From: Thermococcus radiotolerans
GTDB lineage: Archaea; Methanobacteriota_B; Thermococci; Thermococcales; Thermococcaceae
Reading direction: 5' to 3'
Assembly: GCF_002214565.1 (NCBI RefSeq)
Contig: NZ_CP015106.1
Span: 1,302,001 to 1,366,000, forward strand
DNA length: 64,000 nt
Of this stretch, positions 1 through 64,000 are shown in pieces. Position numbers and translations under genes: made by a program. The notes below the pieces were generated by a model that was not told the origin of the DNA, did not search any database, and was given only the letters and a program-made list of their open reading frames with translations. The stretch's first letter is position 1, and each line of letters opens with the position of its first letter.

Positions 1-1
1 A

Positions 2-730
2 GAGTACGCCGAGTACTACAGGGCCATGGAGGGGAAGGAGATCGTCAACTACGACGGCGCGTTCAGGGAAATCAGGAAAGCCCTCAAAGAGGAAGACACC
101 GTAAAGGCCACGGAGATACTCGAAAACCTCGAGGAGTACGCCGAGAGCAAGCGCCTCTCCCTCGACGACGCCAGAAACGCCGTCCACGTCGTTCTCGGCT
201 ACCTGGAGTACCTGTATTCCCTGGAGAAGCTCCTGCACCTGAACCTCGTCTACGTGGCGAAGAGCTTCTACAACAGAAAGCTGACCCAAAAGCTCGGCAT
301 AGACATCGTTGACGTACCGTACCTCGACGCATACCTCAGAAAGACCTACGGCGAGGAGAGGGCGGGCTACTACGTGATAACCCAGGGAGGGAAGGCCATA
401 AGCCACAGGATGCCCAAGGTTCTGAGGAAGCGGTTCCCCAAGGTCGAGCACTTCATAGAAAACGGCGTTCCAATGGCCTACATCCGCACCATGAAGGGCG
501 GCGTCATATACCTCCTCCAGAGCAACAGGGAGATAGACGACGACCTGCTGGCTGAGATACTCTGGCACGAGAGGAACGGCTACTTCAGGCCGCTCCAGAG
601 GGCCCACGAGGGAGTGAAAATCGAGAAGAAGGCCTTCGAGGCAGAGCTGGCTGCGCTGCTCAACATAATAAAGGCGGAAAGTCCAGAGCTGAGGGTATTC
701 CTGAAGTACGGAAGGAGCCCGCTGGAGTAA
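2..730 (+). CDS. Hypothetical protein, 5' end outside window
   Basis: The reading frame is open from the first bases of the window. An internal ATG stands at 26, but the eight codons before it (EYAEYYRA) fit the same acidic, helical protein, so the real start probably lies upstream. About 240 residues are visible. The first 90 are charged and helical ([18 protein letters not shown]), and the rest is mixed alpha/beta with a KYGRSPLE C-terminus. There is no signal peptide, membrane segment or catalytic motif I recognise. It ends convergently with the next gene, only 11 bases away. Function unknown. Confidence 0.7.
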
Positions 731-741
731 AAAAAGAAAGC
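728..741 (-). terminator. T-run terminator after secreted protein gene
   Basis: Read on the minus strand this is CTTTCTTTTTTTA just past the stop of the 742-2691 gene. Short T-runs without a strong hairpin are typical archaeal terminators. The same bases hold the stop codon of the convergent plus-strand gene. Confidence 0.5.
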
Positions 742-2691
742 TCAGGAAACCGAGGCACTGAAGGTCGCCAGGATTCTCAGATACGACTGGTCGAGGCCGT
801 TCATGTAGTCCCTTGTTTTTCCTCCAGTCCCCCATCTATCCTGTCCCGCGAGGACTACGACCACCTGGCCCTCGGTCCAGACGTTGGTCTTGACGAACAT
901 GCCCCTCTCTCCGTTTCTCACCGCACTCTGCTCGCCGGGACTGAGAACCTGCCTGACGTAGCCGCCAACACCGTCGTAGGCGTCCGGACCGCCGAGGATT
1001 ACGATGATCCTCGAGTCCTTGTAGGCCTCGAAATCGTCGGCGGTGACGTGCCTCACCGAGAGGCCAAATGCACCGAGCTCCGCCGCCAGCAGGTTGCCCT
1101 TGATGCCCCAGTCAATGTCGTTGGCGAGGATAACGACCTCTGGCATCTGAACGGGCTCGTAGTTCAGGGTCCAGTCCACCAGTTCCTTGAGAACCGAGAG
1201 CTCCTCCGCACTACCGGCCTCAAGCTCAACGGAGCTGTAGACTGCGCGGTAGTCGCCCTCGGTGGCAAGTATTCCACCGCTGTAGTCGCTGGTGCGGGCC
1301 AGAAGCATCGGGGCGTAACCCTTGAGGGCATGGAGGAGCCTGACGCGCTCGAGGAGCTTCCTCTCGACGGGAATCTCCGCCACCATGCCGTTGTGGCTCA
1401 TCACAACGCCTTTATCAGTAACCTCCATGGAAGCGAGGACTTCCGGAAGTACCATTGACGCTGACAGCGAGAAGTTGAACTGCACGCCAGTGAGGTTCTT
1501 GATGGACTCGCCCATCTCGCGCATCCTGAGGCCGTTCTCCGAGGCGAAGCGTGAGACGCTCCTCTTGGCTATCCCAAAGTGTGTGGACGAGAGGACGTAC
1601 TGCCATCCAACCGTTGAATAAGTGTCGACATCCACGGTGCCGCCGTGGAAGGGTCCCTCCTCCGACAGCACGAGGGAGTAGCCGGTGCTTATGAAGGGAA
1701 CCATGGCAGAGGCCTGGGTGAGGTTGAGTTCGCCCTTGGCCGCGTCGGCGAGGATCAGCGGGTCGAGACCGAGGAGTTTCGCCAGGCCCGGCTCGTCCAC
1801 GCTCCCGATGTGCTGCGGGTTGGTGGCGTCGAACAGGGTCCCTGACGTGACCACAAGCCCGGCGTGGTGAGTCTCAAGGTAGTCCTCAAGGGCCGAAATC
1901 TGATCCTCGGAGAGGCCCCACTCCGGGAGCCAGAGGTTCGAGAGTATTACCACCTGGGGCTGGAAGCTCTGCAGGGCGTCGGAAAGCTCATCCGGGGAGA
2001 CTATCTTTATGTTGTAGTACTTGGCCAGGCCCTCCCAGTGGTGCTCGGCGAGCATCCAGGGCTTGAGCTTGGTCAGGGGCTCGGCAACGGCCTCGAAGTC
2101 CGAGAGGTTGTAGTGGTAAAAGCTCCTGGAGACGTTGAACTGGGTCATCAGCGAATCCAGGGACTTCTCGAAGGCCATCGCCTCGACCGAGGGGTCAACT
2201 ATAAGAACCTTCGGCCCGCCGGGGTTGGCAACGTAGTAGGAGTAAACCGGACTGTAGGAGGTGTGGCCCTCGACGTCCGTGACGGCTATCTTGAACTCTA
2301 TCCTGCTTCCGGGTGGTGCTCCCGGCAGGTTTATCTTGCGATAGAAGACGTAGAAGTTCTGGCTCTCGCCGTAGAAGCGGTGTATTATCGACTGGTAGAG
2401 GGACCAGTTCTCACCGGCCGCGGCGGTTCTGACGTAGGCCGGCTTCCAGTCGCCGTCGTCTATCCTGTAGTACGCCTCAACCTTGCCATTACCCACGGTA
2501 ACCCCAAAGTCATCGGCTATGTAGAAGTACACCGTGAACTCCTCGTAGGGGCCAACGACGAAATCCTTGGGGATGTTGCCCACGATTATTATAGGCGGCC
2601 GCAGTTCAGAGACTATCACAGCAGAGGATGTCGGTGGAAGGAGCATACCGAACAGCAACAGTATTGCAAAAACCGCTTTGAGTTTATCCAT
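742..2691 (-). CDS. Secreted protein with two Rossmann-like domains
   Basis: The product has 649 residues and a clear signal peptide (MDKLKAVFAILLLFGMLLPP, cleavage near TSSA). An Ig-like region (about 30-150) precedes a flavodoxin/GATase1-like fold (about 160-320: VLIVDPS, then VVILSNLW and GLVVTSG). The last 130 residues hold a second alpha/beta domain with VVILAND, VILGGPDAYDGVGGYV, NVWTEGQVVVVLAG and DRWGTGG. That last pattern recurs in exported and S-layer-associated archaeal proteins, as far as I recall. It probably acts outside the cell, but no catalytic triad is evident, so this is not called an enzyme. Its TATA box lies at 2727-2738, divergent from the ABC transporter operon. Role unknown. 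Confidence 0.75.
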   Translation of the reverse strand: MDKLKAVFAILLLFGMLLPPTSSAVIVSELRPPIIIVGNIPKDFVVGPYEEFTVYFYIADDFGVTVGNGKVEAYYRIDDGDWKPAYVRTAAAGENWSLYQSIIHRFYGESQNFYVFYRKINLPGAPPGSRIEFKIAVTDVEGHTSYSPVYSYYVANPGGPKVLIVDPSVEAMAFEKSLDSLMTQFNVSRSFYHYNLSDFEAVAEPLTKLKPWMLAEHHWEGLAKYYNIKIVSPDELSDALQSFQPQVVILSNLWLPEWGLSEDQISALEDYLETHHAGLVVTSGTLFDATNPQHIGSVDEPGLAKLLGLDPLILADAAKGELNLTQASAMVPFISTGYSLVLSEEGPFHGGTVDVDTYSTVGWQYVLSSTHFGIAKRSVSRFASENGLRMREMGESIKNLTGVQFNFSLSASMVLPEVLASMEVTDKGVVMSHNGMVAEIPVERKLLERVRLLHALKGYAPMLLARTSDYSGGILATEGDYRAVYSSVELEAGSAEELSVLKELVDWTLNYEPVQMPEVVILANDIDWGIKGNLLAAELGAFGLSVRHVTADDFEAYKDSRIIVILGGPDAYDGVGGYVRQVLSPGEQSAVRNGERGMFVKTNVWTEGQVVVVLAGQDRWGTGGKTRDYMNGLDQSYLRILATFSASVS

Positions 2692-2726
2692 AGTGTCCTC
2701 ACCAACATAAGGTAACGCTTCCGAAC

Positions 2727-2755
2727 TATTTATATTTAGCCCGAAAGATTTAAAC
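2727..2755. promoter_or_regulatory. Divergent promoters for 742-2691 and the ABC operon
   Basis: The minus-strand TATA box (TAAATATAAATA) lies at 2727-2738. The plus-strand TATA box (GATTTAAAC) lies at 2748-2755. The plus box is only about 21-27 bases from the ATGs at 2773 and 2779, so the permease mRNA is probably leaderless. Confidence 0.55.
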
Positions 2756-2772
2756 GCCTGGACAAATAATCC

Positions 2773-3795
2773 ATGCCCATGAAAAAGTGGCTCCCAACTC
2801 TGCTGGCCCTCTCGATCATCGCGGGCTTCCTCGGCGTCTACGTAGGCTCGGTCAGTCTGAACCCCTCAGACGTAACGGCCAGCGTGGCCTACGGGATAAA
2901 ATCAGCTCTATCGGGAATATTCCCGTCCATAAATCCCGGGGAGAGACCGAAGGCCTTCATCATCGTGTGGGAGCTTCGCCTCCCGAGGGTTCTGCTGGCC
3001 TATCTGGTCGGGCTCTCACTCGCCTCGGCGGGCGTTGCCAGCCAGGCGCTCTTCAGAAACCCGCTGGCGGACCCGTACATAATAGGCGTGAGCGCCGGGG
3101 CTGGAATAGGCGCCGCCCTTGCGGCCATCTACGCACCCGCGCACATGGGCTCCTTCGCCCTGGTCTCCGCCATCCTCTCGGTCTTTGTGGTCTACACTGT
3201 TTCGAAGGTCGACGGCCACGTTCCAGTTGACACACTCCTCCTGGCGGGAATAGCCTACGGCTTTCTGGCGAGCGCGGTAACATGGTACCTCATCATAAGC
3301 CAAGGCGAAAGGGCCCACGTAACTTGGATGTGGCTCATGGGGACGTTCAACGGCGCCGGTTGGGGCGACGTTGGCGAGATGTTCGTGGTCTCTCTGCTCG
3401 GCGTCGGTTTCCTCGTGTGGAAGTGGAGGGAGCTGAACCTGATACTCTTCGGAGAGGAGAGCATCGCCCTCGGTCTGGACGTCCACCTCTACAGAAAACT
3501 CTTCATCGGGGCGATAGCCCTCCTAACGGCCTTCGCTGTCTCGACCGCGGGAATAATCGGCTTCATCGGCCTCGTCAGTCCGCACATAATGCGTCTCCTC
3601 CTGGGCCCGAACCACAAAAGCCTGACCCCAGCGAGTGCCCTCTTCGGAGGCGCCCTTTTGGTTTTCGCGGACCTGCTGGCGAGGACGCTGGCAAAGCCCA
3701 CCGAGCTTCCCGTTGGCATCATAACCGCCCTCATGGGGGCGCCCTTCTTCCTCTACCTCCTGATGAAGCACAAGAGGGGTGAGCTGTACTCATGA
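2773..3795 (+). CDS. FecCD/BtuC-type ABC transporter permease
   Basis: The 340-residue membrane protein is of the type that imports ferric siderophores, haem or cobalamin. Family marks are ELRLPRVLLAYLVGLSLASAG near residue 68, the NPLADPYIIGVSAGAGIGA loop near 98, and IIGFIGLVSPHIMRLLLGPNH near 262, the segment that contacts the ATPase. There are about eight to ten hydrophobic helices, the normal family length. It overlaps the next gene (ATPase) by 4 bases. No periplasmic-type binding protein lies next to it: the upstream neighbour is divergent and does not look like one. The substrate therefore cannot be read from context. ATG 2779 is an equally good start. Confidence 0.93.
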   Translation: MPMKKWLPTLLALSIIAGFLGVYVGSVSLNPSDVTASVAYGIKSALSGIFPSINPGERPKAFIIVWELRLPRVLLAYLVGLSLASAGVASQALFRNPLADPYIIGVSAGAGIGAALAAIYAPAHMGSFALVSAILSVFVVYTVSKVDGHVPVDTLLLAGIAYGFLASAVTWYLIISQGERAHVTWMWLMGTFNGAGWGDVGEMFVVSLLGVGFLVWKWRELNLILFGEESIALGLDVHLYRKLFIGAIALLTAFAVSTAGIIGFIGLVSPHIMRLLLGPNHKSLTPASALFGGALLVFADLLARTLAKPTELPVGIITALMGAPFFLYLLMKHKRGELYS

Positions 3796-4517
3796 GTGAG
3801 AGACTGGAGGTCAAAGTTTCCTTCGCCTACGGCGAGAAGGAAGTCCTCAGAGAGGTGGAGTTCACCGCCGAGAGGGGAGAGCTTCTGGCCATAATCGGTC
3901 CCAACGGAGCTGGAAAGTCAACCCTCCTCAAGTGCCTGGTCGGAATCCTCAGGCCGAGGGGCCACGTGACCTTCGACGGGACGAACCTGCTTGAGCTTAA
4001 GCCCAAGGATAGGGCCAAACTGATAACCTACGTTCCCCAGAGTTCATTCCCCGAGTTCGCCTTCACCATAGAGGAGTTCGCCGAGCTCGGCACCTATGCA
4101 ACGAGGGGAAGCGTTGAGGGAGCTTTAAAGCGCGTCGGACTCTGGGAGCGCCGAAAGGAGCAGATAACAGCGTTAAGCGGCGGCGAATACCAGCTGGCCC
4201 TGATAGCGAGGGCCTTAGCTCAGGGAAGCGAAGTGGTTCTCCTGGACGAGCCGACGAGCCACCTGGACATAAACCACGCCCTTGAGATAATGGAGCTCCT
4301 GAAGGAAATGAGCCGGGAAAGAATAGTCATAGCCGTTCTCCACGACCTCAACCTAGCCCTCCGCTACGCGGACAGGCTGATGCTCCTCCACGAGGGGCGG
4401 AAGCACTGGGAGGGGAAGCCGGGGGAGCTGAAGCCCGAGACCATCGAGGAAGTCTACGGCGTGAAGGCCAAGATAACGGAGGTAGATGGTCACAGAGTCC
4501 TCCTAGCGAGGGTCTAG
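3792..4517 (+). CDS. ABC transporter ATP-binding protein, FecE/BtuD type
   Basis: This 241-residue ATPase powers the permease encoded just upstream. Visible motifs are Walker [10 protein letters not shown] (about 36-44), a Q-loop ([10 protein letters not shown]), the signature [15 protein letters not shown] (about 126), Walker [13 protein letters not shown] (about 148) and the H-switch VLHDLNLAL. The start overlaps the permease stop (ATGA), implying translational coupling. It has the ordinary length of the iron/cobalamin subfamily. The C-terminal tail ([13 protein letters not shown]) is typical of that subfamily. Confidence 0.93.
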
Positions 4518-4521
4518 CAAA

Positions 4522-4531
4522 GGTTTAAAAC
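4522..4531 (+). promoter_or_regulatory. TATA box of proteasome beta gene
   Basis: GGTTTAAAAC is centred about 37 bases before the ATG at 4564. This predicts a leader of roughly 12-15 nt that carries the GGGGTGAG ribosome-binding site at 4553-4560. Confidence 0.5.
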
Positions 4532-4563
4532 GTCAGGCGAGAAGATGTGTCAGGGGTGAGAGA

Positions 4564-5166
4564 ATGGAAACGAAGAAAACCGGCACCACCACCGTGGGAA
4601 TAAAGGCCAAGGACGGTGTCGTTCTGGCCGCGGATACGCAGGCTTCCCTCGACCACATGGTCGAGACCCTCAACATCAGGAAGATAGTCCCTATCACCGA
4701 CAGGATAGCGATAACCACCGCGGGAAGCGTTGGCGACGTTCAGGCACTGGCGAGAATGCTTGAGGCTGAAGCCAGATACTACCAGTTCACCTGGAACAGG
4801 CCCATGAGCACCAAGGCCATGGCGAACCTGCTCAGCAACATACTCAACGAGAACAAGTGGTTCCCCTACCTCGTCCAGATAATCATAGGCGGCCACGTTG
4901 AGGAGCCGACCTTAGCGAACCTCGACGCGATGGGAGGGCTTATCTTCGACGACTATACAGCCACGGGTTCGGGAAGCCCCTTCGCCATAGCCGTCCTTGA
5001 GGATGGTTTCAAGAAGGACATAAGCGTAAAAGAGGCGAGGGAGCTCGCCATCAGGGCCGTCAAGACCGCGGGTAAGAGGGATGTCTACACCGGCGACAGG
5101 AAGATTCAGGTCGTCGTCATAACGAAGGACGGCATGAAGGAGGAGTTCGTCGAGTTCAAGGAGTGA
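4564..5166 (+). CDS. psmB: Proteasome beta subunit
   Basis: This is the catalytic subunit of the 20S proteasome. The 200-residue precursor has a very short propeptide METKKTG, followed by [17 protein letters not shown]. Cleavage after Gly7 would expose Thr8 as the N-terminal nucleophile. The [19 protein letters not shown] and GSGSPFA segments match the family. Thermococci usually encode two beta paralogues, so this is one of them; the alpha subunit is not in the window. It stands alone with its own TATA box and a GGGGTGAG ribosome-binding site. Confidence 0.96.
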
Positions 5167-5207
5167 ATCACCAAAGCTCTTTTTAATTCCCTTTTCGAGT
5201 TGGTAAC

Positions 5208-6299
5208 ATGCGGAATCTCCCAGAAAAGCTGGCGGTTCTTGGGCTGATAGTCCTGCTCGTCTCGGCGCTCTACGCAGCTGAGAGACTAACCGTCAACCCG
5301 AGCACAGTTCTCGGAGAAGTAAACGGGATACTCGACCAGGTTCAGGAGATAAGGAACCTCACATTCAAGGAGAGGCCGAAGATAGTGGTTCTCACGAAGA
5401 GCGAGGCCCTGGCCAAATGGAAGCCCGGCAAAGCGGACATCGAGAGGATGAGAACCGAGGAGCTGACCTACAAGATGACCCTTCTCCTTCCCCCGGATTA
5501 CCAGTACATCAAAAAGGAGACGGAGAGAAGCGCCAACTGGATAGCCGCAACGGTGGGGGATACCATCTACATCATCCAGGAGAACTTCATGTCCGACCAG
5601 GATACCGCAAGGAGGACGATAGCTCACGAGAGCGTTCACGTGCTCCAGAAGCAGTGGTTCGACGCGAAGTACGGCGCCGACACCTACGACGGCACCATAG
5701 CTGTCCAGTCCCTCATCGAGGGCGACGCAGACCTCGTCGCCGACCTCTACTGCGAGAGGAACGGGATACCGATTCACAAGATACGCTCGTTGAGCGGCAA
5801 CCCACTCACGGACCTCCACATCTTCCCCTACGTCTTCGGCGACCGCTTCGTGAGGTACCTCTACGAGAAAGGCGGCTGGAAGCTCGTTAACGAGGCATAC
5901 ACCCGCTATCCGGTCTCGGCGCAGCAGGTCATGCATCCGGAGCTGTACCTCGAAAACGTTACCCCCCTCAACGTCACCCTGAGCGCACCGCCGAACTCAC
6001 GGATTCTCAAGGAAGACAGGCTCGGCGAGTACTACGTCTACCTCCTCCTCAGGGACGTTGCGAAGCTTGACAACGAGACCGCCTGGAACGTCTCAAGTGC
6101 GTGGCGCGGGGATAAGCTCCTCCTGACCCAGAACGCGACGGGCTACCTCCTCCAGTGGAAGGTCGTCTTCTCAAGCGAGAACGCCGCGAAGATCTTTGGG
6201 GAAACCATCTCCAAGCTTGCAGAGGGCAACACCTATGCGAACTACACGATAAGGATTGAAAGGAACTCCGTTCTCCTGATCGCCGAAAGGAGGGACTGA
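5208..6299 (+). CDS. Exported HExxH putative metallopeptidase
   Basis: The 363-residue product has one N-terminal hydrophobic segment (LAVLGLIVLLVSALYA) that would act as signal or anchor. The central motif HESVH (His140-His144), followed by EGDAD with Glu171, is the layout of a gluzincin zinc site (HExxH...E). The active site should lie outside the membrane. The C-terminal third (NVTLSAPPNS, NATGYLLQWKVV) has no recognised domain. No other zinc peptidase family marks are seen, so the substrate is unknown and activity is inferred from the motif only. The threonine synthase start follows its stop by one base. Confidence 0.75.
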   Translation: MRNLPEKLAVLGLIVLLVSALYAAERLTVNPSTVLGEVNGILDQVQEIRNLTFKERPKIVVLTKSEALAKWKPGKADIERMRTEELTYKMTLLLPPDYQYIKKETERSANWIAATVGDTIYIIQENFMSDQDTARRTIAHESVHVLQKQWFDAKYGADTYDGTIAVQSLIEGDADLVADLYCERNGIPIHKIRSLSGNPLTDLHIFPYVFGDRFVRYLYEKGGWKLVNEAYTRYPVSAQQVMHPELYLENVTPLNVTLSAPPNSRILKEDRLGEYYVYLLLRDVAKLDNETAWNVSSAWRGDKLLLTQNATGYLLQWKVVFSSENAAKIFGETISKLAEGNTYANYTIRIERNSVLLIAERRD

Positions 6300-6300
6300 T

Positions 6301-7431
6301 GTGAAGCTGGTCTGTCCCATCTGTGGGAAAACCCACGACGAACCTGTTCAGAGGTGTGAATGCGGCGAGCCTGTCGAGTTTGAAAGGTTCACTGGCGAAC
6401 CGTACATAGGAAAGAGCGTCTGGGAGCGGTTCTGGGACTTCTGGCCGGTGGAACCGGCACTGGAGTTCTCCCTCGGCGAGGGCGACACACCCCTTGTGAA
6501 GTCGGGACTCGGCGAAGAGCTTGGAGTGAAGCTCTACCTCAAGAACGAGACAGTAAACCCGACGTGGAGCTTCAAGGACAGGGGCACTTTTCTGGCGATG
6601 AGCCATGCCCTAAAGGCTGGCTACAAGACCGTTGGAACCGTCTCCACAGGAAACATGGCGGCGAGCGTTTCGGCCTACGCTTCCCGCTTCGGGTTGAAGG
6701 CGAAGATTCTCGTCTCCGAGAGCGCGAGCGACGAGAAGCTGAAGGCCGTTTCGGTTTACGGCGGCGAGGTCATCAGGGTTCACGGCGACTACGGGAGGCT
6801 CTACTTCGAGAGCCTGAAGTTGGGAGAAAGGCTCGGGGTCTACTTCATGAACTCGGACAATCCCTTCAGAATCGAGGGCTACAAGGGCATCGCCTTCGAG
6901 ATAGCCGAGGAGATAAGCCCGGACTACGTTCTGATTCCGACCAGCTCGGGCGGGCTCTTCCGGGGAATAGCCAAAGGCTTCATCGAGCTCCATGAGAGCG
7001 GGCTCATCGATGACCTCCCAACCCTCATAGCGGTTCAGGCGGAGGGCTGTTCGCCGATATGCAGGGCATTTAAGGAAGGTAAAGCAAAAATCGAGCGCTT
7101 TGAGAACCCCAAGACCATAGCCAAGGCCATAGCCAACCCGTATCCGCCGAGCGGGAACGCGGTTCTGAGGCTCATGCGGGACTTCGGCTGGAGTTGTGTA
7201 TCCGTTTCCGACGGTGAGATACTCGAAGCTCAGAGGAAGCTCGCCGGCGAAGGCCTCTTCGTCCAGCCGGCGAGCGCGACAGGCATAGCGGCGCTGGAGA
7301 GGCTCGACCTTCCAAGAGGGGCCAAGGTCGTCTCAATACTCACCGGCTCGGGCTTGAAAACCCTCAAGAGCGCTCCACAGGGAGGGATTAAGGAGTGCCC
7401 GCTCGAGATGCTGGAAAGCTGTTTGAGGTGA
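6301..7431 (+). CDS. thrC: Threonine synthase
   Basis: This PLP enzyme makes threonine from O-phosphohomoserine. The 376-residue product starts at GTG 6301, directly after the previous stop. It opens with a small cysteine cluster (CPICGKTHDEPVQRCECG), common in archaeal threonine synthases. The PLP-lysine segment NPTWSFKDRGT, the STGNMAASVSAYASRFG loop and a glycine-rich SSGGLFRGI phosphate-binding region follow. Length is normal. It may be co-transcribed with the upstream exported protein and the downstream LigB-like gene (4-base gap). Confidence 0.93.
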   Translation: MKLVCPICGKTHDEPVQRCECGEPVEFERFTGEPYIGKSVWERFWDFWPVEPALEFSLGEGDTPLVKSGLGEELGVKLYLKNETVNPTWSFKDRGTFLAMSHALKAGYKTVGTVSTGNMAASVSAYASRFGLKAKILVSESASDEKLKAVSVYGGEVIRVHGDYGRLYFESLKLGERLGVYFMNSDNPFRIEGYKGIAFEIAEEISPDYVLIPTSSGGLFRGIAKGFIELHESGLIDDLPTLIAVQAEGCSPICRAFKEGKAKIERFENPKTIAKAIANPYPPSGNAVLRLMRDFGWSCVSVSDGEILEAQRKLAGEGLFVQPASATGIAALERLDLPRGAKVVSILTGSGLKTLKSAPQGGIKECPLEMLESCLR

Positions 7432-7435
7432 TACC

Positions 7436-8224
7436 ATGCTGATTGGAGCCGCGGTTATGCCCCACGGGAACCCCGTCTTAGAGCCGGAGGACGATGAGAC
7501 GAGAAAACTCGCGGAGGTTCTCAGAAAGATCGGTGAGGAGTTCAAGGGAGCTGAGGCCTACGTCCTCATAAGCCCGCACAACGTCCGGATGAGCGACCAC
7601 CTCGGCGTGGTCATGGCCGAGCATCTCGTCTCATGGCTCGGCTTCGAAGGAAAGGAACTGCCCGGAGAATGGGAGACCGAGAGAGGGCTCGCGGGGAAAA
7701 TCTACGAGTCGGCGAAGAGTGCCGGCCTGCCCGTGGTGGACATGAACTTCGCCGCACTGAGCGGTGAGTACTCCCGGTGGCCTCTGAGCTGGGGAGAGCT
7801 TATACCCCTGCAGTTCCTCGAAAAGAGGCCGCTCGTTCTCTTGACGCCAGCCAGAAATGTGTCCAGAGAAGTTCTCGTTCGCTTCGGCGAGATTATCGCG
7901 GAGGTCGCAGAGGGGAGCGAGAAGAGGGTGGCGTTCATAGCCAGCGCCGACCACGGGCACGGGCACGATGAAAACGGCCCGTATGGAAAGGTGAAGGAGA
8001 GCGAGGAGTACGACAAGCTCGTCATGGAGATCCTCTCTGAAAACAGGCTGGAGAGGCTCATGGAAATTCCCGAAGAGCTCGTGAGAAAAGCCCTGGTGGA
8101 CAGCTACTGGCAGCTCCTCGTCCTCTACGGCCTCCTGAAGAGGGTCCCGATGAAGGTGAGGGAAACCGCCTACGCATGTCCAACATACTTCGGCATGGCT
8201 GGAGCGCTGTGGGTGAGAAAGTAA
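7436..8224 (+). CDS. LigB/MEMO-like class III dioxygenase-fold protein
   Basis: The 262-residue protein resembles the class III extradiol dioxygenase (LigB) superfamily that also contains MEMO1 and AmmeMemoRadiSam protein B. Candidate metal ligands are His10 in AVMPHG, the SPHN motif near residue 45, and the SADHGHGHD cluster near residue 170. Thermococci have no aromatic ring-cleavage pathway that I know of, so a dioxygenase role is doubtful. A MEMO-type redox or radical-SAM-linked role is as likely. It follows thrC by 4 bases. Confidence 0.75.
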   Translation: MLIGAAVMPHGNPVLEPEDDETRKLAEVLRKIGEEFKGAEAYVLISPHNVRMSDHLGVVMAEHLVSWLGFEGKELPGEWETERGLAGKIYESAKSAGLPVVDMNFAALSGEYSRWPLSWGELIPLQFLEKRPLVLLTPARNVSREVLVRFGEIIAEVAEGSEKRVAFIASADHGHGHDENGPYGKVKESEEYDKLVMEILSENRLERLMEIPEELVRKALVDSYWQLLVLYGLLKRVPMKVRETAYACPTYFGMAGALWVRK

Positions 8225-8245
8225 TAGGAGAAATTAGAAAAAATT

Positions 8246-8917
8246 TCATAAGTCCCAGCCTACCCCATAGGATACAGAAACACTAGGTGGAACCCCAACG
8301 CCTATGGAGAAAGAGAATGATGTAGGAGCTTCGTGGAAGTTCATTCCTTTCAACTGTTTTCTCATTTTAGTCAGGATGTGTTCAAGCTCAGAGATGATCC
8401 TCAAGAGCCACTTCCAAGTTTTTTCAAAGAAAAGCACGCTAAGGAAGTCTTCAAAAGTTTTACGTCTTCTATCGAGCCAGCCACTTATATAATGTCTCAA
8501 ATTATACACACGTAGCAATTCCAAGATTTGTTCACCAAGGTCCCCCAACCATTCTCTTCTTCTAACAATTCTCCATCTTCTTGGCCATCTCTCTTCTTTT
8601 ATTATCTCCTCTACTTCCCAGCCAACCACGCGATGCCAGAGAGTACTTAAAGTTCTATTAAGTTCACCAGTTAAAAAGGAGAGCCTGTGCGAAACTTCTC
8701 TATAAGTCTCTATGTCACCCTCATATCTAGCTAACAACTTTTCTGTTTCCTTAATGCATCCCATTATATGTTCTTCATAAGGTTCAAGAATGCTTGAAAA
8801 TATCTCATCTACTTTGTCCATAAACTCGTTCCAGTCTTCTTTTTTTCCACGCTCCTGAAGAAATTTCTCCAAGTCGCGGATTTCAAATGGGACATAGCAG
8901 TATTCACTTTCTACCAT
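8246..8917 (-). CDS. AT-rich orphan protein, unknown
   Basis: The 223-residue product is not recognised. The body is long amphipathic helices rich in Glu, Arg and Trp (EWNEFMDK-like, RRWRIVRRREWLGDLGEQILELL). It ends in a glycine/serine/valine beta-type tail with alternating residues (SFSIGVGVPP, SVSVSYGVGWDL). Base composition is strikingly AT-rich with many TTT, CTT, ATT and AAA codons, unlike the GC-rich neighbours, which suggests recent acquisition. I chose ATG 8917 because GGTGAT lies 5 bases upstream; a TTG at 8929 extends the frame by four residues. A TATA-like TTTTAAATATT lies at about 8950-8962. Confidence 0.6.
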   Translation of the reverse strand: MVESEYCYVPFEIRDLEKFLQERGKKEDWNEFMDKVDEIFSSILEPYEEHIMGCIKETEKLLARYEGDIETYREVSHRLSFLTGELNRTLSTLWHRVVGWEVEEIIKEERWPRRWRIVRRREWLGDLGEQILELLRVYNLRHYISGWLDRRRKTFEDFLSVLFFEKTWKWLLRIISELEHILTKMRKQLKGMNFHEAPTSFSFSIGVGVPPSVSVSYGVGWDL

Positions 8918-8941
8918 TGGTATCACCAATAGAACTATTGG
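8917..8941 (-). promoter_or_regulatory. Two overlapping palindromes over RBS and start codon
   Basis: On the minus strand CCAATAG-tt-CTATTGG (8941-8926) is a perfect 7-bp inverted repeat. TTGGT-gat-ACCAA (8929-8917) is a second 5-bp repeat that shares the TTGG. The second hairpin would cover the GGTGAT ribosome-binding site and the first base of the ATG; the first would free it. It could equally be a protein operator. Confidence 0.45.
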
Positions 8942-8960
8942 ACAAGATAATATTTAAAAC

Positions 8961-9440
8961 TTATGCCCGAGTATTATGTGGTGTTACCTCAAAGCTTATC
9001 TCAAGCAGCCCCTTGCTCTTCCTGAACCTGACCTTTCTGATTTTTATCTCCCCGATTTCTCCCGTCGTTGCGGTATGCTCCTTGTTGCAGGCGTTGACGT
9101 TCCAGCCCTCTATGACGACGACCCTGAGGGTTCTTATTTCCGGCGGAATCGGGAAGAGGTCGTACATGTCCTCTCCGAAGCGCTTCTCGGCCTCGTCCCT
9201 GGGCAGCTCGTAAACCCGAATCGGTGCATTTTCCTTTACCTTCTCGTTGGCGAGGCGCTCTATCTCGGCAACCTCCTCGGGCGTTGGCTTCCTGTCGAAC
9301 TTGACTGTTAATCTCCCGTGGTTTCCATCCACGTAAACGCTCGCCGTCCACTTGGCGTTTTCACCCAGAACCTTGACGACGGCGCCCTTGACCACGTGCA
9401 GGGCAGTGTGGGTTCTAACCTCAACCGACGACATAGGCAT
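8961..9440 (-). CDS. alaX: Alanyl-tRNA editing protein AlaX-S
   Basis: This free-standing editing domain hydrolyses Ser-tRNA(Ala), and possibly Gly-tRNA(Ala). The 159-residue product has the four zinc ligands of the family: HTALH (His11, His15) and CNKEH about 100 residues later. Its size matches the short AlaX-S form rather than AlaX-M or AlaX-L. It is divergent from a YbaK/ProX-family deacylase, so two trans-editing genes sit back to back. The motif call is firm; the exact tRNA specificity is known from family work only. Confidence 0.9.
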
Positions 9441-9499
9441 CGTTCCATCTTCTCGGAGGACTTATTAACGGTTGCGCCGTACTCGGCTTGGGTGTTGGT

Positions 9500-9937
9500 A
9501 TGAAAAGAATCGAGGAAATCGCGAAGGAACTGGGGGCCGAAATTCTCGAGATTGGAAGGCCAGTCAAGACCGTCGAACAGGCCACGAGGGAGGCAGGCGT
9601 TGCCAGAAAGCAGGTTATAAAGTCGCTCGTCATCATAAGCGAGAGTGAGCCCCTTCTCGTCATAGTTGACGGCGAGTCGCGGGTCAGCCTACCGAAGCTG
9701 GAGGAAAGGTTCGGAAAGTGCAGGTTCGCCAGAGCGAAGGAAGTCAAGGAACTCACTGGCTACGAGGTCGGAGGCGTTCCTCCCGTCGGCGTGCCGCTCA
9801 GGACGATAATCGACCCGCGGGTTCTGGAGAACGAGCACGTCATCGGCGGGGGAGGGGCCGTCGACAGGCTCATCAGGATAAGGCCCGAAAGGATCATCGA
9901 GTACCAACGGGCGGAGGTAATGGACGTTAGGGAATAA
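9500..9937 (+). CDS. YbaK/ProX-family aminoacyl-tRNA deacylase
   Basis: The product has about 145 residues of the YbaK/ProX/INS superfamily, which clears mischarged tRNA (Cys-tRNA(Pro), Ala-tRNA(Pro) and others). Family marks are KSLVIISESEPLLVIVDG with the conserved lysine, KEVKELTGYEVGGVPPVG (the GxxPxG loop), and the C-terminal GGGAVDRLIRI. I prefer ATG 9500 over TTG 9488 because ATG is the stronger codon and MKRIEEIAKELG is the usual family N-terminus. The substrate cannot be set from sequence. Confidence 0.85.
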   Translation: MKRIEEIAKELGAEILEIGRPVKTVEQATREAGVARKQVIKSLVIISESEPLLVIVDGESRVSLPKLEERFGKCRFARAKEVKELTGYEVGGVPPVGVPLRTIIDPRVLENEHVIGGGGAVDRLIRIRPERIIEYQRAEVMDVRE

Positions 9938-10065
9938 CCGGGCCAGGTTATTAACCCCACAGGTAAATTCAAACGGAGATTATCCAGCGGCGCTTGAATG
10001 TTTTTCAGTTCACTGAAGTCCCCACCGAATAATTCACGCCAGAAGCTTGCACCATTAAACAAAAA

Positions 10066-10078
10066 CCGTTATAAATGC
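10066..10078 (+). promoter_or_regulatory. BRE/TATA of cPGS-like gene
   Basis: CCGTTATAAATG lies in this interval (TATA TTATAAATG at 10069-10077), preceded by an A-rich BRE-like stretch. It is about 55 bases before ATG 10127, giving a roughly 30-nt leader with GAGGTGGTC as ribosome-binding site. This supports 10127 as the start and not the longer open frame from 9998, which would begin upstream of the promoter. Confidence 0.6.
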
Positions 10079-10126
10079 CAAAAACGATACACCAGTGCCA
10101 GATTAACAACTTTTGAGGTGGTCAAC

Positions 10127-11470
10127 ATGGCCGAAAAGAAGAGAAAGAGGGTTCTCATTTTGGGCGCCGCCGGAAGGGACTTCCACAACTTCAACACGTT
10201 CTTCAGGGACAACCCTGAGTACGAGGTGGTAGCTTTCACCGCCACTCAGATTCCTGACATCGAGGGAAGGGTTTACCCGCCCGAGCTCGCCGGTGAGCTC
10301 TACCCGAACGGGATTCCCATCTGGAGCGAGGATGACATGGAGAAGATTATCAAGGAGCACAACATCGATATCGTCGTTTTCGCCTACTCCGATGTCTCCC
10401 ACGAGCACGTCATGCACCTCGCCAGCAGGGCCCACTCAGCCGGTGCCGACTTCTGGCTCCTCGGCCCGAAGAGCACCATGATAAAGAGCACCAAGCCGGT
10501 CATAGCGGTCACTGCCGTCAGAACCGGCTGCGGAAAGAGCCAGACCAGCAGAAAGGTCGCCCAGATCCTCCAGGAGATGGGCTACAAGGTCGTCGCCATC
10601 AGGCACCCGATGCCCTACGGCGACCTCAGGAAGCAGATCGTCCAGCGCTTCGCCAGCTACGAGGATCTGGACAAGTACGAGTGCACCATCGAGGAGCGCG
10701 AGGAGTACGAGCCCTACATCGACAGGGGCATGGTGGTCTATGCCGGCGTTGACTACGAGAAGATCCTCCGCGAGGCCGAGAAAGAAGCTGACATAATCCT
10801 CTGGGACGGCGGAAACAACGACTTCCCGTTCTACGTTCCGGACCTCTGGATAGTTGTCACCGATCCGCACAGGCCCGGCCACGAGCTCAAGTACCACCCA
10901 GGTGAGACCAACTTCAGAGCAGCCGACGTCATCATCATCAACAAGATCGACACCGCCAACAGGGACGACATTCAGAAGGTTCGCGAGAGCATCGAGAAGG
11001 TCAACCCGAACGCCATCGTCATCGACGGTGCCTCACCGCTCTACGTGGACAAGCCGGAGCTCATCAAGGGCAAGCGCGTTCTCGTCGTCGAGGACGGCCC
11101 GACCCTCACCCACGGCGGCATGAAGTACGGTGCAGGCTACGTCGCTGCCAAGAAGTACGGCGCCAAGGAGATCATCGACCCGAGGCCCTACGCCGTCGGC
11201 TCGATCATCGACACCTACAAGAAGTACAGCCACCTTGACGTCATCCTGCCGGCCATGGGCTATGGCGCCAAGCAGATCAAGGAGCTTGAGGAGACCATCA
11301 ACCGCGCAGATGCCGACGTGGTCGTCATCGGAACCCCAATCGACCTCCGCCGCGTCATGAAGCTCAACAAGCCGGCAGTCAGGGTCAGGTACGAGCTCGA
11401 GGAGATCGGCGAGCCGAAGCTCAGGGACATCCTCAAGGACTTCGTCGAGAAGCACGTCAAGAAGGAGTGA
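10127..11470 (+). CDS. Cyclic 2,3-diphosphoglycerate synthetase-like protein
   Basis: The 447-residue cytosolic protein is of the family that, in methanogens, makes cyclic 2,3-diphosphoglycerate from 2,3-bisphosphoglycerate and ATP. It opens with a Rossmann-like half (VLILGAAGRDFHNFN). A P-loop TGCGKSQTS (about 133-141) follows, with IILWDGGNNDFPF and IIINKIDTANRDD, a GTPase-like base motif. Codons are very biased to C-ending forms (GTC, ATC, CTC), suggesting high expression. Whether thermococci make the cyclic metabolite is not shown here; the call rests on family resemblance. The open frame extends upstream to 9998, but promoter and ribosome-binding site fix the start. Confidence 0.8.
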   Translation: MAEKKRKRVLILGAAGRDFHNFNTFFRDNPEYEVVAFTATQIPDIEGRVYPPELAGELYPNGIPIWSEDDMEKIIKEHNIDIVVFAYSDVSHEHVMHLASRAHSAGADFWLLGPKSTMIKSTKPVIAVTAVRTGCGKSQTSRKVAQILQEMGYKVVAIRHPMPYGDLRKQIVQRFASYEDLDKYECTIEEREEYEPYIDRGMVVYAGVDYEKILREAEKEADIILWDGGNNDFPFYVPDLWIVVTDPHRPGHELKYHPGETNFRAADVIIINKIDTANRDDIQKVRESIEKVNPNAIVIDGASPLYVDKPELIKGKRVLVVEDGPTLTHGGMKYGAGYVAAKKYGAKEIIDPRPYAVGSIIDTYKKYSHLDVILPAMGYGAKQIKELEETINRADADVVVIGTPIDLRRVMKLNKPAVRVRYELEEIGEPKLRDILKDFVEKHVKKE

Positions 11471-11497
11471 TCCTTCTTTTTCATTCTCTTCTTCTCA
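11471..11497 (+). terminator. T-rich terminator after cPGS-like gene
   Basis: A pyrimidine-rich run (CCTTCTTTTTCATTCTCTTC) directly follows the TGA. Only about 10 bases separate it from the convergent acetyltransferase stop. Confidence 0.45.
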
Positions 11498-12236
11498 GAA
11501 CCAGCCAGACGTCGTTTCCTTCGAAGCCACAGCGCCTATAAAGCGCCTCCGGGTTTGTTCTGTTGTCAAGCTGGCCTGAAACCGTCGTGAAGGCCGCATC
11601 CTTCAGCCTGCGAAGGAGTTCAAACACAAGGGCCTTCCCGAGGCCCCTCCCGCGGTAGGATGGGTGAACCTGTATCCATTCCAGCGAGCCCTCACCGATG
11701 GAGCGGTCAAAGTCGGCTATCCCAAGGGCAACAGGCTCTTCACCATCAAGAATCCAGAGCCAGAGCGACCGGTCGAACGCCGGCCCAGCGGTCCACGACT
11801 TGACTTCACCAGAACCCACATGGATGTCCTCGTAGCAGAGGTTTATGAACTCCGCAACCTCTCGGGCCTCCGCAGGGACGTCCACCTCCCTGAAGGCAAA
11901 GCCCGCCGGCAGTGACGGTGCCTCAAGGGTCTCGCCCCTGTGAACGAGCCTGAAGTACCTCTCAACATAAAATTCCTCCAGGTCTAAAGCCCTAGCTAGC
12001 CTCTCATGCAGAAGTACAAAATCCAGTCCCTCAATATCGGGGGGAACGCCGTTCGAGTCCCAGTAAACGTAGATCCCTCTGCCCCTCTTGGCCTCCAGAT
12101 GGATGACTTCCCCTCCGCGAACGTCCAGAAGGGTCTCCATCCCGTCCAGCATCGCCAGGGTCTTCCAGAGGGCGTTCGGAAGCGTTCCGGTTGGGTCCCT
12201 GAGGTACAACTCGGTCAGTGCCGTTTTAAAGTCCAT
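11481..12236 (-). CDS. GNAT-family N-acetyltransferase
   Basis: In this 251-residue product the C-terminal half (about 115-250) is a GNAT fold. The acetyl-CoA motif is IQVHPSYRGRGLGKALV near residue 190, and the ending GQLDNRTNPEALYRRCGFEGNDVW is typical of this superfamily. The N-terminal 110 residues (LTELYLRDPTG, WDSNGVPPDIEGLDFVLLH) resemble the extra domain seen in some archaeal GNAT proteins but are otherwise unrecognised. The substrate (protein or small molecule) is unknown. It is monocistronic and convergent with the cPGS-like gene. Confidence 0.85.
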   Translation of the reverse strand: MDFKTALTELYLRDPTGTLPNALWKTLAMLDGMETLLDVRGGEVIHLEAKRGRGIYVYWDSNGVPPDIEGLDFVLLHERLARALDLEEFYVERYFRLVHRGETLEAPSLPAGFAFREVDVPAEAREVAEFINLCYEDIHVGSGEVKSWTAGPAFDRSLWLWILDGEEPVALGIADFDRSIGEGSLEWIQVHPSYRGRGLGKALVFELLRRLKDAAFTTVSGQLDNRTNPEALYRRCGFEGNDVWLVLRRRE

Positions 12237-12320
12237 GAGAGCCGTACTCCCGGAGAAATTTAAACTTTGGGGTTACGGAAAGCTTTTTTATCGCGGGGCG
12301 GTACGTCAATTGGTGATGGG

Positions 12321-12578
12321 ATGATATTCGGAGCGGTAGGGGTTCTCGGAACCTTCCTCATGGTGCTCCAGCTGCTCGCCCTTGTGTGGGTCATCTACGA
12401 CGTCCTCACAAAGCAGAAGAGAATGCCAGACGTTGAAAAGGTCATCTGGATAGTTTTGGCGTTCATCTTCACGATACTCGGAGCGCTGGTGTACTACATA
12501 CTCGTCAAGAGGGAGGGCAAATACGAGGAGAAACGGGAGGAAGCCGGCGCCTCCGAGGATTCCGTAAGGGTGTACTAA
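12321..12578 (+). CDS. Small membrane protein, PLD nuclease N-terminal-like
   Basis: The 85-residue protein has two membrane helices (VLGTFLMVLQLLALVWVIYDVL and VIWIVLAFIFTILGALVYYILV) around the loop TKQKRMPDVEKVIW. This is the layout of the PLDc_N (phospholipase D-nuclease N-terminal) domain, which often stands alone in bacteria and archaea. The tail is charged and cytosolic. I use ATG 12321, preceded by GGTGATGGG; a TTG at 12267 would put a non-membrane extension in front. Role unknown. Confidence 0.75.
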   Translation: MIFGAVGVLGTFLMVLQLLALVWVIYDVLTKQKRMPDVEKVIWIVLAFIFTILGALVYYILVKREGKYEEKREEAGASEDSVRVY

Positions 12579-12611
12579 CCGGAAGCCTTTTAGGGATAAC
12601 GTCCAACTTGT

Positions 12612-12674
12612 CCTGCCCGGGGAGTGCCGCCGAAGGCGGAGCCAATGAACTTGGGCGGGTTATTACCCCCTTTT
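12612..12674 (+). ncRNA. Candidate structured small RNA, class unknown
   Basis: In the 133-base gap before yjbQ, CCTGCCC (12612-12618) can pair with GGGCGGG (12653-12659). Inside it CCGCC-GAA-GGCGG (12627-12639) forms a tight stem. A TTTTAG TATA-like box lies about 25 bases upstream (12588-12593), and a CCCCCTTTT run at 12666-12674 could end transcription. No box C/D motif or 3' ACA is present where expected, so it is not called as a guide RNA. It may be only a fold-back. Confidence 0.3.
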
Positions 12675-12711
12675 CACGGCGTTTCTTGAATCCAAAATGT
12701 CATCGAAAGCC

Positions 12712-13125
12712 TCACTCCCCCATAACCTGCACTATAACGCGCCTGTGCCTCGGTATCACGTCGAGCTCGACGAAGAAAATCTGCTGCCAGGTTCCGCGCA
12801 CGACCCTGCCGTCAAGGACGGGGAAGCATTCGCTCGCACCGAGGAGGGTCGCCCTAAGGTGGCTGTGGGCGTTGTCGTCTATCCTGTCGTGGAGGTAGCC
12901 TTTGCCTTTGGGAATTAGCTCCCTCAAAGCTCGCTTGAAGTCCTCCAGAAGGCCGGATTCATGCTCTATCGTGACTATCGCGCCGGTGGCACCGGGAACG
13001 AAGACCAGAACCTGACCGTTCTCGATTCCAGATTCCTCAACAATCCTCTCGACCTCGCGGGTTATATCCACCAGGTCAATCTCTCCCTTCGTGGAAAAGC
13101 GGAGCTCCTTCGTCACGACCTTCAT
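12712..13125 (-). CDS. YjbQ/UPF0047 family protein
   Basis: The 137-residue protein is of the YjbQ family. Family members have weak thiamine-phosphate synthase activity in vitro and their real role is unsettled. Typical residues are VFVPGATGAIVTIEHE near residue 45 and the DDNAHSHLRATLLGAS histidine motif near 80, ending in QQIFFVELD...RVIVQVMGE. The gene begins 50 bases inside the VanZ-like gene and is the last of an operon headed by an HTH-ThiN regulator. That context suggests a link to thiamine metabolism, but this remains inference. Confidence 0.9.
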   Translation of the reverse strand: MKVVTKELRFSTKGEIDLVDITREVERIVEESGIENGQVLVFVPGATGAIVTIEHESGLLEDFKRALRELIPKGKGYLHDRIDDNAHSHLRATLLGASECFPVLDGRVVRGTWQQIFFVELDVIPRHRRVIVQVMGE

Positions 13126-13405
13126 ACCACCACCCCGCGATGAGTCCGAGGGTGAAGCCTATTAGGTTTGCGGCCATGTCGGCGAAGGAGAACGTTCTGC
13201 CGGGGACGAAGAGCTGGAGGAACTCCAGGAGGAACGGCAGGGGCAGCAGGTAGGCCCACCAACGCCATCCAAGGATGCCCAGAGCAGAGAATTCTAGCAG
13301 ATGAACCAGCTTATCCCCGTTGGCCACGGGTGACGACGGGACCTTCGGGCTCAGGTTCAGAAACAGAAGAAGAAGCACGTAGAGGAAGAGAAGCCTTCGC
13401 CTCAA
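13076..13405 (-). CDS. VanZ-like small membrane protein
   Basis: The product has 109 residues with three to four hydrophobic segments. It carries the VanZ-family pattern: DKLVHLLEFSALGILG near residue 31, FLLEFLQLFVPGRTFSFADMAANLIGF near 58, and a final helix. The bacterial namesake alters glycopeptide sensitivity, which does not apply to archaea, so its role is unknown. It overlaps the regulator upstream by 4 bases and yjbQ downstream by 50 bases, so all three are surely one transcript. Confidence 0.8.
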   Translation of the reverse strand: MRRRLLFLYVLLLLFLNLSPKVPSSPVANGDKLVHLLEFSALGILGWRWWAYLLPLPFLLEFLQLFVPGRTFSFADMAANLIGFTLGLIAGWWYEGRDEGAPLFHEGRD

Positions 13406-14292
13406 AGGTTCTCCACCAGCCTCTTGAGTTTCTCCACGACGTCAAAGGGTGTCTCACCGAATACGTAGACCAGCGGCTCAACTCCAAAGCCGCCCACGTC
13501 AACGACGGCGTCGTAATAGCCCTGTCTGAAGACGTCCGCTATGACCCTCACGGCCTCCTCCTCGCTCAGCCCACCTGTTTTAACCCTTGCGACTTTGAAG
13601 CCCGCAGCCTCGAGGGCCGTTTCGACGTCGCGGCCGTACCTGATGTTGAGAACGCTCCGTATCTCGGGCCTGATGTCGGCCAGCCTAACGAGTATTCTCG
13701 CGGTGAACTCGCTGGCCCCGAACTCGGGCGGCAGTGCAAAGGCCTTCCCCTTGACGGCCGTTATCCTTCCCGGGATTGCCGCAACGTCCTCGATGCCCCG
13801 CGGAGAAGGGAGGGCATAGGCAAAGTTGCTCCTGACCTCTGGAATGAGCTCCGGGAACTTCTCATTTCTGATCAGCTCGTTGAGCGCCATGTTCAGAACC
13901 TCAAGAATCTCGCCCCGGAGGGGACGCACGGCGAAGAGCGACCTGCAGGAGTCCTCACTAACACCCGCGTACTCGGCGTAGAAGCCGCACAGAAAGCCGC
14001 TCTGGAAAAGCTCAAAGATTCTCCTCGCCACGAGAAGAACGGCGTCCTCACGGCGTCCTCCGAAGAGGATGAATTTGGACACCTCGTTGGCGATGTCCTC
14101 CAGCCTCTGGGCCACCTCCTCAGGGGGGACCTTGTACCTGCCCGAGAGGTACTTGCTAACCATCGCCTGGGTTATGCCGAGGTACTCGGCTATCTGGGAC
14201 TGCTTCATGCCCTCGCGGTAGAGCCTCTCGGCTATCTTGGCCCTCAGAAAAGGCATCAGCTCCTCGGCTATGTAAACGCTGGGAGTCCTCAT
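13402..14292 (-). CDS. HTH-ThiN transcription regulator (ThiR-like)
   Basis: The 296-residue product has an N-terminal helix-turn-helix of about 55 residues (MKQSQIAEYLGITQAMVSKYLSGRYKVP). A ThiN-like domain lies at about 120-296 (RSNFAYALPSPRGIEDVAAIPGRI, IRYGRDVETALEAAGFKV, DVVVDVGGFGVEPLVYVFG). ThiN is thiamine-phosphate synthase in archaea. HTH-ThiN fusions have been described as regulators of thiamine genes (ThiR), where ThiN likely senses the ligand. It heads an operon with a VanZ-like gene and yjbQ. A 19-base inverted repeat overlaps its own TATA box, consistent with autoregulation. Confidence 0.85.
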   Translation of the reverse strand: MRTPSVYIAEELMPFLRAKIAERLYREGMKQSQIAEYLGITQAMVSKYLSGRYKVPPEEVAQRLEDIANEVSKFILFGGRREDAVLLVARRIFELFQSGFLCGFYAEYAGVSEDSCRSLFAVRPLRGEILEVLNMALNELIRNEKFPELIPEVRSNFAYALPSPRGIEDVAAIPGRITAVKGKAFALPPEFGASEFTARILVRLADIRPEIRSVLNIRYGRDVETALEAAGFKVARVKTGGLSEEEAVRVIADVFRQGYYDAVVDVGGFGVEPLVYVFGETPFDVVEKLKRLVENL

Positions 14293-14318
14293 ACTACCAC
14301 CCTAAAACTAAGTTATCG

Positions 14319-14337
14319 AAACTTCGAACCAAAGTTT
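14319..14337 (-). promoter_or_regulatory. Putative operator over the regulator's TATA box
   Basis: AAACTT-cgaacca-AAGTTT is a perfect 6-bp inverted repeat that runs into the minus-strand TATA box (CTTTAAAC, about 14332-14342). The start codon is at 14292. This is a good site for autorepression by the HTH-ThiN protein. It also lies 75-93 bases from the divergent pyrB start. Confidence 0.45.
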
Positions 14338-14371
14338 AAAGCGTTACTGTCAACAACTTTATGTCAAAAAA

Positions 14372-15338
<967 letters not shown>

Positions 15339-15794
15339 ATGGCCGAGCTCAAGGTTACCGCCATCAGGGAGGGAACCGTCATAGACCACATCCCGGCCGG
15401 AAAGGGGCTGAAGGTCATTGAGATACTCCGCCTCAACAGGCCGAACGGAGGCGTTCTCCTTCTCGCCTCGAACGTCCACAGCGGAAAGCTCGGAAGGAAG
15501 GACATCGTCAAGATAGAGGGCAAGTTCCTGAGCGAGGAGGAGGTCAACAAGATAGCCCTCATCGCTCCAACTGCTACCGTCAACATAGTGCGGGACTACA
15601 AGGTGGCCGAGAAGTTCAAGGTCGAGGTTCCGGACGAGATAACCGGAATCCTCCGCTGTGCCAATCCAAACTGCGTCAGCAACCACGAGTACACAGTTTC
15701 AAAGTTCTACGTCGTCTCAAGGGAGCCCCTCAAGGTGCGCTGCCACTACTGCGAGAGGACGATGGAAGAAGAGGAGATACTGGGCAACCTCTAG
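15339..15794 (+). CDS. pyrI: Aspartate carbamoyltransferase regulatory chain
   Basis: The 151-residue regulatory partner of PyrB binds nucleotides through its N-terminal domain (AIREGTVIDHIPAGKGLKVIEIL). A C-terminal zinc ribbon contacts the catalytic chain, with cysteines in CANPNCVSNHE and CHYCER. The start codon immediately follows the pyrB stop. Complete and ordinary in length. Confidence 0.97.
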   Translation: MAELKVTAIREGTVIDHIPAGKGLKVIEILRLNRPNGGVLLLASNVHSGKLGRKDIVKIEGKFLSEEEVNKIALIAPTATVNIVRDYKVAEKFKVEVPDEITGILRCANPNCVSNHEYTVSKFYVVSREPLKVRCHYCERTMEEEEILGNL

Positions 15795-15814
15795 CCCGTT
15801 TCCAATTTTCATCC

Positions 15815-16399
15815 TTATTCCAGCAGGTGGGGAACCCTTCTAAGCACTGGGATCGTGGCGGCCAGGCCCATGAAGACGTCGATGGCGCTCTGAATGGCGT
15901 TCGGGAGCCCAATGGCGACCCAGAAAGGAACCCCTGTCCAGCTCTCAACAGCCTGGATCACCTGTTCCCTTGGAAGGCCGAGCCATATCTCAAGGGCAAC
16001 GTAGTAGTTGAGGGCCAGCATGAGGGGTATCCTTATCGCGATTCCGGCGAGGTAGGCAACCACCGCAAACAGAAGGAGCCTCTGCCTCGCCCCATCGCCA
16101 AGCTCAAAGCGCGTGAGTCTCCTGGCCGCTTCAAAGCCCACGATGACCGAGAGGGTGGCAAGGGACTTCATCATGGCCCCGAGCCAGCTGGCCGATGATA
16201 CCACGCTGAGGCCAGCAAAGAGCAGCAGAACCGCGGTTAATCCCCCGGCGAAGCCAGTGAGGAGGTAGACCATCACTATCGGAACCGCCACAAGGTCTAT
16301 CTTCATCCCCCACACGGTAGGCATCTCTATAGGCATCACATCAAAGAGCAGCGAGAGTCCCAGCATCATGCCGATTAGAGCTATCTCCCTCGAACTCAT
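15815..16399 (-). CDS. ECF transporter S component (vitamin uptake)
   Basis: The 194-residue protein has about six membrane helices and looks like the substrate-binding S component of an energy-coupling factor importer. The segment PTVWGMKIDLVAVPIVMVYLL followed by GFAGGL matches the conserved loop-helix seen in RibU/ThiT-type proteins. No T component or ATPase is next to it, so it probably shares a general ECF module. An ATG at 16435 extends the frame but lies against the TATA box, so it would be outside the mRNA. ATG 16399, with GGTGATG upstream, is the likely start. The vitamin cannot be fixed; riboflavin or thiamine would be first guesses. Confidence 0.75.
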   Translation of the reverse strand: MSSREIALIGMMLGLSLLFDVMPIEMPTVWGMKIDLVAVPIVMVYLLTGFAGGLTAVLLLFAGLSVVSSASWLGAMMKSLATLSVIVGFEAARRLTRFELGDGARQRLLLFAVVAYLAGIAIRIPLMLALNYYVALEIWLGLPREQVIQAVESWTGVPFWVAIGLPNAIQSAIDVFMGLAATIPVLRRVPHLLE

Positions 16400-16423
16400 C
16401 CTCACCCCCATCACCGGAGGGAG

Positions 16424-16467
16424 TTTGTTCCACATTTTATAAATTTTTGTTCGTATTTTGGAACAAA
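16424..16467 (-). promoter_or_regulatory. Promoter with three-copy operator of S component gene
   Basis: A minus-strand TATA box (ATTTATAAAA) is centred near 16441. Directly upstream of it lies the perfect inverted repeat TTTGTTC-N8-GAACAAA (plus strand 16446-16467). A third copy of TTTGTTC lies at 16424-16430, near the predicted start of transcription. Copies on both sides of the TATA box suggest vitamin-dependent repression. The divergent gene at 16520 has its own TATA-like CCTTAAAAG near 16480. Confidence 0.5.
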
Positions 16468-16519
16468 TTTCCCGCCGAGAACCTTAAAAGTCCGCCCCTT
16501 GAGGTAAGAGGGAAGAGCC

Positions 16520-17320
16520 ATGTTCACGGTCGAGGAGATATCGGAGCTGGTGGGGGAGATAAGGCGCGAGAACGGTTTTCCGGAGAGCCCGTTCAGGATA
16601 GACGAGGTTCGCTACGACCCCGAGGGGGACAAGCTCTTCATAATCGCCCACGACAGAACGGACAAGAGCGTCGTCATAGGGAACAGCTTCGTAATTGGGA
16701 AGCTTCGCGAGAGGCTAGGGGTCAAACAGGTCACGGTCTATTCCAACCTCGACCTCGAGATAAAGCGGAGGAAGCTCGAGGAAGCCGAAAAACTCGTTGA
16801 GGGAACGGAGCTCGAGTTCCTCCTTCCGATAATCGAGGCGGAGAAAAAGTTTCCCCCGAGAAAGTGGCCGGACGTCGGAGGGGACGTCAAAACGCTCGTC
16901 TTCATGAGCTTCAACGCGAAAGCTTTACTCGGCTTTGCCGAGGGGCTGAACCTGCCCCACGATGCCGTTGGAATCAGGTACGCCTTTCCGAGGCTGAAGT
17001 ACGAGCCGATAGACGGAGAGCCAGAGGAACTGTTCTTCCCAGATGAAGGGAAACTGGCCGCCCTCGCGGAAGAGAGAGGGGCGAAACTGATTCTGGCGGA
17101 TTTTCCCTTCGGTCTAAGATTCGAGAGGGAAATAGCCCTCCTCAACCCCTTCCGGCTACTGCACATAGGCTTCTTCGAGCTGAAGTACCTCTTCGGCTTT
17201 GAGAGGCCTGTGGTGTACGACAAAAAAGCATTAATTCGGTTCATCACAGACTTAACCTACGAGGGGCTTATGGAATCGACCGACGGGGCGAATCTAATCT
17301 GGAGGATGTGGAGAAGATGA
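16520..17320 (+). CDS. Hypothetical protein, archaeal
   Basis: The 266-residue soluble protein is not recognised. The N-terminal part has FRIDEVRYDPEGDKLFIIAHDRTDKSVVIGNSFVIGKLRERLG, resembling a small beta-rich domain. A charged helix KRRKLEEAEKLVEG follows, then alpha/beta segments (VKTLVFMSFNAKALLGFAEGL, KLILADFPFGLRFEREIALLNPF). There are no cysteine clusters, P-loop or membrane segment. Its stop overlaps the start of the P-loop kinase-like gene, so the two are probably translated together. Confidence 0.7.
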   Translation: MFTVEEISELVGEIRRENGFPESPFRIDEVRYDPEGDKLFIIAHDRTDKSVVIGNSFVIGKLRERLGVKQVTVYSNLDLEIKRRKLEEAEKLVEGTELEFLLPIIEAEKKFPPRKWPDVGGDVKTLVFMSFNAKALLGFAEGLNLPHDAVGIRYAFPRLKYEPIDGEPEELFFPDEGKLAALAEERGAKLILADFPFGLRFEREIALLNPFRLLHIGFFELKYLFGFERPVVYDKKALIRFITDLTYEGLMESTDGANLIWRMWRR

Positions 17321-17889
17321 TAGTCGGTGTCGTTGGAAAGATAGCCGCCGGAAAGACGACGATTGCAAAGTTCTTCGAGGAGAGGGGATTCTGCAGGGTT
17401 TCCTGCAGCGACCCGTTGATAGACCTGCTCACCCACAACGTCTCGGACTACTCGTGGATTCCAGAGCTGCCTGAGAAGGCCGAGCCGACGCGGGACAGAC
17501 TCATAGAGTTTGGGAAGTACCTCAAGGAGACCTACGGCGAGGACATACTCATAAGGCTCGCCGTCGACAAGATGAGGCACTGTGAAAACATCATCATAGA
17601 CGGCGTCCGCTCCGAGGGTGAGATAAAGGCCGTCAAGAGGCTCGGCGGAAAGGTCATCTACGTCGAAGCAAGCCCGGAGGTGAGGTTCAAGCGCCTCATG
17701 AGGAGGAAGGCGAGCAAGGACAAGGGCATAAGGAGCTTTGCCGACTTCAAGACCATGGACGACGCCGAGGAGCGCTTATACCGCACGAGCGAGCTGAAGG
17801 GCCTGGCCGACTACGTGATAACCAACGAGGGAACGCTCGAGGAGCTGAGGGAGAAGGTCGAGAGGATAATTGAAGAGGTGGTTGGATGA
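17317..17889 (+). CDS. P-loop kinase, UPF0200/dephospho-CoA kinase-like
   Basis: The 190-residue P-loop protein has Walker A GKIAAGKTT at the N-terminus (residues 5-13), CSDPLIDLL, NIIIDGVRSEGEIKAVKRLGG (Walker B-like), and a lid FKRLMRRKASKD. It resembles the UPF0200 group near dephospho-CoA and nucleoside monophosphate kinases. Archaea use a different GTP-dependent enzyme for CoA, so this substrate is open. ATG 17317 overlaps the upstream stop and has GGAGG nearby; a GTG at 17308 is also possible. It overlaps the next gene by 4 bases. Confidence 0.8.
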   Translation: MIVGVVGKIAAGKTTIAKFFEERGFCRVSCSDPLIDLLTHNVSDYSWIPELPEKAEPTRDRLIEFGKYLKETYGEDILIRLAVDKMRHCENIIIDGVRSEGEIKAVKRLGGKVIYVEASPEVRFKRLMRRKASKDKGIRSFADFKTMDDAEERLYRTSELKGLADYVITNEGTLEELREKVERIIEEVVG

Positions 17890-18473
17890 AGCTCCTCATC
17901 ATCGCCCCCTGCCTCCTGAGTCCGTTCTACGTCTACCGCGGGCCGAAGGAGAAGGAGTACGTGACGGCGAGGCTCCTGAGGAAGCTGATTGGCGAACTCG
18001 ATGAGAACTGGCAGGTTTTAGTCTATCCCTGCCCAGAGTACGAGCTGATGGGCTGGCCGAGGGCGCCGGCAAGCAAGGAGGTTTTTGAGAGGCTCGGAAT
18101 GCGCGAGAGGGCAAAGACCATAGCCGATTTCATCGGAAGGGTTCTGACAGAGGAAAAGCCGGAGAGGGTAGTTTTCATAGGTGTCAAGGGCTCACCGACC
18201 TGCGGGGTCTTCCACACGAGCTCGAGCGACCCGCAAAGCTATCCTTACTCGGCCATGCAGGAGTTCTTCTACATGAGCAAGGAAGAGAGACTGGGCCGCT
18301 CTAGGGAGATGGTGGAGGGACAGGGATTCAAGCTCGTGAAGGCGCCAGGAATACTCTTTGAGATACTCCAGAGCAGGTTTCCCGAGGGAACGTACATCGA
18401 GTTCGACAAGGACGATATCGAGGGGAGCATGGAAAGGGTTAAATCGGTTCTTGTTGAATTAGGGGCCAGATGA
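17886..18473 (+). CDS. DUF523/TudS-like three-cysteine protein
   Basis: The 195-residue product has three spaced cysteines in motifs like those of the DUF523 family: APCLLSP (Cys9), YPCPEYELMGWPRAP (Cys49) and GVKGSPTCGV (Cys106). Bacterial DUF523 members include the [4Fe-4S] thiouracil desulfidase TudS, whose cluster is held by three cysteines. The match is by motif order and not by overall identity, so it may be a distant relative. It overlaps the P-loop kinase gene by 4 bases. A sulfur-transfer or nucleotide-salvage role would be inference. Confidence 0.6.
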   Translation: MKLLIIAPCLLSPFYVYRGPKEKEYVTARLLRKLIGELDENWQVLVYPCPEYELMGWPRAPASKEVFERLGMRERAKTIADFIGRVLTEEKPERVVFIGVKGSPTCGVFHTSSSDPQSYPYSAMQEFFYMSKEERLGRSREMVEGQGFKLVKAPGILFEILQSRFPEGTYIEFDKDDIEGSMERVKSVLVELGAR

Positions 18474-18479
18474 TGCAAC

Positions 18480-19046
18480 ATGATGTGGTACACGCACGTG
18501 GTTTTCGGGGTTCTCTTCTACCTGATAGCGGTTCTCTTTGGAGCCCCGATGAGCTTTCTGGACATCGGTATGGCCGCCTTCGGCGCCCTGATGCCTGACA
18601 TAGACCATCCCAAGTCGTACATCTCGACCAAGCTGCCCGGCGGAACCGTTATGCCCAGGTTCGTGGAGCACAGGGGGCCGACTCACACCATAGAGGCTGG
18701 AATACTGATAACCGCCCTCGTAGGAGGCCTGGCGTACTGGATAACCAACAGCTACTGGCCGGCGGTGGCGTTCTTCATAGGCTACATCTCGCACCTCTTC
18801 GCAGATACGCTGACGGTTTCGGGCATCAAATGGAGCCATTTCTCAAACTTCCACCCGAGGGGGAAGATAAAAACCGGAACGAGGGGAGAGGGACTGGTTC
18901 TGATACTGGTGACCTTCACCACGGTGATGCTGTTCGCCTACATCGTCATGCCGGAGGAAACGAGCAAAAACCTCGGCTGGGTCATGCTGATAGCCCTGAT
19001 GGCGACCTTCGCGATAATAGGGAAGAAGCTGAAGAGGCTGAAGTGA
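18480..19046 (+). CDS. Membrane-bound metal-dependent hydrolase, DUF457/YdjM type
   Basis: The 188-residue protein has four to five membrane helices. The family motif is in the first loop: WYTHVVFG (His), LMPDIDHPKS (Asp-His) and RFVEHRGPTHT, which together would bind metal. A second cluster is HLFADTLTVSGIKW. Relatives are annotated as metal-dependent hydrolases related to LexA-regulated YdjM; the substrate is unknown. It follows the DUF523-like gene by 6 bases and converges on the phosphohexomutase gene. Confidence 0.82.
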   Translation: MMWYTHVVFGVLFYLIAVLFGAPMSFLDIGMAAFGALMPDIDHPKSYISTKLPGGTVMPRFVEHRGPTHTIEAGILITALVGGLAYWITNSYWPAVAFFIGYISHLFADTLTVSGIKWSHFSNFHPRGKIKTGTRGEGLVLILVTFTTVMLFAYIVMPEETSKNLGWVMLIALMATFAIIGKKLKRLK

Positions 19047-20396
19047 TCAGGCCTTGGCTATTGCCTCCCTCACCAGCCTCTCCGCCTTCTCCATGAGCTC
19101 CTTAGCCTTATCCTCGGTGTGGGCTTCCAGAGTTATGCGCATTATCGGCTCGGTTCCGCTCGGGCGGAAGAGGATCCACCAGTTGGAGTTCTCGATTCTA
19201 ACGCCGTCTATGTCTATGAGCCTCTCGTAGTCGAAGCTCCTGAGGGCCTCGTGGGCGATTATTTCCATCGCCTTCCTCTTCTTCTCGTTGGGGCAGGGTA
19301 TCTTCGCCCTCAGCGTGACGTAGCGCGGAACTTCCTTTGCCAGCTCGCTCAGCGGGCCGAGTTTGTCAATCATCTCAAGGACGAGCGCTCCAGCGAAGAT
19401 GCCATCTGGAGTGAGGTTCCACTCGGGCATTATCCACGTCCCGCTCGGCTCGCCGCCGAAGACGCCACCGTGCTTGGCCAGCTCGTCCGCGACGGCAACG
19501 TCCCCGACGCGCGTCCTTATAACCTCGCCACCGAGGGGTTTAACGTAGTCGTCGAGGGCGAAGCCCGCATCGACCGTCGTCACGATTTTGCCCTTTCCGA
19601 ACTTCCTGAGCATGTAGCCGGCTATAAGCGAGAGCATGACCTCGTACTCGACGAAGTTGCCCTGGTCGTCCACGACCCCAATCCTGTCGGCGTCGCCATC
19701 GTGGGCTATTCCGACGTCGGCCTTCATGGCCTTCACGGTCTTTGCCAGCGCGGACAGGCTCTTCGCGTTCGGCTCGAGCTCCCTGACGAAGAAACCGCTG
19801 GGGTGAGAGTTGAGGCTTATCACGCGGTTGCCCATCTCCCTCTGGAGGTAGGGGCTCAGAATCGAGCCGGCCCCGTTGCCGGAGTCGAGAACGACGGTGT
19901 AGGAACCGTCCAAGTGAACCATCTCAAGGGCGGCCTCTATGTACTCCTCCCGCGGGTCGGCCTTTCTGAGGCTTCCAATCTCGTTCCAGGGGGCCTTCTT
20001 GAAGTTCCCGGATTCCAGAATAGCCTCAAGTCTGTTCTCCATCTCGGGGGTGTAGGCCATTCCGTTGGCCTGCCAGACCTTTATACCGTTGTACTCGGGT
20101 GGGTTGTGGCTTGCGGTGATTGTAACGCCCGCATCTGCACCGTAGAGCCTGATGGCGAAGCCGGTCAGGGGCGTGGGCACGAGGCCGATATCTATGACGT
20201 CTATTCCCGCAGATAGGAGCCCGCTCACCAGGGCCCTCTTCAGCATCTCGCCGCTCGTCCTCGTGTCCATGCCGACGACGACCGTTCCCTCGCCGAGGCA
20301 AGTCCCCAGGGCCCTGCCGACGCCCAGGGCAAGCTCAGGGGTTAGCTTTTCGTTGACGACCTCTCGAATCCCGCTGGTTCCAAAGTACCTTCCCAT
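19047..20396 (-). CDS. Phosphomannomutase/phosphoglucosamine mutase
   Basis: This alpha-D-phosphohexomutase has about 449 residues. Four family loops are visible: the active-site serine loop [15 protein letters not shown] (about 92-106), the metal loop DGDADRIGV (about 235), the sugar loop GGEPSGTW (about 318) and the phosphate loop [11 protein letters not shown] near the C-terminus. The start is ATG 20396 ([13 protein letters not shown], the classic N-terminus), not the longer open frame from 20459. The preferred sugar (mannose, glucose or glucosamine phosphate) cannot be told from sequence alone. Confidence 0.93.
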
Positions 20397-20457
20397 GGGC
20401 ACCACCTGGCTAAAGGCGTATATACGATGGGCGAATATAACCCTTTGGGTGAGTGTC

Positions 20458-20868
20458 ATGGAGGAAAACTTCCCCTACGCAAGGGCGGCGCTGCTGTTTT
20501 CCCTCATAGCCGTCGCGGTGCTGATCTTCGCGGGCCTCTACTTCGACGTGAGGATTACCCTGATTTCCCTGCCCCTGCTCGTCTTCCTCGCGGTCATCTT
20601 CATAGGCTGGAGCGGCAACCGGTGTCTGAACAAGGGAGAGATGAGGCGCGCCATAGCGGCGACCCTCGTTGCGACGTTCATCGTCCTCGTCCTTGGAAGC
20701 GACTACATCACGATACCCTCTGAGCTGAGAAACTACTTCCTCGGCGTTCTCTCGACGATAATAGGCTTCTACTTCGGCTACCGTGGCAGGGAGACGGAGG
20801 AGGAGAGGATGGAGCGCATAATCCGCGGTCTGGGGGCTAACCTCCAGGGAAACGAGAACGAGGGCTGA
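20458..20868 (+). CDS. Small two- to four-helix membrane protein
   Basis: The 136-residue protein has hydrophobic segments [52 protein letters not shown] and [17 protein letters not shown]. It ends in a charged tail ([14 protein letters not shown]). ATG 20458 follows GGTGAG by 4 bases. The frame remains open far upstream inside the mutase gene, but that is antisense and not real. Function unknown; it is divergent from the mutase. Confidence 0.75.
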
Positions 20869-20948
20869 GGGCCCTGAGGAGCCCCCAGCATCTTTGATCG
20901 TCCAGAACAGAAAAGGAAAGAGCCCGAAAACCCAGACTAAGGTTCGGA

Positions 20949-21332
20949 CTACTTCTTCTCCAGCCGGTAGATTCCGACCGAGACGGTATAGCTCTCAACG
21001 TTTACGGGAGCCTTGTAGTCAATCCTGACCTGGAACGGTTGGGTTGAGCCGTAGATGAGCTCGTTCGTTTCCGACTCCGTCAGGACGTTGCCGCTCTCGT
21101 CGAGGATGGTTATCTTCTCGACTGTCCCCTCGCTGTCAGCGGTTATCTTGTACTTGCCGGGTTCAAGGACGTGGCTGAGGTAGAACACATCCCCCGTAAC
21201 GGTTTCGCTCTTGACCTCGACCGGAACCTTCGTGTAGGCGGTATCGTAGTAGTACTGCATTCCGAAGATTGCCACTACACCGATGAGCACGAGCAGGAAA
21301 AATCCCACCAGGAGTTTCTTGAGCAGTCCCAT
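20949..21332 (-). CDS. Membrane-anchored hypothetical protein
   Basis: The 127-residue product has one N-terminal helix (LLVGFFLLVLIGVVAIFGMQYY) and a soluble beta-rich domain (VEKITILDESGNVLTES, VRIDYKAPVNVESYTVSVGIYRLE) that should face outwards. It is the last of three genes on the same strand, 4 bases after the one before. No known domain is recognised. Confidence 0.75.
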   Translation of the reverse strand: MGLLKKLLVGFFLLVLIGVVAIFGMQYYYDTAYTKVPVEVKSETVTGDVFYLSHVLEPGKYKITADSEGTVEKITILDESGNVLTESETNELIYGSTQPFQVRIDYKAPVNVESYTVSVGIYRLEKK

Positions 21333-21336
21333 TTTC

Positions 21337-22041
21337 TCACCTCCCTCCAGTTTTAGAAACCGTCACCAGTCCGGGGAGTTCCTCAGCGGTAACCTCCCCG
21401 CTCTGGAGCCGTATTATATCCCTCGAGGACATCGAGAGGGTCACCGTCCCGTTATCGGCCAGGTAGGTTATCGAAACGGTCTTAACCCAGGGGGCGTCCT
21501 CCAGGACGACGAAGGCCATCGCGAAGTAGTCCTTCCAGAAGCCTTCTCTATCGGCGAGATACTCCAGGGTTACGGCAGCTGTCTCGTTGGTCAATTCAAC
21601 GTTTTGAACCCTCGAATCGAACAGGGTGAGGTCGCTCTCAATCCTAAATTCGGGCCTCCGGATGTCTTCAAGCTCGGCGTTCTCGAAGTCGCCATTCATT
21701 ACTGTCAATGCCAGCAACGGCTCACCTAGGTAGTACGCCTCCACGCGGACCCTCTTGGCATGGCTTGATGAGTATGCCATCCCTGCAACGTCGTAGAGCA
21801 TCGCGGTGAGGTTATCATCAACGGCGGGGATGTTCATCCTGACCAAGACGTCATCCCCTGAGAGGGAGACCTCAACCTCCGTGGCGCCCAGGGCCTTGAC
21901 TTCATCCTGCAGCGATGAAACTCCTCCAGAGGAACTTCCGGTATCAAGGCCCGGAAGGCCCTCCGGAACCTTGACCTCTCCGCTGATGTAGAGGTAGCCC
22001 CCAACGAGCAGGAGAATGAGGAGAACGGCCCAGCCCTTCAT
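21337..22041 (-). CDS. Membrane-anchored hypothetical protein
   Basis: The 234-residue product has a single N-terminal helix (WAVLLILLLVGGYLYISG). A low-complexity linker (GLDTGSSSGGVS) and an extracellular alpha/beta domain follow (ATEVEVSLSGDDVLVRMNIPAVDDNLTAMLYDVAGM). Its ATG overlaps the stop of the 511-residue secreted protein upstream (ATGA), so synthesis is coupled. Unknown function; probably works with its two operon partners at the cell surface. Confidence 0.78.
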   Translation of the reverse strand: MKGWAVLLILLLVGGYLYISGEVKVPEGLPGLDTGSSSGGVSSLQDEVKALGATEVEVSLSGDDVLVRMNIPAVDDNLTAMLYDVAGMAYSSSHAKRVRVEAYYLGEPLLALTVMNGDFENAELEDIRRPEFRIESDLTLFDSRVQNVELTNETAAVTLEYLADREGFWKDYFAMAFVVLEDAPWVKTVSITYLADNGTVTLSMSSRDIIRLQSGEVTAEELPGLVTVSKTGGR

Positions 22042-23573
22042 ATCATCCCCTCCTCGAAGAGCTTGTTCAGGTACAGCCTTATCCTGGCCTCCTGGTCCTT
22101 GTAGGGGCCCTTGGACTGGGCGTTGAGGGTCTGAATCTTCCTGTCCTGACTCGTCTCCTCTATGACGTCGTCTATCGTTCTCCTGATGATGTCCCTGTAC
22201 TTCATACCGAGCTTTTTGTAGTATTCAGCCCTCTCCGCAGTCTTCCTGAACTCCCAGCCGTAGTCCTGGGCGACCGACTTCTTGACGGCTATTCCCAGGG
22301 ACTGAACGATGAACTCCACGGGCTTCGTTTCCGGGCCCGTGGGAATCGAGTTCTTCGCCGGTGAGAGCCTGAGCTCCCTCTCCTCGATGCCGCTCATGTC
22401 GTTGTACAGCGACGCGCTCCTACCGTCAACGTGGAGATCGAGGGCGGTCTTCCTTACCGCGTCCTCTCCCTGGAAGAGCTCGCTGTCCTTGTAGGCCTTG
22501 ACGTAGTCCTTGAAGAGTCCGAGGGGAGAAACGCCGTACTTCTCCAGCAGGCCGTCGAGAGCCTCTAGGCTTGAGTCAACGGTCTTGTCGAGGATGTATT
22601 TGTTGCCGTAGTACTTCAGCTTGAAGCTCAGGGCGGTACCCTTGCCATCTGCACCCTTGTTGATGACCCTTACCAGCTCACCCTCCGGGGTCTTGACCCG
22701 CACCACCTCTATGTTCCCGCCGCTCAGTCCCTCAAGCTTCCCCAGCGTCTCCTCCATCCTGGCCTTAGCCTCGGGGCTGAGCACCACGTTAGGCCTCTCA
22801 AGGCCGGAACCGCCCTTTTTGGTCTCGCCCGTTCCAGTCGTGGTTGTCGTGGTCACGTTTCCCGAGCCCCCCGAGGGAGCACCGGGGCCGCTGGTTAGGG
22901 GTATCGAAACCATGTTTCCGGGAATCGTGTCGAGGTAGTGGTTGATTAGGGTCGGAAGGGCCACCTCAACGTCGCAGGCGGAATCGTCGTAGTACCAACC
23001 CTTAGCGAGGATAAGGTACGGTCCCTCCATGACGATGTACCTAACCGTGACCTGGAGCCTGGGCGACTCATCTGGATGTGCCTCAACCCAGCTCTCGCAG
23101 CTCGCCGAGATGCACTCGTGGGTTATGACCTCCCTGAAGACGGCCCACTTGGAGTCGGACGAACCTCCGGCCTCGTCGACCGTGTAGCGGTAATGAGTCG
23201 CCACGTAGGGATTCCCGTCGAGGTCATTCCCCACCTCATCCCTGTCCTCGTGGGAGCGCCAATCCGCCAGGGTCTCCTCGTAATAACTCCCTTCGGCGCT
23301 TGCGTCAGTGAAGTAGCCCATCCAGAGGTCAACCTCGTAGGTGGCGTTGAGCTTGCCCCGATCCCTGCAGACGAAGGCGAAGTCGGCCAAACTTGGGACA
23401 TCAACACTCCCCATCATCGTGCCCCATCCTTTTACCTTCAGATTGAGCGAGAGGAGTTCGGAATCGCTCGGGGGCGAGCGCACGTACGGTTCCGTGATCT
23501 CACCGTAGGCCAGCATTGAGCCGAAGAGAAGGCCCGCTACCATGAGCACGATGCAAATTCTAAGTGCCCTCAT
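22038..23573 (-). CDS. Large secreted hypothetical protein
   Basis: The 511-residue product has a signal peptide (ALRICIVLMVAGLLFGSMLAYGE). An N-terminal domain of about 200 residues has repeated Tyr/Trp/Asp patches and four or more cysteines (CRDRG, ITHECISASCESW, SACDVEV) that may form disulfides. A Gly/Ser/Thr linker (NVTTTTTTGTGETKKGGSG) leads to a helical C-terminal half. It is first in a three-gene operon of exported proteins. A 25-codon open frame ends on its start codon. Role unknown. Confidence 0.78.
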   Translation of the reverse strand: MRALRICIVLMVAGLLFGSMLAYGEITEPYVRSPPSDSELLSLNLKVKGWGTMMGSVDVPSLADFAFVCRDRGKLNATYEVDLWMGYFTDASAEGSYYEETLADWRSHEDRDEVGNDLDGNPYVATHYRYTVDEAGGSSDSKWAVFREVITHECISASCESWVEAHPDESPRLQVTVRYIVMEGPYLILAKGWYYDDSACDVEVALPTLINHYLDTIPGNMVSIPLTSGPGAPSGGSGNVTTTTTTGTGETKKGGSGLERPNVVLSPEAKARMEETLGKLEGLSGGNIEVVRVKTPEGELVRVINKGADGKGTALSFKLKYYGNKYILDKTVDSSLEALDGLLEKYGVSPLGLFKDYVKAYKDSELFQGEDAVRKTALDLHVDGRSASLYNDMSGIEERELRLSPAKNSIPTGPETKPVEFIVQSLGIAVKKSVAQDYGWEFRKTAERAEYYKKLGMKYRDIIRRTIDDVIEETSQDRKIQTLNAQSKGPYKDQEARIRLYLNKLFEEGMI

Positions 23574-23647
23574 GCCATCATCCCCAGAACCGCCCGGAAC
23601 GCGGGCTCGTTCTTTCCAACCATACTTTCACTCCCACTATCACCCAT
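23570..23647 (-). CDS. Possible 25-codon leader ORF
   Basis: ATG at 23647 opens a frame MGDSGSESMVGKNEPAFRAV... of 25 codons. Its TGA overlaps the ATG of the secreted protein gene (ATGA). The overlap is the usual sign of translational coupling in this genome. There is no strong ribosome-binding site before it, so it may be chance. Confidence 0.25.
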   Translation of the reverse strand: MGDSGSESMVGKNEPAFRAVLGMMA

Positions 23648-23755
23648 CTCGCGGAAAAGAAAAGCGGGATAGGGTTGCGTATTTCAACAAGTTACACGTT
23701 TTTAGGTAATAAGCCTTTCGGAGAAAAAGATTCGAAAAACGGGGAAATCAAGGCA

Positions 23756-24532
23756 TCAGAAACGAAGTTTATTCGCCAGCTCGACCAGCTTCCTCGCCCT
23801 CTCGAGCGAGACCTCGTTCTCGACCTTTCCGTCGCGTTTGATCCACGTGCCCACTATGAAGCCATCGGCGTACTTCCACAGCTCAGGGAGGTTGTCGTAG
23901 CCCGTTCCAGAGCCCACTAGGACTGGCACCGGCGAGACTCTCTTTGCGACGGCCAGTTTTTCAACGTCAACCGGCTTTCCTGTTGCTCTGCCGCTGACCA
24001 CTATCGCGTCTGCAAGACCGCGCTCGACGGTGTCCCTTATCGCGTCCTCGAAGTCGAAGAAGTGAACCGCATGCTTGACGTGGACGTCGGCGAAGACCTT
24101 TATTTTGCTCGGGAGGAGCTTTCTGAGCTTAGCGAGGTCGTGGGCGATGCCCTCTATGAGGCCCTGGTCTGTGTAAGCTATACCACTCAGCACGTTCACC
24201 CTTATGAAATCCGCCTTCACTGCGTAGGCTATTGAGTACGCGGCGATTCCATCGTTTCTAAGGACATTTATCCCGAGGGGAAGGCTCACCCCGTCGCGGA
24301 TTGCCTTAGCGACCGCGGTAAAAGCCGCGACTGTGGTTTTGTCCACGTACTTCGGGAAGGGAACGTCGCCGAAGTTCTCGACCATTATCGCGTCGAAGCC
24401 GGCCTCCTCAAGGGTTCTCGCGTCCCTGAGGGCGGATTCGATCACGGCATCGAGATTCCCATCGTAGAGGTACGAGCCCGGGAGGGGCCGCAGGTGAACC
24501 ATGCCTATGAGGGGTTTCTTCTCGAATTCCAT
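23756..24532 (-). CDS. BtpA-family TIM-barrel protein
   Basis: The 258-residue product is of the BtpA/SgcQ family. Marks are KPLIGMVHLRPLPGSYLY at the N-terminus, DAIMVENFGDVPF near residue 50, LGINVLRNDG near 103, FIRVNVLSG near 125, ADAIVVSGRATG and PVLVGSGTGYDNL near the C-terminus. Cyanobacterial BtpA affects photosystem I, which cannot apply here. The fold suggests a phosphosugar- or nucleoside-type enzyme. It has its own promoter region, divergent from the transglutaminase-like giant. Confidence 0.88.
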   Translation of the reverse strand: MEFEKKPLIGMVHLRPLPGSYLYDGNLDAVIESALRDARTLEEAGFDAIMVENFGDVPFPKYVDKTTVAAFTAVAKAIRDGVSLPLGINVLRNDGIAAYSIAYAVKADFIRVNVLSGIAYTDQGLIEGIAHDLAKLRKLLPSKIKVFADVHVKHAVHFFDFEDAIRDTVERGLADAIVVSGRATGKPVDVEKLAVAKRVSPVPVLVGSGTGYDNLPELWKYADGFIVGTWIKRDGKVENEVSLERARKLVELANKLRF

Positions 24533-24611
24533 AACACCACCAATCCAAGGACGACCCGGCGATAGTTAAGGGTTTTGGGCAGGGATGTCCAAAGTATTAC
24601 ATTGATGCAAA

Positions 24612-24623
24612 GCCTTATATAAC
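24612..24623 (+). promoter_or_regulatory. TATA box of the surface-protein cluster
   Basis: CCTTATATAACC is centred 29 bases before ATG 24647, so transcription should begin at or a few bases before the start codon (near-leaderless mRNA). It likely drives five genes to 31910. Confidence 0.6.
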
Positions 24624-24646
24624 CCGCGATTGAAGTAAGGAACATC

Positions 24647-27600
24647 ATGGTGAGGCGGAAATACATCGCCTTTCTCACCCTCACACTGCTGTCTCTCCTC
24701 CTTACCTCCGTCGTCCTGGGACCAGCCCTCATTGAGGCTCCCCCTGAAACCAAGAGCATCGAGGAGATACTCTCTCCGAAGCTTCCGCCCGGGAACGAGA
24801 GCAACGAAACGGGGCCACCGGTCGAGGTTCCGGTTTCTCCCCACTTCGTCCTCCTGGTAACTGGGGCTGCCCACACCCACTACCTCAGGCTCAACGTCTA
24901 CACCGACTACGTTGACGGGAGGTGGACGACGAGAAACGCCACTAGGGTTCCTAGCAACATCATCGCCCCGCCGGAGATAAAAGTCCCCCACCACAGCGAA
25001 AGGGACAAGGTAACCGTCGGCTCGTTCCTTCCCCTCAGCGGAAACCTCTTCACCTCCCTCTACACGACCCGCGTTGATGGTGCCGGGGCCGAGGCGGTTC
25101 CGGAGTACAACCTCTTCAGAACCGGCCTGAACGTGACGACCTACTCATTCTCCGCGGTGAGCTACACCTTTGACTGGCCCTACCTGGTCAACCTCACCGC
25201 TGGAAACCAGACGGAGTACCTCTCCGCCCCCAACGACACCCAGCTTGTGGCCCTGGCGAGGGGCATAACCATGGGCGCGACTTCGGACTACGGGAGGGCC
25301 CTGAGTATAGCGAGGTATCTGGCCAACAACTACAGGCACGTGGAGAACGCCACGCCCCCGGCCAACACAGACAGACTGAAGTGGTTCCTGTTTGAATCCA
25401 AAGCGGGTAGCTCCTACGACTTCGCCTCGGCCTTCGTCGTGCTGGCGAGGCTGAACGGCCTCCCCGCGAGGCTCGTCGAGGGAGTCTACATCGATGCGAT
25501 TCCCCAGACCCAGGTCGTGACCGAGAGAAACAGGCACTTCTGGGCGGAGGTTTACTTCAAGAACGCAGGCTGGCTGGTCTTCGACCCGCTGCACCCAGAT
25601 CAGAACGTTTACGTTCCCTTCGAGCTTGAGATTACGCCGCCGAAGATGACCCTCAACCCCGGTTCGCCGGGAACGGTTACGGTAAAGTTCGAGCGGGTCG
25701 CGGGCGGGACGAATTCGAGCGTTGTCGTGGAGGTTCCCACCCTCGGAAGGATAGCGCTCATCAACGAGTCGGGGATATACAACCTGACAGTGGGCCCCTT
25801 TGAGGAACCCGGCCACTACCCGGTCATTGCCAGGGCCTCCACGGGAGCCGGAACGCCGATGTCCGTACTCCGTCTCACCGCAGTTACGGTTCCGGGGGCG
25901 ATAACCGTCATCCCGGACCAGGCATCGGTTGGACTCCTCAAGGAGAACCAGGTTGTCCTCGGTCTTTCCATCCAGGGCGCCACCCAGGATGTAAGGCTCG
26001 AAACAACCTCCCCGCTGGTTGAGACGTGGTTCTGGTGGGGAACGCCGGGAAGCGAGACCGGGATATACGTCAGGCTGACCTCGCCCCTCAGGTATCCGCC
26101 CGGATGGCACGTCCTTAACATGACCGTTACGAGCGGAGCGGAGAGGTATCCTCTATACATCCCAGTCTTCGTAATGGAACCCACGTCCCTCGGCGTGAAG
26201 GTTCCCGAAACGCTCACCGCGGGCGATTCGCTCACCGTAAACGGCACGGTAAGGGGGACGGTCACCGGGGAGGCGCCGTCCTTGGGGAACGTCGCTGTAT
26301 TTCTGAACGATGAGAAGAGGTACATCCTGATAGGATACGGCAACGTCTCGAACGGCAGATTCTCGATGCCCGTTAAAATCCCCGAGTACCTCAAACCCGG
26401 AACCAGGCAGGTCGCGGTGTACTACGTGGCACCCCCCGGATACCCGTACCTCGCCACGGGGACCACGCTCGTAGTCAAGGTAAAGGGGCTGGCGAGGTTT
26501 TCGCTTCCCGGGCTGATTCTGGCCAGACCTGGAAACGTCACCATCGTGGGGACGCTCCTCGACGGGGCGGATGAGCCGATAGCCAACGCCAGCGTTGCCT
26601 ACTACCTGGACGAAAGATACCTCGGAAACGCAACGACCCGCACCGACGGTAGGTTCTCCTTGAGGCTGGAGATTCCGGGGATAGAGCAACACACGCTGAC
26701 CCTTGAGTATCCAGGAAGTGCCAACCACTCCCCGGCGACCATAAGCGTTAGGGTCGCAACCGTTGAGCTTAACGTCCCCGAAAAAGTGACCGGCGAGCTA
26801 GGAAAGCCCGTCAGAATCAGCGGGCGGGTCATCGGGATTGAGAACGCCACGCTAAACGCCTACGTGTTCCCGGGCAAGACCTACACATTCAACGTCGTCA
26901 ACGGAAGCTTCGATTTCACCATCGAGCCCTTCCAGACCGTCGGCGAGAGGTCCCTGGAGTTCAGACACGGCGCCAGCGTTCTGAAGAGGATAACCGTTGC
27001 GGTGGTCTCCCCTGTGAAGATAGAACTGCTGACGTCGGAGGCGAAGGGAGAGGAAACCGCCCGGCTGAAGTTCCGGGTCGTGGATTCCGTTGACGACCCC
27101 GTCGGTGGGATATACCTCAACGTCAGCGTGGACGGCTTCTCGATGCGCGTAATGACCAACGACTCGGGGATAGCCACCCTCGACGTCCCCGTGCCTGAGA
27201 AGAAAACCAACGCAACTGTGACAGTTGCCTTCGACGGCTCCCCCTACTACCTGCCCGCCAACGGGAGGTTCCACGTCATAATATCCAAAAAGCGGAAGAT
27301 CCTCTGGCTCTACATCGGTGTGATCGTGATAATCGGGGCTCTGGTGGCCAGATACAGGCTCGTGAAGAGGAAACCCGAGGAGAGAAGGCGGGAGAGAATT
27401 CTGAAGATAATATTCAACAACGGTATACCCCTGTTCCAGGAGGGCGAGACCATGGAGATAAGCATAGAGTGCGACGGTGAGCCCGAGCTCTACGTCGATG
27501 GAAAACCCTTCGGAAAGGGGCGGGACTTCAAGCTGAGCCTGCCGCTGGGAGACCACACGATAGAGGCCAGGTGCGGCGACCTCGTGGAGACCACAACGGC

Positions 27601-27874
27601 AAGGATACTGCCCAGCTACAACGACGCCGTCGTGGAGTACTACGAGAGGTGCTTCCTCCCCTGGGCGAAGGGTGTGGGGGTGGACGTGGACGAACTGACG
27701 CCCAGGGAGATAGCGGAGACCCTCACAGACATGATGTACCCGTGGGAGCCCATAGATACCCTCACGTGGATATTCGAGAAGGCCAAGTACAGCGGAAGGA
27801 GGATCTCGAGGGACGAGTTCATACTGTTCTACCGCTCGGTACTCGAAGTGATAGGGGGTGGTTGCGGTGTTTAA
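24647..27874 (+). CDS. Giant surface protein with transglutaminase-like domain
   Basis: The 1075-residue product has a signal/anchor helix (IAFLTLTLLSLLLTSVVLG). A transglutaminase-like core lies at about 200-320 (LVALARGITMGATSDYGRALSIARYL, then SYDFASAFVVLARLNGLPARLVEGV and RHFWAEVYFKNAGWLVFDP). The usual Cys is replaced: the expected G-x-C-x-x-F/Y reads SSYDFAS, while His and Asp remain. Several Ig-like repeats (GTLLDGADEPIANASVAYYLDERYLG, VRISGRVIG) follow to about 880. A membrane helix at about 885-905 (KILWLYIGVIVIIGALVARY) precedes a cytosolic DUF4129-like tail. It heads a MoxR/DUF58 cluster; the domain may be structural and not catalytic. Confidence 0.82.
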   Translation: MVRRKYIAFLTLTLLSLLLTSVVLGPALIEAPPETKSIEEILSPKLPPGNESNETGPPVEVPVSPHFVLLVTGAAHTHYLRLNVYTDYVDGRWTTRNATRVPSNIIAPPEIKVPHHSERDKVTVGSFLPLSGNLFTSLYTTRVDGAGAEAVPEYNLFRTGLNVTTYSFSAVSYTFDWPYLVNLTAGNQTEYLSAPNDTQLVALARGITMGATSDYGRALSIARYLANNYRHVENATPPANTDRLKWFLFESKAGSSYDFASAFVVLARLNGLPARLVEGVYIDAIPQTQVVTERNRHFWAEVYFKNAGWLVFDPLHPDQNVYVPFELEITPPKMTLNPGSPGTVTVKFERVAGGTNSSVVVEVPTLGRIALINESGIYNLTVGPFEEPGHYPVIARASTGAGTPMSVLRLTAVTVPGAITVIPDQASVGLLKENQVVLGLSIQGATQDVRLETTSPLVETWFWWGTPGSETGIYVRLTSPLRYPPGWHVLNMTVTSGAERYPLYIPVFVMEPTSLGVKVPETLTAGDSLTVNGTVRGTVTGEAPSLGNVAVFLNDEKRYILIGYGNVSNGRFSMPVKIPEYLKPGTRQVAVYYVAPPGYPYLATGTTLVVKVKGLARFSLPGLILARPGNVTIVGTLLDGADEPIANASVAYYLDERYLGNATTRTDGRFSLRLEIPGIEQHTLTLEYPGSANHSPATISVRVATVELNVPEKVTGELGKPVRISGRVIGIENATLNAYVFPGKTYTFNVVNGSFDFTIEPFQTVGERSLEFRHGASVLKRITVAVVSPVKIELLTSEAKGEETARLKFRVVDSVDDPVGGIYLNVSVDGFSMRVMTNDSGIATLDVPVPEKKTNATVTVAFDGSPYYLPANGRFHVIISKKRKILWLYIGVIVIIGALVARYRLVKRKPEERRRERILKIIFNNGIPLFQEGETMEISIECDGEPELYVDGKPFGKGRDFKLSLPLGDHTIEARCGDLVETTTARILPSYNDAVVEYYERCFLPWAKGVGVDVDELTPREIAETLTDMMYPWEPIDTLTWIFEKAKYSGRRISRDEFILFYRSVLEVIGGGCGV

Positions 27875-28856
27875 AGTCAACTGGGGAAGAATCGCCATAT
27901 ACATCGGCGCCCTAACGCTCATGTACGCCCTCTTCACCCAGATGGAAGCGTTGAGGGTGCTCATGGGCCCTGCCGCGGTTCTGGTGGCGTTCCTGGTGGC
28001 GGGAGAATTCATCGCCGCCATAAGGAGAAAAAACGAAGCGTTCGTGACCAGACTGCTGGGGGTTACCCTCGCGGCGCTCTTTGCACCCTCCGAATGGAAC
28101 ATTCCAACGGCCATGATCGCCCTCGGCGGAGGGATGGCTTTCATAGCCCCCCGGCTCGAGAGTCACTCCCGGTTCATCAGGGGAGCCGGGCTGTTGATTG
28201 GCCTCTACGGCATCTCAAGGCTTCCCCCTCTCGCCGCAGTTGGAAGCGTCTTCAGCTACGCCGGCCTTTTCCTGTTCCTCGGCTATTCGATAGCCGAGCT
28301 CGGTGAGAGGTATCCCTGGACCGAGCCCGTTGAGAGGAACCTGCTCGGGCTCGGCGCCCTCGGTGCAATCCTCGGCCTCTACGTGGCGGTGAGGGGGAGC
28401 CTGAGCGAGAGCCATCCGGAGCTCGTGTTCTACGGGGAGTGGCTGGTTCTTCTCCTGGGCGTCATCGCGGCGGGAAGCATGGTTTATTCGTATATCAGCG
28501 AAAAAGACCCGGAGGAGTACCTCCTCTCCCAGTGGAGAAAGCACGAGGCGAAGACCGTGGAAAAGCTCGGCCCGGAGCTCGCGGAGGCTAGTAGAGCCGT
28601 CGAGGACTTCGTGGTGCACGGGAAAAAGGGACCGCTGGTGGCGTTCATAGCCTACTACGGCTCGCGGCTCTTTGATGACAGGAAGCGCTTCGAGGCGCTC
28701 GTAGAAAAGATAGCCGACTACAGGGCCAGGCAAACCTCCCGGCTAACGCCGCTCTGGATAAGGCACACCTACGAGAGGAGGGAACTTGAGAGGAGGATTA
28801 GAATCGTTGAGGAAGTTTTTGAGGAACTGAGAACGCTCATGGGGTGGGAGTCATGA
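27867..28856 (+). CDS. Multi-spanning membrane protein of MoxR cluster
   Basis: The product has about 329 residues. The first 215 hold seven or eight hydrophobic helices (ALTLMYALFTQMEAL, LMGPAAVLVAFLVAGEFIAAI, FSYAGLFLFLGYSI and others). The last 110 are cytosolic and helical (LSQWRKHEAKTVEKLGPELAEAS, RIRIVEEVFEELRTLMG). The GTG at 27867 is chosen because GGGGGTGG lies 7 bases upstream; a GTG at 27858 is an alternative. It overlaps both neighbours slightly. Function unknown; co-occurrence with MoxR and DUF58 suggests a membrane partner of the chaperone. Confidence 0.75.
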   Translation: MFKVNWGRIAIYIGALTLMYALFTQMEALRVLMGPAAVLVAFLVAGEFIAAIRRKNEAFVTRLLGVTLAALFAPSEWNIPTAMIALGGGMAFIAPRLESHSRFIRGAGLLIGLYGISRLPPLAAVGSVFSYAGLFLFLGYSIAELGERYPWTEPVERNLLGLGALGAILGLYVAVRGSLSESHPELVFYGEWLVLLLGVIAAGSMVYSYISEKDPEEYLLSQWRKHEAKTVEKLGPELAEASRAVEDFVVHGKKGPLVAFIAYYGSRLFDDRKRFEALVEKIADYRARQTSRLTPLWIRHTYERRELERRIRIVEEVFEELRTLMGWES

Positions 28857-29827
28857 TGGAGGTTAAAGAGGCGTTTGAAGCCCTTGAGGAAATCGTTGAG
28901 GGGATTTCCAAGGTGTACATTGGCAATGAGGTCGTCATTAAGAAGACTCTAGCGGCTGCGCTGGTGAATGGGAACGTCCTCTTCGAGGATTACCCCGGGT
29001 TGGGTAAAACCCTCCTGGCGAAGGCCTTTGGGAAAGTCCTGGGCTTGAAGTATACTCGCGTCCAATTCACTCCAGACTTACTCCCCGCGGACATTCTGGG
29101 CACCAAAGTCTGGCGTCAAAACCTCGGGACTTTCGAACTGATCAAAGGCCCAATATTCACCCACGTTCTCTTGGCGGACGAGATCAACCGCGCCCCGCCA
29201 AAGACTCAATCAGCGCTGCTCGAAGCCATGGAGGAGAAGCAGGTGACCATCGAGGGAGAAACCTTCACCCTGGAGAGGCCCTTCTTCGTGATTGCAACTC
29301 AAAACCCGATCGAGTTCGAGGGGACTTACCCGCTCCCAGAGGCTCAACTCGACCGTTTCCTGCTCAGGCTTCGCGTTGGTTATCCGAAGAGTTTAGAGGA
29401 TGAGATTGCCATTCTCGAGGCTCGCTTGTCTTGGGGGAAGGATGACCCAACGGTTGATATGAAGGCTTTGATCGACCGTGAGACTTTCGTCGAAATGCAG
29501 GAGCTGGTAGAGCGGAGAATCTTCATCAGCAGGGACCTGCTGAGGTACATTGCCGAACTCATCAGGAACGCTCGAGCTGACGAGCGGGTTGAGGCGGGGC
29601 CGAGTCCTCGCGGGGGCATTGCCTTGATGAAGGTTGCGAAGGCGAATGCTTTACTCGAGGGGAGGGATTTCGTCCTGCCGGATGATGTTAAGGCTTACGC
29701 GGTTGATGCTTTGGCGCACAGGATTGTTATCAAGCCCGAGTACGCTTTTGAAGGTATAAGTGGTGAGGAAATCGTTAGAGAAGCCCTAGAAAAAACACCC
29801 GTACCGAAAGAGGCGGGGGAGAGATGA
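28853..29827 (+). CDS. MoxR-family AAA+ ATPase
   Basis: The 324-residue ATPase probably helps assemble or activate the surface complex encoded around it. Motifs are Walker A DYPGLGKT (about 45), Walker B VLLADEINRAPPKTQSALLEAMEE (about 107), sensor 1 FFVIATQNPIEFEGTYPLPEAQLDRF and sensor 2 GPSPRGGIALM. Codon use differs from its neighbours: by hand count only 2 of 23 Ile codons are ATA, with many ATT, TTG/TTA and GCT codons, as if from a different genome. ATG 28853 overlaps the upstream stop. Confidence 0.93.
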   Translation: MMEVKEAFEALEEIVEGISKVYIGNEVVIKKTLAAALVNGNVLFEDYPGLGKTLLAKAFGKVLGLKYTRVQFTPDLLPADILGTKVWRQNLGTFELIKGPIFTHVLLADEINRAPPKTQSALLEAMEEKQVTIEGETFTLERPFFVIATQNPIEFEGTYPLPEAQLDRFLLRLRVGYPKSLEDEIAILEARLSWGKDDPTVDMKALIDRETFVEMQELVERRIFISRDLLRYIAELIRNARADERVEAGPSPRGGIALMKVAKANALLEGRDFVLPDDVKAYAVDALAHRIVIKPEYAFEGISGEEIVREALEKTPVPKEAGER

Positions 29828-31077
29828 GGAAAAGCCTGATGGGATACATCCTCTGGGCACTGCTCCTTGGGACGGCCTTCCTCTCGCCGGGGATGATAGG
29901 CTTAGCCATAGTGCCGCTCTCCCTGCTCGCCCTGGCGATGCTCGTTGACCCTCCCAGGGAGGTGAGGGTGAAGAGAAAGCTCTCAAGGCGCGAGATAAGG
30001 CTCGGCGAGGATGTCGAGATCAGGGTCGAGGTTACCGTGGAGAAGGGACTCGGACTGGTCGTCGTCAGGGACCCGCTTCCAAAGAACGCCGCCCTTACAT
30101 CGGGAAACAACGTTGGGGTGTTCTTCAAGGGACTGAAGCCGCTGAAGGCGGGTTACACCTACAGGATACGACCGATGCTCAGGGGATTCTACACGCTGCC
30201 GAGGAGCGAGGTAACCACCAGAAATCCGCTGGGGACGAGGTACATCTGGGGGCTCTACGGCGAGGAGCTCAGGCTCAGGGCGGTCCCAAAGGTCATCAGG
30301 GCGGTTCCGATTGCGGAGACGAGGAGAAAGGCAAAGATAAGCGTCCCGGAAACGAGTTTCTCGATAAGGGGCCCCATCTCCACCGATTTCAAGGAGATAA
30401 GGGACTACCAGACCGGCGATCCGGTTAAGCTCATAAACTGGAAGGCCACCGCGAGGATGGGGCGGGTTCTCGTCAACGAGTTCGAGAGGGAGGGCAAAAA
30501 AACCGTCCTCTTCATAGTCGACGCGAGGGAGGGGATGAAGATCGGCCCCGAGAGCGAGAGCCCGTACGAGCACGCCATGAACCTCGTCGCCTCGATGGCG
30601 CACCGCTTCCTGAGGAAGGACTACCACGTCGGTCTCTACCTCCTCGGGGCAAAGAAGTTCCTCCCGCCGGCCACCGGGCCCAGGCAGCTCCACACGATTG
30701 TGAAGACGATGATGGACTTCGAGAGGGTTAAGACGGAGGAGGAGAGCTTCTCCGACGCGGTCGAAAGGTTGAAGAGGATACTGGTTCAGTACAGCCCCCT
30801 CGTCATCTACGTCTCCAACGTCCTCGAGAGGACGAGCGGCGAAACCAGGAGGGGAGTGCTCACCGTGATGGCCGTCCACAGGGGGAAATCCAGGCCGGTG
30901 GTGGTGGACATCTCCGTCTATCCGACCCTCGACCCGAGGACGGGCACGCTGATTGAGATGGAGAAGCGGGCCATAATGGCGGAGCTCGAGGGCACCGGGG
31001 CCTACGTCGTCCGCTGGCTCCCTGGAAGGGAGGATATCGGAGAGGTGCTGAGCAAGCTGCTGGGGGAGATAAGATGA
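29824..31077 (+). CDS. DUF58 domain protein
   Basis: The 417-residue product is the usual MoxR partner. Two N-terminal helices (YILWALLLGTAFLSPGMIGLAIVPLSLLALAML) anchor a cytosolic part with an immunoglobulin-like stretch (RREIRLGEDVEIRVEVTVEKG). The DUF58 signature FKEIRDYQTGDPVKLINWKATARMG is near residue 197. A von Willebrand A-like fold follows (KTVLFIVDAREGM, PLVIYVSNVLERTSGET). The MIDAS motif is incomplete (DAREG in place of DxSxS). It overlaps moxR by 4 bases. Confidence 0.9.
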   Translation: MRKSLMGYILWALLLGTAFLSPGMIGLAIVPLSLLALAMLVDPPREVRVKRKLSRREIRLGEDVEIRVEVTVEKGLGLVVVRDPLPKNAALTSGNNVGVFFKGLKPLKAGYTYRIRPMLRGFYTLPRSEVTTRNPLGTRYIWGLYGEELRLRAVPKVIRAVPIAETRRKAKISVPETSFSIRGPISTDFKEIRDYQTGDPVKLINWKATARMGRVLVNEFEREGKKTVLFIVDAREGMKIGPESESPYEHAMNLVASMAHRFLRKDYHVGLYLLGAKKFLPPATGPRQLHTIVKTMMDFERVKTEEESFSDAVERLKRILVQYSPLVIYVSNVLERTSGETRRGVLTVMAVHRGKSRPVVVDISVYPTLDPRTGTLIEMEKRAIMAELEGTGAYVVRWLPGREDIGEVLSKLLGEIR

Positions 31078-31910
31078 GCTTCCGGGCGGTAAAGCTGGCG
31101 GTGGTGCTTCCGGCGATAACCCTCACGTCCCTGGCGTACTCCAACTTACTCAGCCCCGGGGACTACCTGCTGGCGGCGGCCTTCGGGATAATCCTCCTGG
31201 GGACGTTCCTCTCCAGGGGCTCAGCCAGCGGGACGGTCTTTCTCTCGACGGTCCTCTACTCGGTTCCCTACGCCATAGCGTTTTCGCAGTTCCTGCCCCT
31301 GGCATTCCCCGAGGCCTACAGAAACCTGAGCGAGGCGATACTGGCGAGCCCCTACTTCTCCAACCCACTGGTAATCTTCACCCTGATAGCCCTGAGCATA
31401 CTCGCCGACTACGTCGAGACCGCCGAGACCTGGGAGGAGACATTAAGGCGGCTCGGGTGGAGGGGCGCCGGTGGAAAGACCCTCCTCTATGGCCTCCCCG
31501 TCGTCCTGCTGGCCTTTGCACTCTCCCTGGGGCTCCTATGGCTTGGAAGAAGTCTGGGACTCTCAACAACCGGGGTTCTGCTGCCGGTCCTCCTGCTCAT
31601 CCTTGGCCTGGCGGTGGCGTACTCGTCAATCGAGGGCGGGAGCTATCGAAGGGTCGTCGTTGCAGTCGAGCTCCCTCCTCTGAACGGGGAGGTAGTCATA
31701 GAGAATCCCGATGAAAGAAGGGTCATGCCGCTGAGCCGTTCCGCGGCCTTCGAGTGGGACACCATTCGATTGGAGGCCGAGATGAAGAAAAGGCCGACTC
31801 GGGTGGTTCTGCGGAGCGGTAGCGGTGAGGAGGTTCTGACCCCCCTCATAGAGAGCGTCGACGGCGAGACTCTGTTTCTCCTCTATAGGAGGGGCAGTAA
31901 GGAAGGTTAA
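31074..31910 (+). CDS. Membrane protein, last gene of MoxR cluster
   Basis: The 278-residue product has about six hydrophobic helices in the first 185 residues (LAVVLPAITLTSLAY, GDYLLAAAFGIILLGTFL, LLYGLPVVLLAFALSLGLLW, VLLPVLLLILGLAVAYSSI). A soluble beta-rich tail follows (VVIENPDERRVMPLSRSAAFEWDTIRLEAEMK). It overlaps the DUF58 gene by 4 bases and has no recognised family. Probably part of the same membrane assembly. Confidence 0.72.
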   Translation: MSFRAVKLAVVLPAITLTSLAYSNLLSPGDYLLAAAFGIILLGTFLSRGSASGTVFLSTVLYSVPYAIAFSQFLPLAFPEAYRNLSEAILASPYFSNPLVIFTLIALSILADYVETAETWEETLRRLGWRGAGGKTLLYGLPVVLLAFALSLGLLWLGRSLGLSTTGVLLPVLLLILGLAVAYSSIEGGSYRRVVVAVELPPLNGEVVIENPDERRVMPLSRSAAFEWDTIRLEAEMKKRPTRVVLRSGSGEEVLTPLIESVDGETLFLLYRRGSKEG

Positions 31911-31946
31911 TATACTCCCACATCCAAGGGTAACACGGTGAGAGTC

Positions 31947-32525
31947 ATGAGCACAAACCTTCCAAAGGCCGTTGTTCGGCATTTAGAACCAGATGAAAAG
32001 GTTCTGTTTACCGTCAGAAAAAAGGTCAGCCTCGAAAAGCCGAAGTGGCTGGTAATAACGGACAGGAGAATAGTCTACATCGATGAGAAAGTCCTCGGAA
32101 GGTACGACATGAAGGCCATACCCTACCAGAAGCTTGAGGAGGTCACCGTTGAGCTGGGCGTCATATCCTCTGAGTTCATAATAAAGGGCGAGGAGAACAT
32201 AAGGCTCAAGCTCGGCTGGATGAACAAGGAGCAGGCCAGGGAGACGATAAATGCCATAAAGGATGCGCTGAACGCCATAGCCATCGAGCCGGTGACGATA
32301 GAGGTCAAGAAGGGCCTGACACACGAGACTTGGGTGCTGAAGAAGCCCAAGGAGCTCGTCAGCAGGGTCGTTCCGGCTGGAACCACCGTCCAGCACGCAC
32401 CGGCCGTGGAGAAGAAGGAGGACCCCCTCGAGAAGCTCAAGAAGCTAAAGGAGCTCTACGACATGGGCGTTATAAGCGCCGAAGAGTACGAGGAAAAGAG
32501 AAAGAAGCTACTCGAGCAGATTTAG
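31947..32525 (+). CDS. PH-like domain protein with SHOCT tail
   Basis: The 192-residue cytosolic protein has a bacterial-type PH domain at about 10-115 (EKVLFTVRKKVSLEKPKWLVITDRRIVYI...LGRYDMKAIPYQKLEEVTVELG). A linker and a C-terminal SHOCT motif (DPLEKLKKLKELYDMGVISAEEYEEKRKKLLEQI) follow. Such pairs are common and usually of unknown function. ATG 31947 with GGTGAG six bases upstream is preferred over GTG 31938. Its stop overlaps the stop of the convergent GH13 gene. Confidence 0.82.
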   Translation: MSTNLPKAVVRHLEPDEKVLFTVRKKVSLEKPKWLVITDRRIVYIDEKVLGRYDMKAIPYQKLEEVTVELGVISSEFIIKGEENIRLKLGWMNKEQARETINAIKDALNAIAIEPVTIEVKKGLTHETWVLKKPKELVSRVVPAGTTVQHAPAVEKKEDPLEKLKKLKELYDMGVISAEEYEEKRKKLLEQI

Positions 32526-34666
32526 CCCTTCTTCCATTTCCATAACACCGCCAGCAGAACTCCTACGGCTAAGAGGGCGTAGGCCCAGCCCCATCCCCCT
32601 TCTGAAGGTTCAGGTTCTGCGGTAGAGGTTGGCACTTCCACCGGTTCCTTCCCGAGAACCACGGTCGTCGAGTTCACGAAGCCGTAGAGGGTCACGTTGA
32701 GCGGTTCAAGCTCCCCCCATGGAGAACCTGTGTAGAGCTCCACAGAGAAGGCCGTTCCGTTGGGGAGAGGGGCGACGGTGAAGTAGTAGCCAGTTGAGGA
32801 CCTGAGTAGAGGTCTTGGCTCGGCCAGCTCCGGTAGGTTACCCTTAATCCAGAGCCTCCCGGTGAGGTTTGTGGCGTTGATGGCTATAAGCGCCGGGAGG
32901 TCGTTCCCCGAATAGTAGCGCAGCTTTGCCGGGTTGCTGGCCTTTTCTCCCGTCTTGACCACTACGTCGAGCCAGGCATTCTCAGTCTTCATCTCGGGAA
33001 CCTCGACGAGTATCTCCGTTGAGTTCCACGAGAGAACCCTCGCCTCGACGCCGCCGATGATGACCCTTCCTAGGGAGCCGAAGCCGGCTCCACCTATGAG
33101 GATTCTCTGACCGGGCTGGGCGATGTAAGGGGTCACCGAGCCTATGAGGGGTTCTTTCTGCTCCCCTTCGATGTGGAAGACGTAGAAGCTGTTGCGCCCG
33201 AGTTCAAGGGAGGCCCTTCCATTCGAAACGCTCATCTGAGCGCCGGTCAGAGCATCGCGGTAAGTTCCGTCAGGCCAGTCGAGGTTGAGGGTCAGACTGA
33301 CGGGCGAGCCCTTATTCATGACAGCTAGAATCTTATGGCTTCCAAAGGTTCTCTCAAAGGCCCATACGGAGTAGTTGGCATAAACCGTTCTGAAGTCTCC
33401 AAAGGCCAGGGCATCGTTGGTCTTTCTCAGCTCCGCCAGGGTTCTGATTATTCTCGCCGCCTCGGTGGTGTTGTTGAAGACCATCATCGGCCGGTTGTAC
33501 GGGTCGCCCTTCCCATCCCTACTCACAAGGTAGCTCTCGTCGCCGTAGTATATCACCGGAATCCCGGGCAGGGTCATGGTCAGGGCTAAAGCCATGTGGA
33601 AGCGCTCCACCGCGTCGTCCCGCTTTGCCGCGTTGAGGAAGCGGACGAGGTCGTGGCTGTCGAGGAAGTTCAGCTGCTTGTTCGGATAGACAAAGAGGGA
33701 GTAGTAACCCTCAAGCGTTCTGGAGAGGGTTTCGAGGCTTCCCACGAAGCCGAGAGTTCTCACGATGTTCTCCCTTATGGGTATGTTGAGAACCGGCGAG
33801 ACGTTGGAGTAGCGGTAGAGCTCGTAGAGGTCGTCGCTCCTTTCCGGCGAGAGGGAGTAGTACTCCCCGTAGATGAAGAGAGGGTCTCTGGAGTAGAGGC
33901 GCAGGTAGAGGCTCTCAAGCCAGCCGAGTTCCATGTGTTTAACGGCGTCGATCCTGAAGCCGCAGGCGCCGGAGTCAACGAAGAGCAGCGCGCCCTCCGT
34001 GAGGTATGAATCGACCCAGGGGTTGAGCTGGTTGAAGTCGGCCAGGCCGAAGAGGTTGGCGTACTTGAGGGGAATTCCCTCCCACGTGAATATGTTGCCG
34101 TTGTGGTGGTAGACGTTCTCCCTGATGCCCGTGTACGGGTTCACTGTCGCGTTCTTGGTGTCCCGGTAGTAGTCGGTTACAAAGGTGCCGTTGTCGTAGA
34201 GCGCTCCAAACTCACCCTCCGTCGCCGGGTTGGAGTGGTTGGGAACGTAATCGACGATTATACAGATGCCCCTCTTTCGGGCCTCCTGCACGAGCCTCTT
34301 GAAGTCCTCCCAGGTTCCAAAGTGCTCATCTATGCGTTTATAATCGCGCGTCCAGTAGCCATGGTAGGGTGCACTTCCGGCCGCCATCCTGTTGATGTTG
34401 TCGTTGAGAGGGGAGACCCATATCGTTGATACGCCGAGGCTCCGGATGTAGTCGAGCTTCTCGATAAGTCCCTCGATATCGCCTCCCCAGTAGAGGCGGT
34501 AGTTGGTGTGCGTTGGGTCGTAGAAGGGCCCGTTGTTGCTCGCGTTTCCATCGTAGAAGCGGTCGACCATCACCGGGTAAACGACGCCCCTCTCGGGGAC
34601 TTGGTAAGCGCCGACCAGTGGCGTCAGGAGCATCAGGGTTATGATGACCACCAGAACTGACCTCAC
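32522..34666 (-). CDS. Secreted GH13 enzyme, CGTase-like, C-terminal anchor
   Basis: This 714-residue alpha-amylase superfamily enzyme is close in layout to thermococcal cyclodextrin glucanotransferase. It has a signal peptide (SVLVVIITLMLLTPLVGAYQ) and a GH13 barrel with VDYVPNHS, nucleophile Asp240 (GFRIDAVKHM), acid/base Glu268 (LFIYGEYY) and Asp339 (FLDSHDLVRF). An all-beta domain C and an IPT/TIG domain follow (about 500-590: PLIGSVTPYIAQPGQRILIGGAGFG). A further beta domain and a terminal helix (GWAYALLAVGVLLAVLWKWKKG) suggest attachment to the membrane. It degrades or cyclises alpha-glucans outside the cell. Amylase and CGTase activity cannot be separated by eye. Confidence 0.88.
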   Translation of the reverse strand: MRSVLVVIITLMLLTPLVGAYQVPERGVVYPVMVDRFYDGNASNNGPFYDPTHTNYRLYWGGDIEGLIEKLDYIRSLGVSTIWVSPLNDNINRMAAGSAPYHGYWTRDYKRIDEHFGTWEDFKRLVQEARKRGICIIVDYVPNHSNPATEGEFGALYDNGTFVTDYYRDTKNATVNPYTGIRENVYHHNGNIFTWEGIPLKYANLFGLADFNQLNPWVDSYLTEGALLFVDSGACGFRIDAVKHMELGWLESLYLRLYSRDPLFIYGEYYSLSPERSDDLYELYRYSNVSPVLNIPIRENIVRTLGFVGSLETLSRTLEGYYSLFVYPNKQLNFLDSHDLVRFLNAAKRDDAVERFHMALALTMTLPGIPVIYYGDESYLVSRDGKGDPYNRPMMVFNNTTEAARIIRTLAELRKTNDALAFGDFRTVYANYSVWAFERTFGSHKILAVMNKGSPVSLTLNLDWPDGTYRDALTGAQMSVSNGRASLELGRNSFYVFHIEGEQKEPLIGSVTPYIAQPGQRILIGGAGFGSLGRVIIGGVEARVLSWNSTEILVEVPEMKTENAWLDVVVKTGEKASNPAKLRYYSGNDLPALIAINATNLTGRLWIKGNLPELAEPRPLLRSSTGYYFTVAPLPNGTAFSVELYTGSPWGELEPLNVTLYGFVNSTTVVLGKEPVEVPTSTAEPEPSEGGWGWAYALLAVGVLLAVLWKWKKG

Positions 34667-34705
34667 GGTATCACCAAAGGTGATAAGAAAAGGGGCTTAA
34701 AAATC

Positions 34706-35368
34706 TCACGTCCCGAGTATGTCCTTGAAGCTCATGGACACTATCGAACCCAGAATCTCGTCGTTCGCAGCCTTCAGGGCCCTGAGCCTGTACTTCCCCT
34801 TGCCCGCCTCCCACTGGAGCACCGTGCTGGCGGTCTCCTCTAGGAGTGGGAGGAGCTCGGGGTTCTTCCGCTCCATGACATCCCGGTTTATGAAGTAGAA
34901 GGCGAAGCGGCTCTTCCTGCCGACGAACGTTGATATGTTGCGGACGAGCCTTATAACGTCCTGCCTCTCGAGGGCCACGAAGAGCTTGTGTATGCCGAGG
35001 ACCGGGTTGCACACGACCTTTTCAGGCACGACCTTGTCGTATATCTTGCCGTAGTACTTGAAGTCGAGGGAGTACTTGTCCACCTCGACCCTGCCGACGA
35101 CGTTGCCGAACTCTCTGTTGCCTCCGATCTTTATTACCGGAACCTCCATGAGGGCCTCCGTGTCCAGGCCCATCAGTTCAAGTCGAATCACGTACTCAGA
35201 AAATGTATCCGAGATATCGTCAATAAGAACCGGGCTCTCTGCGTGCCCGCATCTGCGGCACATGAGGTAGAGGAGAAGTTCGGGAGACGACACCGCGCTG
35301 TATTCAACGAGCACAGTCTCACCGGGCCTTATTTTGAGGAGGATTTTGTCAATTCCGTGACATACCAT
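34706..35368 (-). CDS. DUF257 family protein
   Basis: The 220-residue product belongs to a family restricted mainly to Pyrococcus and Thermococcus. It begins GIDKILLKIRPGETVLVEYSAVSSPELLLYLM, resembling the start of RecA/KaiC-like ATPases but with no complete Walker A. A CxxC pair (CRRCGHAES) follows. The middle has VIKIGGNREFGNVVGRV and the end ATSTVLQWEAGKGKYRLRALKA, again KaiC-like. A degenerate ATPase is the best guess. It is monocistronic. Confidence 0.82.
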   Translation of the reverse strand: MVCHGIDKILLKIRPGETVLVEYSAVSSPELLLYLMCRRCGHAESPVLIDDISDTFSEYVIRLELMGLDTEALMEVPVIKIGGNREFGNVVGRVEVDKYSLDFKYYGKIYDKVVPEKVVCNPVLGIHKLFVALERQDVIRLVRNISTFVGRKSRFAFYFINRDVMERKNPELLPLLEETASTVLQWEAGKGKYRLRALKAANDEILGSIVSMSFKDILGT

Positions 35369-35431
35369 ATCCGCTCACCTATCTAGTTTTTAAGATGCCG
35401 ACCTATAAAAGCTTACCGAGAAGGGCCGAAT

Positions 35432-36721
35432 CTACACCAATCTGGCAATGCCGAGAACCCTCGGGGAATAAAAGGAGCCCTTTCTAACGATTTCGCGTCC
35501 GATTGCCCGGACTGAACGCAGGAACTGGAAGGCGTTTCCGACGAGCATGTTGTCCCTGAACGGAACCACCTCGCCGTTCTTAACAACGTAGCCCAGCTCA
35601 ACGGTCAGCGAGAAGTCCCCGCTCACGGGGTTGGCGGTGTGCTCACCGAAGACCTTCCTCACGACGATCCCCTCGAAGTCCCCAAGGTTCTCGTCACCTG
35701 GGGCCACCATCACGTTGCTCGTCCCTATGTGGGGGGTCGTCCTGAAGTCCCGGACAGCGTTCCCAGTGCTCCTCAAATTCAGGAAGCGGGCGTAGGTTTC
35801 GTCGAGGAGGAAGGAGCGTATTACGCCATCTTCGACCAGAAGGGTCCTCTCTCCGGGATTACCCTCCCCGTCGAAGGGGAAGCTTCCAACGCCCCCCGGA
35901 ACAGTTGCATCGTCAATGACCGTAAGTCCCTCGGGTGCGACCTCCTCACCGAGCCTGGAAAAGCGGCTCCTGCCGTGATAAACGCCGTCTCCGAAGAGGT
36001 TCTCGAGGAATATCCCCAGAACGGCGCGGAAGGCTTCGGGTTCAAGGAGAATCTCACCCGAGTGGGGCTCCATCTTCCCGGCGCGATAGCTGAGCTCGGC
36101 CTCCCCGATGGCAGAGAGGAGGGCGTTCTCAAGCTCCTCGAAGGGCTGGAGAGAACGGTAGGTCTGATAATACGAGCCCGAACCGGTTTTTCCATCCTTT
36201 TTCACAGCGTAGGCCGAGACGCTCATCCCGGTACCTTTGGCCTCGAGCCAGACTCCGTTGGAGTTCGCTATCCCGTAGGCGCTGACCGCGAGGGCCATCG
36301 ACCCCGATAGCGTGAGGGAATCGTCCCTCAGCTCGCGCATCCTGGCGGCGAACTCTCCCGCGAGGGAGTGGGCCTCCTCGAAGGGTATCTCATCTATCCT
36401 CCTGTCGTAGAGACTCCCAACGTGGGGCACCTTTGTCGGAGAGGGGAAGCCAACGAATGGCACCTCGCTAACCTTGGCGAGCTTTATCGTCCGCTTTACG
36501 AACTCCTCAAGCGTTTTCCTGTCGTAGTTCAGGCCGGTTACGTAGGAGAAGCCGAGCCGTCCTCTGTAGCCGACGCGCAGGCCTATGCCAGAATGGAACT
36601 TCCTCTGGGAGCGTTCGAGTCTCTCGCGCTCTATCCGGAAGGAGCCTCCCCTGCCCTTCTCCCAGTAGAGCTCCCACTCAACGTTCTCTCGCTCCAAGAT
36701 TTCGACGAGTTCCTCTATCAT
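35432..36721 (-). CDS. TldE/PmbA-family protein (modulator of TldD)
   Basis: The 429-residue partner of the TldD metalloprotease lacks the HExxxH zinc motif, as TldE/PmbA proteins do. It shares the fold: VTGLNYDRKTLEEFVKRTIKLAKVSEVPFVG, LSGSMALAVSAYGIANSNGVWLEAKGTGMS, SGEILLEPEAFRAVLG and the GxPGERTLLVEDGVI region. TldD/E complexes process short modified or unfolded peptides. The tldD gene lies 570 bases upstream on the same strand, separated by a ferritin-like gene. ATG 36721 is chosen (GGTG upstream); GTG 36727 is possible. Confidence 0.92.
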   Translation of the reverse strand: MIEELVEILERENVEWELYWEKGRGGSFRIERERLERSQRKFHSGIGLRVGYRGRLGFSYVTGLNYDRKTLEEFVKRTIKLAKVSEVPFVGFPSPTKVPHVGSLYDRRIDEIPFEEAHSLAGEFAARMRELRDDSLTLSGSMALAVSAYGIANSNGVWLEAKGTGMSVSAYAVKKDGKTGSGSYYQTYRSLQPFEELENALLSAIGEAELSYRAGKMEPHSGEILLEPEAFRAVLGIFLENLFGDGVYHGRSRFSRLGEEVAPEGLTVIDDATVPGGVGSFPFDGEGNPGERTLLVEDGVIRSFLLDETYARFLNLRSTGNAVRDFRTTPHIGTSNVMVAPGDENLGDFEGIVVRKVFGEHTANPVSGDFSLTVELGYVVKNGEVVPFRDNMLVGNAFQFLRSVRAIGREIVRKGSFYSPRVLGIARLV

Positions 36722-36764
36722 TGGCACCGAGAGAAGTTTGGATGGGAATTTAAAAGGTATTCGA

Positions 36765-37247
36765 CTACTTCTCCATGGCCTCGTAGAGTTTCAGAAGCTT
36801 TTCGTAGGCGGCCTCCTTCATCTCGGCCAGCCTTTTGAACAGCTCCGCCACCTCCTCGTCGCCGGACATCCTCTGGAGCTTCCGGTAGATATCCCTGCCT
36901 ATCGTTTCGGAGAGCATGGCAATTGCAAGGGCGTTTTCAAGCTCTTTGGTCTTCATCAGCTCTCTGCATACCGGCAGGGTATCCAGGGGCGGGGCGTTGA
37001 ACTCGAGGGGCTTCATGCCGGGATAGAGCTCCTCGAAGAGCTTCCTCAATTCCGCCGCATGCTTCCGCTTTTCCTTTGCCAGGTACCTAAACTCGTCAAC
37101 TAGGATGCCCTCAACTCGGCCGGCAAGCCATTCATAGGTTTCTGCACCGCATTCCTCGTTGCAGATGGCGTAGCTGAGGAGTTCGTAGCCGTTGAGGTTC
37201 TTGAGCAGCGTCTCAACATCTTGAATAATACCCACATCTATCGCCAT
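36765..37247 (-). CDS. Ferritin-like/rubrerythrin-type protein
   Basis: The 160-residue four-helix protein has likely metal ligands in NGYELLSYAICNEECGAETYEW, VDEFRYLAKEKRKHAAEL (E..E..H) and LAIAMLSETIGRDIYRKLQ. This is a ferritin-like/rubrerythrin core without the rubredoxin domain. The start is ATG 37247; the longer frame from 37400 runs inside tldD. It lies between tldD and tldE on the same strand, so a shared stress or peptide-maturation role is possible but inferred. Confidence 0.8.
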   Translation of the reverse strand: MAIDVGIIQDVETLLKNLNGYELLSYAICNEECGAETYEWLAGRVEGILVDEFRYLAKEKRKHAAELRKLFEELYPGMKPLEFNAPPLDTLPVCRELMKTKELENALAIAMLSETIGRDIYRKLQRMSGDEEVAELFKRLAEMKEAAYEKLLKLYEAMEK

Positions 37248-37290
37248 TTCACCCACCAAATGTAAAATTGAAGTTTGAAGTATATACGCT

Positions 37291-38652
37291 TTACCGCAGC
37301 CCACCAACGAGCGCCCTCGTGAGCACGTGCGGCCCGCCGTCGTCGACCGGCACCCACTGTCCCTTTCCACAGTAGCCGGGGAACTCGATCCTGAGGTCAT
37401 CCCCTATGGCGTGGATGTTCCGCAGGACGTCGAGGATTCTGCCGGAGAGGGCCACGTCCCTGACCTGCGCCTTGATTTCACCGTTCTCGATTAGGTAGCC
37501 CTCCTTGGCGCCGAAGGTGAAGGTGCCGTTGGCTGTGTCAACCTCTCCCCCCTTGTCCCCTACCATGTAGAGGCCGTTCTTGACCTCCTCGACCATCTCC
37601 TCGAAGGACCAGTCCCGGGGCTCGACGTAGGTGTTGCTCATCCTCACGAGGGGCTGGTAGTTGTAGCCCTGGGCACGGCCGTGGCCGTTCGGCTCGAGAC
37701 CGAGCAGGGCGCTCGTCTCGCGGTCGTTGAGGTAGTTCATCAGAACGCCGTTCTTTATTACCTCAACCCTCTTGGCCTTTATTCCCTCGTCGTCGTAAAC
37801 GTAAGAGCCGAATTTGCCGGGCAGGGTCGGGTCGTCAACGACGGTGAGCTCCTTCACCGCTATCCTCTCACCCAACCTTCCGGCGAGTATGCTATCGCCG
37901 TTCTTAACCGAATCAGCCTCGACGGCATGGCCCAAAGCCTCGTGGATGAAGACGCCGGTAAGCTCGGGATCCATTATCACCGGGAACTCTCCGGAAGGGG
38001 GCGACTGGGCGTGAAGGAGCGAGATTGCCTTTTCCTTCACGAAGGCAGTCCAGCGGTTCAGGTCTATCCCTTCAACGAGCTCCCAGCCCGCGGTGCCACC
38101 GAAGCTCTTCCAGTAGCTCTGCATCTCTCCGTTTTCCCTGGCGGTAACCGAGAAGCTCAGCCTCAGCCTCGGGACGACCGTCTCGATTTCGCTCCCGAGG
38201 GAGTTGAAGTAGAACCCCTCCTTGAGGCCATCACCGTAGTAGACGCTCCTGTTGGAGGCCCTCTCATCCCGGAGGAGTGAATCGATCTCCTTCACGAGGG
38301 CAAGCTTGTCCTCGACGTCCACGTCGAGAAAGCTCTTCTTCGGCCTTATTTCAGCCCTGTCCTTGATGGGGTCTCCGAGGTGAATCTTCGAATTGCCCTT
38401 TGAGAGCTTCGCTATCTTCATGGCGGTCTCTATGGCCTTTTCGGCGCGGCCCATGTCGTTGGCGCTTGAGAAGCCCCAAGCGCCGTTGAAGGCCCTGACC
38501 CCTATCCCCATTTCGGTGTTCATGGCAAGCTCTTCGAGCTGACCGTTCTGCATCGTGAGGTGGGAAGCGGTGACGCAGGTTATACGTATTTCATAATATG
38601 ATATACCGTAACGCTCCGCAAGCTCCTCGGCCCTTCGCATCAGTGCCTCCAT
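37291..38652 (-). CDS. tldD: TldD-family metallopeptidase
   Basis: The 453-residue catalytic subunit has the zinc motif FIHEALGHAVEADS (HExxxH) near residue 215 and further family segments (GIGVRAFNGAWGFSSAN, ELTVVDDPTLPGKFGSYVYDDEG, GRAQGYNYQPLVRMSNTYVEPRDWSFEEM). It cleaves small peptides together with TldE. The start is ATG 38652 (GGTGGGAGG directly upstream). The open frame to 38715 includes the promoter at 38682-38688 and is rejected. Confidence 0.94.
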   Translation of the reverse strand: MEALMRRAEELAERYGISYYEIRITCVTASHLTMQNGQLEELAMNTEMGIGVRAFNGAWGFSSANDMGRAEKAIETAMKIAKLSKGNSKIHLGDPIKDRAEIRPKKSFLDVDVEDKLALVKEIDSLLRDERASNRSVYYGDGLKEGFYFNSLGSEIETVVPRLRLSFSVTARENGEMQSYWKSFGGTAGWELVEGIDLNRWTAFVKEKAISLLHAQSPPSGEFPVIMDPELTGVFIHEALGHAVEADSVKNGDSILAGRLGERIAVKELTVVDDPTLPGKFGSYVYDDEGIKAKRVEVIKNGVLMNYLNDRETSALLGLEPNGHGRAQGYNYQPLVRMSNTYVEPRDWSFEEMVEEVKNGLYMVGDKGGEVDTANGTFTFGAKEGYLIENGEIKAQVRDVALSGRILDVLRNIHAIGDDLRIEFPGYCGKGQWVPVDDGGPHVLTRALVGGLR

Positions 38653-38681
38653 CCTCCCACCGGGGAACATAAAAGGAGTAG

Positions 38682-38688
38682 CGTTTAT
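38682..38688. promoter_or_regulatory. Shared bidirectional TATA box
   Basis: TTTATAT reads as a TATA box on the plus strand and ATATAAAC on the minus strand. It is about 33 bases from the tldD ATG and about 50 from the regulator ATG at 38735. One box may serve both divergent genes. Confidence 0.4.
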
Positions 38689-38705
38689 ATGACTTCCCAT
38701 AGAGG

Positions 38706-38717
38706 GATGAACCACAA
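38706..38717 (+). repeat. GATGAACCACAA motif, copy 1
   Basis: This 12-base motif lies near the predicted transcription start of the two-winged-helix regulator. An identical copy is at 41865-41876, just upstream of the TATA box of the secreted Lon-like protease. Downstream bases also resemble each other (AGGGTTTAAG and ACCCTTTATTAAG). Confidence 0.35.
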
Positions 38718-38734
38718 GGGTTTAAGTGTTGGGT

Positions 38735-39244
38735 ATGGAGAGGCGTAGTGAGATACTCCACCACATCCAGGGCAAACCGGGAATAACATTCCGGGAGCTT
38801 GCAAGGGAGCTGGGAATAGGGATAGGGGACCTCCAGTACCACCTCTACCGGCTGGAGAAAGAGGGGAAGGTGTTTTCAAGGAAAATCGGAAAGAGGCGCT
38901 ATCTCTTCCCTGCAGACTTTGAGGAGAAGGCACAGAGGCTGCTGATAGCCATCTCAACGGAGACCCGAAGGAGAATCCTCCTGCTCCTCATGGAGGGGCC
39001 CCTGACCCAGAGCGAGATAGCCAAGAGACTCGGTCTCAGCCAGCCCACCGTGAGCTACCACATAGGGGAGCTCGTGAAGCTCGGCATTGTGGATGCCCGA
39101 AAAGAGGGAAAGAGCGTGACGTACAACCTCTCCTACGACCCGAGGATAATAGCGCGCGTTATAAGGGAGTACAGGCCCAGCCTCTGGGAGAAGCTGGCGG
39201 ACAACCTGATAGACATGCTCACTGGCATGGGTGATGAAGAATGA
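38735..39244 (+). CDS. Two-winged-helix ArsR-like transcription regulator
   Basis: The 169-residue product has two tandem winged-helix domains. The first spans residues 5-60 (HHIQGKPGITFRELARELGIGIGDLQYHLYRLEKEGKVFSRKIG). The second spans about 75-135 (LLLLMEGPLTQSEIAKRLGLSQPTVSYHIGELVKLGIVDARKEGKSVTYNL). Such archaeal regulators often accompany a small membrane protein, which here overlaps its 3' end. No metal-site cysteines are seen. ATG 38735 is preferred to GTG 38726. Confidence 0.88.
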   Translation: MERRSEILHHIQGKPGITFRELARELGIGIGDLQYHLYRLEKEGKVFSRKIGKRRYLFPADFEEKAQRLLIAISTETRRRILLLLMEGPLTQSEIAKRLGLSQPTVSYHIGELVKLGIVDARKEGKSVTYNLSYDPRIIARVIREYRPSLWEKLADNLIDMLTGMGDEE

Positions 39245-39495
39245 TGGAGACCCTGCTAACACTCGTAACGTTACTGCTCGCCCTCGCACTGGCGGGTATA
39301 TCCTACATAGCATACAGGAAGAGCCATTTGAGGGCAACGCTCTACCTGCTTATAGCGTTCTTGCTGCTGGTAATAAAAAAGGCGATAGAGGCACTACATT
39401 TGGCGGCATGGATAGAAAGGGATGTGAGCATAGCCGTGGGAGTGCTCGAGATCCTCGTCCTCCTACTATTCATAATGGCCCTCTGGAAGCGCTAA
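39241..39495 (+). CDS. Small three-helix membrane protein (DUF7521-like)
   Basis: The 84-residue protein has helices LLTLVTLLLALALAGISYIAY, ATLYLLIAFLLLVIKKAIE and VGVLEILVLLLFIMALW. The start overlaps the regulator's stop (ATGATGG). In haloarchaea and thermococci a protein of this layout commonly follows an ArsR-like gene and may sense membrane state for it. That pairing is known; the mechanism is not. Confidence 0.75.
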   Translation: MMETLLTLVTLLLALALAGISYIAYRKSHLRATLYLLIAFLLLVIKKAIEALHLAAWIERDVSIAVGVLEILVLLLFIMALWKR

Positions 39496-39941
39496 CGGAC
39501 TATCATCACCGGGGGCTCTATCGAGCCCACGACCTCCTCAAGGAGGCTCCCTATCCTCGTTTTTCCGCTCCTTCCGTATGCACCCATGACAACCAGGGTG
39601 TAGTGGCCCGAGTTGGCCTCCTCGAGTATCCTCTCCTTGGCCGCGCCCTCAACTATCTTAAGGGAGCAGTTCACGCCTTCCTCGTGACACTTCTCCAGGA
39701 GGTTAGACATTATCCCCTTGATGCTTCTCTTCATGTCCTTCCATATTTCCTCCTCGAACTTCTGAAGCTCCCCAAGGTTTTCGCTGACCATCCCCAGGTT
39801 GAAGGCCATGGCCTTGGCTTCCCTCCTGTCGAGAACCGAGAAGAGTATCACCTTTCCCCTTTTCCGCTTAGCCACGGCTATCGCGTGCAGAGCAGCCTTC
39901 TGGCTCCACTTTGAGCCATCAATGAGCACGAGTATCCTCAT
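39492..39941 (-). CDS. Universal stress protein (UspA domain)
   Basis: The 149-residue UspA-fold protein has ILVLIDGSKWSQKAALHAIAVAK at the N-terminus. The ATP-binding motif near the C-terminus is VVMGAYGRSGKTRIGSLLEEVVGS (GxxG-N9-GS pattern nearly complete). It starts 3 bases after the permease gene and is the third gene of a Usp-permease-Usp operon. Likely cytosolic and possibly a regulator of the transporter. Confidence 0.88.
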   Translation of the reverse strand: MRILVLIDGSKWSQKAALHAIAVAKRKRGKVILFSVLDRREAKAMAFNLGMVSENLGELQKFEEEIWKDMKRSIKGIMSNLLEKCHEEGVNCSLKIVEGAAKERILEEANSGHYTLVVMGAYGRSGKTRIGSLLEEVVGSIEPPVMIVR

Positions 39942-39944
39942 CCA

Positions 39945-41237
39945 TCACACCCCTACGTACCTTATCCAGATCAGCCCCAGCCCAATGGCAACCGTGACGA
40001 ACATTATGACCATTCCTACTTTCAGGAAGTCCATAAACGTTATCCGAACTCCCTCCCTGCCGGCAATACCGAGGACAACAACGTTGGCACTCGCACCTAT
40101 GGCTGTCCCGTTGCCACCAAGGCACGCTCCGAGCGAGAGGGCCCACCAGAGCGGGTAAACGTTCATAGAACTCCCCATCGCCTTTATGAGCGGTATCATC
40201 GCTGCGGTGAGGGGGATATTGTCCACTATCGCGGATGAGATTGCTGAGAACCATGTTATTATAATCAACGCCTCACCGGTGCTTCCTATGTAACCCAGTA
40301 TCCAGCGGGCAACCTGATCGATGATGCCCGTCTCCACGAGTGCCCCAACCAGTATGAAGAGGCCCATGAAGAAGAATATCGCCGTCCACTCGACCTTTTC
40401 GAGTATCTCCTCAGGGTCCATCCTGCTCCACAGGAGGAGAACGGAGGCGCCGGTGAGGGCGACGACGGCCGGCTCAATCCCGAGCCTGTCGTGGATGAAA
40501 AAGAGCATGACGACCCCGATTATGACCGCCACGGATTTTTTAAAGAGGGAGTAGTCCCTTATGGCCTCGTCCTCATCGAGCTCGCCAAGGGTTGAGAGTA
40601 TTCTGTCCCTCTTGGCGTCGCTAATCTTCATCGCCTTCCGGTAAACCAGGTAGATTATACCGAGGGATGTGAAGAGGTCCACGAGCGCTATCGGACCCAT
40701 GTTGAGGAGAAACTCGTTGAAGCTCAGCCCGGCGGCGGAGCCTATCATTATGTTGGGCGGGTCGCCGATGAGGGTGGCAGCCCCACCAATATTGGAGGCG
40801 AAGACCTCCGACAGGAGAAACGGAACGGGGTTGATGTCCATGAGACGGGTTATGTAAAGGAGCATCGGCGTCAGAAGCAGAACGGTTGTAACGTTGTCGA
40901 GAACCGAGCTTATGAGGGCAGTAACGACGGCGAACAGCAGGAGAACCTTCATGGGGCTCCCCTTGGCAAACTTGGCAGTTTTTATGGCTATAAACTCGAA
41001 GAGACCGCTCTCCTTGGCGGTGTTGACGATTATCATCATGCCGATGAGAAGGAAGAGCGTGTCGAGATCGAGGTGCTCGGGGAGCGCCTCCCACGGCACT
41101 ATGCCGAGGAGCAGCACCACTGCCGCACCGAAGAGAGCCGCGACGGTTCTGTGAACCCTCTCGCTGATTATCATGGCGTAGGTTACCAGGAACACTGCAA
41201 CGGCAATCCCTGCCACGATGGTCTGCTCCATGCTCAT
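39945..41237 (-). CDS. ArsB/NhaD-type ion transporter permease
   Basis: The 430-residue membrane protein is of the ion transporter superfamily (ArsB, NhaD, Na+/dicarboxylate). It has about eleven helices. Conserved patches are LDTLFLLIGMMIIVNTAKESGLFEFIAIKTAK, SSVLDNVTTVLLLTPM, EVFASNIGGAATLIGDPPNIMIGSAAG, IVDNIPLTAAMIPLIKAMG and SLGACLGGNGTAIGASANVVVLGIAGREG. Substrate could be arsenite, sodium/proton or an organic anion. It is flanked by two UspA-fold genes in one operon. Start ATG 41237 (AGGTG upstream). Confidence 0.9.
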   Translation of the reverse strand: MSMEQTIVAGIAVAVFLVTYAMIISERVHRTVAALFGAAVVLLLGIVPWEALPEHLDLDTLFLLIGMMIIVNTAKESGLFEFIAIKTAKFAKGSPMKVLLLFAVVTALISSVLDNVTTVLLLTPMLLYITRLMDINPVPFLLSEVFASNIGGAATLIGDPPNIMIGSAAGLSFNEFLLNMGPIALVDLFTSLGIIYLVYRKAMKISDAKRDRILSTLGELDEDEAIRDYSLFKKSVAVIIGVVMLFFIHDRLGIEPAVVALTGASVLLLWSRMDPEEILEKVEWTAIFFFMGLFILVGALVETGIIDQVARWILGYIGSTGEALIIITWFSAISSAIVDNIPLTAAMIPLIKAMGSSMNVYPLWWALSLGACLGGNGTAIGASANVVVLGIAGREGVRITFMDFLKVGMVIMFVTVAIGLGLIWIRYVGV

Positions 41238-41244
41238 CACACAC

Positions 41245-41796
41245 CTAATAGATTATAACAGGACTCTCAAGATGCTGGACTATCTTCAGAACGACTGGGC
41301 TCACGGGGGACGTCTTAGTGACCTCCGAGCCGTAGCTCCGGGACACGACGAGGAGGTCAAAGTTCTCGTTCTCCATGAGTCTTATGACGTCGTCACCCTT
41401 GCTCCCCATGAAGTGCCTCCGCTCGACTCTGAGACCCAGTTCCTCAAGTCTTGGGGCTATTTTAAGAACAAGGGCCCTAGCAAATTCCATTTTGGCATTT
41501 CTAAGCTTTTCGGCCTCCTCCCTGCCAAGGGTCTGTTCAATGAGCGCCAGCGTCCGCTTCTCCGAAATGTAAACGAGCGTCACGGACGCGCCGCTGTAGG
41601 CGCTCAGCGTGTCGTAGAGCTCCTCAGGTATCTCACCGGAGAACCTATCGATGGGGATCAGAATTGAACGGATCTCTGGAAGAACGAACTCCTCTGGGAG
41701 GAGGAGAAATTCCCTGTAGCGCTTGGCTATCTTCTCGTATCTTTCACCGGCAATATACCGAAACTTTCTCTGTATCAGCCTGCTGAATACGTCCAT
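41245..41796 (-). CDS. Divergent UspA-fold protein, first gene of operon
   Basis: The 183-residue product has a charged helical N-terminus (RLIQRKFRYIAGERYEKIAKRYREFLL) of about 45 residues, then a Usp fold (SILIPIDRFSGEIPEELYDTLSAYSGASVTLVYISEKR...FDLLVVSRSYGSEV). The glycine motif for ATP is missing (SRSYGSEVTKTSPVSPVV), so it probably does not bind ATP. A minus-strand TATA box (CTTATATAT, about 41829-41837) precedes it. It ends 8 bases before the permease start. Confidence 0.82.
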   Translation of the reverse strand: MDVFSRLIQRKFRYIAGERYEKIAKRYREFLLLPEEFVLPEIRSILIPIDRFSGEIPEELYDTLSAYSGASVTLVYISEKRTLALIEQTLGREEAEKLRNAKMEFARALVLKIAPRLEELGLRVERRHFMGSKGDDVIRLMENENFDLLVVSRSYGSEVTKTSPVSPVVLKIVQHLESPVIIY

Positions 41797-41864
41797 TCCC
41801 CTCCCCCCTTTGAGGGGTCGCTGGATGATATATAAGGATTTTGTTACAGTCTTCTAATTAAAGA

Positions 41865-41876
41865 GATGAACCACAA
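41865..41876 (+). repeat. GATGAACCACAA motif, copy 2
   Basis: This copy is identical to 38706-38717. It sits directly upstream of a TATA-like CCTTTATTAAG (41879-41889) for the Lon-like protease gene, in the position of a BRE or activator site. Confidence 0.35.
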
Positions 41877-41918
41877 ACCCTTTATTAAGCCCAAATAGAG
41901 GTAGATAGGGGTGAGAAA

Positions 41919-43847
41919 ATGAAAAGGGCACTTGTACCACTGCTGATAATCATGCTTCTGCTCCCCTTTGCATCCTTTGCCACCGCTGAATGCCCCAGCG
42001 AAGGCCACACGGTAGTGCTGAAGGCACCGGCCGTCTCAAGGACAGCCAGCGGGGAGCTGATAGGTGTTGCCACGGATTTCGTCATCACAGTCGCACCGGG
42101 GACCGGTCACGTTTACGTCGAGACGTGGCCCCTCGCAGAGGTTGACATGCAGGCGAGTGCCAGATTGGCCGCCCAGATAGCGGGTAAGGTTCTCGGGGTA
42201 GATATGAGCAAGTACGATGTTTTCATCCATATTAAGGCCGATTCCCCGATAATCGGCGGCCCCTCCGCGGGAGGGACCATGACCGTCGGAATCATCGCGG
42301 CCCTTGAGGGGTGGAAGGTCAACCCCAAGGTTATGATGACCGGGATGATAAACCCGGACGGCACCATAGGGCCCGTAGGAGGAATCCTGGAGAAGGCCTC
42401 TGCAGCCCACGACGTCGGAGCGCAGCTCTTTCTGATTCCCCAGGGACAGCGCATCCAGTACGTTCAGGAGACCCAGAAAAAGGAGATTGGCGGCATAGTC
42501 GAGATAAACACTCAGACGAAGAAGGTTGACGTCGTTGACTACGCCAAGGAGCGCTGGGGACTGACGGTCATCGAAATCAAGGACATCTACAACGCCGTCT
42601 ACTACTTCACCGGCCACAAGATACCCAGGCCGGAGGCGCCCGCGTACATAAAGATAGACACCTCCTTCCTCAAGGACGATGCGCTCAAGGACTACGACAA
42701 CACAACGGCCTACTACCAGGCCACCCTTGAGAAGCTCAAGAAGAGCGACGTCAACTACGCCACATACACGACCCTCATGGAGGCCCTAAACGAGGCCCAG
42801 GCGGTGCTCAACCAGTCGAAGCAGAGCCTCGACGACGGGATGTACTACACGACGATGAGCAAGGACTTCCAGGCGAGGATAATAATAAGGCACGTGGACT
42901 GGTACCTGGGCGTGAAGTCGGAGGAGGACGTCCAGAGAATCCTGAGGACAACTGGGTCGGAGATAAACGCCTCGGAGCGGAGGGTGTCTAACATCACGAT
43001 ACGAGGCACGACGATGCTCCAGGCAGTTGCGGCCGCCGAGGAGAGGGTGGAGCAGGCCAAGGAGTTGCTGGACGAAGCCTGGAAGTACTACTACACCGGT
43101 GACTACTGGGACGCCGTTGGCGATGCGGCCTACGCCTACGAGAGGGCAAAGACAGCGGTCTTCTGGGCGAGTCTCGGCGAGAGGTTCGCGACCGGCGACG
43201 TGATAGGCAAAGACGTGGTCAAGGCCACAGCGAGGGACTACATAGACGAGTCCAACCTCATAGTGACCTACATAGAGTCGATGTACGGCACCGTTGGGGG
43301 CGACCTAAGTCAGAGCATCCAGCAGGCGGAGCAGTACTACGAGGACGGCAAGTACTCTGCGGCGCTCTTCACGGCGATGGAGGCGCGCGTGAGGGCGCAG
43401 GTCTTCCTCGATACGCTGGGAATAGACAACCAGACTGTCCTCAAGGACAAGCTGGCGGGAATGAAGGAGGGCGCTAAGGTGGCCATTGCGATGGCCCAGA
43501 ACCAGGGCATAACGCCCGTGCTGGCCATAGCATACTACGAGTTCGCGGAGAGCTACGAGCAGAGCGCCGAGGAGAACGGCAGCATGGAGGACCTCCAGAC
43601 GGCCATGATATTCTACCAGTACGCCAGGGAAACCGCCAATCTGTTCCTCAGCAAACCGGCCCAGTCCGTACCGGCGGCCAACACAACGGCAACCGACGTT
43701 CCTCAGATAGTCATCCCAACACCATCATCCGCCGAGACTTCGACGAGCACCCCCGGCGACTCCTCTGAGAGAATCCCCGAGACGGCGATAATCCTGATAG
43801 CCGTCGGCGCGTTCCTCGTCGGTGCAGCGGTGGGCAAGAAACTATGA
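41919..43847 (+). CDS. Secreted Lon-like (S16) serine protease
   Basis: The 642-residue product has a signal peptide (ALVPLLIIMLLLPFASFATA). A Lon-type protease domain at about 30-210 carries the catalytic dyad Ser116 (IIGGPSAGGTM) and Lys159 (GPVGGILEKAS). A long helical domain with a TPR/coiled-coil flavour follows (about 230-590). A Ser/Thr-rich linker and a C-terminal membrane helix (TAIILIAVGAFLVGAAVG) close it. There is no ATPase domain, so unlike archaeal LonB this would be an ATP-independent protease tethered outside the membrane. Standalone S16 domains of this type are known; the target is not. Confidence 0.87.
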   Translation: MKRALVPLLIIMLLLPFASFATAECPSEGHTVVLKAPAVSRTASGELIGVATDFVITVAPGTGHVYVETWPLAEVDMQASARLAAQIAGKVLGVDMSKYDVFIHIKADSPIIGGPSAGGTMTVGIIAALEGWKVNPKVMMTGMINPDGTIGPVGGILEKASAAHDVGAQLFLIPQGQRIQYVQETQKKEIGGIVEINTQTKKVDVVDYAKERWGLTVIEIKDIYNAVYYFTGHKIPRPEAPAYIKIDTSFLKDDALKDYDNTTAYYQATLEKLKKSDVNYATYTTLMEALNEAQAVLNQSKQSLDDGMYYTTMSKDFQARIIIRHVDWYLGVKSEEDVQRILRTTGSEINASERRVSNITIRGTTMLQAVAAAEERVEQAKELLDEAWKYYYTGDYWDAVGDAAYAYERAKTAVFWASLGERFATGDVIGKDVVKATARDYIDESNLIVTYIESMYGTVGGDLSQSIQQAEQYYEDGKYSAALFTAMEARVRAQVFLDTLGIDNQTVLKDKLAGMKEGAKVAIAMAQNQGITPVLAIAYYEFAESYEQSAEENGSMEDLQTAMIFYQYARETANLFLSKPAQSVPAANTTATDVPQIVIPTPSSAETSTSTPGDSSERIPETAIILIAVGAFLVGAAVGKKL

Positions 43848-45104
43848 ACCTTCCTTTTCCCTCTTCCTCAGGAGTCTTACCTCCCAGTCAGAGAGGCTCG
43901 GGCACACCGTGCAGCCCAACCGGTAGAAACCTTCGTAGTAGAGAGGGTGGAGCTCGATGCCTCTCATCAGGAGGAAGAGCTGAACCATCAGGCCGCTCCA
44001 GAACTTCACCGGCATGACCTCGAGGAACCTTCCAAGCACGTCATTCCGCCGCTCCAGAACGGGCGGTTTGAGCCTTCTCCTAGCACTCTCGCCGTCGCGG
44101 TCTCCCACGAGCAGGAGGGGTTTCTCGAACTCGGAGGCGGCCCGGTAGAGGGCCTCCACCTTCAGCCTCGTGCACCAGCGGTTGGAGTGGGTCGGCACGC
44201 CGTACCGGTCGAGCGGCATGGGTACGTCAATCCTGATGACGTCAACGCCGAGCCTCCGGGCGATCTCCTCCACGTACTCATCCGTCCCGGGCATCTCATA
44301 TTCCATGCGGACGTAGACGGCTGTGACGTCGTCAAAGACCTCGCTGGCCAGGAGCAGGGCGGCCGTTGAGTCCTTCCCGCCGCTCCACGGAACGACGATG
44401 TCGTGCCCCTCAAACCTCCGGAGAAAGGCCCTGCTGGCCTCCGCAAAGGCCTCTATATACCCCCGGTTAAGCTCGATGAGCCTCTCCAGTGGTACCGCCT
44501 CAGCCGAGGGAATCCTCCAGAGAACCTCCACAGGGGAGCCGAGCCTCTTGCTGACCTCGGCCACCCTGTGCGGGCCGGAGTAGTAGACCTCGAGGTTCAT
44601 CAGCTTCCTCAGGACGAGGGAGTTTTCTCCAATTTCGACGCCGAGGATGGAGCGCATCGCCCTCCGGAAGCCCTCCCCCATGGCCAGGTAGATGTCGTAG
44701 TCCGGGTGAATCTCGATGCCAAGGGGATTCTCCGGGTTCAGCGCGTAGGCGTCCTTCCATTCGATCCCAAGCCTGAACCTGGCCTTGATCTCTTCGATGT
44801 TGGAATGCAGCTCGTCAACCCGCATGTTCCTCACGCGCTTCGTCCTCAGAAGCCGCGCGTAGAAGGGCTTGCCGGATTCCTCAAGGACGGGCAGCACTTC
44901 CTCCATCAGCTCCTCCTCGGCATCTCCAAGGAGCAGGATGGGCACGTACGGCTCATCGAGGAGCTCCCGGAGGGGGCCCTCAACCTCTTCCAGTGTTCTG
45001 CCGCCGCCGAGGCTTGAAACCTTCAGAAAACCGCCGTAGTTTCGTTCGTTTATGTACTGAAGGGCCTTGGCGTCCTTCCTGGCCCTGACTATGAGATGGA
45101 ACAT
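43842..45104 (-). CDS. PAPS-reductase/PP-loop ATPase family protein
   Basis: The 420-residue product has a PP-loop SGGKDSTAALLLASEVFDDVTAVYV near residue 240, the mark of adenylating N-type ATPases (PAPS reductase, tRNA thiolases). A later THSNRWCTRLKVEALYR and a C-terminal YRLGCTVCPSLSDWE give three or more cysteines, possibly for an Fe-S cluster or zinc. The N-terminal 200 residues (MFHLIVRARKDAKALQYIN) are unlike assimilatory PAPS reductase. A sulfur-transfer or RNA-modification role is likelier than sulfate reduction. Its stop overlaps the protease gene's end. Confidence 0.83.
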   Translation of the reverse strand: MFHLIVRARKDAKALQYINERNYGGFLKVSSLGGGRTLEEVEGPLRELLDEPYVPILLLGDAEEELMEEVLPVLEESGKPFYARLLRTKRVRNMRVDELHSNIEEIKARFRLGIEWKDAYALNPENPLGIEIHPDYDIYLAMGEGFRRAMRSILGVEIGENSLVLRKLMNLEVYYSGPHRVAEVSKRLGSPVEVLWRIPSAEAVPLERLIELNRGYIEAFAEASRAFLRRFEGHDIVVPWSGGKDSTAALLLASEVFDDVTAVYVRMEYEMPGTDEYVEEIARRLGVDVIRIDVPMPLDRYGVPTHSNRWCTRLKVEALYRAASEFEKPLLLVGDRDGESARRRLKPPVLERRNDVLGRFLEVMPVKFWSGLMVQLFLLMRGIELHPLYYEGFYRLGCTVCPSLSDWEVRLLRKREKEGS

Positions 45105-45137
45105 GAAAAAAGATTTTAGGCGAAGCTTAAAACCTTT

Positions 45138-45195
45138 GCCGCCGATGATGAAAACTCCCTGCCCTGAACGGTGAGGAGAACCGGCTCCCTGAGGC
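45138..45195 (+). ncRNA. C/D box guide sRNA
   Basis: All four boxes are present in order. Box C ATGATGA is at 45145-45151, D' CTGA at 45164-45167, C' GTGAGGA at 45171-45177, and box D CTGA at 45189-45192. Guides are AAACTCCCTGCC (12 nt, 45152-45163) and GAACCGGCTCC (11 nt, 45178-45188), the standard archaeal spacing. GCC before box C and GGC after box D can form the terminal stem. A TATA-like ATTTTAGG lies about 25 bases upstream. By the N+5 rule it would methylate the G in GGCAG of one target and the C in GGAGC of another. The targets were not identified. Confidence 0.82.
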
Positions 45196-45344
45196 AGAAA
45201 AGGGCTTATGTCCCAGGCCCTTCACCACCCTTCTCCCCCGAGTCAGCTCCCCAACGAAAATCCCTGAGGGCATCAGGAGAGGCTCATAGAATCACCACTC
45301 GGAGAACAAGACCGCGAGTAAAAATCGTCCTGCAGAAAACGGTT

Positions 45345-45422
45345 TGGTGGACCGGGCGGGATTTGAACCCGCGGCCTCCGCCTTGCGAGGGCGGCGCTCA
45401 TACCAGGCTGAGCTACCGGCCC
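45345..45422 (-). tRNA. tRNA-Ala (anticodon CGC)
   Basis: On the minus strand the acceptor stem GGGCCGG/CCGGTCC carries the G3:U70 pair that identifies alanine tRNA. D stem GCTC/GAGC, anticodon stem CCGCC/GGCGG with loop CTCGCAA (anticodon CGC, codon GCG), and T stem GCGGG/CCCGC with TTCAAAT are all paired. CCA is encoded at 45345-45347. A minus-strand TATA box (CTTTTTAAAGG) lies about 30-40 bases upstream. No intron. Confidence 0.97.
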
Positions 45423-45448
45423 GCTCCCGGTTATATGGGAACCGCCTC

Positions 45449-45464
45449 GCCTTTAAAAAGTTTT
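45449..45464 (-). promoter_or_regulatory. tRNA-Ala promoter
   Basis: The minus-strand ACTTTTTAAAGGCG ends about 27 bases before the tRNA 5' end, the normal BRE/TATA distance. Confidence 0.55.
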
Positions 45465-45561
45465 GGTATACCCCCGGGGATTGATAAACATTTGTGAGTT
45501 TAATTTCCACTGGAAAGGAAGGACTTTTAACTCCAATTTGCCAATCAACTCCGGTGGTCTG

Positions 45562-46845
45562 ATGGACGCGCTGAACTTTCATCGCGATAACTTTCCGGGT
45601 AACGGGAAGATAGAGGTAATCCCAAAGGTCCCCCTCACGAAGGAAACGCTCAGCCTCGCCTACACCCCCGGTGTGGCGGAGGTCTCGAGGGCGATAGCCG
45701 GTGGGGAAGACCCCTGCGAGTACACCAACAGGTGCAACACGGTGGCCATTGTAAGCGATGGCACGAGGGTTCTCGGCCTCGGAGACGTTGGCCCCCTCGC
45801 GGCCCTCCCCGTGATGGAGGGGAAGGCTTTACTCTTCAAGGCCTTCGGCGGGGTGGACGCCTTTCCCCTCGTCCTGGCCGAGAAGGACCCCGATAGGTTC
45901 ATCGAGGTCGTGAAAGCGGTCTCCCCCTCCTTCGGCGGGATAAACCTCGAGGACATAGCCTCGCCCAAGTGCTTCTACGTCCTCGACAGATTGAGGGAAG
46001 AACTCGATATCCCAGTCTTCCACGACGACCAGCAGGGAACCGCGAGCGTCGTTTTGGCGGCTCTGCTCAACGCCCTCAAGGTCGTTGGTAAGAGGCTGGA
46101 CGGGATAACCGTCGCCCTCTTCGGCGCCGGGGCGGCGGGCTTTGCAACGCTCAGGATAACAACCAAGGCGGGGGTAAAGCCGGAGAACGTCAGAGTTGTG
46201 GAGCTGGTTGATGGAAAGCCGAGGGTTCTGACCCCCGACCTGCCGCTTGAGGAACTCTTCCCCCACAGGGGCGAGCTCCTCTCGAAGACGAACGGTGAGG
46301 GAATCGAAGGCGGCCCGGTGGAGGCCATCGAAGGCGCGGACGTTCTCATATCCTTCACGAGGCCCGGGCCCGGTGTCATAAAGCCGGAGTGGATAAGGCT
46401 CATGGCGGACGACGCGGTGGTCTTCCCTCTGGCGAACCCAACGCCGGAGATACTCCCCGAGGAAGCAAAGAAGGGCGGGGCGAGGGTGATAGCGACGGGA
46501 AGGAGCGACTACCCCAACCAGGTCAACAACCTCCTCGGCTTTCCGGCGATTTTCAGGGGGGCGCTCGACGTCAGGGCCAGAACGATAACCGACGGCATGG
46601 TCATAGCCGCCTCGAATGCGATGGCCTCCGTGATAGAGCCGAGCGAGGATGAGATAATCCCCTCGCCGTTCCACCCGGAGGTTCATCCAAAGGTGGCCGG
46701 GGCGGTTGCAGAAGCAGCCATGCGGGAAGGGGTCGCGAGGGTTCGCGTTAACCCAGAGGAGATCGAAGGACGGTTAAGGAAATGGAGGGAGTTCTACGGG
46801 AAGAACATCGTCCCACTGAACGAGGGGAGGAAAGCCTACCTGTAA
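45562..46845 (+). CDS. Malic enzyme (oxaloacetate-decarboxylating)
   Basis: The 427-residue enzyme interconverts malate and pyruvate plus CO2 with NAD(P). The N-terminal domain has LAYTPGVAEVSRAIAGGE and GDVGPLAALPVMEGKALLFKAFGGVDAFPLVL. The active site is VFHDDQQGTASVVLAALLNALK, and the nucleotide site is VALFGAGAAGFATLRI near residue 190. It has the short archaeal/bacterial length, with no phosphotransacetylase fusion. ATG 45562 follows GGTGGTCTG; the open frame from 45463 covers the promoter (ACTTTTAACTC, near 45525). It converges on the fumarase genes, a logical C4-acid pair. Confidence 0.94.
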   Translation: MDALNFHRDNFPGNGKIEVIPKVPLTKETLSLAYTPGVAEVSRAIAGGEDPCEYTNRCNTVAIVSDGTRVLGLGDVGPLAALPVMEGKALLFKAFGGVDAFPLVLAEKDPDRFIEVVKAVSPSFGGINLEDIASPKCFYVLDRLREELDIPVFHDDQQGTASVVLAALLNALKVVGKRLDGITVALFGAGAAGFATLRITTKAGVKPENVRVVELVDGKPRVLTPDLPLEELFPHRGELLSKTNGEGIEGGPVEAIEGADVLISFTRPGPGVIKPEWIRLMADDAVVFPLANPTPEILPEEAKKGGARVIATGRSDYPNQVNNLLGFPAIFRGALDVRARTITDGMVIAASNAMASVIEPSEDEIIPSPFHPEVHPKVAGAVAEAAMREGVARVRVNPEEIEGRLRKWREFYGKNIVPLNEGRKAYL

Positions 46846-47357
46846 AGGCTCCCTCCACTGGCGTCTATCGCAACCAGCAGGGGGAAGTCCTCGACCTCAA
46901 GAACCCACACCGCCTCAGGAATCCCCAACTCCTCCAGCCAGAGAACGTCAAGGACGCGCTTTACGCTCTTCGCCGCGAGGGAGCCGGCTCCGCCGGTAAA
47001 GGCGAAGTAAACGGCGCGGCCTTTGAAGGGCTCGGCATCCATACCGCCCTTTCCGATTATCCCACGGACGCCGAGGGAGAGGATTTCCTTCAGGTACCGG
47101 TTCATCCTCGCGCTCGTCGTCGGCCCTGCGGAAACTATCTCGTAACCCCCAGAGGTCTTCCTCACGACCGGCCCACAGTGGTAGATCACCGCACCATCGA
47201 GTTCGAAGGGAAGCTCTCCCCTCTCGGCAAGCTCAAGGATTTTCCTGTGGGCCGAGTCCCTGGCGGTGTAGATTATCCCTGAGAGGTGAACGATGTCTCC
47301 AGCATTGAGGTTCAAAACGTCCTCCTCGCTCAGTGGAGTCCTCAGCCTCACTGCCAC
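46836..47357 (-). CDS. Class I fumarate hydratase, beta subunit
   Basis: The product has about 173 residues matching the C-terminal domain of Fe-S class I fumarases (RLRTPLSEEDVLNLNAGDIVHLSGIIYTARDSAHRKI, IYHCGPVVR, VSAGPTTSARMNRY, GKGGMD). In archaea and many bacteria this is a separate polypeptide. The start is GTG 47357 or GTG 47351, overlapping the alpha-subunit stop. Its end overlaps the malic enzyme end by 10 bases. Confidence 0.92.
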   Translation of the reverse strand: MAVRLRTPLSEEDVLNLNAGDIVHLSGIIYTARDSAHRKILELAERGELPFELDGAVIYHCGPVVRKTSGGYEIVSAGPTTSARMNRYLKEILSLGVRGIIGKGGMDAEPFKGRAVYFAFTGGAGSLAAKSVKRVLDVLWLEELGIPEAVWVLEVEDFPLLVAIDASGGSLYR

Positions 47358-48211
47358 ACGTCCACCCTCCCGTCGGGCTTTATCTCCACGAAGGCCCTCC
47401 TGTTGGCCCAGCACTGAACGACCAGACCGACCGGAAAGCTCGCAGGATGCCTGTGGGCGACCTCTATCTTGACGTCTAGGGCGGTGGTCCTTCCCCCCAT
47501 GCCCATCGGGCCGATTCCCGTTTTGTTCACTTCCACCAAAAGCTCCTCCTCGATTTTCGCTATCCTCCCGTCCGGGTTCCTTTCCCCCACTTTTCTCAGC
47601 AGGGCCTTTTTGGCCAGGAGCAGGGCGTAGTCGGCCCCGCCACCAACGCCTATGCCCAGAATAATCGGCGGACAGGGTTTTCCGCCGCAGGCCTTCAGGT
47701 GCTCGAGTACAAAACGCCTTACTCCCTCCCAGCCCTCGGCGGGGGTTAGCATGGCCAAAGCCGAGCAGTTCTCGCTTCCCCCTCCCTTCGGAAGAACCGC
47801 TATCCTTATCCTATCCCCCGGGGCGGGCTCCCAGTGGATTAGAGGAACGTCCCTGCCTGTGTTGTCGCCGGAGTTCCTCCCTGTGAGGACGTCAACGGCG
47901 TTGGGCCTGAGGGGTATTTCCTCAGTGGCCCTCCTCGTAGCCTCGATGAGCCAGTCCTTAACCTCGCCGAGAAAGGGACTTTCAACGCCGGCCTCAACGA
48001 AGAATGTTACCGTGCCGGTATCCTGACAGACGGGAACCCGGTCCGCAAAGCCGATGTCTATGGCCTTGATTATGTTGCCGAGGTTGAAGCGCGCTATCTC
48101 ATTGTCCTCCTCGGCGTAGGCCTTCCTGATGGCCGAGAAGGTATCCTCTGGAATCTTGGTGACGGCCAAGAGAATGGCCTCAACAATCGAGTCAACGATC
48201 TCCCCAGACAA
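47348..48211 (-). CDS. Class I fumarate hydratase, alpha subunit
   Basis: The 287-residue subunit holds the [4Fe-4S] cluster. Cysteine motifs are RVPVCQDTGTVTFFVEAG (about 57), GSENCSALAML (about 145) and LKACGGKPCPPIILGIGVGG (about 175). Together with the beta chain it hydrates fumarate to malate. It is the first gene of the pair, with the beta gene overlapping its end. Normal length. Confidence 0.94.
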   Translation of the reverse strand: MSGEIVDSIVEAILLAVTKIPEDTFSAIRKAYAEEDNEIARFNLGNIIKAIDIGFADRVPVCQDTGTVTFFVEAGVESPFLGEVKDWLIEATRRATEEIPLRPNAVDVLTGRNSGDNTGRDVPLIHWEPAPGDRIRIAVLPKGGGSENCSALAMLTPAEGWEGVRRFVLEHLKACGGKPCPPIILGIGVGGGADYALLLAKKALLRKVGERNPDGRIAKIEEELLVEVNKTGIGPMGMGGRTTALDVKIEVAHRHPASFPVGLVVQCWANRRAFVEIKPDGRVDVWQ

Positions 48212-48271
48212 TCAGCATCCACCCATCAAAAATAGCCGGGGAAGCTTAAAAAGTTAACAGAAAAGGGGCAA

Positions 48272-49189
48272 TCAGCCCTTCAGAATCTCGACTATCTGCT
48301 CGGCGACCTGGACGCCGGCGCGCATCTGGGCCTCGACGGTTGAGGCCCCTATGTGGGGAGTTAGAACCACGTTGTCGAGCTTGGTAAGCGGGTGGTCCTT
48401 CGGGAGGGGCTCCTCCTCGAAGACGTCCAGGCCGGCTCCAGCGATCCAGCCCTCCTTCAGAGCTTTGACGAGGGCGTTCGTGTCAACGACGGCTCCACGA
48501 GCGGCGTTGATGAGTATCGCGGTGGGCTTCATCAGTCTGAGCCTCTCCTCGTTGATGAGGTGGTAGGTGGCATCGATGAGCGGGACGTGGAGAGTAACTA
48601 CGTCGCTCTCCTTCAGGAGGGTCTCGAGGTCGACGAACTTCCCTCCAACCTCTTTCGCGCGCTCTTCGTTCGGATAGGGGTCGTAGAGAAGGAGGTTCAT
48701 TCCAAGGGCCTTGGCTATCTTGGCTATCTGATACCCTATCCTGCCAAAGCCGACTATTCCGAGGGTCTTGCCCTCAAGCTCGATTCCCATGCACTGCTTC
48801 TTGGCCCAGACGCCTTCCCTCATCTTCCTGTCGGCGAAGGCTATTTTCCTAGCCACGTTGAACATGAGCGCAACGGCAAGCTCGGCAACGCTTCTGCTGG
48901 AAGCACCGGGGCTGTTGACGACCTTTATTCCGCGCTCCTTGGCGGCCTCGAGGTCTATGTTGTCCAGCCCGACGCCGGCCCTTCCGATGACCTTGAGCTT
49001 CGGGGCGGCCTCGATGACCTTTCTCGTCACCTTGGGCTTGCTCCTGACGATTATGGCATCAACGTCCCCGACGAGTTCAATCAGCCTCCCTTCATCGGGA
49101 TACTCCTCAAAAATAACATCAAAACCGGCGTTCTTCAAAACCTCTATCGCCCTCTCGTGCAGTGGGGCCGCAACGAGAACCTTCACCAT
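48272..49189 (-). CDS. serA: D-3-phosphoglycerate dehydrogenase
   Basis: The enzyme of about 305 residues starts serine synthesis from 3-phosphoglycerate. The 2-hydroxyacid dehydrogenase pattern is complete: VIGRAGVGLDNIDLEAAKERGIKVVNSPGASSRSVAELA, NAD motif TLGIVGFGRIGYQIAKIAKALG, VTLHVPLIDATYHLIN, and the catalytic Arg, Glu and His (NAARGAVVD, DVFEEEPLP, LTPHIGAST). There is no C-terminal ACT domain, so serine feedback of the E. coli kind is not expected. ATG 49189 is chosen from AGGTGA spacing; ATG 49195 and GTG 49198 are possible. Confidence 0.92.
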   Translation of the reverse strand: MVKVLVAAPLHERAIEVLKNAGFDVIFEEYPDEGRLIELVGDVDAIIVRSKPKVTRKVIEAAPKLKVIGRAGVGLDNIDLEAAKERGIKVVNSPGASSRSVAELAVALMFNVARKIAFADRKMREGVWAKKQCMGIELEGKTLGIVGFGRIGYQIAKIAKALGMNLLLYDPYPNEERAKEVGGKFVDLETLLKESDVVTLHVPLIDATYHLINEERLRLMKPTAILINAARGAVVDTNALVKALKEGWIAGAGLDVFEEEPLPKDHPLTKLDNVVLTPHIGASTVEAQMRAGVQVAEQIVEILKG

Positions 49190-49199
49190 CTCCATCACC

Positions 49200-49847
49200 T
49201 CATCCCCTTCTTTTTATGGCCATGAGCATAACCTGGTCGGAGGCGTCCTCCGCACGGTCGGCTATATCGCCGATCTTCGTCAGTATTTGGTTCCAGATAA
49301 GCTTTGCGTAGGTCGTAACGGTCTCGCTCTCAAAAACCTTGCCCTTGACGTCGTACTCAACCTCGTCGGCCTTTTCCTCAGCGTCCTCAACGGCTTTGGC
49401 CAGCTCTATCGCCCTGTCAACGTCGGAGTTGAGGGCATTGACGGCATCCTCAAGGACGGCGTAGCTCTCTATCGCAGACTCAACGAGCTCCATAATCTCG
49501 GCCTTGAGCTCCACCGGCGCCTTAGGCTTCGCAAGAATCAGAGTGTGGGCCGCGCTCTCGGCCGCATCGGCAACCTGGTCAATGAGCTCGCTCAGCCTCA
49601 CGTAGTCCCCCCTGTTGGCGGGCAGAAAGGCACCCTCGTAGAGCATCGTCTCTATGCTCCTCCTGAGCGTGTCGGCCTTGCTCTCAAGTTGGTCAACCTC
49701 CCTCTCAAAGGCCCTGGCCCTCTCAAAATCCCCGTCAAGATAGGCGTTCATAAGCTCCCTGAAGGCGACCAGAGACTCCTTAACGACCTCAAGGTGACTC
49801 TCGATGGCCTCAAAGACGCTGCTCTCCTTACCACCGAATATGGGCAT
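49200..49847 (-). CDS. PhoU-like DUF47 protein
   Basis: The 215-residue helical protein is of the DUF47/UPF0111 family (MPIFGGKESSVFEAIESHLEVVKESL...REVDQLESKADTLRRSIETMLYEGAFLPANRGDYVRLSELIDQVADAAESAA). Its relatives work with PiT phosphate transporters. A PiT gene is in this window 9.5 kb away (59314-60276), not adjacent. The start is ATG 49847 (GGAGGGATC upstream); the longer frame to 49955 is rejected. It lies 10 bases downstream of nothing co-directional except serA, which follows it on the same strand. Confidence 0.88.
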   Translation of the reverse strand: MPIFGGKESSVFEAIESHLEVVKESLVAFRELMNAYLDGDFERARAFEREVDQLESKADTLRRSIETMLYEGAFLPANRGDYVRLSELIDQVADAAESAAHTLILAKPKAPVELKAEIMELVESAIESYAVLEDAVNALNSDVDRAIELAKAVEDAEEKADEVEYDVKGKVFESETVTTYAKLIWNQILTKIGDIADRAEDASDQVMLMAIKRRG

Positions 49848-49951
49848 TGTGATCCCTCCACAATAAACTCCCCTTATCGGGTTTATCTGCTTTTGGGTGG
49901 AAGACCCCTTCCGAAAGGGAGAGGATGAGAGCCCGAAACCCTTAAATATCC

Positions 49952-49976
49952 CCACCTATTAAAAAATAATAGGTGG
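49952..49976 (+). repeat. Left-end hairpin of IS element
   Basis: The perfect 9-bp stem CCACCTATT/AATAGGTGG has the A-rich loop AAAAAAT. IS200/IS605 elements carry such subterminal hairpins, recognised by TnpA. Confidence 0.6.
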
Positions 49977-50012
49977 TCTTCAACGTATCTCACCCAGAAG
50001 AACCACCTCAGG

Positions 50013-51259
50013 GTGGACAAGAAGACATACAAAATTCTCAGGACACTAACCCACCTATCCAAGAGCCTCTACAACCTGACCCTTTACACGGTTAAACAAC
50101 ACTACGAGCTGAACGGCACTTTTCTGCCATACGCCAAAGCCTACCATCTCGTAAAGGACAGCGAGCCCTACAAACTCCTACCGAGTCAGGCGGCACAGCA
50201 AACGATGAAAATCGTGGAGAGAAACTTCCGCTCCTTCTTCCACGTCCTCAACGAGCGGAAAAAGGGGAACTACAACCGTCCGGTAAGACCGCCGAAGTAT
50301 CTCCCCAAGGACGGCCACTTCGTCCTCATCTTCCCTTATCAATCCTTCAGGGTTAAGGGTGACAGGATAATCCTCTCCCTCGGCAGGAACTTCGCCAGAA
50401 AATACGGTGTCCAGCACCTCGAATTCACCCTCCCAAAGAACGTCAGAGGGCACAGGATAAAGGAAGTCCGCATCCTGCCGAGATACAACGCCCTCTGGTT
50501 CGAGATTGAATACGTCTACGAAGTCGAACCCGAGAAGAGGGAGCTGGATTACTCAAAATACCTCGCCATCGATTTGGGTCTCGACAACTTCGCCACCTGC
50601 GTTTCCACCACTGGGACGGCCTTCATCATCGAAGGCCGGGGGTTGAAGAGCTTCAACCGGTGGTGGAACAAGGAGAAGGCCCGCCTCCAGAGTCAATACG
50701 ACAGGCAGGGTGTAAAGTTCGGAAAGAAGATGGCTTGGCTTTTGAGGAAGAGAAAGAACGTGATTAACGACTTTATGAACAAGGCGGTCAGCTACATCGT
50801 GAACTACTGCCTCGAAAAGGGATTGGCAACATCGTGATTGGCGAGCTGAAGGGGATAAAGCAGAACGGAAACCTCGGAAAGAGGAACAACCAGAATTTCC
50901 AATACATCCCTTACGGCCTCTTCAAGCGAAAACTGAAGGCCAAGTGCGAGCGTTACGGGATTAACTACATCGAGGTTGATGAGGCATACACGAGTAAGGT
51001 CGATGCCCTCGCTCTGGAGCCGATTGAGAAGAGGGAGAAATACCTCGGGAGGCGGGTTAAGAGGGGACTTTTCCAGTCTTCCACAGGAGTGCTGATTAAC
51101 GCTGACGTGAACGGTGCTCTGAACATTTTGAGGAAGGTAGCCGGCGATTCGCCCGTTCGGGCGATAGTCGGTAGTGGCCGTGTGAACCGGCCTGTGAGGG
51201 TGAGGCTACCTTGGGGTGGTCTCACTCCTCACGAAGCCCCACCCGCAAGAATGGGGTAG
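50013..51259 (+). pseudogene. tnpB: tnpB pseudogene, frameshifted, no zinc ribbon
   Basis: The first part (to 50837) carries the TnpB N-terminal helical domain and the RuvC Asp (YLAIDLGLDNFATC). The second (from about 50822) carries the Glu (NIVIGELKGIKQ) and the last Asp (INADVNGALNILRK). Around 50820-50821 the text reads as if one base were lost: KG then IGNIVIGEL in the next frame. The usual CxxC zinc ribbon is absent; in its place is TSKVDALALEPIEKREKYLG, seen in a TnpB sub-group. Coding similarity begins before GTG 50013 (STYLTQKNHLR) with no start codon, so the 5' end is decayed too. Confidence 0.85.
51237..51256 (+). repeat. Right-end hairpin of IS element
   Basis: CCCCA-cccgcaagaa-TGGGG lies at the 3' end of the tnpB frame. 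In active elements this region forms the 3' part of the TnpB-bound omega RNA. Confidence 0.5.
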
Positions 51260-51260
51260 T

Positions 51261-52160
51261 TCACCTACTTTGCCCCTCCTTTGCCTTGATGAGTGCCCAG
51301 AGGAGCTCGTTCCTCGGAGCCTCGAGGCCAACGGAGCTGGCGTACTCCACTATTTTGCCATGGATGTAATCGACCTCCGTCCTCTTGCCCCTCCTTATGT
51401 CCTGAAGGGTGGAGTTGTAGTTTTCCCTAGTGCGCTCTATCGTGTCCCACAGGAGCTCAAGCGGGTGTATCTCGAACTCGATGCCGAGCCGCTGGGCAAC
51501 GGTGCAGCCCTCGCGGGCTATCTCGACGGAGATGGCCTCAAGGTATGGGTCATCCTTCAGAAAGCCGTTTTTGACCTCAAGAACCGTTCCGAGACCGTTG
51601 ATGACCGAGTTGACTATGGTCTTTGCCCATTTCCAGCCGTTCACGTTCTCCGTCACGTGGGTTTCTAAGCCAGAGGCGTTGAAAACTTCTGCGACCTTTC
51701 CGACAAAGGGATCGCTTCCGCCTGGATACCTGCCGATTACGGTGATGCCCTTCCCGGTCCACCTCACGTGCCCCCACTCGACCAGCATTGCCCCATTCGT
51801 GGTTATTCCCCCCATGACGTTGGGCGTAACCTTCAAAGCCATCTCCTCGTTGCCCAGACCGTTCTGGATGCTGAGTACCCATGTTCCCGGCCCGATGCAG
51901 CCGCGCGCGCACTCAAGGGCGGCCTTGGTAGAGTAGGACTTGGTCGAGAGGATCAGAAGCTCCGGGGGCTCGCTCGGGGCGTAGAGGCTCGCCTTAGGAT
52001 GGACCGTGAACTCCTCAAACCCAGAAACGTGCAGCCCGTTCTCGTTTATCGCCCGCACCTGCTCCTCTCTTCCGATGAGTGTGACGTCGTTGCCCGCCCT
52101 CGCGAGCAAAGCCCCAAAGAGCGAGCCTATGCTCCCCGCGCCGAGTACGTAAATCTTCAT
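51261..52160 (-). CDS. panE: 2-dehydropantoate 2-reductase (ketopantoate reductase)
   Basis: The 299-residue NAD(P)H enzyme of coenzyme A synthesis has N-terminal [31 protein letters not shown] and the [12 protein letters not shown] segment. The conserved lysine/asparagine region is [29 protein letters not shown], and the C-terminal motif is TSMxxDI-like [22 protein letters not shown]. Its stop codon lies in the right end of the TnpB element, so the final residues (KAKEGQSR) may be changed by the insertion. Confidence 0.93.
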
Positions 52161-52205
52161 CCCACCACCGCAAGCGTTTAAAGCCCCATCCTTAAAGCCT
52201 TACCG

Positions 52206-52931
52206 ATGATAAGCGTTGTTCTCGTCGAGCCAGAGGGGCCCGCAAACATCGGAATGGTGGCAAGGACCATGAAGAACTTCGGCTTCTCCAGCTTAGTCCT
52301 GGTCAACCCAAACATCACGGAGGAGAGCTACAGCTACGCAGTTCACGCGGGGGACGTTCTCGAAAACGCGATGATGGTCGAGAGCCTTGAGGAGGCTCTG
52401 GGACTCTTCGACGTTGCCGTTGGAACCACGGGCAAGCCCGGAAAAAGCTACATCCCCGAGAGGGCACCCCTGATGCCCTGGGAGCTGAGGGAAACCCTAC
52501 GAGGCTATTCCGGAAGGGTCGGCCTCTTCTTTGGCAGGGAGAGCATCGGCCTGAAAAACGATGAGCTGAAGAGGCTCGACTTCACGGTAACGATTCCGAC
52601 AAGCGAGGCCTATCCGGTCATGAACCTCGCCCAGGCGGTGGCCGTTATCCTCTACGAACTGGCGAGGGAGAGGCCAAAAGCTAACGTCCACTCCCTCGAG
52701 CCAGCCACGCAAGTGGAGAAGGAGGAGCTGGTGAGAGCCTGGGAGAGGCTGCTCAACGTGCTGAACTACCCGAAGGACTCCGAGAGAAGGGAGGTTTTCA
52801 CGAGGGTGTTCCGGCGCTTCGTCGGGAGGTCCCTCCTCTACGGGAGGGAGGTTCACACGCTCATCGGGCCGATCAGGAAGGCGGCCCTCAAACTGGAGGA
52901 ATGCGGAGATGCTGAGCGTCGAGAGGTTTGA
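52206..52931 (+). CDS. trmJ: TrmJ-type tRNA 2'-O-methyltransferase (SPOUT)
   Basis: The 241-residue SPOUT methyltransferase has motif 1 VEPEGPANIGMVARTMKNFGFSSLVLVNP at residues 7-35. The AdoMet-binding trefoil knot is in VGLFFGRESIGLKNDELKRLDFTVTIPTSEAYPVMNLAQAVAVILYELA. Archaeal TrmJ methylates the ribose at tRNA position 32, specifically C32. A helical C-terminal extension of 70 residues is normal for TrmJ. It overlaps the ogt gene by 23 bases. Confidence 0.9.
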   Translation: MISVVLVEPEGPANIGMVARTMKNFGFSSLVLVNPNITEESYSYAVHAGDVLENAMMVESLEEALGLFDVAVGTTGKPGKSYIPERAPLMPWELRETLRGYSGRVGLFFGRESIGLKNDELKRLDFTVTIPTSEAYPVMNLAQAVAVILYELARERPKANVHSLEPATQVEKEELVRAWERLLNVLNYPKDSERREVFTRVFRRFVGRSLLYGREVHTLIGPIRKAALKLEECGDAERREV

Positions 52932-53445
52932 TATAGCAGGTAGAGAGGTGTGGATAGGGGTAGTCCACTCCGAAAAAATCCAGGGGATAACCTTCTCCCT
53001 GGAAAGGGAGCAGTTCGAGAGGAACGTCAAGCGCCTCACGGGTTTTCTGGAGAGGAGGGGCGTTGAGGTAAACACGAAACCAGCAGAGAGCCGGTATCCT
53101 TCCCTCGTGAGGGACGTTATCCTGGGCAGGGTGGAGAATTTCGAGGTTCTCAGGGAGCTCTCCCTTGAGGGCCTTACACCTTTTGAGAGACGAGTTTACG
53201 AATGGCTCACGAAAAACGTTAAAAGAGGGAGCGTTATAACCTACGGTAACCTTGCGAAGGCCGTTGGAACGTCTCCACGGGCAATCGGCGGGGCCATGAA
53301 GAGGAACCCGTACCCGATAGTCGTTCCCTGCCACAGGGTGGTCGCCCACGATGGCATCGGTTACTACACTCCGAGGCTGGAGGAGAAGATGTTCCTGCTC
53401 GAAATTGAGGGGGTGAAAGGATGGACAAGCTCAAGGCGTACCTGA
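52909..53445 (+). CDS. ogt: Methylated-DNA-protein-cysteine methyltransferase
   Basis: This 178-residue suicide repair protein removes alkyl groups from O6 of guanine. The acceptor cysteine is Cys141 in IVVPCHRVV. The helix-turn-helix is GSVITYGNLAKAVGTSPRAIGGAMKRNP, with its arginine finger (RAIG). Length is typical for thermococcal enzymes. The start lies inside the end of trmJ and its stop lies inside the TPR protein gene, so three genes are tightly packed. Confidence 0.95.
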   Translation: MLSVERFDIAGREVWIGVVHSEKIQGITFSLEREQFERNVKRLTGFLERRGVEVNTKPAESRYPSLVRDVILGRVENFEVLRELSLEGLTPFERRVYEWLTKNVKRGSVITYGNLAKAVGTSPRAIGGAMKRNPYPIVVPCHRVVAHDGIGYYTPRLEEKMFLLEIEGVKGWTSSRRT

Positions 53446-54449
53446 TAGCGTTCGTTCTCATCGTTCTTGGGATAGCCGCGGGGATAGTCTACGAATGGGG
53501 CTGGACAATGCTGCTCAGGGTTATCCTGACCCTCGGCTTCCTGGGAGTCACGCTAATGCTGCTCTTCTTCACCGGGCTAACGCTCTACGCGGAGAGCTGG
53601 AAGTACGGAATAATCCTCGCGATCTTCACCGCGATAAGCGGCTACGGCCTCTACCTGAGCGCCACATGGCAGGGGCTCCACATAATCGCCGGCATAATCG
53701 TCTTCTTCATCGCCATAGTCGCCTTCGGCATCTGGTACATCAGCGAGCCTGATTTAAGCCTGACCGACCGCTTCCGCTCGGCCGAAAAGCTCGAAAGGAT
53801 GGGCAAGTACAAAGCCGCAGCAAGAAAGTACGAGAAGGCCGGAAACTACCTGAAGGCGGCGGAGATGTACGAGAAGCTCGGCTGGATGGAGAGCGCCGCC
53901 TGGGCCTACGAAAAGGCCGAGAAATACGAAAGGGCGGCCGAGATATACGAGGAGCTGTACGAGAAGGAGAAGGACACCTACTACCTCAAGGAGGCCCACG
54001 AGTACTGGAAGAAGGCCGGAAACATGGAGCGGGCCGCTAAGGCCCTTGAGCGCTACGCCGAGGAGGAGCCCTGGTTCTGGGAGGACGTTGCGAAGCTCTA
54101 CGAGGAACTGGGCAACGAGGAGAAGGCTAGGGAAGCCTGGGAGAGGGCCCTTGAGTACTACCAGAAGGAGGCCCAGGAGGAGGGTGTCTTTTACGAGGAC
54201 GTCGGCAACATAGCGAGGAGGCTCGGAAAGGAGGAGCTCGCCAGGGAAGCATACCAGAAGTTCCTCGAGTACTGCCTCAAGGAGGCTGAGGAAGACCCGA
54301 TGTGGTGGAAGCACGTCGCCGAAGCCTACGAATATCTCGGCGAGAAGGAGAAAGCGGAAGAGGCTAGAAAGAAGTACGAGGAGTACCGGGCAAAGATAAT
54401 GAGGGCCAACGAGGAAACCTCGAATTTCCCGGAGGAGAAGGGGGAGTAG
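53421..54449 (+). CDS. Membrane-anchored TPR protein
   Basis: In this 342-residue product the first 110 residues hold four helices (LIAFVLIVLGIAAGIVYEWG, LLRVILTLGFLGVTLMLLFF, YGIILAIFTAISGYGLYL, HIIAGIIVFFIAIVAFGIWY). The rest is a set of TPR-like repeats rich in Glu, Lys and Tyr (AEKLERMGKYKAAARKYEKAGNYLKAAEMYEKLG; about six to seven units). Such repeats bind partner proteins; none is known here. The start lies 25 bases inside ogt. Confidence 0.85.
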   Translation: MDKLKAYLIAFVLIVLGIAAGIVYEWGWTMLLRVILTLGFLGVTLMLLFFTGLTLYAESWKYGIILAIFTAISGYGLYLSATWQGLHIIAGIIVFFIAIVAFGIWYISEPDLSLTDRFRSAEKLERMGKYKAAARKYEKAGNYLKAAEMYEKLGWMESAAWAYEKAEKYERAAEIYEELYEKEKDTYYLKEAHEYWKKAGNMERAAKALERYAEEEPWFWEDVAKLYEELGNEEKAREAWERALEYYQKEAQEEGVFYEDVGNIARRLGKEELAREAYQKFLEYCLKEAEEDPMWWKHVAEAYEYLGEKEKAEEARKKYEEYRAKIMRANEETSNFPEEKGE

Positions 54450-54456
54450 TTCCAGA

Positions 54457-54639
54457 CTAATACAGCTCCCCAGTTTCATCTAACTCCTCGAGTTCCTTCT
54501 CGATTTCCCTCTCCTTTTTCTCAGCGTACCTCTCCATCCAGTCGAAGAAGAACCAGACTGCGAGGAGAAGCAGGGATATACCCAAAAAGCCGAATAGGAT
54601 CTGGAAGTCCGTGGGAACCGTCTGTGGGATGTAGGACAT
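54457..54639 (-). CDS. Small single-helix membrane protein
   Basis: The 60-residue protein has one membrane helix (FQILFGFLGISLLLLAVWFFFDWM) and a strongly charged C-terminal coiled tail (RYAEKKEREIEKELEELDETG). ATG 54639 is preceded by GGTGGGAG. It converges with the TPR gene with only 7 bases between the stops. Function unknown. Confidence 0.72.
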   Translation of the reverse strand: MSYIPQTVPTDFQILFGFLGISLLLLAVWFFFDWMERYAEKKEREIEKELEELDETGELY

Positions 54640-54727
54640 GCTCCCACCGAAGGGGATTTCGCGGGACACCTAAAAAACTTTGCCAACCTTTTTAAAATCC
54701 GGGTGAAACTCTCCTCAGGTGGTAGCG

Positions 54728-55060
54728 ATGATGGGAATGAACCCGAGGCAGATGAAGAAGCTCATGCGCCAGATGGGCATCAAGATGGAGGAGCTCGATG
54801 GCGTCAAGGAAGTCGTAATCAGACTTGAGAACAGGGAGATAATCATAAAGGAACCCGCGGTCACGGTCATCACTGCGCAGGGCGAGAAGAGCTACCAGAT
54901 AATCGGGCCGGAGGAGGTCAGGGCGATAGTCAGCATCCCGGAGGAGGACATAAAGCTCGTGATGGAGCAGACCGGCGTTGACTACGATACCGCAAAGAAG
55001 GCCCTGGAGGAGGCAGAGGGAGACCTCGCGGAGGCCATACTCAAACTGAGCGGGGAATGA
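54728..55060 (+). CDS. nac: Nascent polypeptide-associated complex protein
   Basis: The 110-residue archaeal alpha-NAC homologue binds emerging chains at the ribosome. It begins with [45 protein letters not shown] (NAC domain). It ends in a UBA-like domain ([39 protein letters not shown]). Start ATG 54728, 9 bases after a GTG at 54719 that is less likely. Complete; monocistronic with a TTTTTAAAATC TATA box near 54690. Confidence 0.95.
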
Positions 55061-55074
55061 AAAAAGAAAAGGCA
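55061..55074 (-). terminator. T-run terminator after AhpD-like gene
   Basis: The minus-strand CTTTTCTTTTTTCA run lies directly after the carboxymuconolactone decarboxylase-like gene. Confidence 0.45.
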
Positions 55075-55431
55075 TCACGCCTTTTGTCCTTTTCCGAAGT
55101 TCTCTATAGCCTTCACGAGCGGGATGAGATGCATCAGCGCCGGACCACCGGCCATGAGAACCGCCACGAGGCCGGCTTCGATAAGCTCCTCGGGCTTTGC
55201 GCCGGCGGCGAGGGCCTTCTGGGTGTGGAGGTAGATGCACCACTCGCAGCCCTGGGCGATGCCGAGGGCAAGGGCTATGAGCTCCTTCTCACGGGTCGTC
55301 AGTGCCTTGTTGTCGAGGGTCTCACGCAGGAAGCGGGAGAAGGCCGATATCTCCTTCGGGTGCTCCTTTCCGAGTTTGTCAAGGAGCTCCTCTATTTCCT
55401 GAAGTTTGACGTTAACCTCGTCGTAATCCAT
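55075..55431 (-). CDS. AhpD/carboxymuconolactone decarboxylase-like protein
   Basis: The 118-residue helical protein has the AhpD-type redox motif CEWCIYLH (CxxC..H) near residue 66, in LTTREKELIALALGIAQGCEWCIYLHTQKALAAGAKPEELIEAGLVAVLMAGGPALMH. Family members are peroxidases or peroxidase reductants. The muconolactone reaction itself is unlikely here. ATG 55431 (GGTGGTTCCC upstream) is preferred to the GTG at 55440. Confidence 0.9.
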   Translation of the reverse strand: MDYDEVNVKLQEIEELLDKLGKEHPKEISAFSRFLRETLDNKALTTREKELIALALGIAQGCEWCIYLHTQKALAAGAKPEELIEAGLVAVLMAGGPALMHLIPLVKAIENFGKGQKA

Positions 55432-55541
55432 GGGAACCACCGTAAATAACTCGCGTTCTGGGTTTAAAGGCCTATCTCCAACTTTAGGTTGGAAACCAGC
55501 CGTTCCAAAAGACTATAAACCCCGCCGAATAGGTGGATACG

Positions 55542-56828
55542 ATGAGGGCGATAGGGGTCATAAGGAAATCGAGGCGGGACAGGATAAGCCGCGAGGAGTT
55601 TGAGGAGCTTTTGGAAAGCGCCGGCTATGAGGTAGTGGCGATTCTGGAGCAGAACAGGGAGGAGCATCCCAAGTACAACATCGGAAAGGGCAAGCTGGAG
55701 GAGCTGAAGGAGCTCGTGGGGGAGCTCGAGCCGGACAGGGTGATATTCGCCAACAAGCTCACGCCGAGCCAGGCATACAACCTCTGGAAGGAGCTCAGGG
55801 TTGAAATCATGGACAAGTGGCAGCTCGTCCTGGAGATATTCGAGAGGCGGGCGCATTCCAAGGAGGCCAAACTCCAGGTTGAACTCGCCTCGCTCCAGTA
55901 CGAGGTCCCCCTGGTGAAGGAGGCGATAAGGAGGATAAAACTCGGAGACAGGGCCGGTTTCAAGGGAATGGGTGAATATCAGACCCGGCAGTACCTCAAG
56001 CACATCAGATACCGCATGGGAAGGATCAGAAAGGAGCTGGAGAAGGTCAAAGCCGATAGAGAGGTGAAGAGGAAGCGCCGTGAAGAGGTCGGCTTCATAC
56101 TCCTGGCTCTGGCGGGCTACACGAACGCCGGCAAGTCGACCCTCCTCAACACCCTGGCGAGGGAGGAGATAGAGGCGAAAAACCAGATGTTCACGACGCT
56201 CGATACAACCACACGGCGCTTCAAGCTCTCGGGAAAGAGGGTTCTCCTGACAGACACGGTTGGCTTCATAGATGGTCTTCCCCCCTTCATAGTCGAGGCA
56301 TTCCACTCGACGCTTGAGGAGATAGTGAAGGCGGACATAATACTCCTCGTCCTCGACGTCAGCGAGCCCTGGCCCGAGATAAGGAGGAAGTTTCTGGCCT
56401 CCCTCAACGTCCTCAGGGAACTGAAGACCCTCGACAGGCCGATGATAGTTGTGCTCAACAAGATAGACCTGACCACCGAGGAGGACGTGAGGGACAAGGC
56501 GGGGAGGATAGAGGAGATAATCGAGGAACGCGGGATAAACGTCTCCCGCGTGGTGGCGATATCGGCCAAGCTAGGTCAACTGGAGGAGCTTTACAGCGCC
56601 CTCGAGGAGGTCATCCTCACCCTTCCGAAGTACGGTGCCTTCGAGATAACCGTGAGCGAGCCCGAGAAGGTGCCGCAGGTTATGGCGCTGATAAACGCCA
56701 TCGGCGAGGTTTTGGAAGTGGAATACGGCGAGGAAACGCGGATAGAGGCCTACATCCAGACAGGAATGATAAAGGAACTCACGAGGCTCGGAGTTGGGAT
56801 ACGGAGACTCTCCGTTGAGAACGAGTAA
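55542..56828 (+). CDS. hflX: GTPase HflX
   Basis: The 428-residue ribosome-associated GTPase has an N-terminal HflX domain (RISREEFEELLESAGYEVVAILEQNREEHPKYNIGKGKLEEL...VIFANKLTPSQAYNLWKEL). A coiled helical linker ending in GMGEYQTRQYLKHIRYRMGRIRKELEKV follows. The G domain has GYTNAGKSTLLNTL (G1), TLDTTTRR (G2), TDTVGFI (G3) and VLNKIDL (G4). HflX splits stalled or stressed ribosomes in bacteria. ATG 55542 follows AGGTGGAT. Confidence 0.95.
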   Translation: MRAIGVIRKSRRDRISREEFEELLESAGYEVVAILEQNREEHPKYNIGKGKLEELKELVGELEPDRVIFANKLTPSQAYNLWKELRVEIMDKWQLVLEIFERRAHSKEAKLQVELASLQYEVPLVKEAIRRIKLGDRAGFKGMGEYQTRQYLKHIRYRMGRIRKELEKVKADREVKRKRREEVGFILLALAGYTNAGKSTLLNTLAREEIEAKNQMFTTLDTTTRRFKLSGKRVLLTDTVGFIDGLPPFIVEAFHSTLEEIVKADIILLVLDVSEPWPEIRRKFLASLNVLRELKTLDRPMIVVLNKIDLTTEEDVRDKAGRIEEIIEERGINVSRVVAISAKLGQLEELYSALEEVILTLPKYGAFEITVSEPEKVPQVMALINAIGEVLEVEYGEETRIEAYIQTGMIKELTRLGVGIRRLSVENE

Positions 56829-56830
56829 AA

Positions 56831-56842
56831 AAGGTTTTTAGG
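56831..56842 (+). promoter_or_regulatory. TATA box for surface propeller gene
   Basis: GGTTTTTAGGA lies 35-45 bases before GTG 56876. Confidence 0.4.
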
Positions 56843-56875
56843 AAAAACGCCATATAGTAACACCGGGGAAGCGGT

Positions 56876-57754
56876 GTGGAACCTAAGGCAATAGCCGGGA
56901 CCCTCATTCTAGTCGCCATGTTAACCTTCCTCCTGCCGAAGGGGATCCTGTTTCCGGTCAGCCCCAGAGGGGTCGACTTTCCAGTCAGGAGCAGCGGATT
57001 CGTGAAGTGCCAGTTCTTCGTGAGGGAGCGCCTCAACTTCAGTAACCAGAGCGTTGAGTTCACGGTGGTTGACAACGGCGCGCCGCTGACGAACCTATCC
57101 CTGAAAGGCATCACGGGAGGGCACGTCTGCGTTCCCGAGGGAATCCTCGTGTACTCCTACTATCCAGGAGACCCCTACGCGGGCATGTACGGGGCGCTGA
57201 TCGATTCCGAGAATCTGAGCGAGAGATGGTCGAGGAGAATCTTCGGACTCCCCTGGAGGTACTCAAACGGCGCAATCTACCTCACAGATGACGGTTGCGT
57301 TACCCTCCTGAACGCATCGACGGGAAGGTTCGTCTTCAGGTTCTGCCCGGACGCCCCCCGCTCGAAGACCACAGACCTGTTTTTCATGGACGGAAAGGCG
57401 TACATAACGGCAGTTTCGGTCGAGGAAGGTCCGAGGGGAGAAGTGGGGAGGGCGATAATATACCTCGTGGAAAAAGGAGAGACCCGAAAGAGGACCTTCA
57501 CCACCCTCATCGGCGAGCCAGCGGTGGCCGAACTCTGGATAGACGGCAATGAGGAATACGTGGCTGTCTCGTATTTCATGTACACCGCAGCTGGAAGGGA
57601 GAGGGACGGTCTCTGCGTCTTCAGGGCGGATGACCTCACCCCCATCGGATGTAAAAGCTTCAGGCACTCCGCCCTAAATGTCAAGGTTGAGGGAGATGTT
57701 GTCTACGTTAGGGTTCTGGACGAGGTTAAGGCCTACCGGATAATCTCGCCCTGA
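56876..57754 (+). CDS. Exported beta-rich protein, propeller-like
   Basis: The 292-residue product starts at GTG with an N-terminal hydrophobic segment (AIAGTLILVAMLTFLLPKGILF). The remainder is beta-rich and resembles PQQ/WD-type propeller blades: GHVCVPEGILVYSYYPGDPYAGMYGALIDSE, GLPWRYSNGAIYLTDDGCVTLLNASTGRFVFRFCPD, DLFFMDGKAYITAVSVEEG. Three or more cysteines are spaced as if disulfide-bonded (VCVPEG, DGCVTLL, RFCPD). It resembles the C-terminal half of the next gene. Confidence 0.75.
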   Translation: MEPKAIAGTLILVAMLTFLLPKGILFPVSPRGVDFPVRSSGFVKCQFFVRERLNFSNQSVEFTVVDNGAPLTNLSLKGITGGHVCVPEGILVYSYYPGDPYAGMYGALIDSENLSERWSRRIFGLPWRYSNGAIYLTDDGCVTLLNASTGRFVFRFCPDAPRSKTTDLFFMDGKAYITAVSVEEGPRGEVGRAIIYLVEKGETRKRTFTTLIGEPAVAELWIDGNEEYVAVSYFMYTAAGRERDGLCVFRADDLTPIGCKSFRHSALNVKVEGDVVYVRVLDEVKAYRIISP

Positions 57755-57763
57755 GGTGATGGC

Positions 57764-59317
57764 ATGGAGAGGGCCGTCATTGCCTTCCTCGTGCTCCTCA
57801 TGGTGGTGGTTGCAGGCTGTATAGCTAGCGAGGAAACGCCGCCCACGGAAACCACGGGCAGTCCGCTCTCCGTTAATGCCCACCACTACGAGGTGAACGG
57901 TACACCCTTCGTCAACTTCACGGTTACGCTCAACGGCACCACCTTTGGCCCCTACGCCCTGGAGGGTAAGGTCGGTGGAGACGTGCCGCTCCAGGAGGGC
58001 ATCCTTCTCTACGCCGGCTATCCCGACGAGGCCTCCAAACCCACGGAGTTCCTGCTGGTGGGAAAGTCCGGTCGGGTCGTGTGGAGGAAGAGGTTCTGGG
58101 GCCCCACGGAGTTCTGGGCCTCAACGGAGGGTAAGGGAATATTCGTAAAGCAGGGAAGCCGGAACCCAAGGATCAACCCTGTTCTCTACCTGGTGGACAT
58201 GGAAACCGGGAGGATCGTTCTTTCCCGTGAACTTCCGGGTGGGGGAAGGGTGGGCGACATCGTGCTCAGGGACGGGACGATTTACCTTGCCACGTCCACA
58301 GGATACGTTCACATGGTGGAGGATGACAAGCTCAGACTCGTCTACTTTGACTCCCTGAGCGGGGCTCGGGTAAGTACCGAGCTCCACCTGGCCGCCACCG
58401 AGGAGTACGTGGCCGTCGCGTATCGGTTCACCAACGGGAGCGGTGAGAGGAAGGGCCTCTGCCTCTTTACCTCCAAACTGGAAAGGCTCGCGTGCAGGGA
58501 GCTGGAGAAGAGACCCAGTGGGGTCAAAATCGAGGGGAACACCGTTTACGTAATCAGTTCCACGGGGAGCGTTCCGTATCCGATAGAGGCCCTCACGGGC
58601 ACAGGCCAGAGGGAAGACAGCGACCAGAACTCCCCCACGGGAGGTACCACGACATTTGCCTGCCCTCCGTCGCTGCGGATATCGAAGAGAACCACCGAGG
58701 ACACCGAGTACTACACCCACTTCACCCTCCGAACGGGGAACAGAACGGTTAACGTGACCCTCAAAGGACCCGACGGGAAGCGCATGTGCACCCCGGAGGG
58801 CGTTCTGGTGTACACGTACTACCCGGGCGAATCAACGGGCGGGGAGGGAGTGTTTTTCGACCACAACCTGAGCATCCTGTGGGAGCGGGAACTTCCGGCA
58901 CTCCCGATGGGATACCAGAACGGCAGCATCGTCCTCGTGCTCTCAGATGAGTACACCTCCCAGGGCTGCGTCTATCTCCTAGACCCCCTGAGTGGGGAGG
59001 AGAGGTTCAGCTTCTGCCCCGACGAGTACAAGTTCTACATCACGGACGTCAAGGTTGTGGGGGAAGAGGTCTACATCGCCGGGGCGAGCCTGTTCAGCGG
59101 GGATGCGTTCATCTACGCCGTGAGGGGAAACGAGACGAGAAAGGTCTTCGTGGCGAGCGCCGGCGAGCACCTCCTCGGCGTCAGGGTGCACCTCAGAGTA
59201 AACGACGAATACATACGGGTGACCTACGGCCTCTCGGGATGGACGGGGGAAGCGGATGTTTTCGGGCACTGCATTTTCAGAAGGGGTGACCTGTCGATAG
59301 TGGAATGCACGGGCTAA
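57764..59317 (+). CDS. Lipoprotein-like surface protein, duplicated propeller
   Basis: The 517-residue product has a signal with a lipobox-like VVVAGCIAS (Cys at residue 20), so the chain may be lipid-anchored. Two related halves follow, joined by a Ser/Thr/Gly linker near 285. Each has the pattern P-x-EG-(I/V)-L-x-Y-x-Y-P, a KSGRVVWRKRFWG-type strand, GRIVLSRELPGG, and DIVLRDGTIYLATSTGYVHMV. The second half (CTPEGVLVYTYYPGES, CVYLLDPLSGEERFSFCPDE) is closest to the preceding gene. It suggests tandem duplication of a secreted propeller. Its last codons overlap the PiT stop. Confidence 0.77.
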   Translation: MERAVIAFLVLLMVVVAGCIASEETPPTETTGSPLSVNAHHYEVNGTPFVNFTVTLNGTTFGPYALEGKVGGDVPLQEGILLYAGYPDEASKPTEFLLVGKSGRVVWRKRFWGPTEFWASTEGKGIFVKQGSRNPRINPVLYLVDMETGRIVLSRELPGGGRVGDIVLRDGTIYLATSTGYVHMVEDDKLRLVYFDSLSGARVSTELHLAATEEYVAVAYRFTNGSGERKGLCLFTSKLERLACRELEKRPSGVKIEGNTVYVISSTGSVPYPIEALTGTGQREDSDQNSPTGGTTTFACPPSLRISKRTTEDTEYYTHFTLRTGNRTVNVTLKGPDGKRMCTPEGVLVYTYYPGESTGGEGVFFDHNLSILWERELPALPMGYQNGSIVLVLSDEYTSQGCVYLLDPLSGEERFSFCPDEYKFYITDVKVVGEEVYIAGASLFSGDAFIYAVRGNETRKVFVASAGEHLLGVRVHLRVNDEYIRVTYGLSGWTGEADVFGHCIFRRGDLSIVECTG

Positions 59318-60276
59318 ACCAGCCCGACCAGCGAGAAAGCCTTGAATATCACCAGGGAGATGACTATGGCCGTCAGCGGCGTGGCGACCCAGCCGAAGAT
59401 TATGTCCCTGATGACCGACCTCTCAACGCCCTCCCCCGCGAGAAGGCCAACGCCAACGACGCCGCCGACTATGGACTGGCTCGAGCTCACGGGGAGGCCG
59501 AAGAAGTTCGCCAGGCTGACGGCTATTGCCGAGCCGAATTGGGCCGCGAAGGCCGAAACCGGGCCGAGGGCAGTTATCTTCTTTCCGACGGTGTGCATAA
59601 CCGCGTAGCTGAAGGTGAGCGCGCCGATTGAAAGGGCGATGGCCCCGAAGATGCCGGCCACCTTGGGCTCCATGAAACCGGCACCGACGAGCGGACCAGA
59701 GGCGTTCGCAACCTCGTTCGTCCCGAAGTTGAATGCCATGTACGAGCCCCCGAGTACGGCGAGGGCCTTGTATAGGGTTTCAATCGTCGAGACGCTCTTG
59801 ATTCTGGAGATGGCCCACGAATAGAACCTGAAGAGGATTATGGCCAGTATCCCCGAGAGTACGGGTGAGACGACCCAAGCGGAGGCTATCTTGAGGAGGG
59901 TGTACCAGTTGACGGGCGCGCTCGCCGCGAGGCCAACCCCGATGACACCTCCCACTATCGCCTGGGTCGTGGAAACCGGCAGTCCCTTAACGGTCGCTAT
60001 CGTCACCCAGACCCCTGCAGCCAGGAGGGCTATAACCGCCATCTCCATGGTCAAAAAGCCGCTGGGAACTATCCCCTCCCCCACGGTCTTCATGACCTTG
60101 TAACCCCTCATGTAAGCGCCCATGAGAACGAATATCGCTATTGTGAGCGTGGCCTGGCGGAAGCTGAGTATCCCGGCGCCGACGGCGGTGCCCATTGCAT
60201 TGGCGGAATCGTTGGAGCCTATGTTCCAGGCTATGTAGAACGCCACCGCAATCGCTGTCAGGGCCAGGCCGTCCAT
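59314..60276 (-). CDS. PiT-family inorganic phosphate transporter
   Basis: The 320-residue transporter has about ten helices and the two PHO4 signatures, GSNDSANAMGTAVGAGIL (residue 20 region) and FGTNEVANASGPLVGAGF (residue 180 region), showing the internal repeat. Further motifs are GLPVSTTQAIVGGVIGVG and FGLPVSSSQSIVGGVVGVG. Transport of phosphate with H+ or Na+ is known for the family. ATG 60276 follows GGTGATG. A perfect 15-base palindrome lies just upstream. Confidence 0.92.
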   Translation of the reverse strand: MDGLALTAIAVAFYIAWNIGSNDSANAMGTAVGAGILSFRQATLTIAIFVLMGAYMRGYKVMKTVGEGIVPSGFLTMEMAVIALLAAGVWVTIATVKGLPVSTTQAIVGGVIGVGLAASAPVNWYTLLKIASAWVVSPVLSGILAIILFRFYSWAISRIKSVSTIETLYKALAVLGGSYMAFNFGTNEVANASGPLVGAGFMEPKVAGIFGAIALSIGALTFSYAVMHTVGKKITALGPVSAFAAQFGSAIAVSLANFFGLPVSSSQSIVGGVVGVGLLAGEGVERSVIRDIIFGWVATPLTAIVISLVIFKAFSLVGLV

Positions 60277-60286
60277 GGACATCACC

Positions 60287-60301
60287 TATATAGTCTATAT
60301 A
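60287..60301 (-). promoter_or_regulatory. Palindrome at the PiT transcription start
   Basis: TATATAG-N-CTATATA is a perfect 7-1-7 palindrome. It lies directly upstream of the GGTGATG ribosome-binding site, and about 25 bases after a minus-strand TATA-like CTTTTAAG (60320-60327). The predicted transcription start falls inside it, so a bound protein would block initiation. Confidence 0.5.
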
Positions 60302-60451
60302 TCCCCGGTGGAGGCGAGGCTTAAAAGTTTTTGCCAAGATGTGAACGAACTTTTTTCGAGAAACGATGCCTTAATTAAGCCATTGACGACTGACAACGTT
60401 CATGCCTACCCAAAGACATCTGCCGAAGGTCTGTTAAGCCAATACCGAAAC

Positions 60452-60497
60452 TTAAATAAATGCATTGGATGAATAAAGTTTGACAAACTTAAGGAGG
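60452..60497 (+). promoter_or_regulatory. VOR/POR promoter with leader palindrome
   Basis: TATA box TTAAATAA is at 60452-60459. The palindrome AAGTTT-gac-AAACTT (60476-60490) lies at the predicted transcription start and runs into a very strong ribosome-binding site AAGGAGG (60491-60497). It could be an operator, or a hairpin beside the ribosome-binding site. The rest of the gap from 60302 shows nothing else I can name. Confidence 0.5.
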
Positions 60498-60502
60498 CAG
60501 GA

Positions 60503-61063
60503 ATGATGATAGAGATTCGTTTTCACGGTAGGGGTGGACAAGGCGCAGTTACCGCCGCCAACATACTAGCCTCAGCTGCTTTCCTTGAGGGCAAGTACGT
60601 CCAGGCGTTCCCGTTCTTCGGCGTTGAGAGGCGTGGAGCGCCAGTTACGGCATTCACCAGGATTGACGAGAAGCCAATAAGGATAAAGACCCAGATCTAC
60701 GAGCCCGACATCGTCGTCGTTCTCGACCCGAGCCTTCTCGACACCGTTGACGTCACCGCCGGTCTCAAGGACGACGGCATAGTCATCGTCAACACCGAGA
60801 AGAGCAAGGAAGAGGTTCTCGAGAAGCTCAAGAAGAAGCCGGCGAAGCTCGCGCTCGTCGATGCAACCACCATAGCCCTCGACGTTCTTGGCCTTCCGAT
60901 TACCAACACCGCAATCCTCGGTGCAGTCTCAAAGGCCACCGGCGTCGTTACCCTCGAGCACGTCCAGAAGGCCATTCAGGACGTCTTCTCCGGAGCCCTT
61001 GGCGAGAAGAACGCCAAGGCCGCAGAGGAAGCCTTCAACAAGACCGTCATTTACGAGCTCTGA
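60503..61063 (+). CDS. porG: Shared gamma subunit of POR and VOR
   Basis: The 186-residue gamma chain is part of 2-oxoacid:ferredoxin oxidoreductases ([50 protein letters not shown]). In Pyrococcus furiosus one gamma subunit serves both pyruvate and 2-ketoisovalerate enzymes, and the gene order is the same as here. It is the first gene of the cluster, with a strong AAGGAGG site and C-ending codons typical of highly expressed genes. ATG 60503 or 60506. Confidence 0.94.
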
Positions 61064-61102
61064 TTCTCTTTCCTTCATAATCCTTGACAAGGGGTGAAAA
61101 GC

Positions 61103-61420
61103 GTGAACACGTTGTTTGGTGAAAGGAAGGAAGGGGCAACCAAGATCGTCCTCAAATCCGTGGACGAGTATCCGGAGGCCCCCGTAACATTGGGAACAAC
61201 CCTCGTTAACTTCACCGGAGACTGGAGGACCTTCATACCAGTGATAGACGACGACAAGTGCGTCAAGTGCTACATCTGCTGGAAGTTCTGCCCGGAGCCG
61301 GCCATATTCATCCGCGAGGACGGCTACGTCGGCGTGGACTACGACTACTGTAAGGGTTGCGGAATCTGCGCGAACGAGTGCCCGACGGATGCTATAACAA
61401 TGGAGAAGGAGGAGAAGTGA
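61103..61420 (+). CDS. vorD: 2-ketoisovalerate oxidoreductase delta subunit (ferredoxin)
   Basis: The 105-residue subunit has two [4Fe-4S] motifs, CVKCYICWKFCPEP and CKGCGICANECPTDAI. It passes electrons from the TPP site to free ferredoxin. It starts at GTG 61103 with GGGGTG upstream. Very similar to porD (63620-63937), as expected from duplication of the two enzymes. Confidence 0.94.
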   Translation: MNTLFGERKEGATKIVLKSVDEYPEAPVTLGTTLVNFTGDWRTFIPVIDDDKCVKCYICWKFCPEPAIFIREDGYVGVDYDYCKGCGICANECPTDAITMEKEEK

Positions 61421-61421
61421 G

Positions 61422-62612
61422 ATGGCCGAGTACAAGCCCATTAGGAAGGTTGTAAGCGGCAACTACGCGGCGGCTTACGCCGTTAAGCACGCCCGCGTTG
61501 AGGTCGTCGCGGCCTACCCGATCACTCCCCAGACGAGCATCATCGAGAAGATAGCCGAATTCCTGGCCAACGGCGAGATCGAGGGACTTGAGTACGTTCC
61601 CGTTGAAAGCGAACACTCAGCCATGGCGGCCTGTATAGGTGCCAGTGCCACCGGCGCCAGGGCATTCACTGCAACCTCCGCCCAGGGTCTGGCACTCATG
61701 CATGAGATGCTTCACTGGGCCAGCGGAGCGAGGCTGCCGATAGTCATGGTCGACGTTAACCGTGCCATGGCTCCCCCCTGGAGCGTGTGGGACGACCAGA
61801 CGGACAGCCTTGCCCAGCGCGACACCGGATGGATGCAGTTCTACGCCGAGAACAACCAGGAGGTCTACGACGGCGTGCTGATGGCCTTCAAGGTCGCCGA
61901 GACCGTCAACCTCCCGGCCATGGTTGTCGAAAGCGCCTTCATACTTAGCCACACCTACGACGTCGTAGAGATGATTCCCCAGGAGCTGGTTGACGAGTTC
62001 CTCCCGCCGAGGAAGCCGCTCTACACCCTCACCGACTTCGACAACCCGATAGCCGTCGGTGCCCTCGGAGGTCCCAACGACTACTACGAGTTCCGCTACA
62101 AGGTGCAGAAGGCCATGGAAGAGGCCGAGAAGGTCATCCACGAGGTCGGTAAGGAGTTCGGCGAGCGCTTTGGAAGGGACTACAGCCAGATGATAGAGCT
62201 CTACAGGACGGAGGATGCCGACTTCGTCTTCATGGGCATGGGTTCGCTCATGGGAACCGTCAAGCAGGCCGTCGATGTTCTCCGCGAGGAGGGCTACAAG
62301 GTCGGTGCCGCGAAGGTCCGCTGGTTCAGGCCCTTCCCGAAGAAAGAGCTCTACGAGCTGGCAAAGAGCGTTGATGGCATAGCCGTCCTCGACAGGAACT
62401 TCTCCTTCGGACAGGAGGGCATACTCTTCAACGAGGCCAAGGGAGCGCTCTACAACACCGACGCGAAGCCGCTCATCAAGAACTACATCGTCGGCCTTGG
62501 CGGAAGGGACTTCACGGTCGCCGACGTCAGGAAGATAGCCGAGAACATGAAGGCGATAATCGAAAAGGGAGAGCTTGATGTAGAGGTGGACTGGTACCAC
62601 CTTAAGAGGTGA
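61422..62612 (+). CDS. vorA: 2-ketoisovalerate oxidoreductase alpha subunit
   Basis: The 396-residue alpha chain has SGNYAAAYAVKHARVEVVAAYPITPQTSIIEKIAEF. YVPVESEHSAMAACIGASATGARAFTATSAQGL is the conserved TPP-side loop, and MVDVNRAMAPPWSVWDDQTDSLAQRDTGW follows. Assigned to VOR by its place next to vorD/vorB in the conserved order. Branched-chain 2-oxoacids from amino acid fermentation are the expected substrates. Confidence 0.92.
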   Translation: MAEYKPIRKVVSGNYAAAYAVKHARVEVVAAYPITPQTSIIEKIAEFLANGEIEGLEYVPVESEHSAMAACIGASATGARAFTATSAQGLALMHEMLHWASGARLPIVMVDVNRAMAPPWSVWDDQTDSLAQRDTGWMQFYAENNQEVYDGVLMAFKVAETVNLPAMVVESAFILSHTYDVVEMIPQELVDEFLPPRKPLYTLTDFDNPIAVGALGGPNDYYEFRYKVQKAMEEAEKVIHEVGKEFGERFGRDYSQMIELYRTEDADFVFMGMGSLMGTVKQAVDVLREEGYKVGAAKVRWFRPFPKKELYELAKSVDGIAVLDRNFSFGQEGILFNEAKGALYNTDAKPLIKNYIVGLGGRDFTVADVRKIAENMKAIIEKGELDVEVDWYHLKR

Positions 62613-62617
62613 GAATG

Positions 62618-63553
62618 ATGGAGATTCCAGAGAACGTTAAGAAGAGGTTGAGCATCCCCGCTGATGAGCACTTTTACGCCGGTCACACGGCCTGCCAGGG
62701 CTGTGGGGCCTCCCTCGGCATCCGCTACGTGCTGAAGGCGTACGGAAGGAAGACCATATTCACAATCCCTGCGTGCTGTTCGACAATCATCGCCGGTCCC
62801 TGGCCGTACACCGCCTTCGAGGCCAACCTGTTCCACACCGCCTTCGAGACCACCGGTGCCGTCATGGGCGGTATCGAGGCGGCACTCAAGGCCAAGGGAT
62901 ACAAGGTCAAGGGCGAGGACGGAATAATGGTCGTCGGCTGGGCCGGTGACGGTGGTACCGCGGACATCGGTCTCCAGGCACTTTCAGGCTTCCTTGAGAG
63001 GGGCCACGACGCTGTTTACATAATGTACGACAACGAGGCTTACATGAACACCGGAATCCAGAGGTCGGGTTCAACCCCCTACGGAGCCTGGACCACCAAC
63101 ACCCCCGGTGGAAAGAAGCACTTCCTCGAGAGGAGGCACAAGAAGAAGGTCATAGACATTGTCATCGCCCACGAGATACCCTACGCGGCAACCGCCAGCA
63201 TAGCCTTCCCCGAGGACTTCATAAGGAAGCTCAAGAAGGCTAGGAAGACCCCTGGACCGAGCTTCATCCAGCTCTTCGCGCCGTGCCCGACCGGCTGGCG
63301 CTCACCGACCGACAAGAGCATTGAGATAGCCCGCCTGGCGGTTCAGACGGCGTACTTCCCGCTCTTCGAGTACGAGAACGGAAGGTACAAGATCAACATG
63401 CCCTCAACGAAGAAGGAGCCCAAGCCCATAGAGGAGTTCCTCAAGCTCCAGGGCAGGTTCAAGTACATGACCAAGGAGGACATAGAGATCCTCCAGCAGT
63501 GGGTCAACCACGAGTGGGAGAAGCTCAAGAAGCTCGCCGAGGTCTTCGGCTGA
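62618..63553 (+). CDS. vorB: 2-ketoisovalerate oxidoreductase beta subunit
   Basis: The TPP-binding beta chain has about 311 residues. The N-terminal CQGCGASLGIRY and ACCSTIIAGPWPY supply cluster cysteines. The TPP motif is VGWAGDGGTADIGLQALSGFLERGHDAVYIMYDNEAYMNTG. ATG 62618 is preceded by AGGTGA at 6 bases; GTG 62609 and ATG 62615 are alternatives. It overlaps or abuts vorA (stop at 62612). Confidence 0.93.
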   Translation: MEIPENVKKRLSIPADEHFYAGHTACQGCGASLGIRYVLKAYGRKTIFTIPACCSTIIAGPWPYTAFEANLFHTAFETTGAVMGGIEAALKAKGYKVKGEDGIMVVGWAGDGGTADIGLQALSGFLERGHDAVYIMYDNEAYMNTGIQRSGSTPYGAWTTNTPGGKKHFLERRHKKKVIDIVIAHEIPYAATASIAFPEDFIRKLKKARKTPGPSFIQLFAPCPTGWRSPTDKSIEIARLAVQTAYFPLFEYENGRYKINMPSTKKEPKPIEEFLKLQGRFKYMTKEDIEILQQWVNHEWEKLKKLAEVFG

Positions 63554-63577
63554 GCTTTCCATCTTTAATTCCTCGCA

Positions 63578-63590
63578 AGGTTTAAGTTCC
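63578..63590 (+). promoter_or_regulatory. Internal promoter before porD
   Basis: AGGTTTAAGTTCC (TATA TTTAAG at 63581-63586) lies in the 66-base gap after vorB. It is about 36 bases before porD's ATG, so por genes may be transcribed separately from vor. Confidence 0.5.
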
Positions 63591-63619
63591 AATAGGATAA
63601 TTCACCTGAGGTGATAAAC

Positions 63620-63937
63620 ATGGCCGAGACTCCGTTTAAGGCCGAGATTGAGAGGGTTCAGAAGGAGTATAGCGAAAAGATGACCCCGGGAGCGATAGCC
63701 ACGATTCCGGGGAGTAGCGTCATAAACAAGACAGGTTCCTGGCGTGTTTTTATGCCCGAGTTCTACAAGGACAAGTGCGTTAGGTGCTACCTGTGCTACA
63801 TATACTGCCCGGAGCCGGCTATCTACCTCGACGAGGAGAACTACCCGGTCTTCGACTACGACTACTGTAAGGGCTGCGGAATCTGTGCGAACGAGTGCCC
63901 GACCGATGCCATCATAATGGTTAGGGAGACCAAGTGA
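63620..63937 (+). CDS. porD: Pyruvate:ferredoxin oxidoreductase delta subunit
   Basis: The 105-residue ferredoxin-like subunit has CVRCYLCYIYCPEP and CKGCGICANECPTDAI cluster motifs. It belongs to the pyruvate enzyme, whose alpha subunit starts 12 bases downstream. ATG 63620 follows GAGGTGAT. High similarity with vorD upstream. Confidence 0.93.
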   Translation: MAETPFKAEIERVQKEYSEKMTPGAIATIPGSSVINKTGSWRVFMPEFYKDKCVRCYLCYIYCPEPAIYLDEENYPVFDYDYCKGCGICANECPTDAIIMVRETK

Positions 63938-63948
63938 GGTGGTGAAAG

Positions 63949-64000
63949 ATGCCGATGAGAAAGGTTATGAAGGCCAACGAAGCCGCCGCCTGGGCGGCCA
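63949..64000 (+). CDS. porA: Pyruvate:ferredoxin oxidoreductase alpha, 5' end only
   Basis: The frame from ATG 63949 reads MPMRKVMKANEAAAWAA and runs off the window. GGTGGTGAAAG precedes it, and the position after porD matches the conserved porD-porA-porB order. Only 17 residues are visible, so the call rests mainly on context. Confidence 0.8.
   Translation, partial: MPMRKVMKANEAAAWAA

Follow-up and report, generated by a model that had tools for sequence, protein, structure and literature searches.

A double-guide C/D box sRNA gene in a 64-kb window of the Thermococcus radiotolerans genome, with a predicted 23S rRNA target for its D' guide

The sRNA gene described here was analysed within a 64-kb stretch of DNA, called the window below, and lies on the + strand between two neighbours carried on the − strand. 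The divergent neighbour encodes a 420-aa protein with a PAPS reductase domain (43842–45104, − strand; Pfam PF01507, E 1e-35), and 36 nt separate its ATG (45104) from the start of the sRNA at 45141. At its other end, the PAPS-reductase open reading frame overlaps tail to tail, by 6 bases (43842–43847), a Lon-like protease open reading frame (41919–43847, + strand; the name is based on sequence). The convergent neighbour is a tRNA-Ala(CGC) gene (45348–45422, − strand), found by an Rfam scan about 150 nt from the sRNA. Because it is on the opposite strand, the sRNA and the tRNA converge and are not in tandem. An earlier sequence-only reading had placed the sRNA in the gap before this tRNA gene. 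The position stands, at a distance of about 150 nt, but the tRNA is found beside the sRNA in only three other genomes (26 loci scanned), and this comparison of loci gives it no evident role and points to no functional link with the sRNA.

One full C/D'/C'/D set, its guides 12 and 11 nt long and its ends forming a terminal stem, was read directly on the + strand, with best bounds at 45141–45195. From 45138 to 45195 the strand reads GCC GCC GATGATGA AAACTCCCTGCC CTGA ACG GTGAGGA GAACCGGCTCC CTGA GGC. The 5' strand of the terminal stem (GCC, 45141–45143) has as its partner the GGC at 45193–45195. Between them follow the C box GATGATGA (45144–45151), the 12-nt D' guide AAACTCCCTGCC (45152–45163), the D' box CTGA (45164–45167), a D'–C' spacer ACG of 3 nt, which is K-loop size (45168–45170), the C' box GTGAGGA (45171–45177), the 11-nt D guide GAACCGGCTCC (45178–45188) and the D box CTGA (45189–45192). 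A regular expression describing the whole architecture gave a single match in the 64 kb, both strands being searched, and no match in 100 first-order Markov shuffles. The sequence-only reading had proposed a complete C/D box sRNA with these four boxes at 45138–45195, with guides of 12 and 11 nt and a possible terminal stem. Every one of these elements, including both guide lengths, was recovered by direct reading, and the proposed bounds were correct to within 3 nt.

The features by which the class is recognized are found together at this locus: a C box (class consensus RUGAUGA) and a D box (CUGA) close to termini that pair, C' and D' boxes inside, a short spacer, guides of about 10–12 nt and conservation of the guide in related genomes (43 of 94 family genomes). 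Judged by its sequence, the window sRNA is a genuine archaeal C/D box sRNA, ordinary in kind. Folded as a single strand, the sRNA did not stand out from shuffles (z −0.45). Since unpaired guides are what a guide RNA should have, this null result is neither for nor against one.

The sRNA was compared with known guide RNA families. Its boxes, spacing and terminal stem are like those of the Rfam family snoPyro_CD (RF00095; Pyrococcus C/D box sRNAs), which is a box-level family. The score was 43.9 bits (E 7e-6 across the whole window), 1.1 bits short of the gathering score of 45 bits, so a default Rfam scan of the window reports the tRNA only. The Pyrococcus orthologs score 47–58 bits, above 45, and the cut-off is reached by the orthologs at loci L025, L026, L030, L129, L141 and L145. 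A clear C/D sRNA can therefore fall narrowly short of the Rfam cut-offs. The families sR1 (RF01152), sR10 (RF01149) and sR17 (RF01144) resemble the window sRNA in box sequences and size and differ from it in their guides; they gave 35.5, 24.7 and 19.9 bits, respectively, all below cut-off. One Pyrococcus ortholog scored 36.7 with sR17 against a cut-off of 36; its boxes align and its guides do not. The window sRNA was assigned to neither sR17 nor sR1, since the alignments cover the boxes only. In P. abyssi, 59 C/D guide RNAs are on record (PMC3124441), and the Pyrococcus ortholog is probably already among them. A paper search found no match to the guide sequence in the literature, and the PLSDB plasmid collection held no match to the sRNA. 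What was already known is the kind of RNA, with Pyrococcus orthologs recognized by Rfam; what is added here is the D' target, a D target at the level of the family together with signs that the guide has drifted, and an assignment of the promoter that natural losses support.

Orthologs were sought in 94 genomes of the family. BLAST gave matches in 35 of them. A sequence model built from orthologs, with the window sequence among its input (R1), gave strong matches (E <= 1e-8) in 45 genomes, 43 of which carry an intact copy; the same model scored the window sRNA at 66.5 bits (E 1e-19), a value obtained with the window sequence itself in the model. By genus, intact orthologs number 26 in g1 (the genus of the window, which we take to be Thermococcus), 9 in the 9 genomes of g3 (presumably Pyrococcus), 5 in g5, 2 in g2 and 1 in g6. 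The R1 search found no ortholog in the 13 genomes of g4, and none in T. kodakarensis (most likely genome G024), a species with published RNA-seq. Weak BLAST neighbours in G004, G041 and G068, and a second match in G022, have different guides and were therefore put down to other C/D sRNAs; the true ortholog of G004 was located by the R1 search elsewhere in that genome. A contig pattern scan matched three MAGs of Thermococcus, together with two bacterial sequences that are likely chance hits. In the Pyrococcus loci (L146 and others, at about 1200–1260), the sRNA and a convergent gene appear to overlap at their 3' ends, so that the D box is opposite the stop codon region of that gene.

Boxes, guides and spacers were counted in 42 parsed orthologs, and the D' core motif in all 43 intact ones. 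The D' guide is 12 nt long in 42/42, the D guide 11 nt long in 40/42 (overall range 10–11 nt) and the D'–C' spacer 3 nt long in 36/42. The motif AACTCC[CT]TG is present in the D' guide of 43/43 orthologs. The GCC/GGC stem was found in 24/42, most of the others having a different stem or none. The C box is RATGANGA in all parsed orthologs except that of G093 (GTGATGA), the D' box is CTGA or CCGA with one exception, the C' box is RTGA[TG]GA in 42/42 and the D box is C[CT]GA with the single exception of G029 (CCGG). Conservation of the boxes in related thermococci had been suggested as a test of the sequence-only reading; the test was run here, and 43 genomes of the family keep the boxes. In the C/D K-turn, the C-box base and the variable D-box base that it faces are T/T in 23 orthologs, G/C in 9, C/C in 4, C/T in 3 and G/T in 3. 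For the C'/D' counterpart, the counts are T/T 32, G/T 5 and G/C 5. At the C/D positions the two bases vary together. No ortholog places a T opposite a C of the D or D' box, which fits a K-turn pair being maintained, although the counts come from related sequences and do not represent independent cases.

In the target, the base that pairs with the fifth guide nucleotide before the D or D' box is the one whose ribose fibrillarin methylates. Both guides were searched against the genome's own 16S, 23S and 44 tRNAs, and pairings were read against the published guide criterion of at least 9 Watson–Crick pairs including the +5 position (PMC4644070). The best partner of the D' guide is 23S 663–673 (GGCAGGGAGUU), with 11/11 contiguous Watson–Crick pairs over guide positions 1–11, a length beyond the published nine. 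Among 3000 shuffled guides, 0.27% reach 11 pairs. Position 5 of the guide pairs with G667, from which Gm667 is predicted (G667 corresponds to about E. coli 583, pairwise-alignment numbering). In all 32 genomes with both a guide and a 23S read, D' positions 3–11 pair with the target, with one G·U (G038), and positions 1, 2 and 12 vary. The D' target named by the sequence-only reading, with a G at position 5, is thus present in 23S at 11 of its 12 named bases with the G in fifth place, and the complementarity to rRNA or tRNA on which that reading was to be judged was found for the D' guide.

The D target named by the same reading did not hold up. The exact GGAGCCGGUUC is absent from 23S and from the scanned part of 16S, and a guide search of 16S, 23S and the tRNAs returned none; the family-wide target is 23S AAGCCGGUC/AAACCGGUC. 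Family members share ACCGG as the core of the D guide, the next base being C or U. The corresponding 23S segment, 794–802 (about E. coli 675–683), which we take to be in the helix 35a region, reads AAGCCGGUC in g1; the carriers read from g2, g3 and g5 have AAACCGGUC there. Counted by genome, the target and guide bases at the variable position are G/C in 16, A/U in 13 and a G/U wobble in 3, and the A/C mismatch was found in none. By these counts, the D guide and its 23S target show compensatory change. Since the G/A difference in the target falls mostly between g1 and the other genera, one or a few events may be all that the co-change reflects. The sequence comparison supports 23S AAGCCGGUC at 794–802 as the ancestral target of the D guide, with Cm797 predicted wherever it is still used.

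In the window species, the D guide makes 7 contiguous Watson–Crick pairs with 794–802, and up to 9 are made in relatives. Seven pairs are reached somewhere in 16S+23S by 84% of shuffled guides, and the D guide of the window species, taken alone, stays below the nine pairs of the published rRNA criterion. The window clade (GAACCGGCTCC) has lost one pair to the ancestral site. In one Thermococcus group, the D guide shows a one-base slide and is still 11 nt long (GACCGGCTTTC), and its +5 position faces G796 instead of C797. From these alignments, the D guide of the window species has drifted from the family target, and its present target is uncertain.

Three other accounts of the D guide were weighed. 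It may be empty in the window clade, the D' guide alone being productive and the D half merely holding the RNP together. The best strict-pairing rRNA match of the D guide is not above chance, and sRNAs with one empty guide occur in published sets (PMC4644070); the ACCGG core is nevertheless intact in all members of the window clade, as remaining constraint would predict, and we consider this account possible, on the doubtful side. A re-aimed guide is a somewhat weaker candidate: in the window clade, it would be directed at 23S AUAGCUGGUUC (923–933, about E. coli 802–812), with Cm927 replacing Cm797. The change from GACCGG to GAACCGG in the clade gives 9 contiguous pairs (8 Watson–Crick and 1 G·U) at 923–933, and −14.5 kcal/mol there versus −13.1 at the ancestral site. 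However, this energy difference is small, the longest strict Watson–Crick run is shorter than the published 9, and in relatives with CAACCGG the pairing at 923–933 (8 pairs, −11.4) is weaker than that with the ancestral site (−13.0), which leaves the re-aiming unlikely. We regard tRNA-Arg(UCG), methylated to Cm40 in the anticodon stem, as a very improbable target: guide positions 1–9 form 9 contiguous Watson–Crick pairs with it and 7.6% of shuffled guides match some tRNA equally, but full pairing requires a CTCC beside the D box that few orthologs have, and ribose methylation of position 40 has been argued to be impossible since its 2'-OH contacts 16S rRNA in the P site (PMC7668247).

The D guide derived from one aimed at 794–802 can be set in a wider picture, which we put forward tentatively and to which we give less than even weight. 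The D half may shift its site among neighbours, giving Cm797 in Pyrococcus and several Thermococcus, Gm796 in the other group and possibly Cm927 or no site in the window clade, with the gene repeatedly lost or excised. If true, the ribosomes of close relatives differ in 2'-O-methylation at one spot. Indels that move the predicted site to neighbouring bases have been reported in archaeal C/D sRNAs, and 23S helices 35/35a are a methylation hot spot (PMC4644070). In the archaeal double-guide sRNAs of Dennis et al. (2015) acting on 23S domain II, two guides are also directed to one rRNA molecule; that set is without Thermococcales, and its sites and those of the window sRNA were compared at the level of the helix region (PMC4644070).

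The proposed promoter of the sRNA consists of a purine-rich BRE-like stretch and a TATA-like TTTTAG (45108–45119, + strand, with TTTTAG at 45114–45119), 24 nt before 45141. This is the TATA-like box that the sequence-only reading had put about 25 bases upstream. The proposed TATA element of the PAPS-reductase-like gene lies at 45127–45132 on the − strand (TTAAAA when read on the + strand), about 26 nt before the ATG at 45104. Each element is nearer to the start of the other gene than to its own, an arrangement that recurs in most syntenic orthologs, and the two promoters are therefore interlocked. In the g1 orthologs adjoining the PAPS-reductase gene, a TTTTAG-type element is found 24–26 nt upstream of the sRNA, and in orthologs the TATA element of the PAPS-reductase gene is 25–28 nt from its ATG. 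The CTTAAAA nearest to the sRNA was considered as its TATA element and rejected: it is 11 nt from the sRNA and 26 nt from the divergent ATG, and three genomes in which the divergent gene is not adjacent have lost it. In those genomes (G070, G071 and G047), TTTTAG is kept at 24 nt and TTAAAA is gone. The converse is seen in G031, where the PAPS-reductase gene is kept with its CTTAAAAG, the sRNA is excised and the sRNA TATA element has decayed to GTTGGGG. Where the two genes have come apart, each promoter element has stayed with its own gene. No clear TATA-like element was found at the sRNA promoter spacing in G042, G018 and G037.

The excision in G031 (locus L187) is near-exact, between GCCGC and AGG, upstream of the match start at 1501. 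Decaying copies are carried by two Thermococcus genomes, G019 and G021 (L154 and L155, 1201–1256), with the C' or C box changed and the third guide base altered. More than half of the g1 genomes have no intact copy, some of them being incomplete assemblies, and the sRNA is therefore not essential. The PAPS-reductase gene is present in most of the sRNA loci fetched from relatives. Among 14 checked genomes without an intact sRNA, a close homolog of it (76% identity) was found only in G031; the other 13 gave PAPS-domain matches of 33–36% only, so absence of the sRNA usually goes with absence of the gene. Linkage is the simple explanation for this joint absence. The PAPS-reductase gene is linked to the sRNA and is not part of it. 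Taken together, the orthologs, with a one-base slide, a co-change, decayed copies and one excised copy, form a compact natural series on the gain, move and loss of an rRNA methylation site.

In Thermococcales, C/D sRNAs are often circular. In archaeal C/D sRNPs, L7Ae has its binding sites at the K-turn of C/D and the K-loop of C'/D', and Nop5 and fibrillarin then join. By analogy with this known C/D biology, from which its protein binding, methylation and processing are inferred, the window sRNA would be transcribed from its own promoter, L7Ae would bind at its C/D K-turn and C'/D' K-loop, and Nop5 and fibrillarin would assemble on it. The D' guide would pair with 23S 663–673 and set fibrillarin on G667, giving Gm667. 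The D guide, derived from one aimed at 23S 794–802, would give Cm797 if still functional here. For T. kodakarensis, sRNA maps have been published (PMC4247193), as have circular-RNA maps with circular C/D sRNAs (PMC9014305). For P. furiosus, RiboMeth-seq data are stated to be available in GEO (PMC7758197).

Architecture, conservation, D' complementarity, D co-change and the behaviour of the promoter elements were all established computationally. We hold with high confidence that the locus carries a double-guide C/D box sRNA with its own promoter, a D' guide leading to predicted Gm667 and a D guide derived from one aimed at 794–802. Going by its guides, the sRNA most likely steers methylation of one or two exact spots of the large rRNA, and the two sites are concrete predictions of rRNA methylation in Thermococcales that can be tested. 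That the boxes are a chance arrangement or a decayed pseudogene, as the broken boxes of G019 and G021 could suggest, is extremely improbable with all four boxes near consensus, 43 orthologs of near-fixed spacing and 0/100 shuffles matching. Hardly any weight is likewise given to a regulatory K-turn leader, that is, an L7Ae-binding 5'-UTR element of a downstream gene in place of a free sRNA: some snoRNA-like K-turns do occur in 5' UTRs of T. kodakarensis (PMC4247193), but the downstream neighbour, tRNA-Ala, is carried on the − strand, and the downstream sequence varies among relatives, yet both guides are kept.

A repeat unrelated to the sRNA was seen in genome G076 (L201, L203–L208). About 67 near-identical copies containing AACTCCTTGGTCTGA, each of more than 160 bases, are present on both strands, and the repeat is possibly a mobile element.
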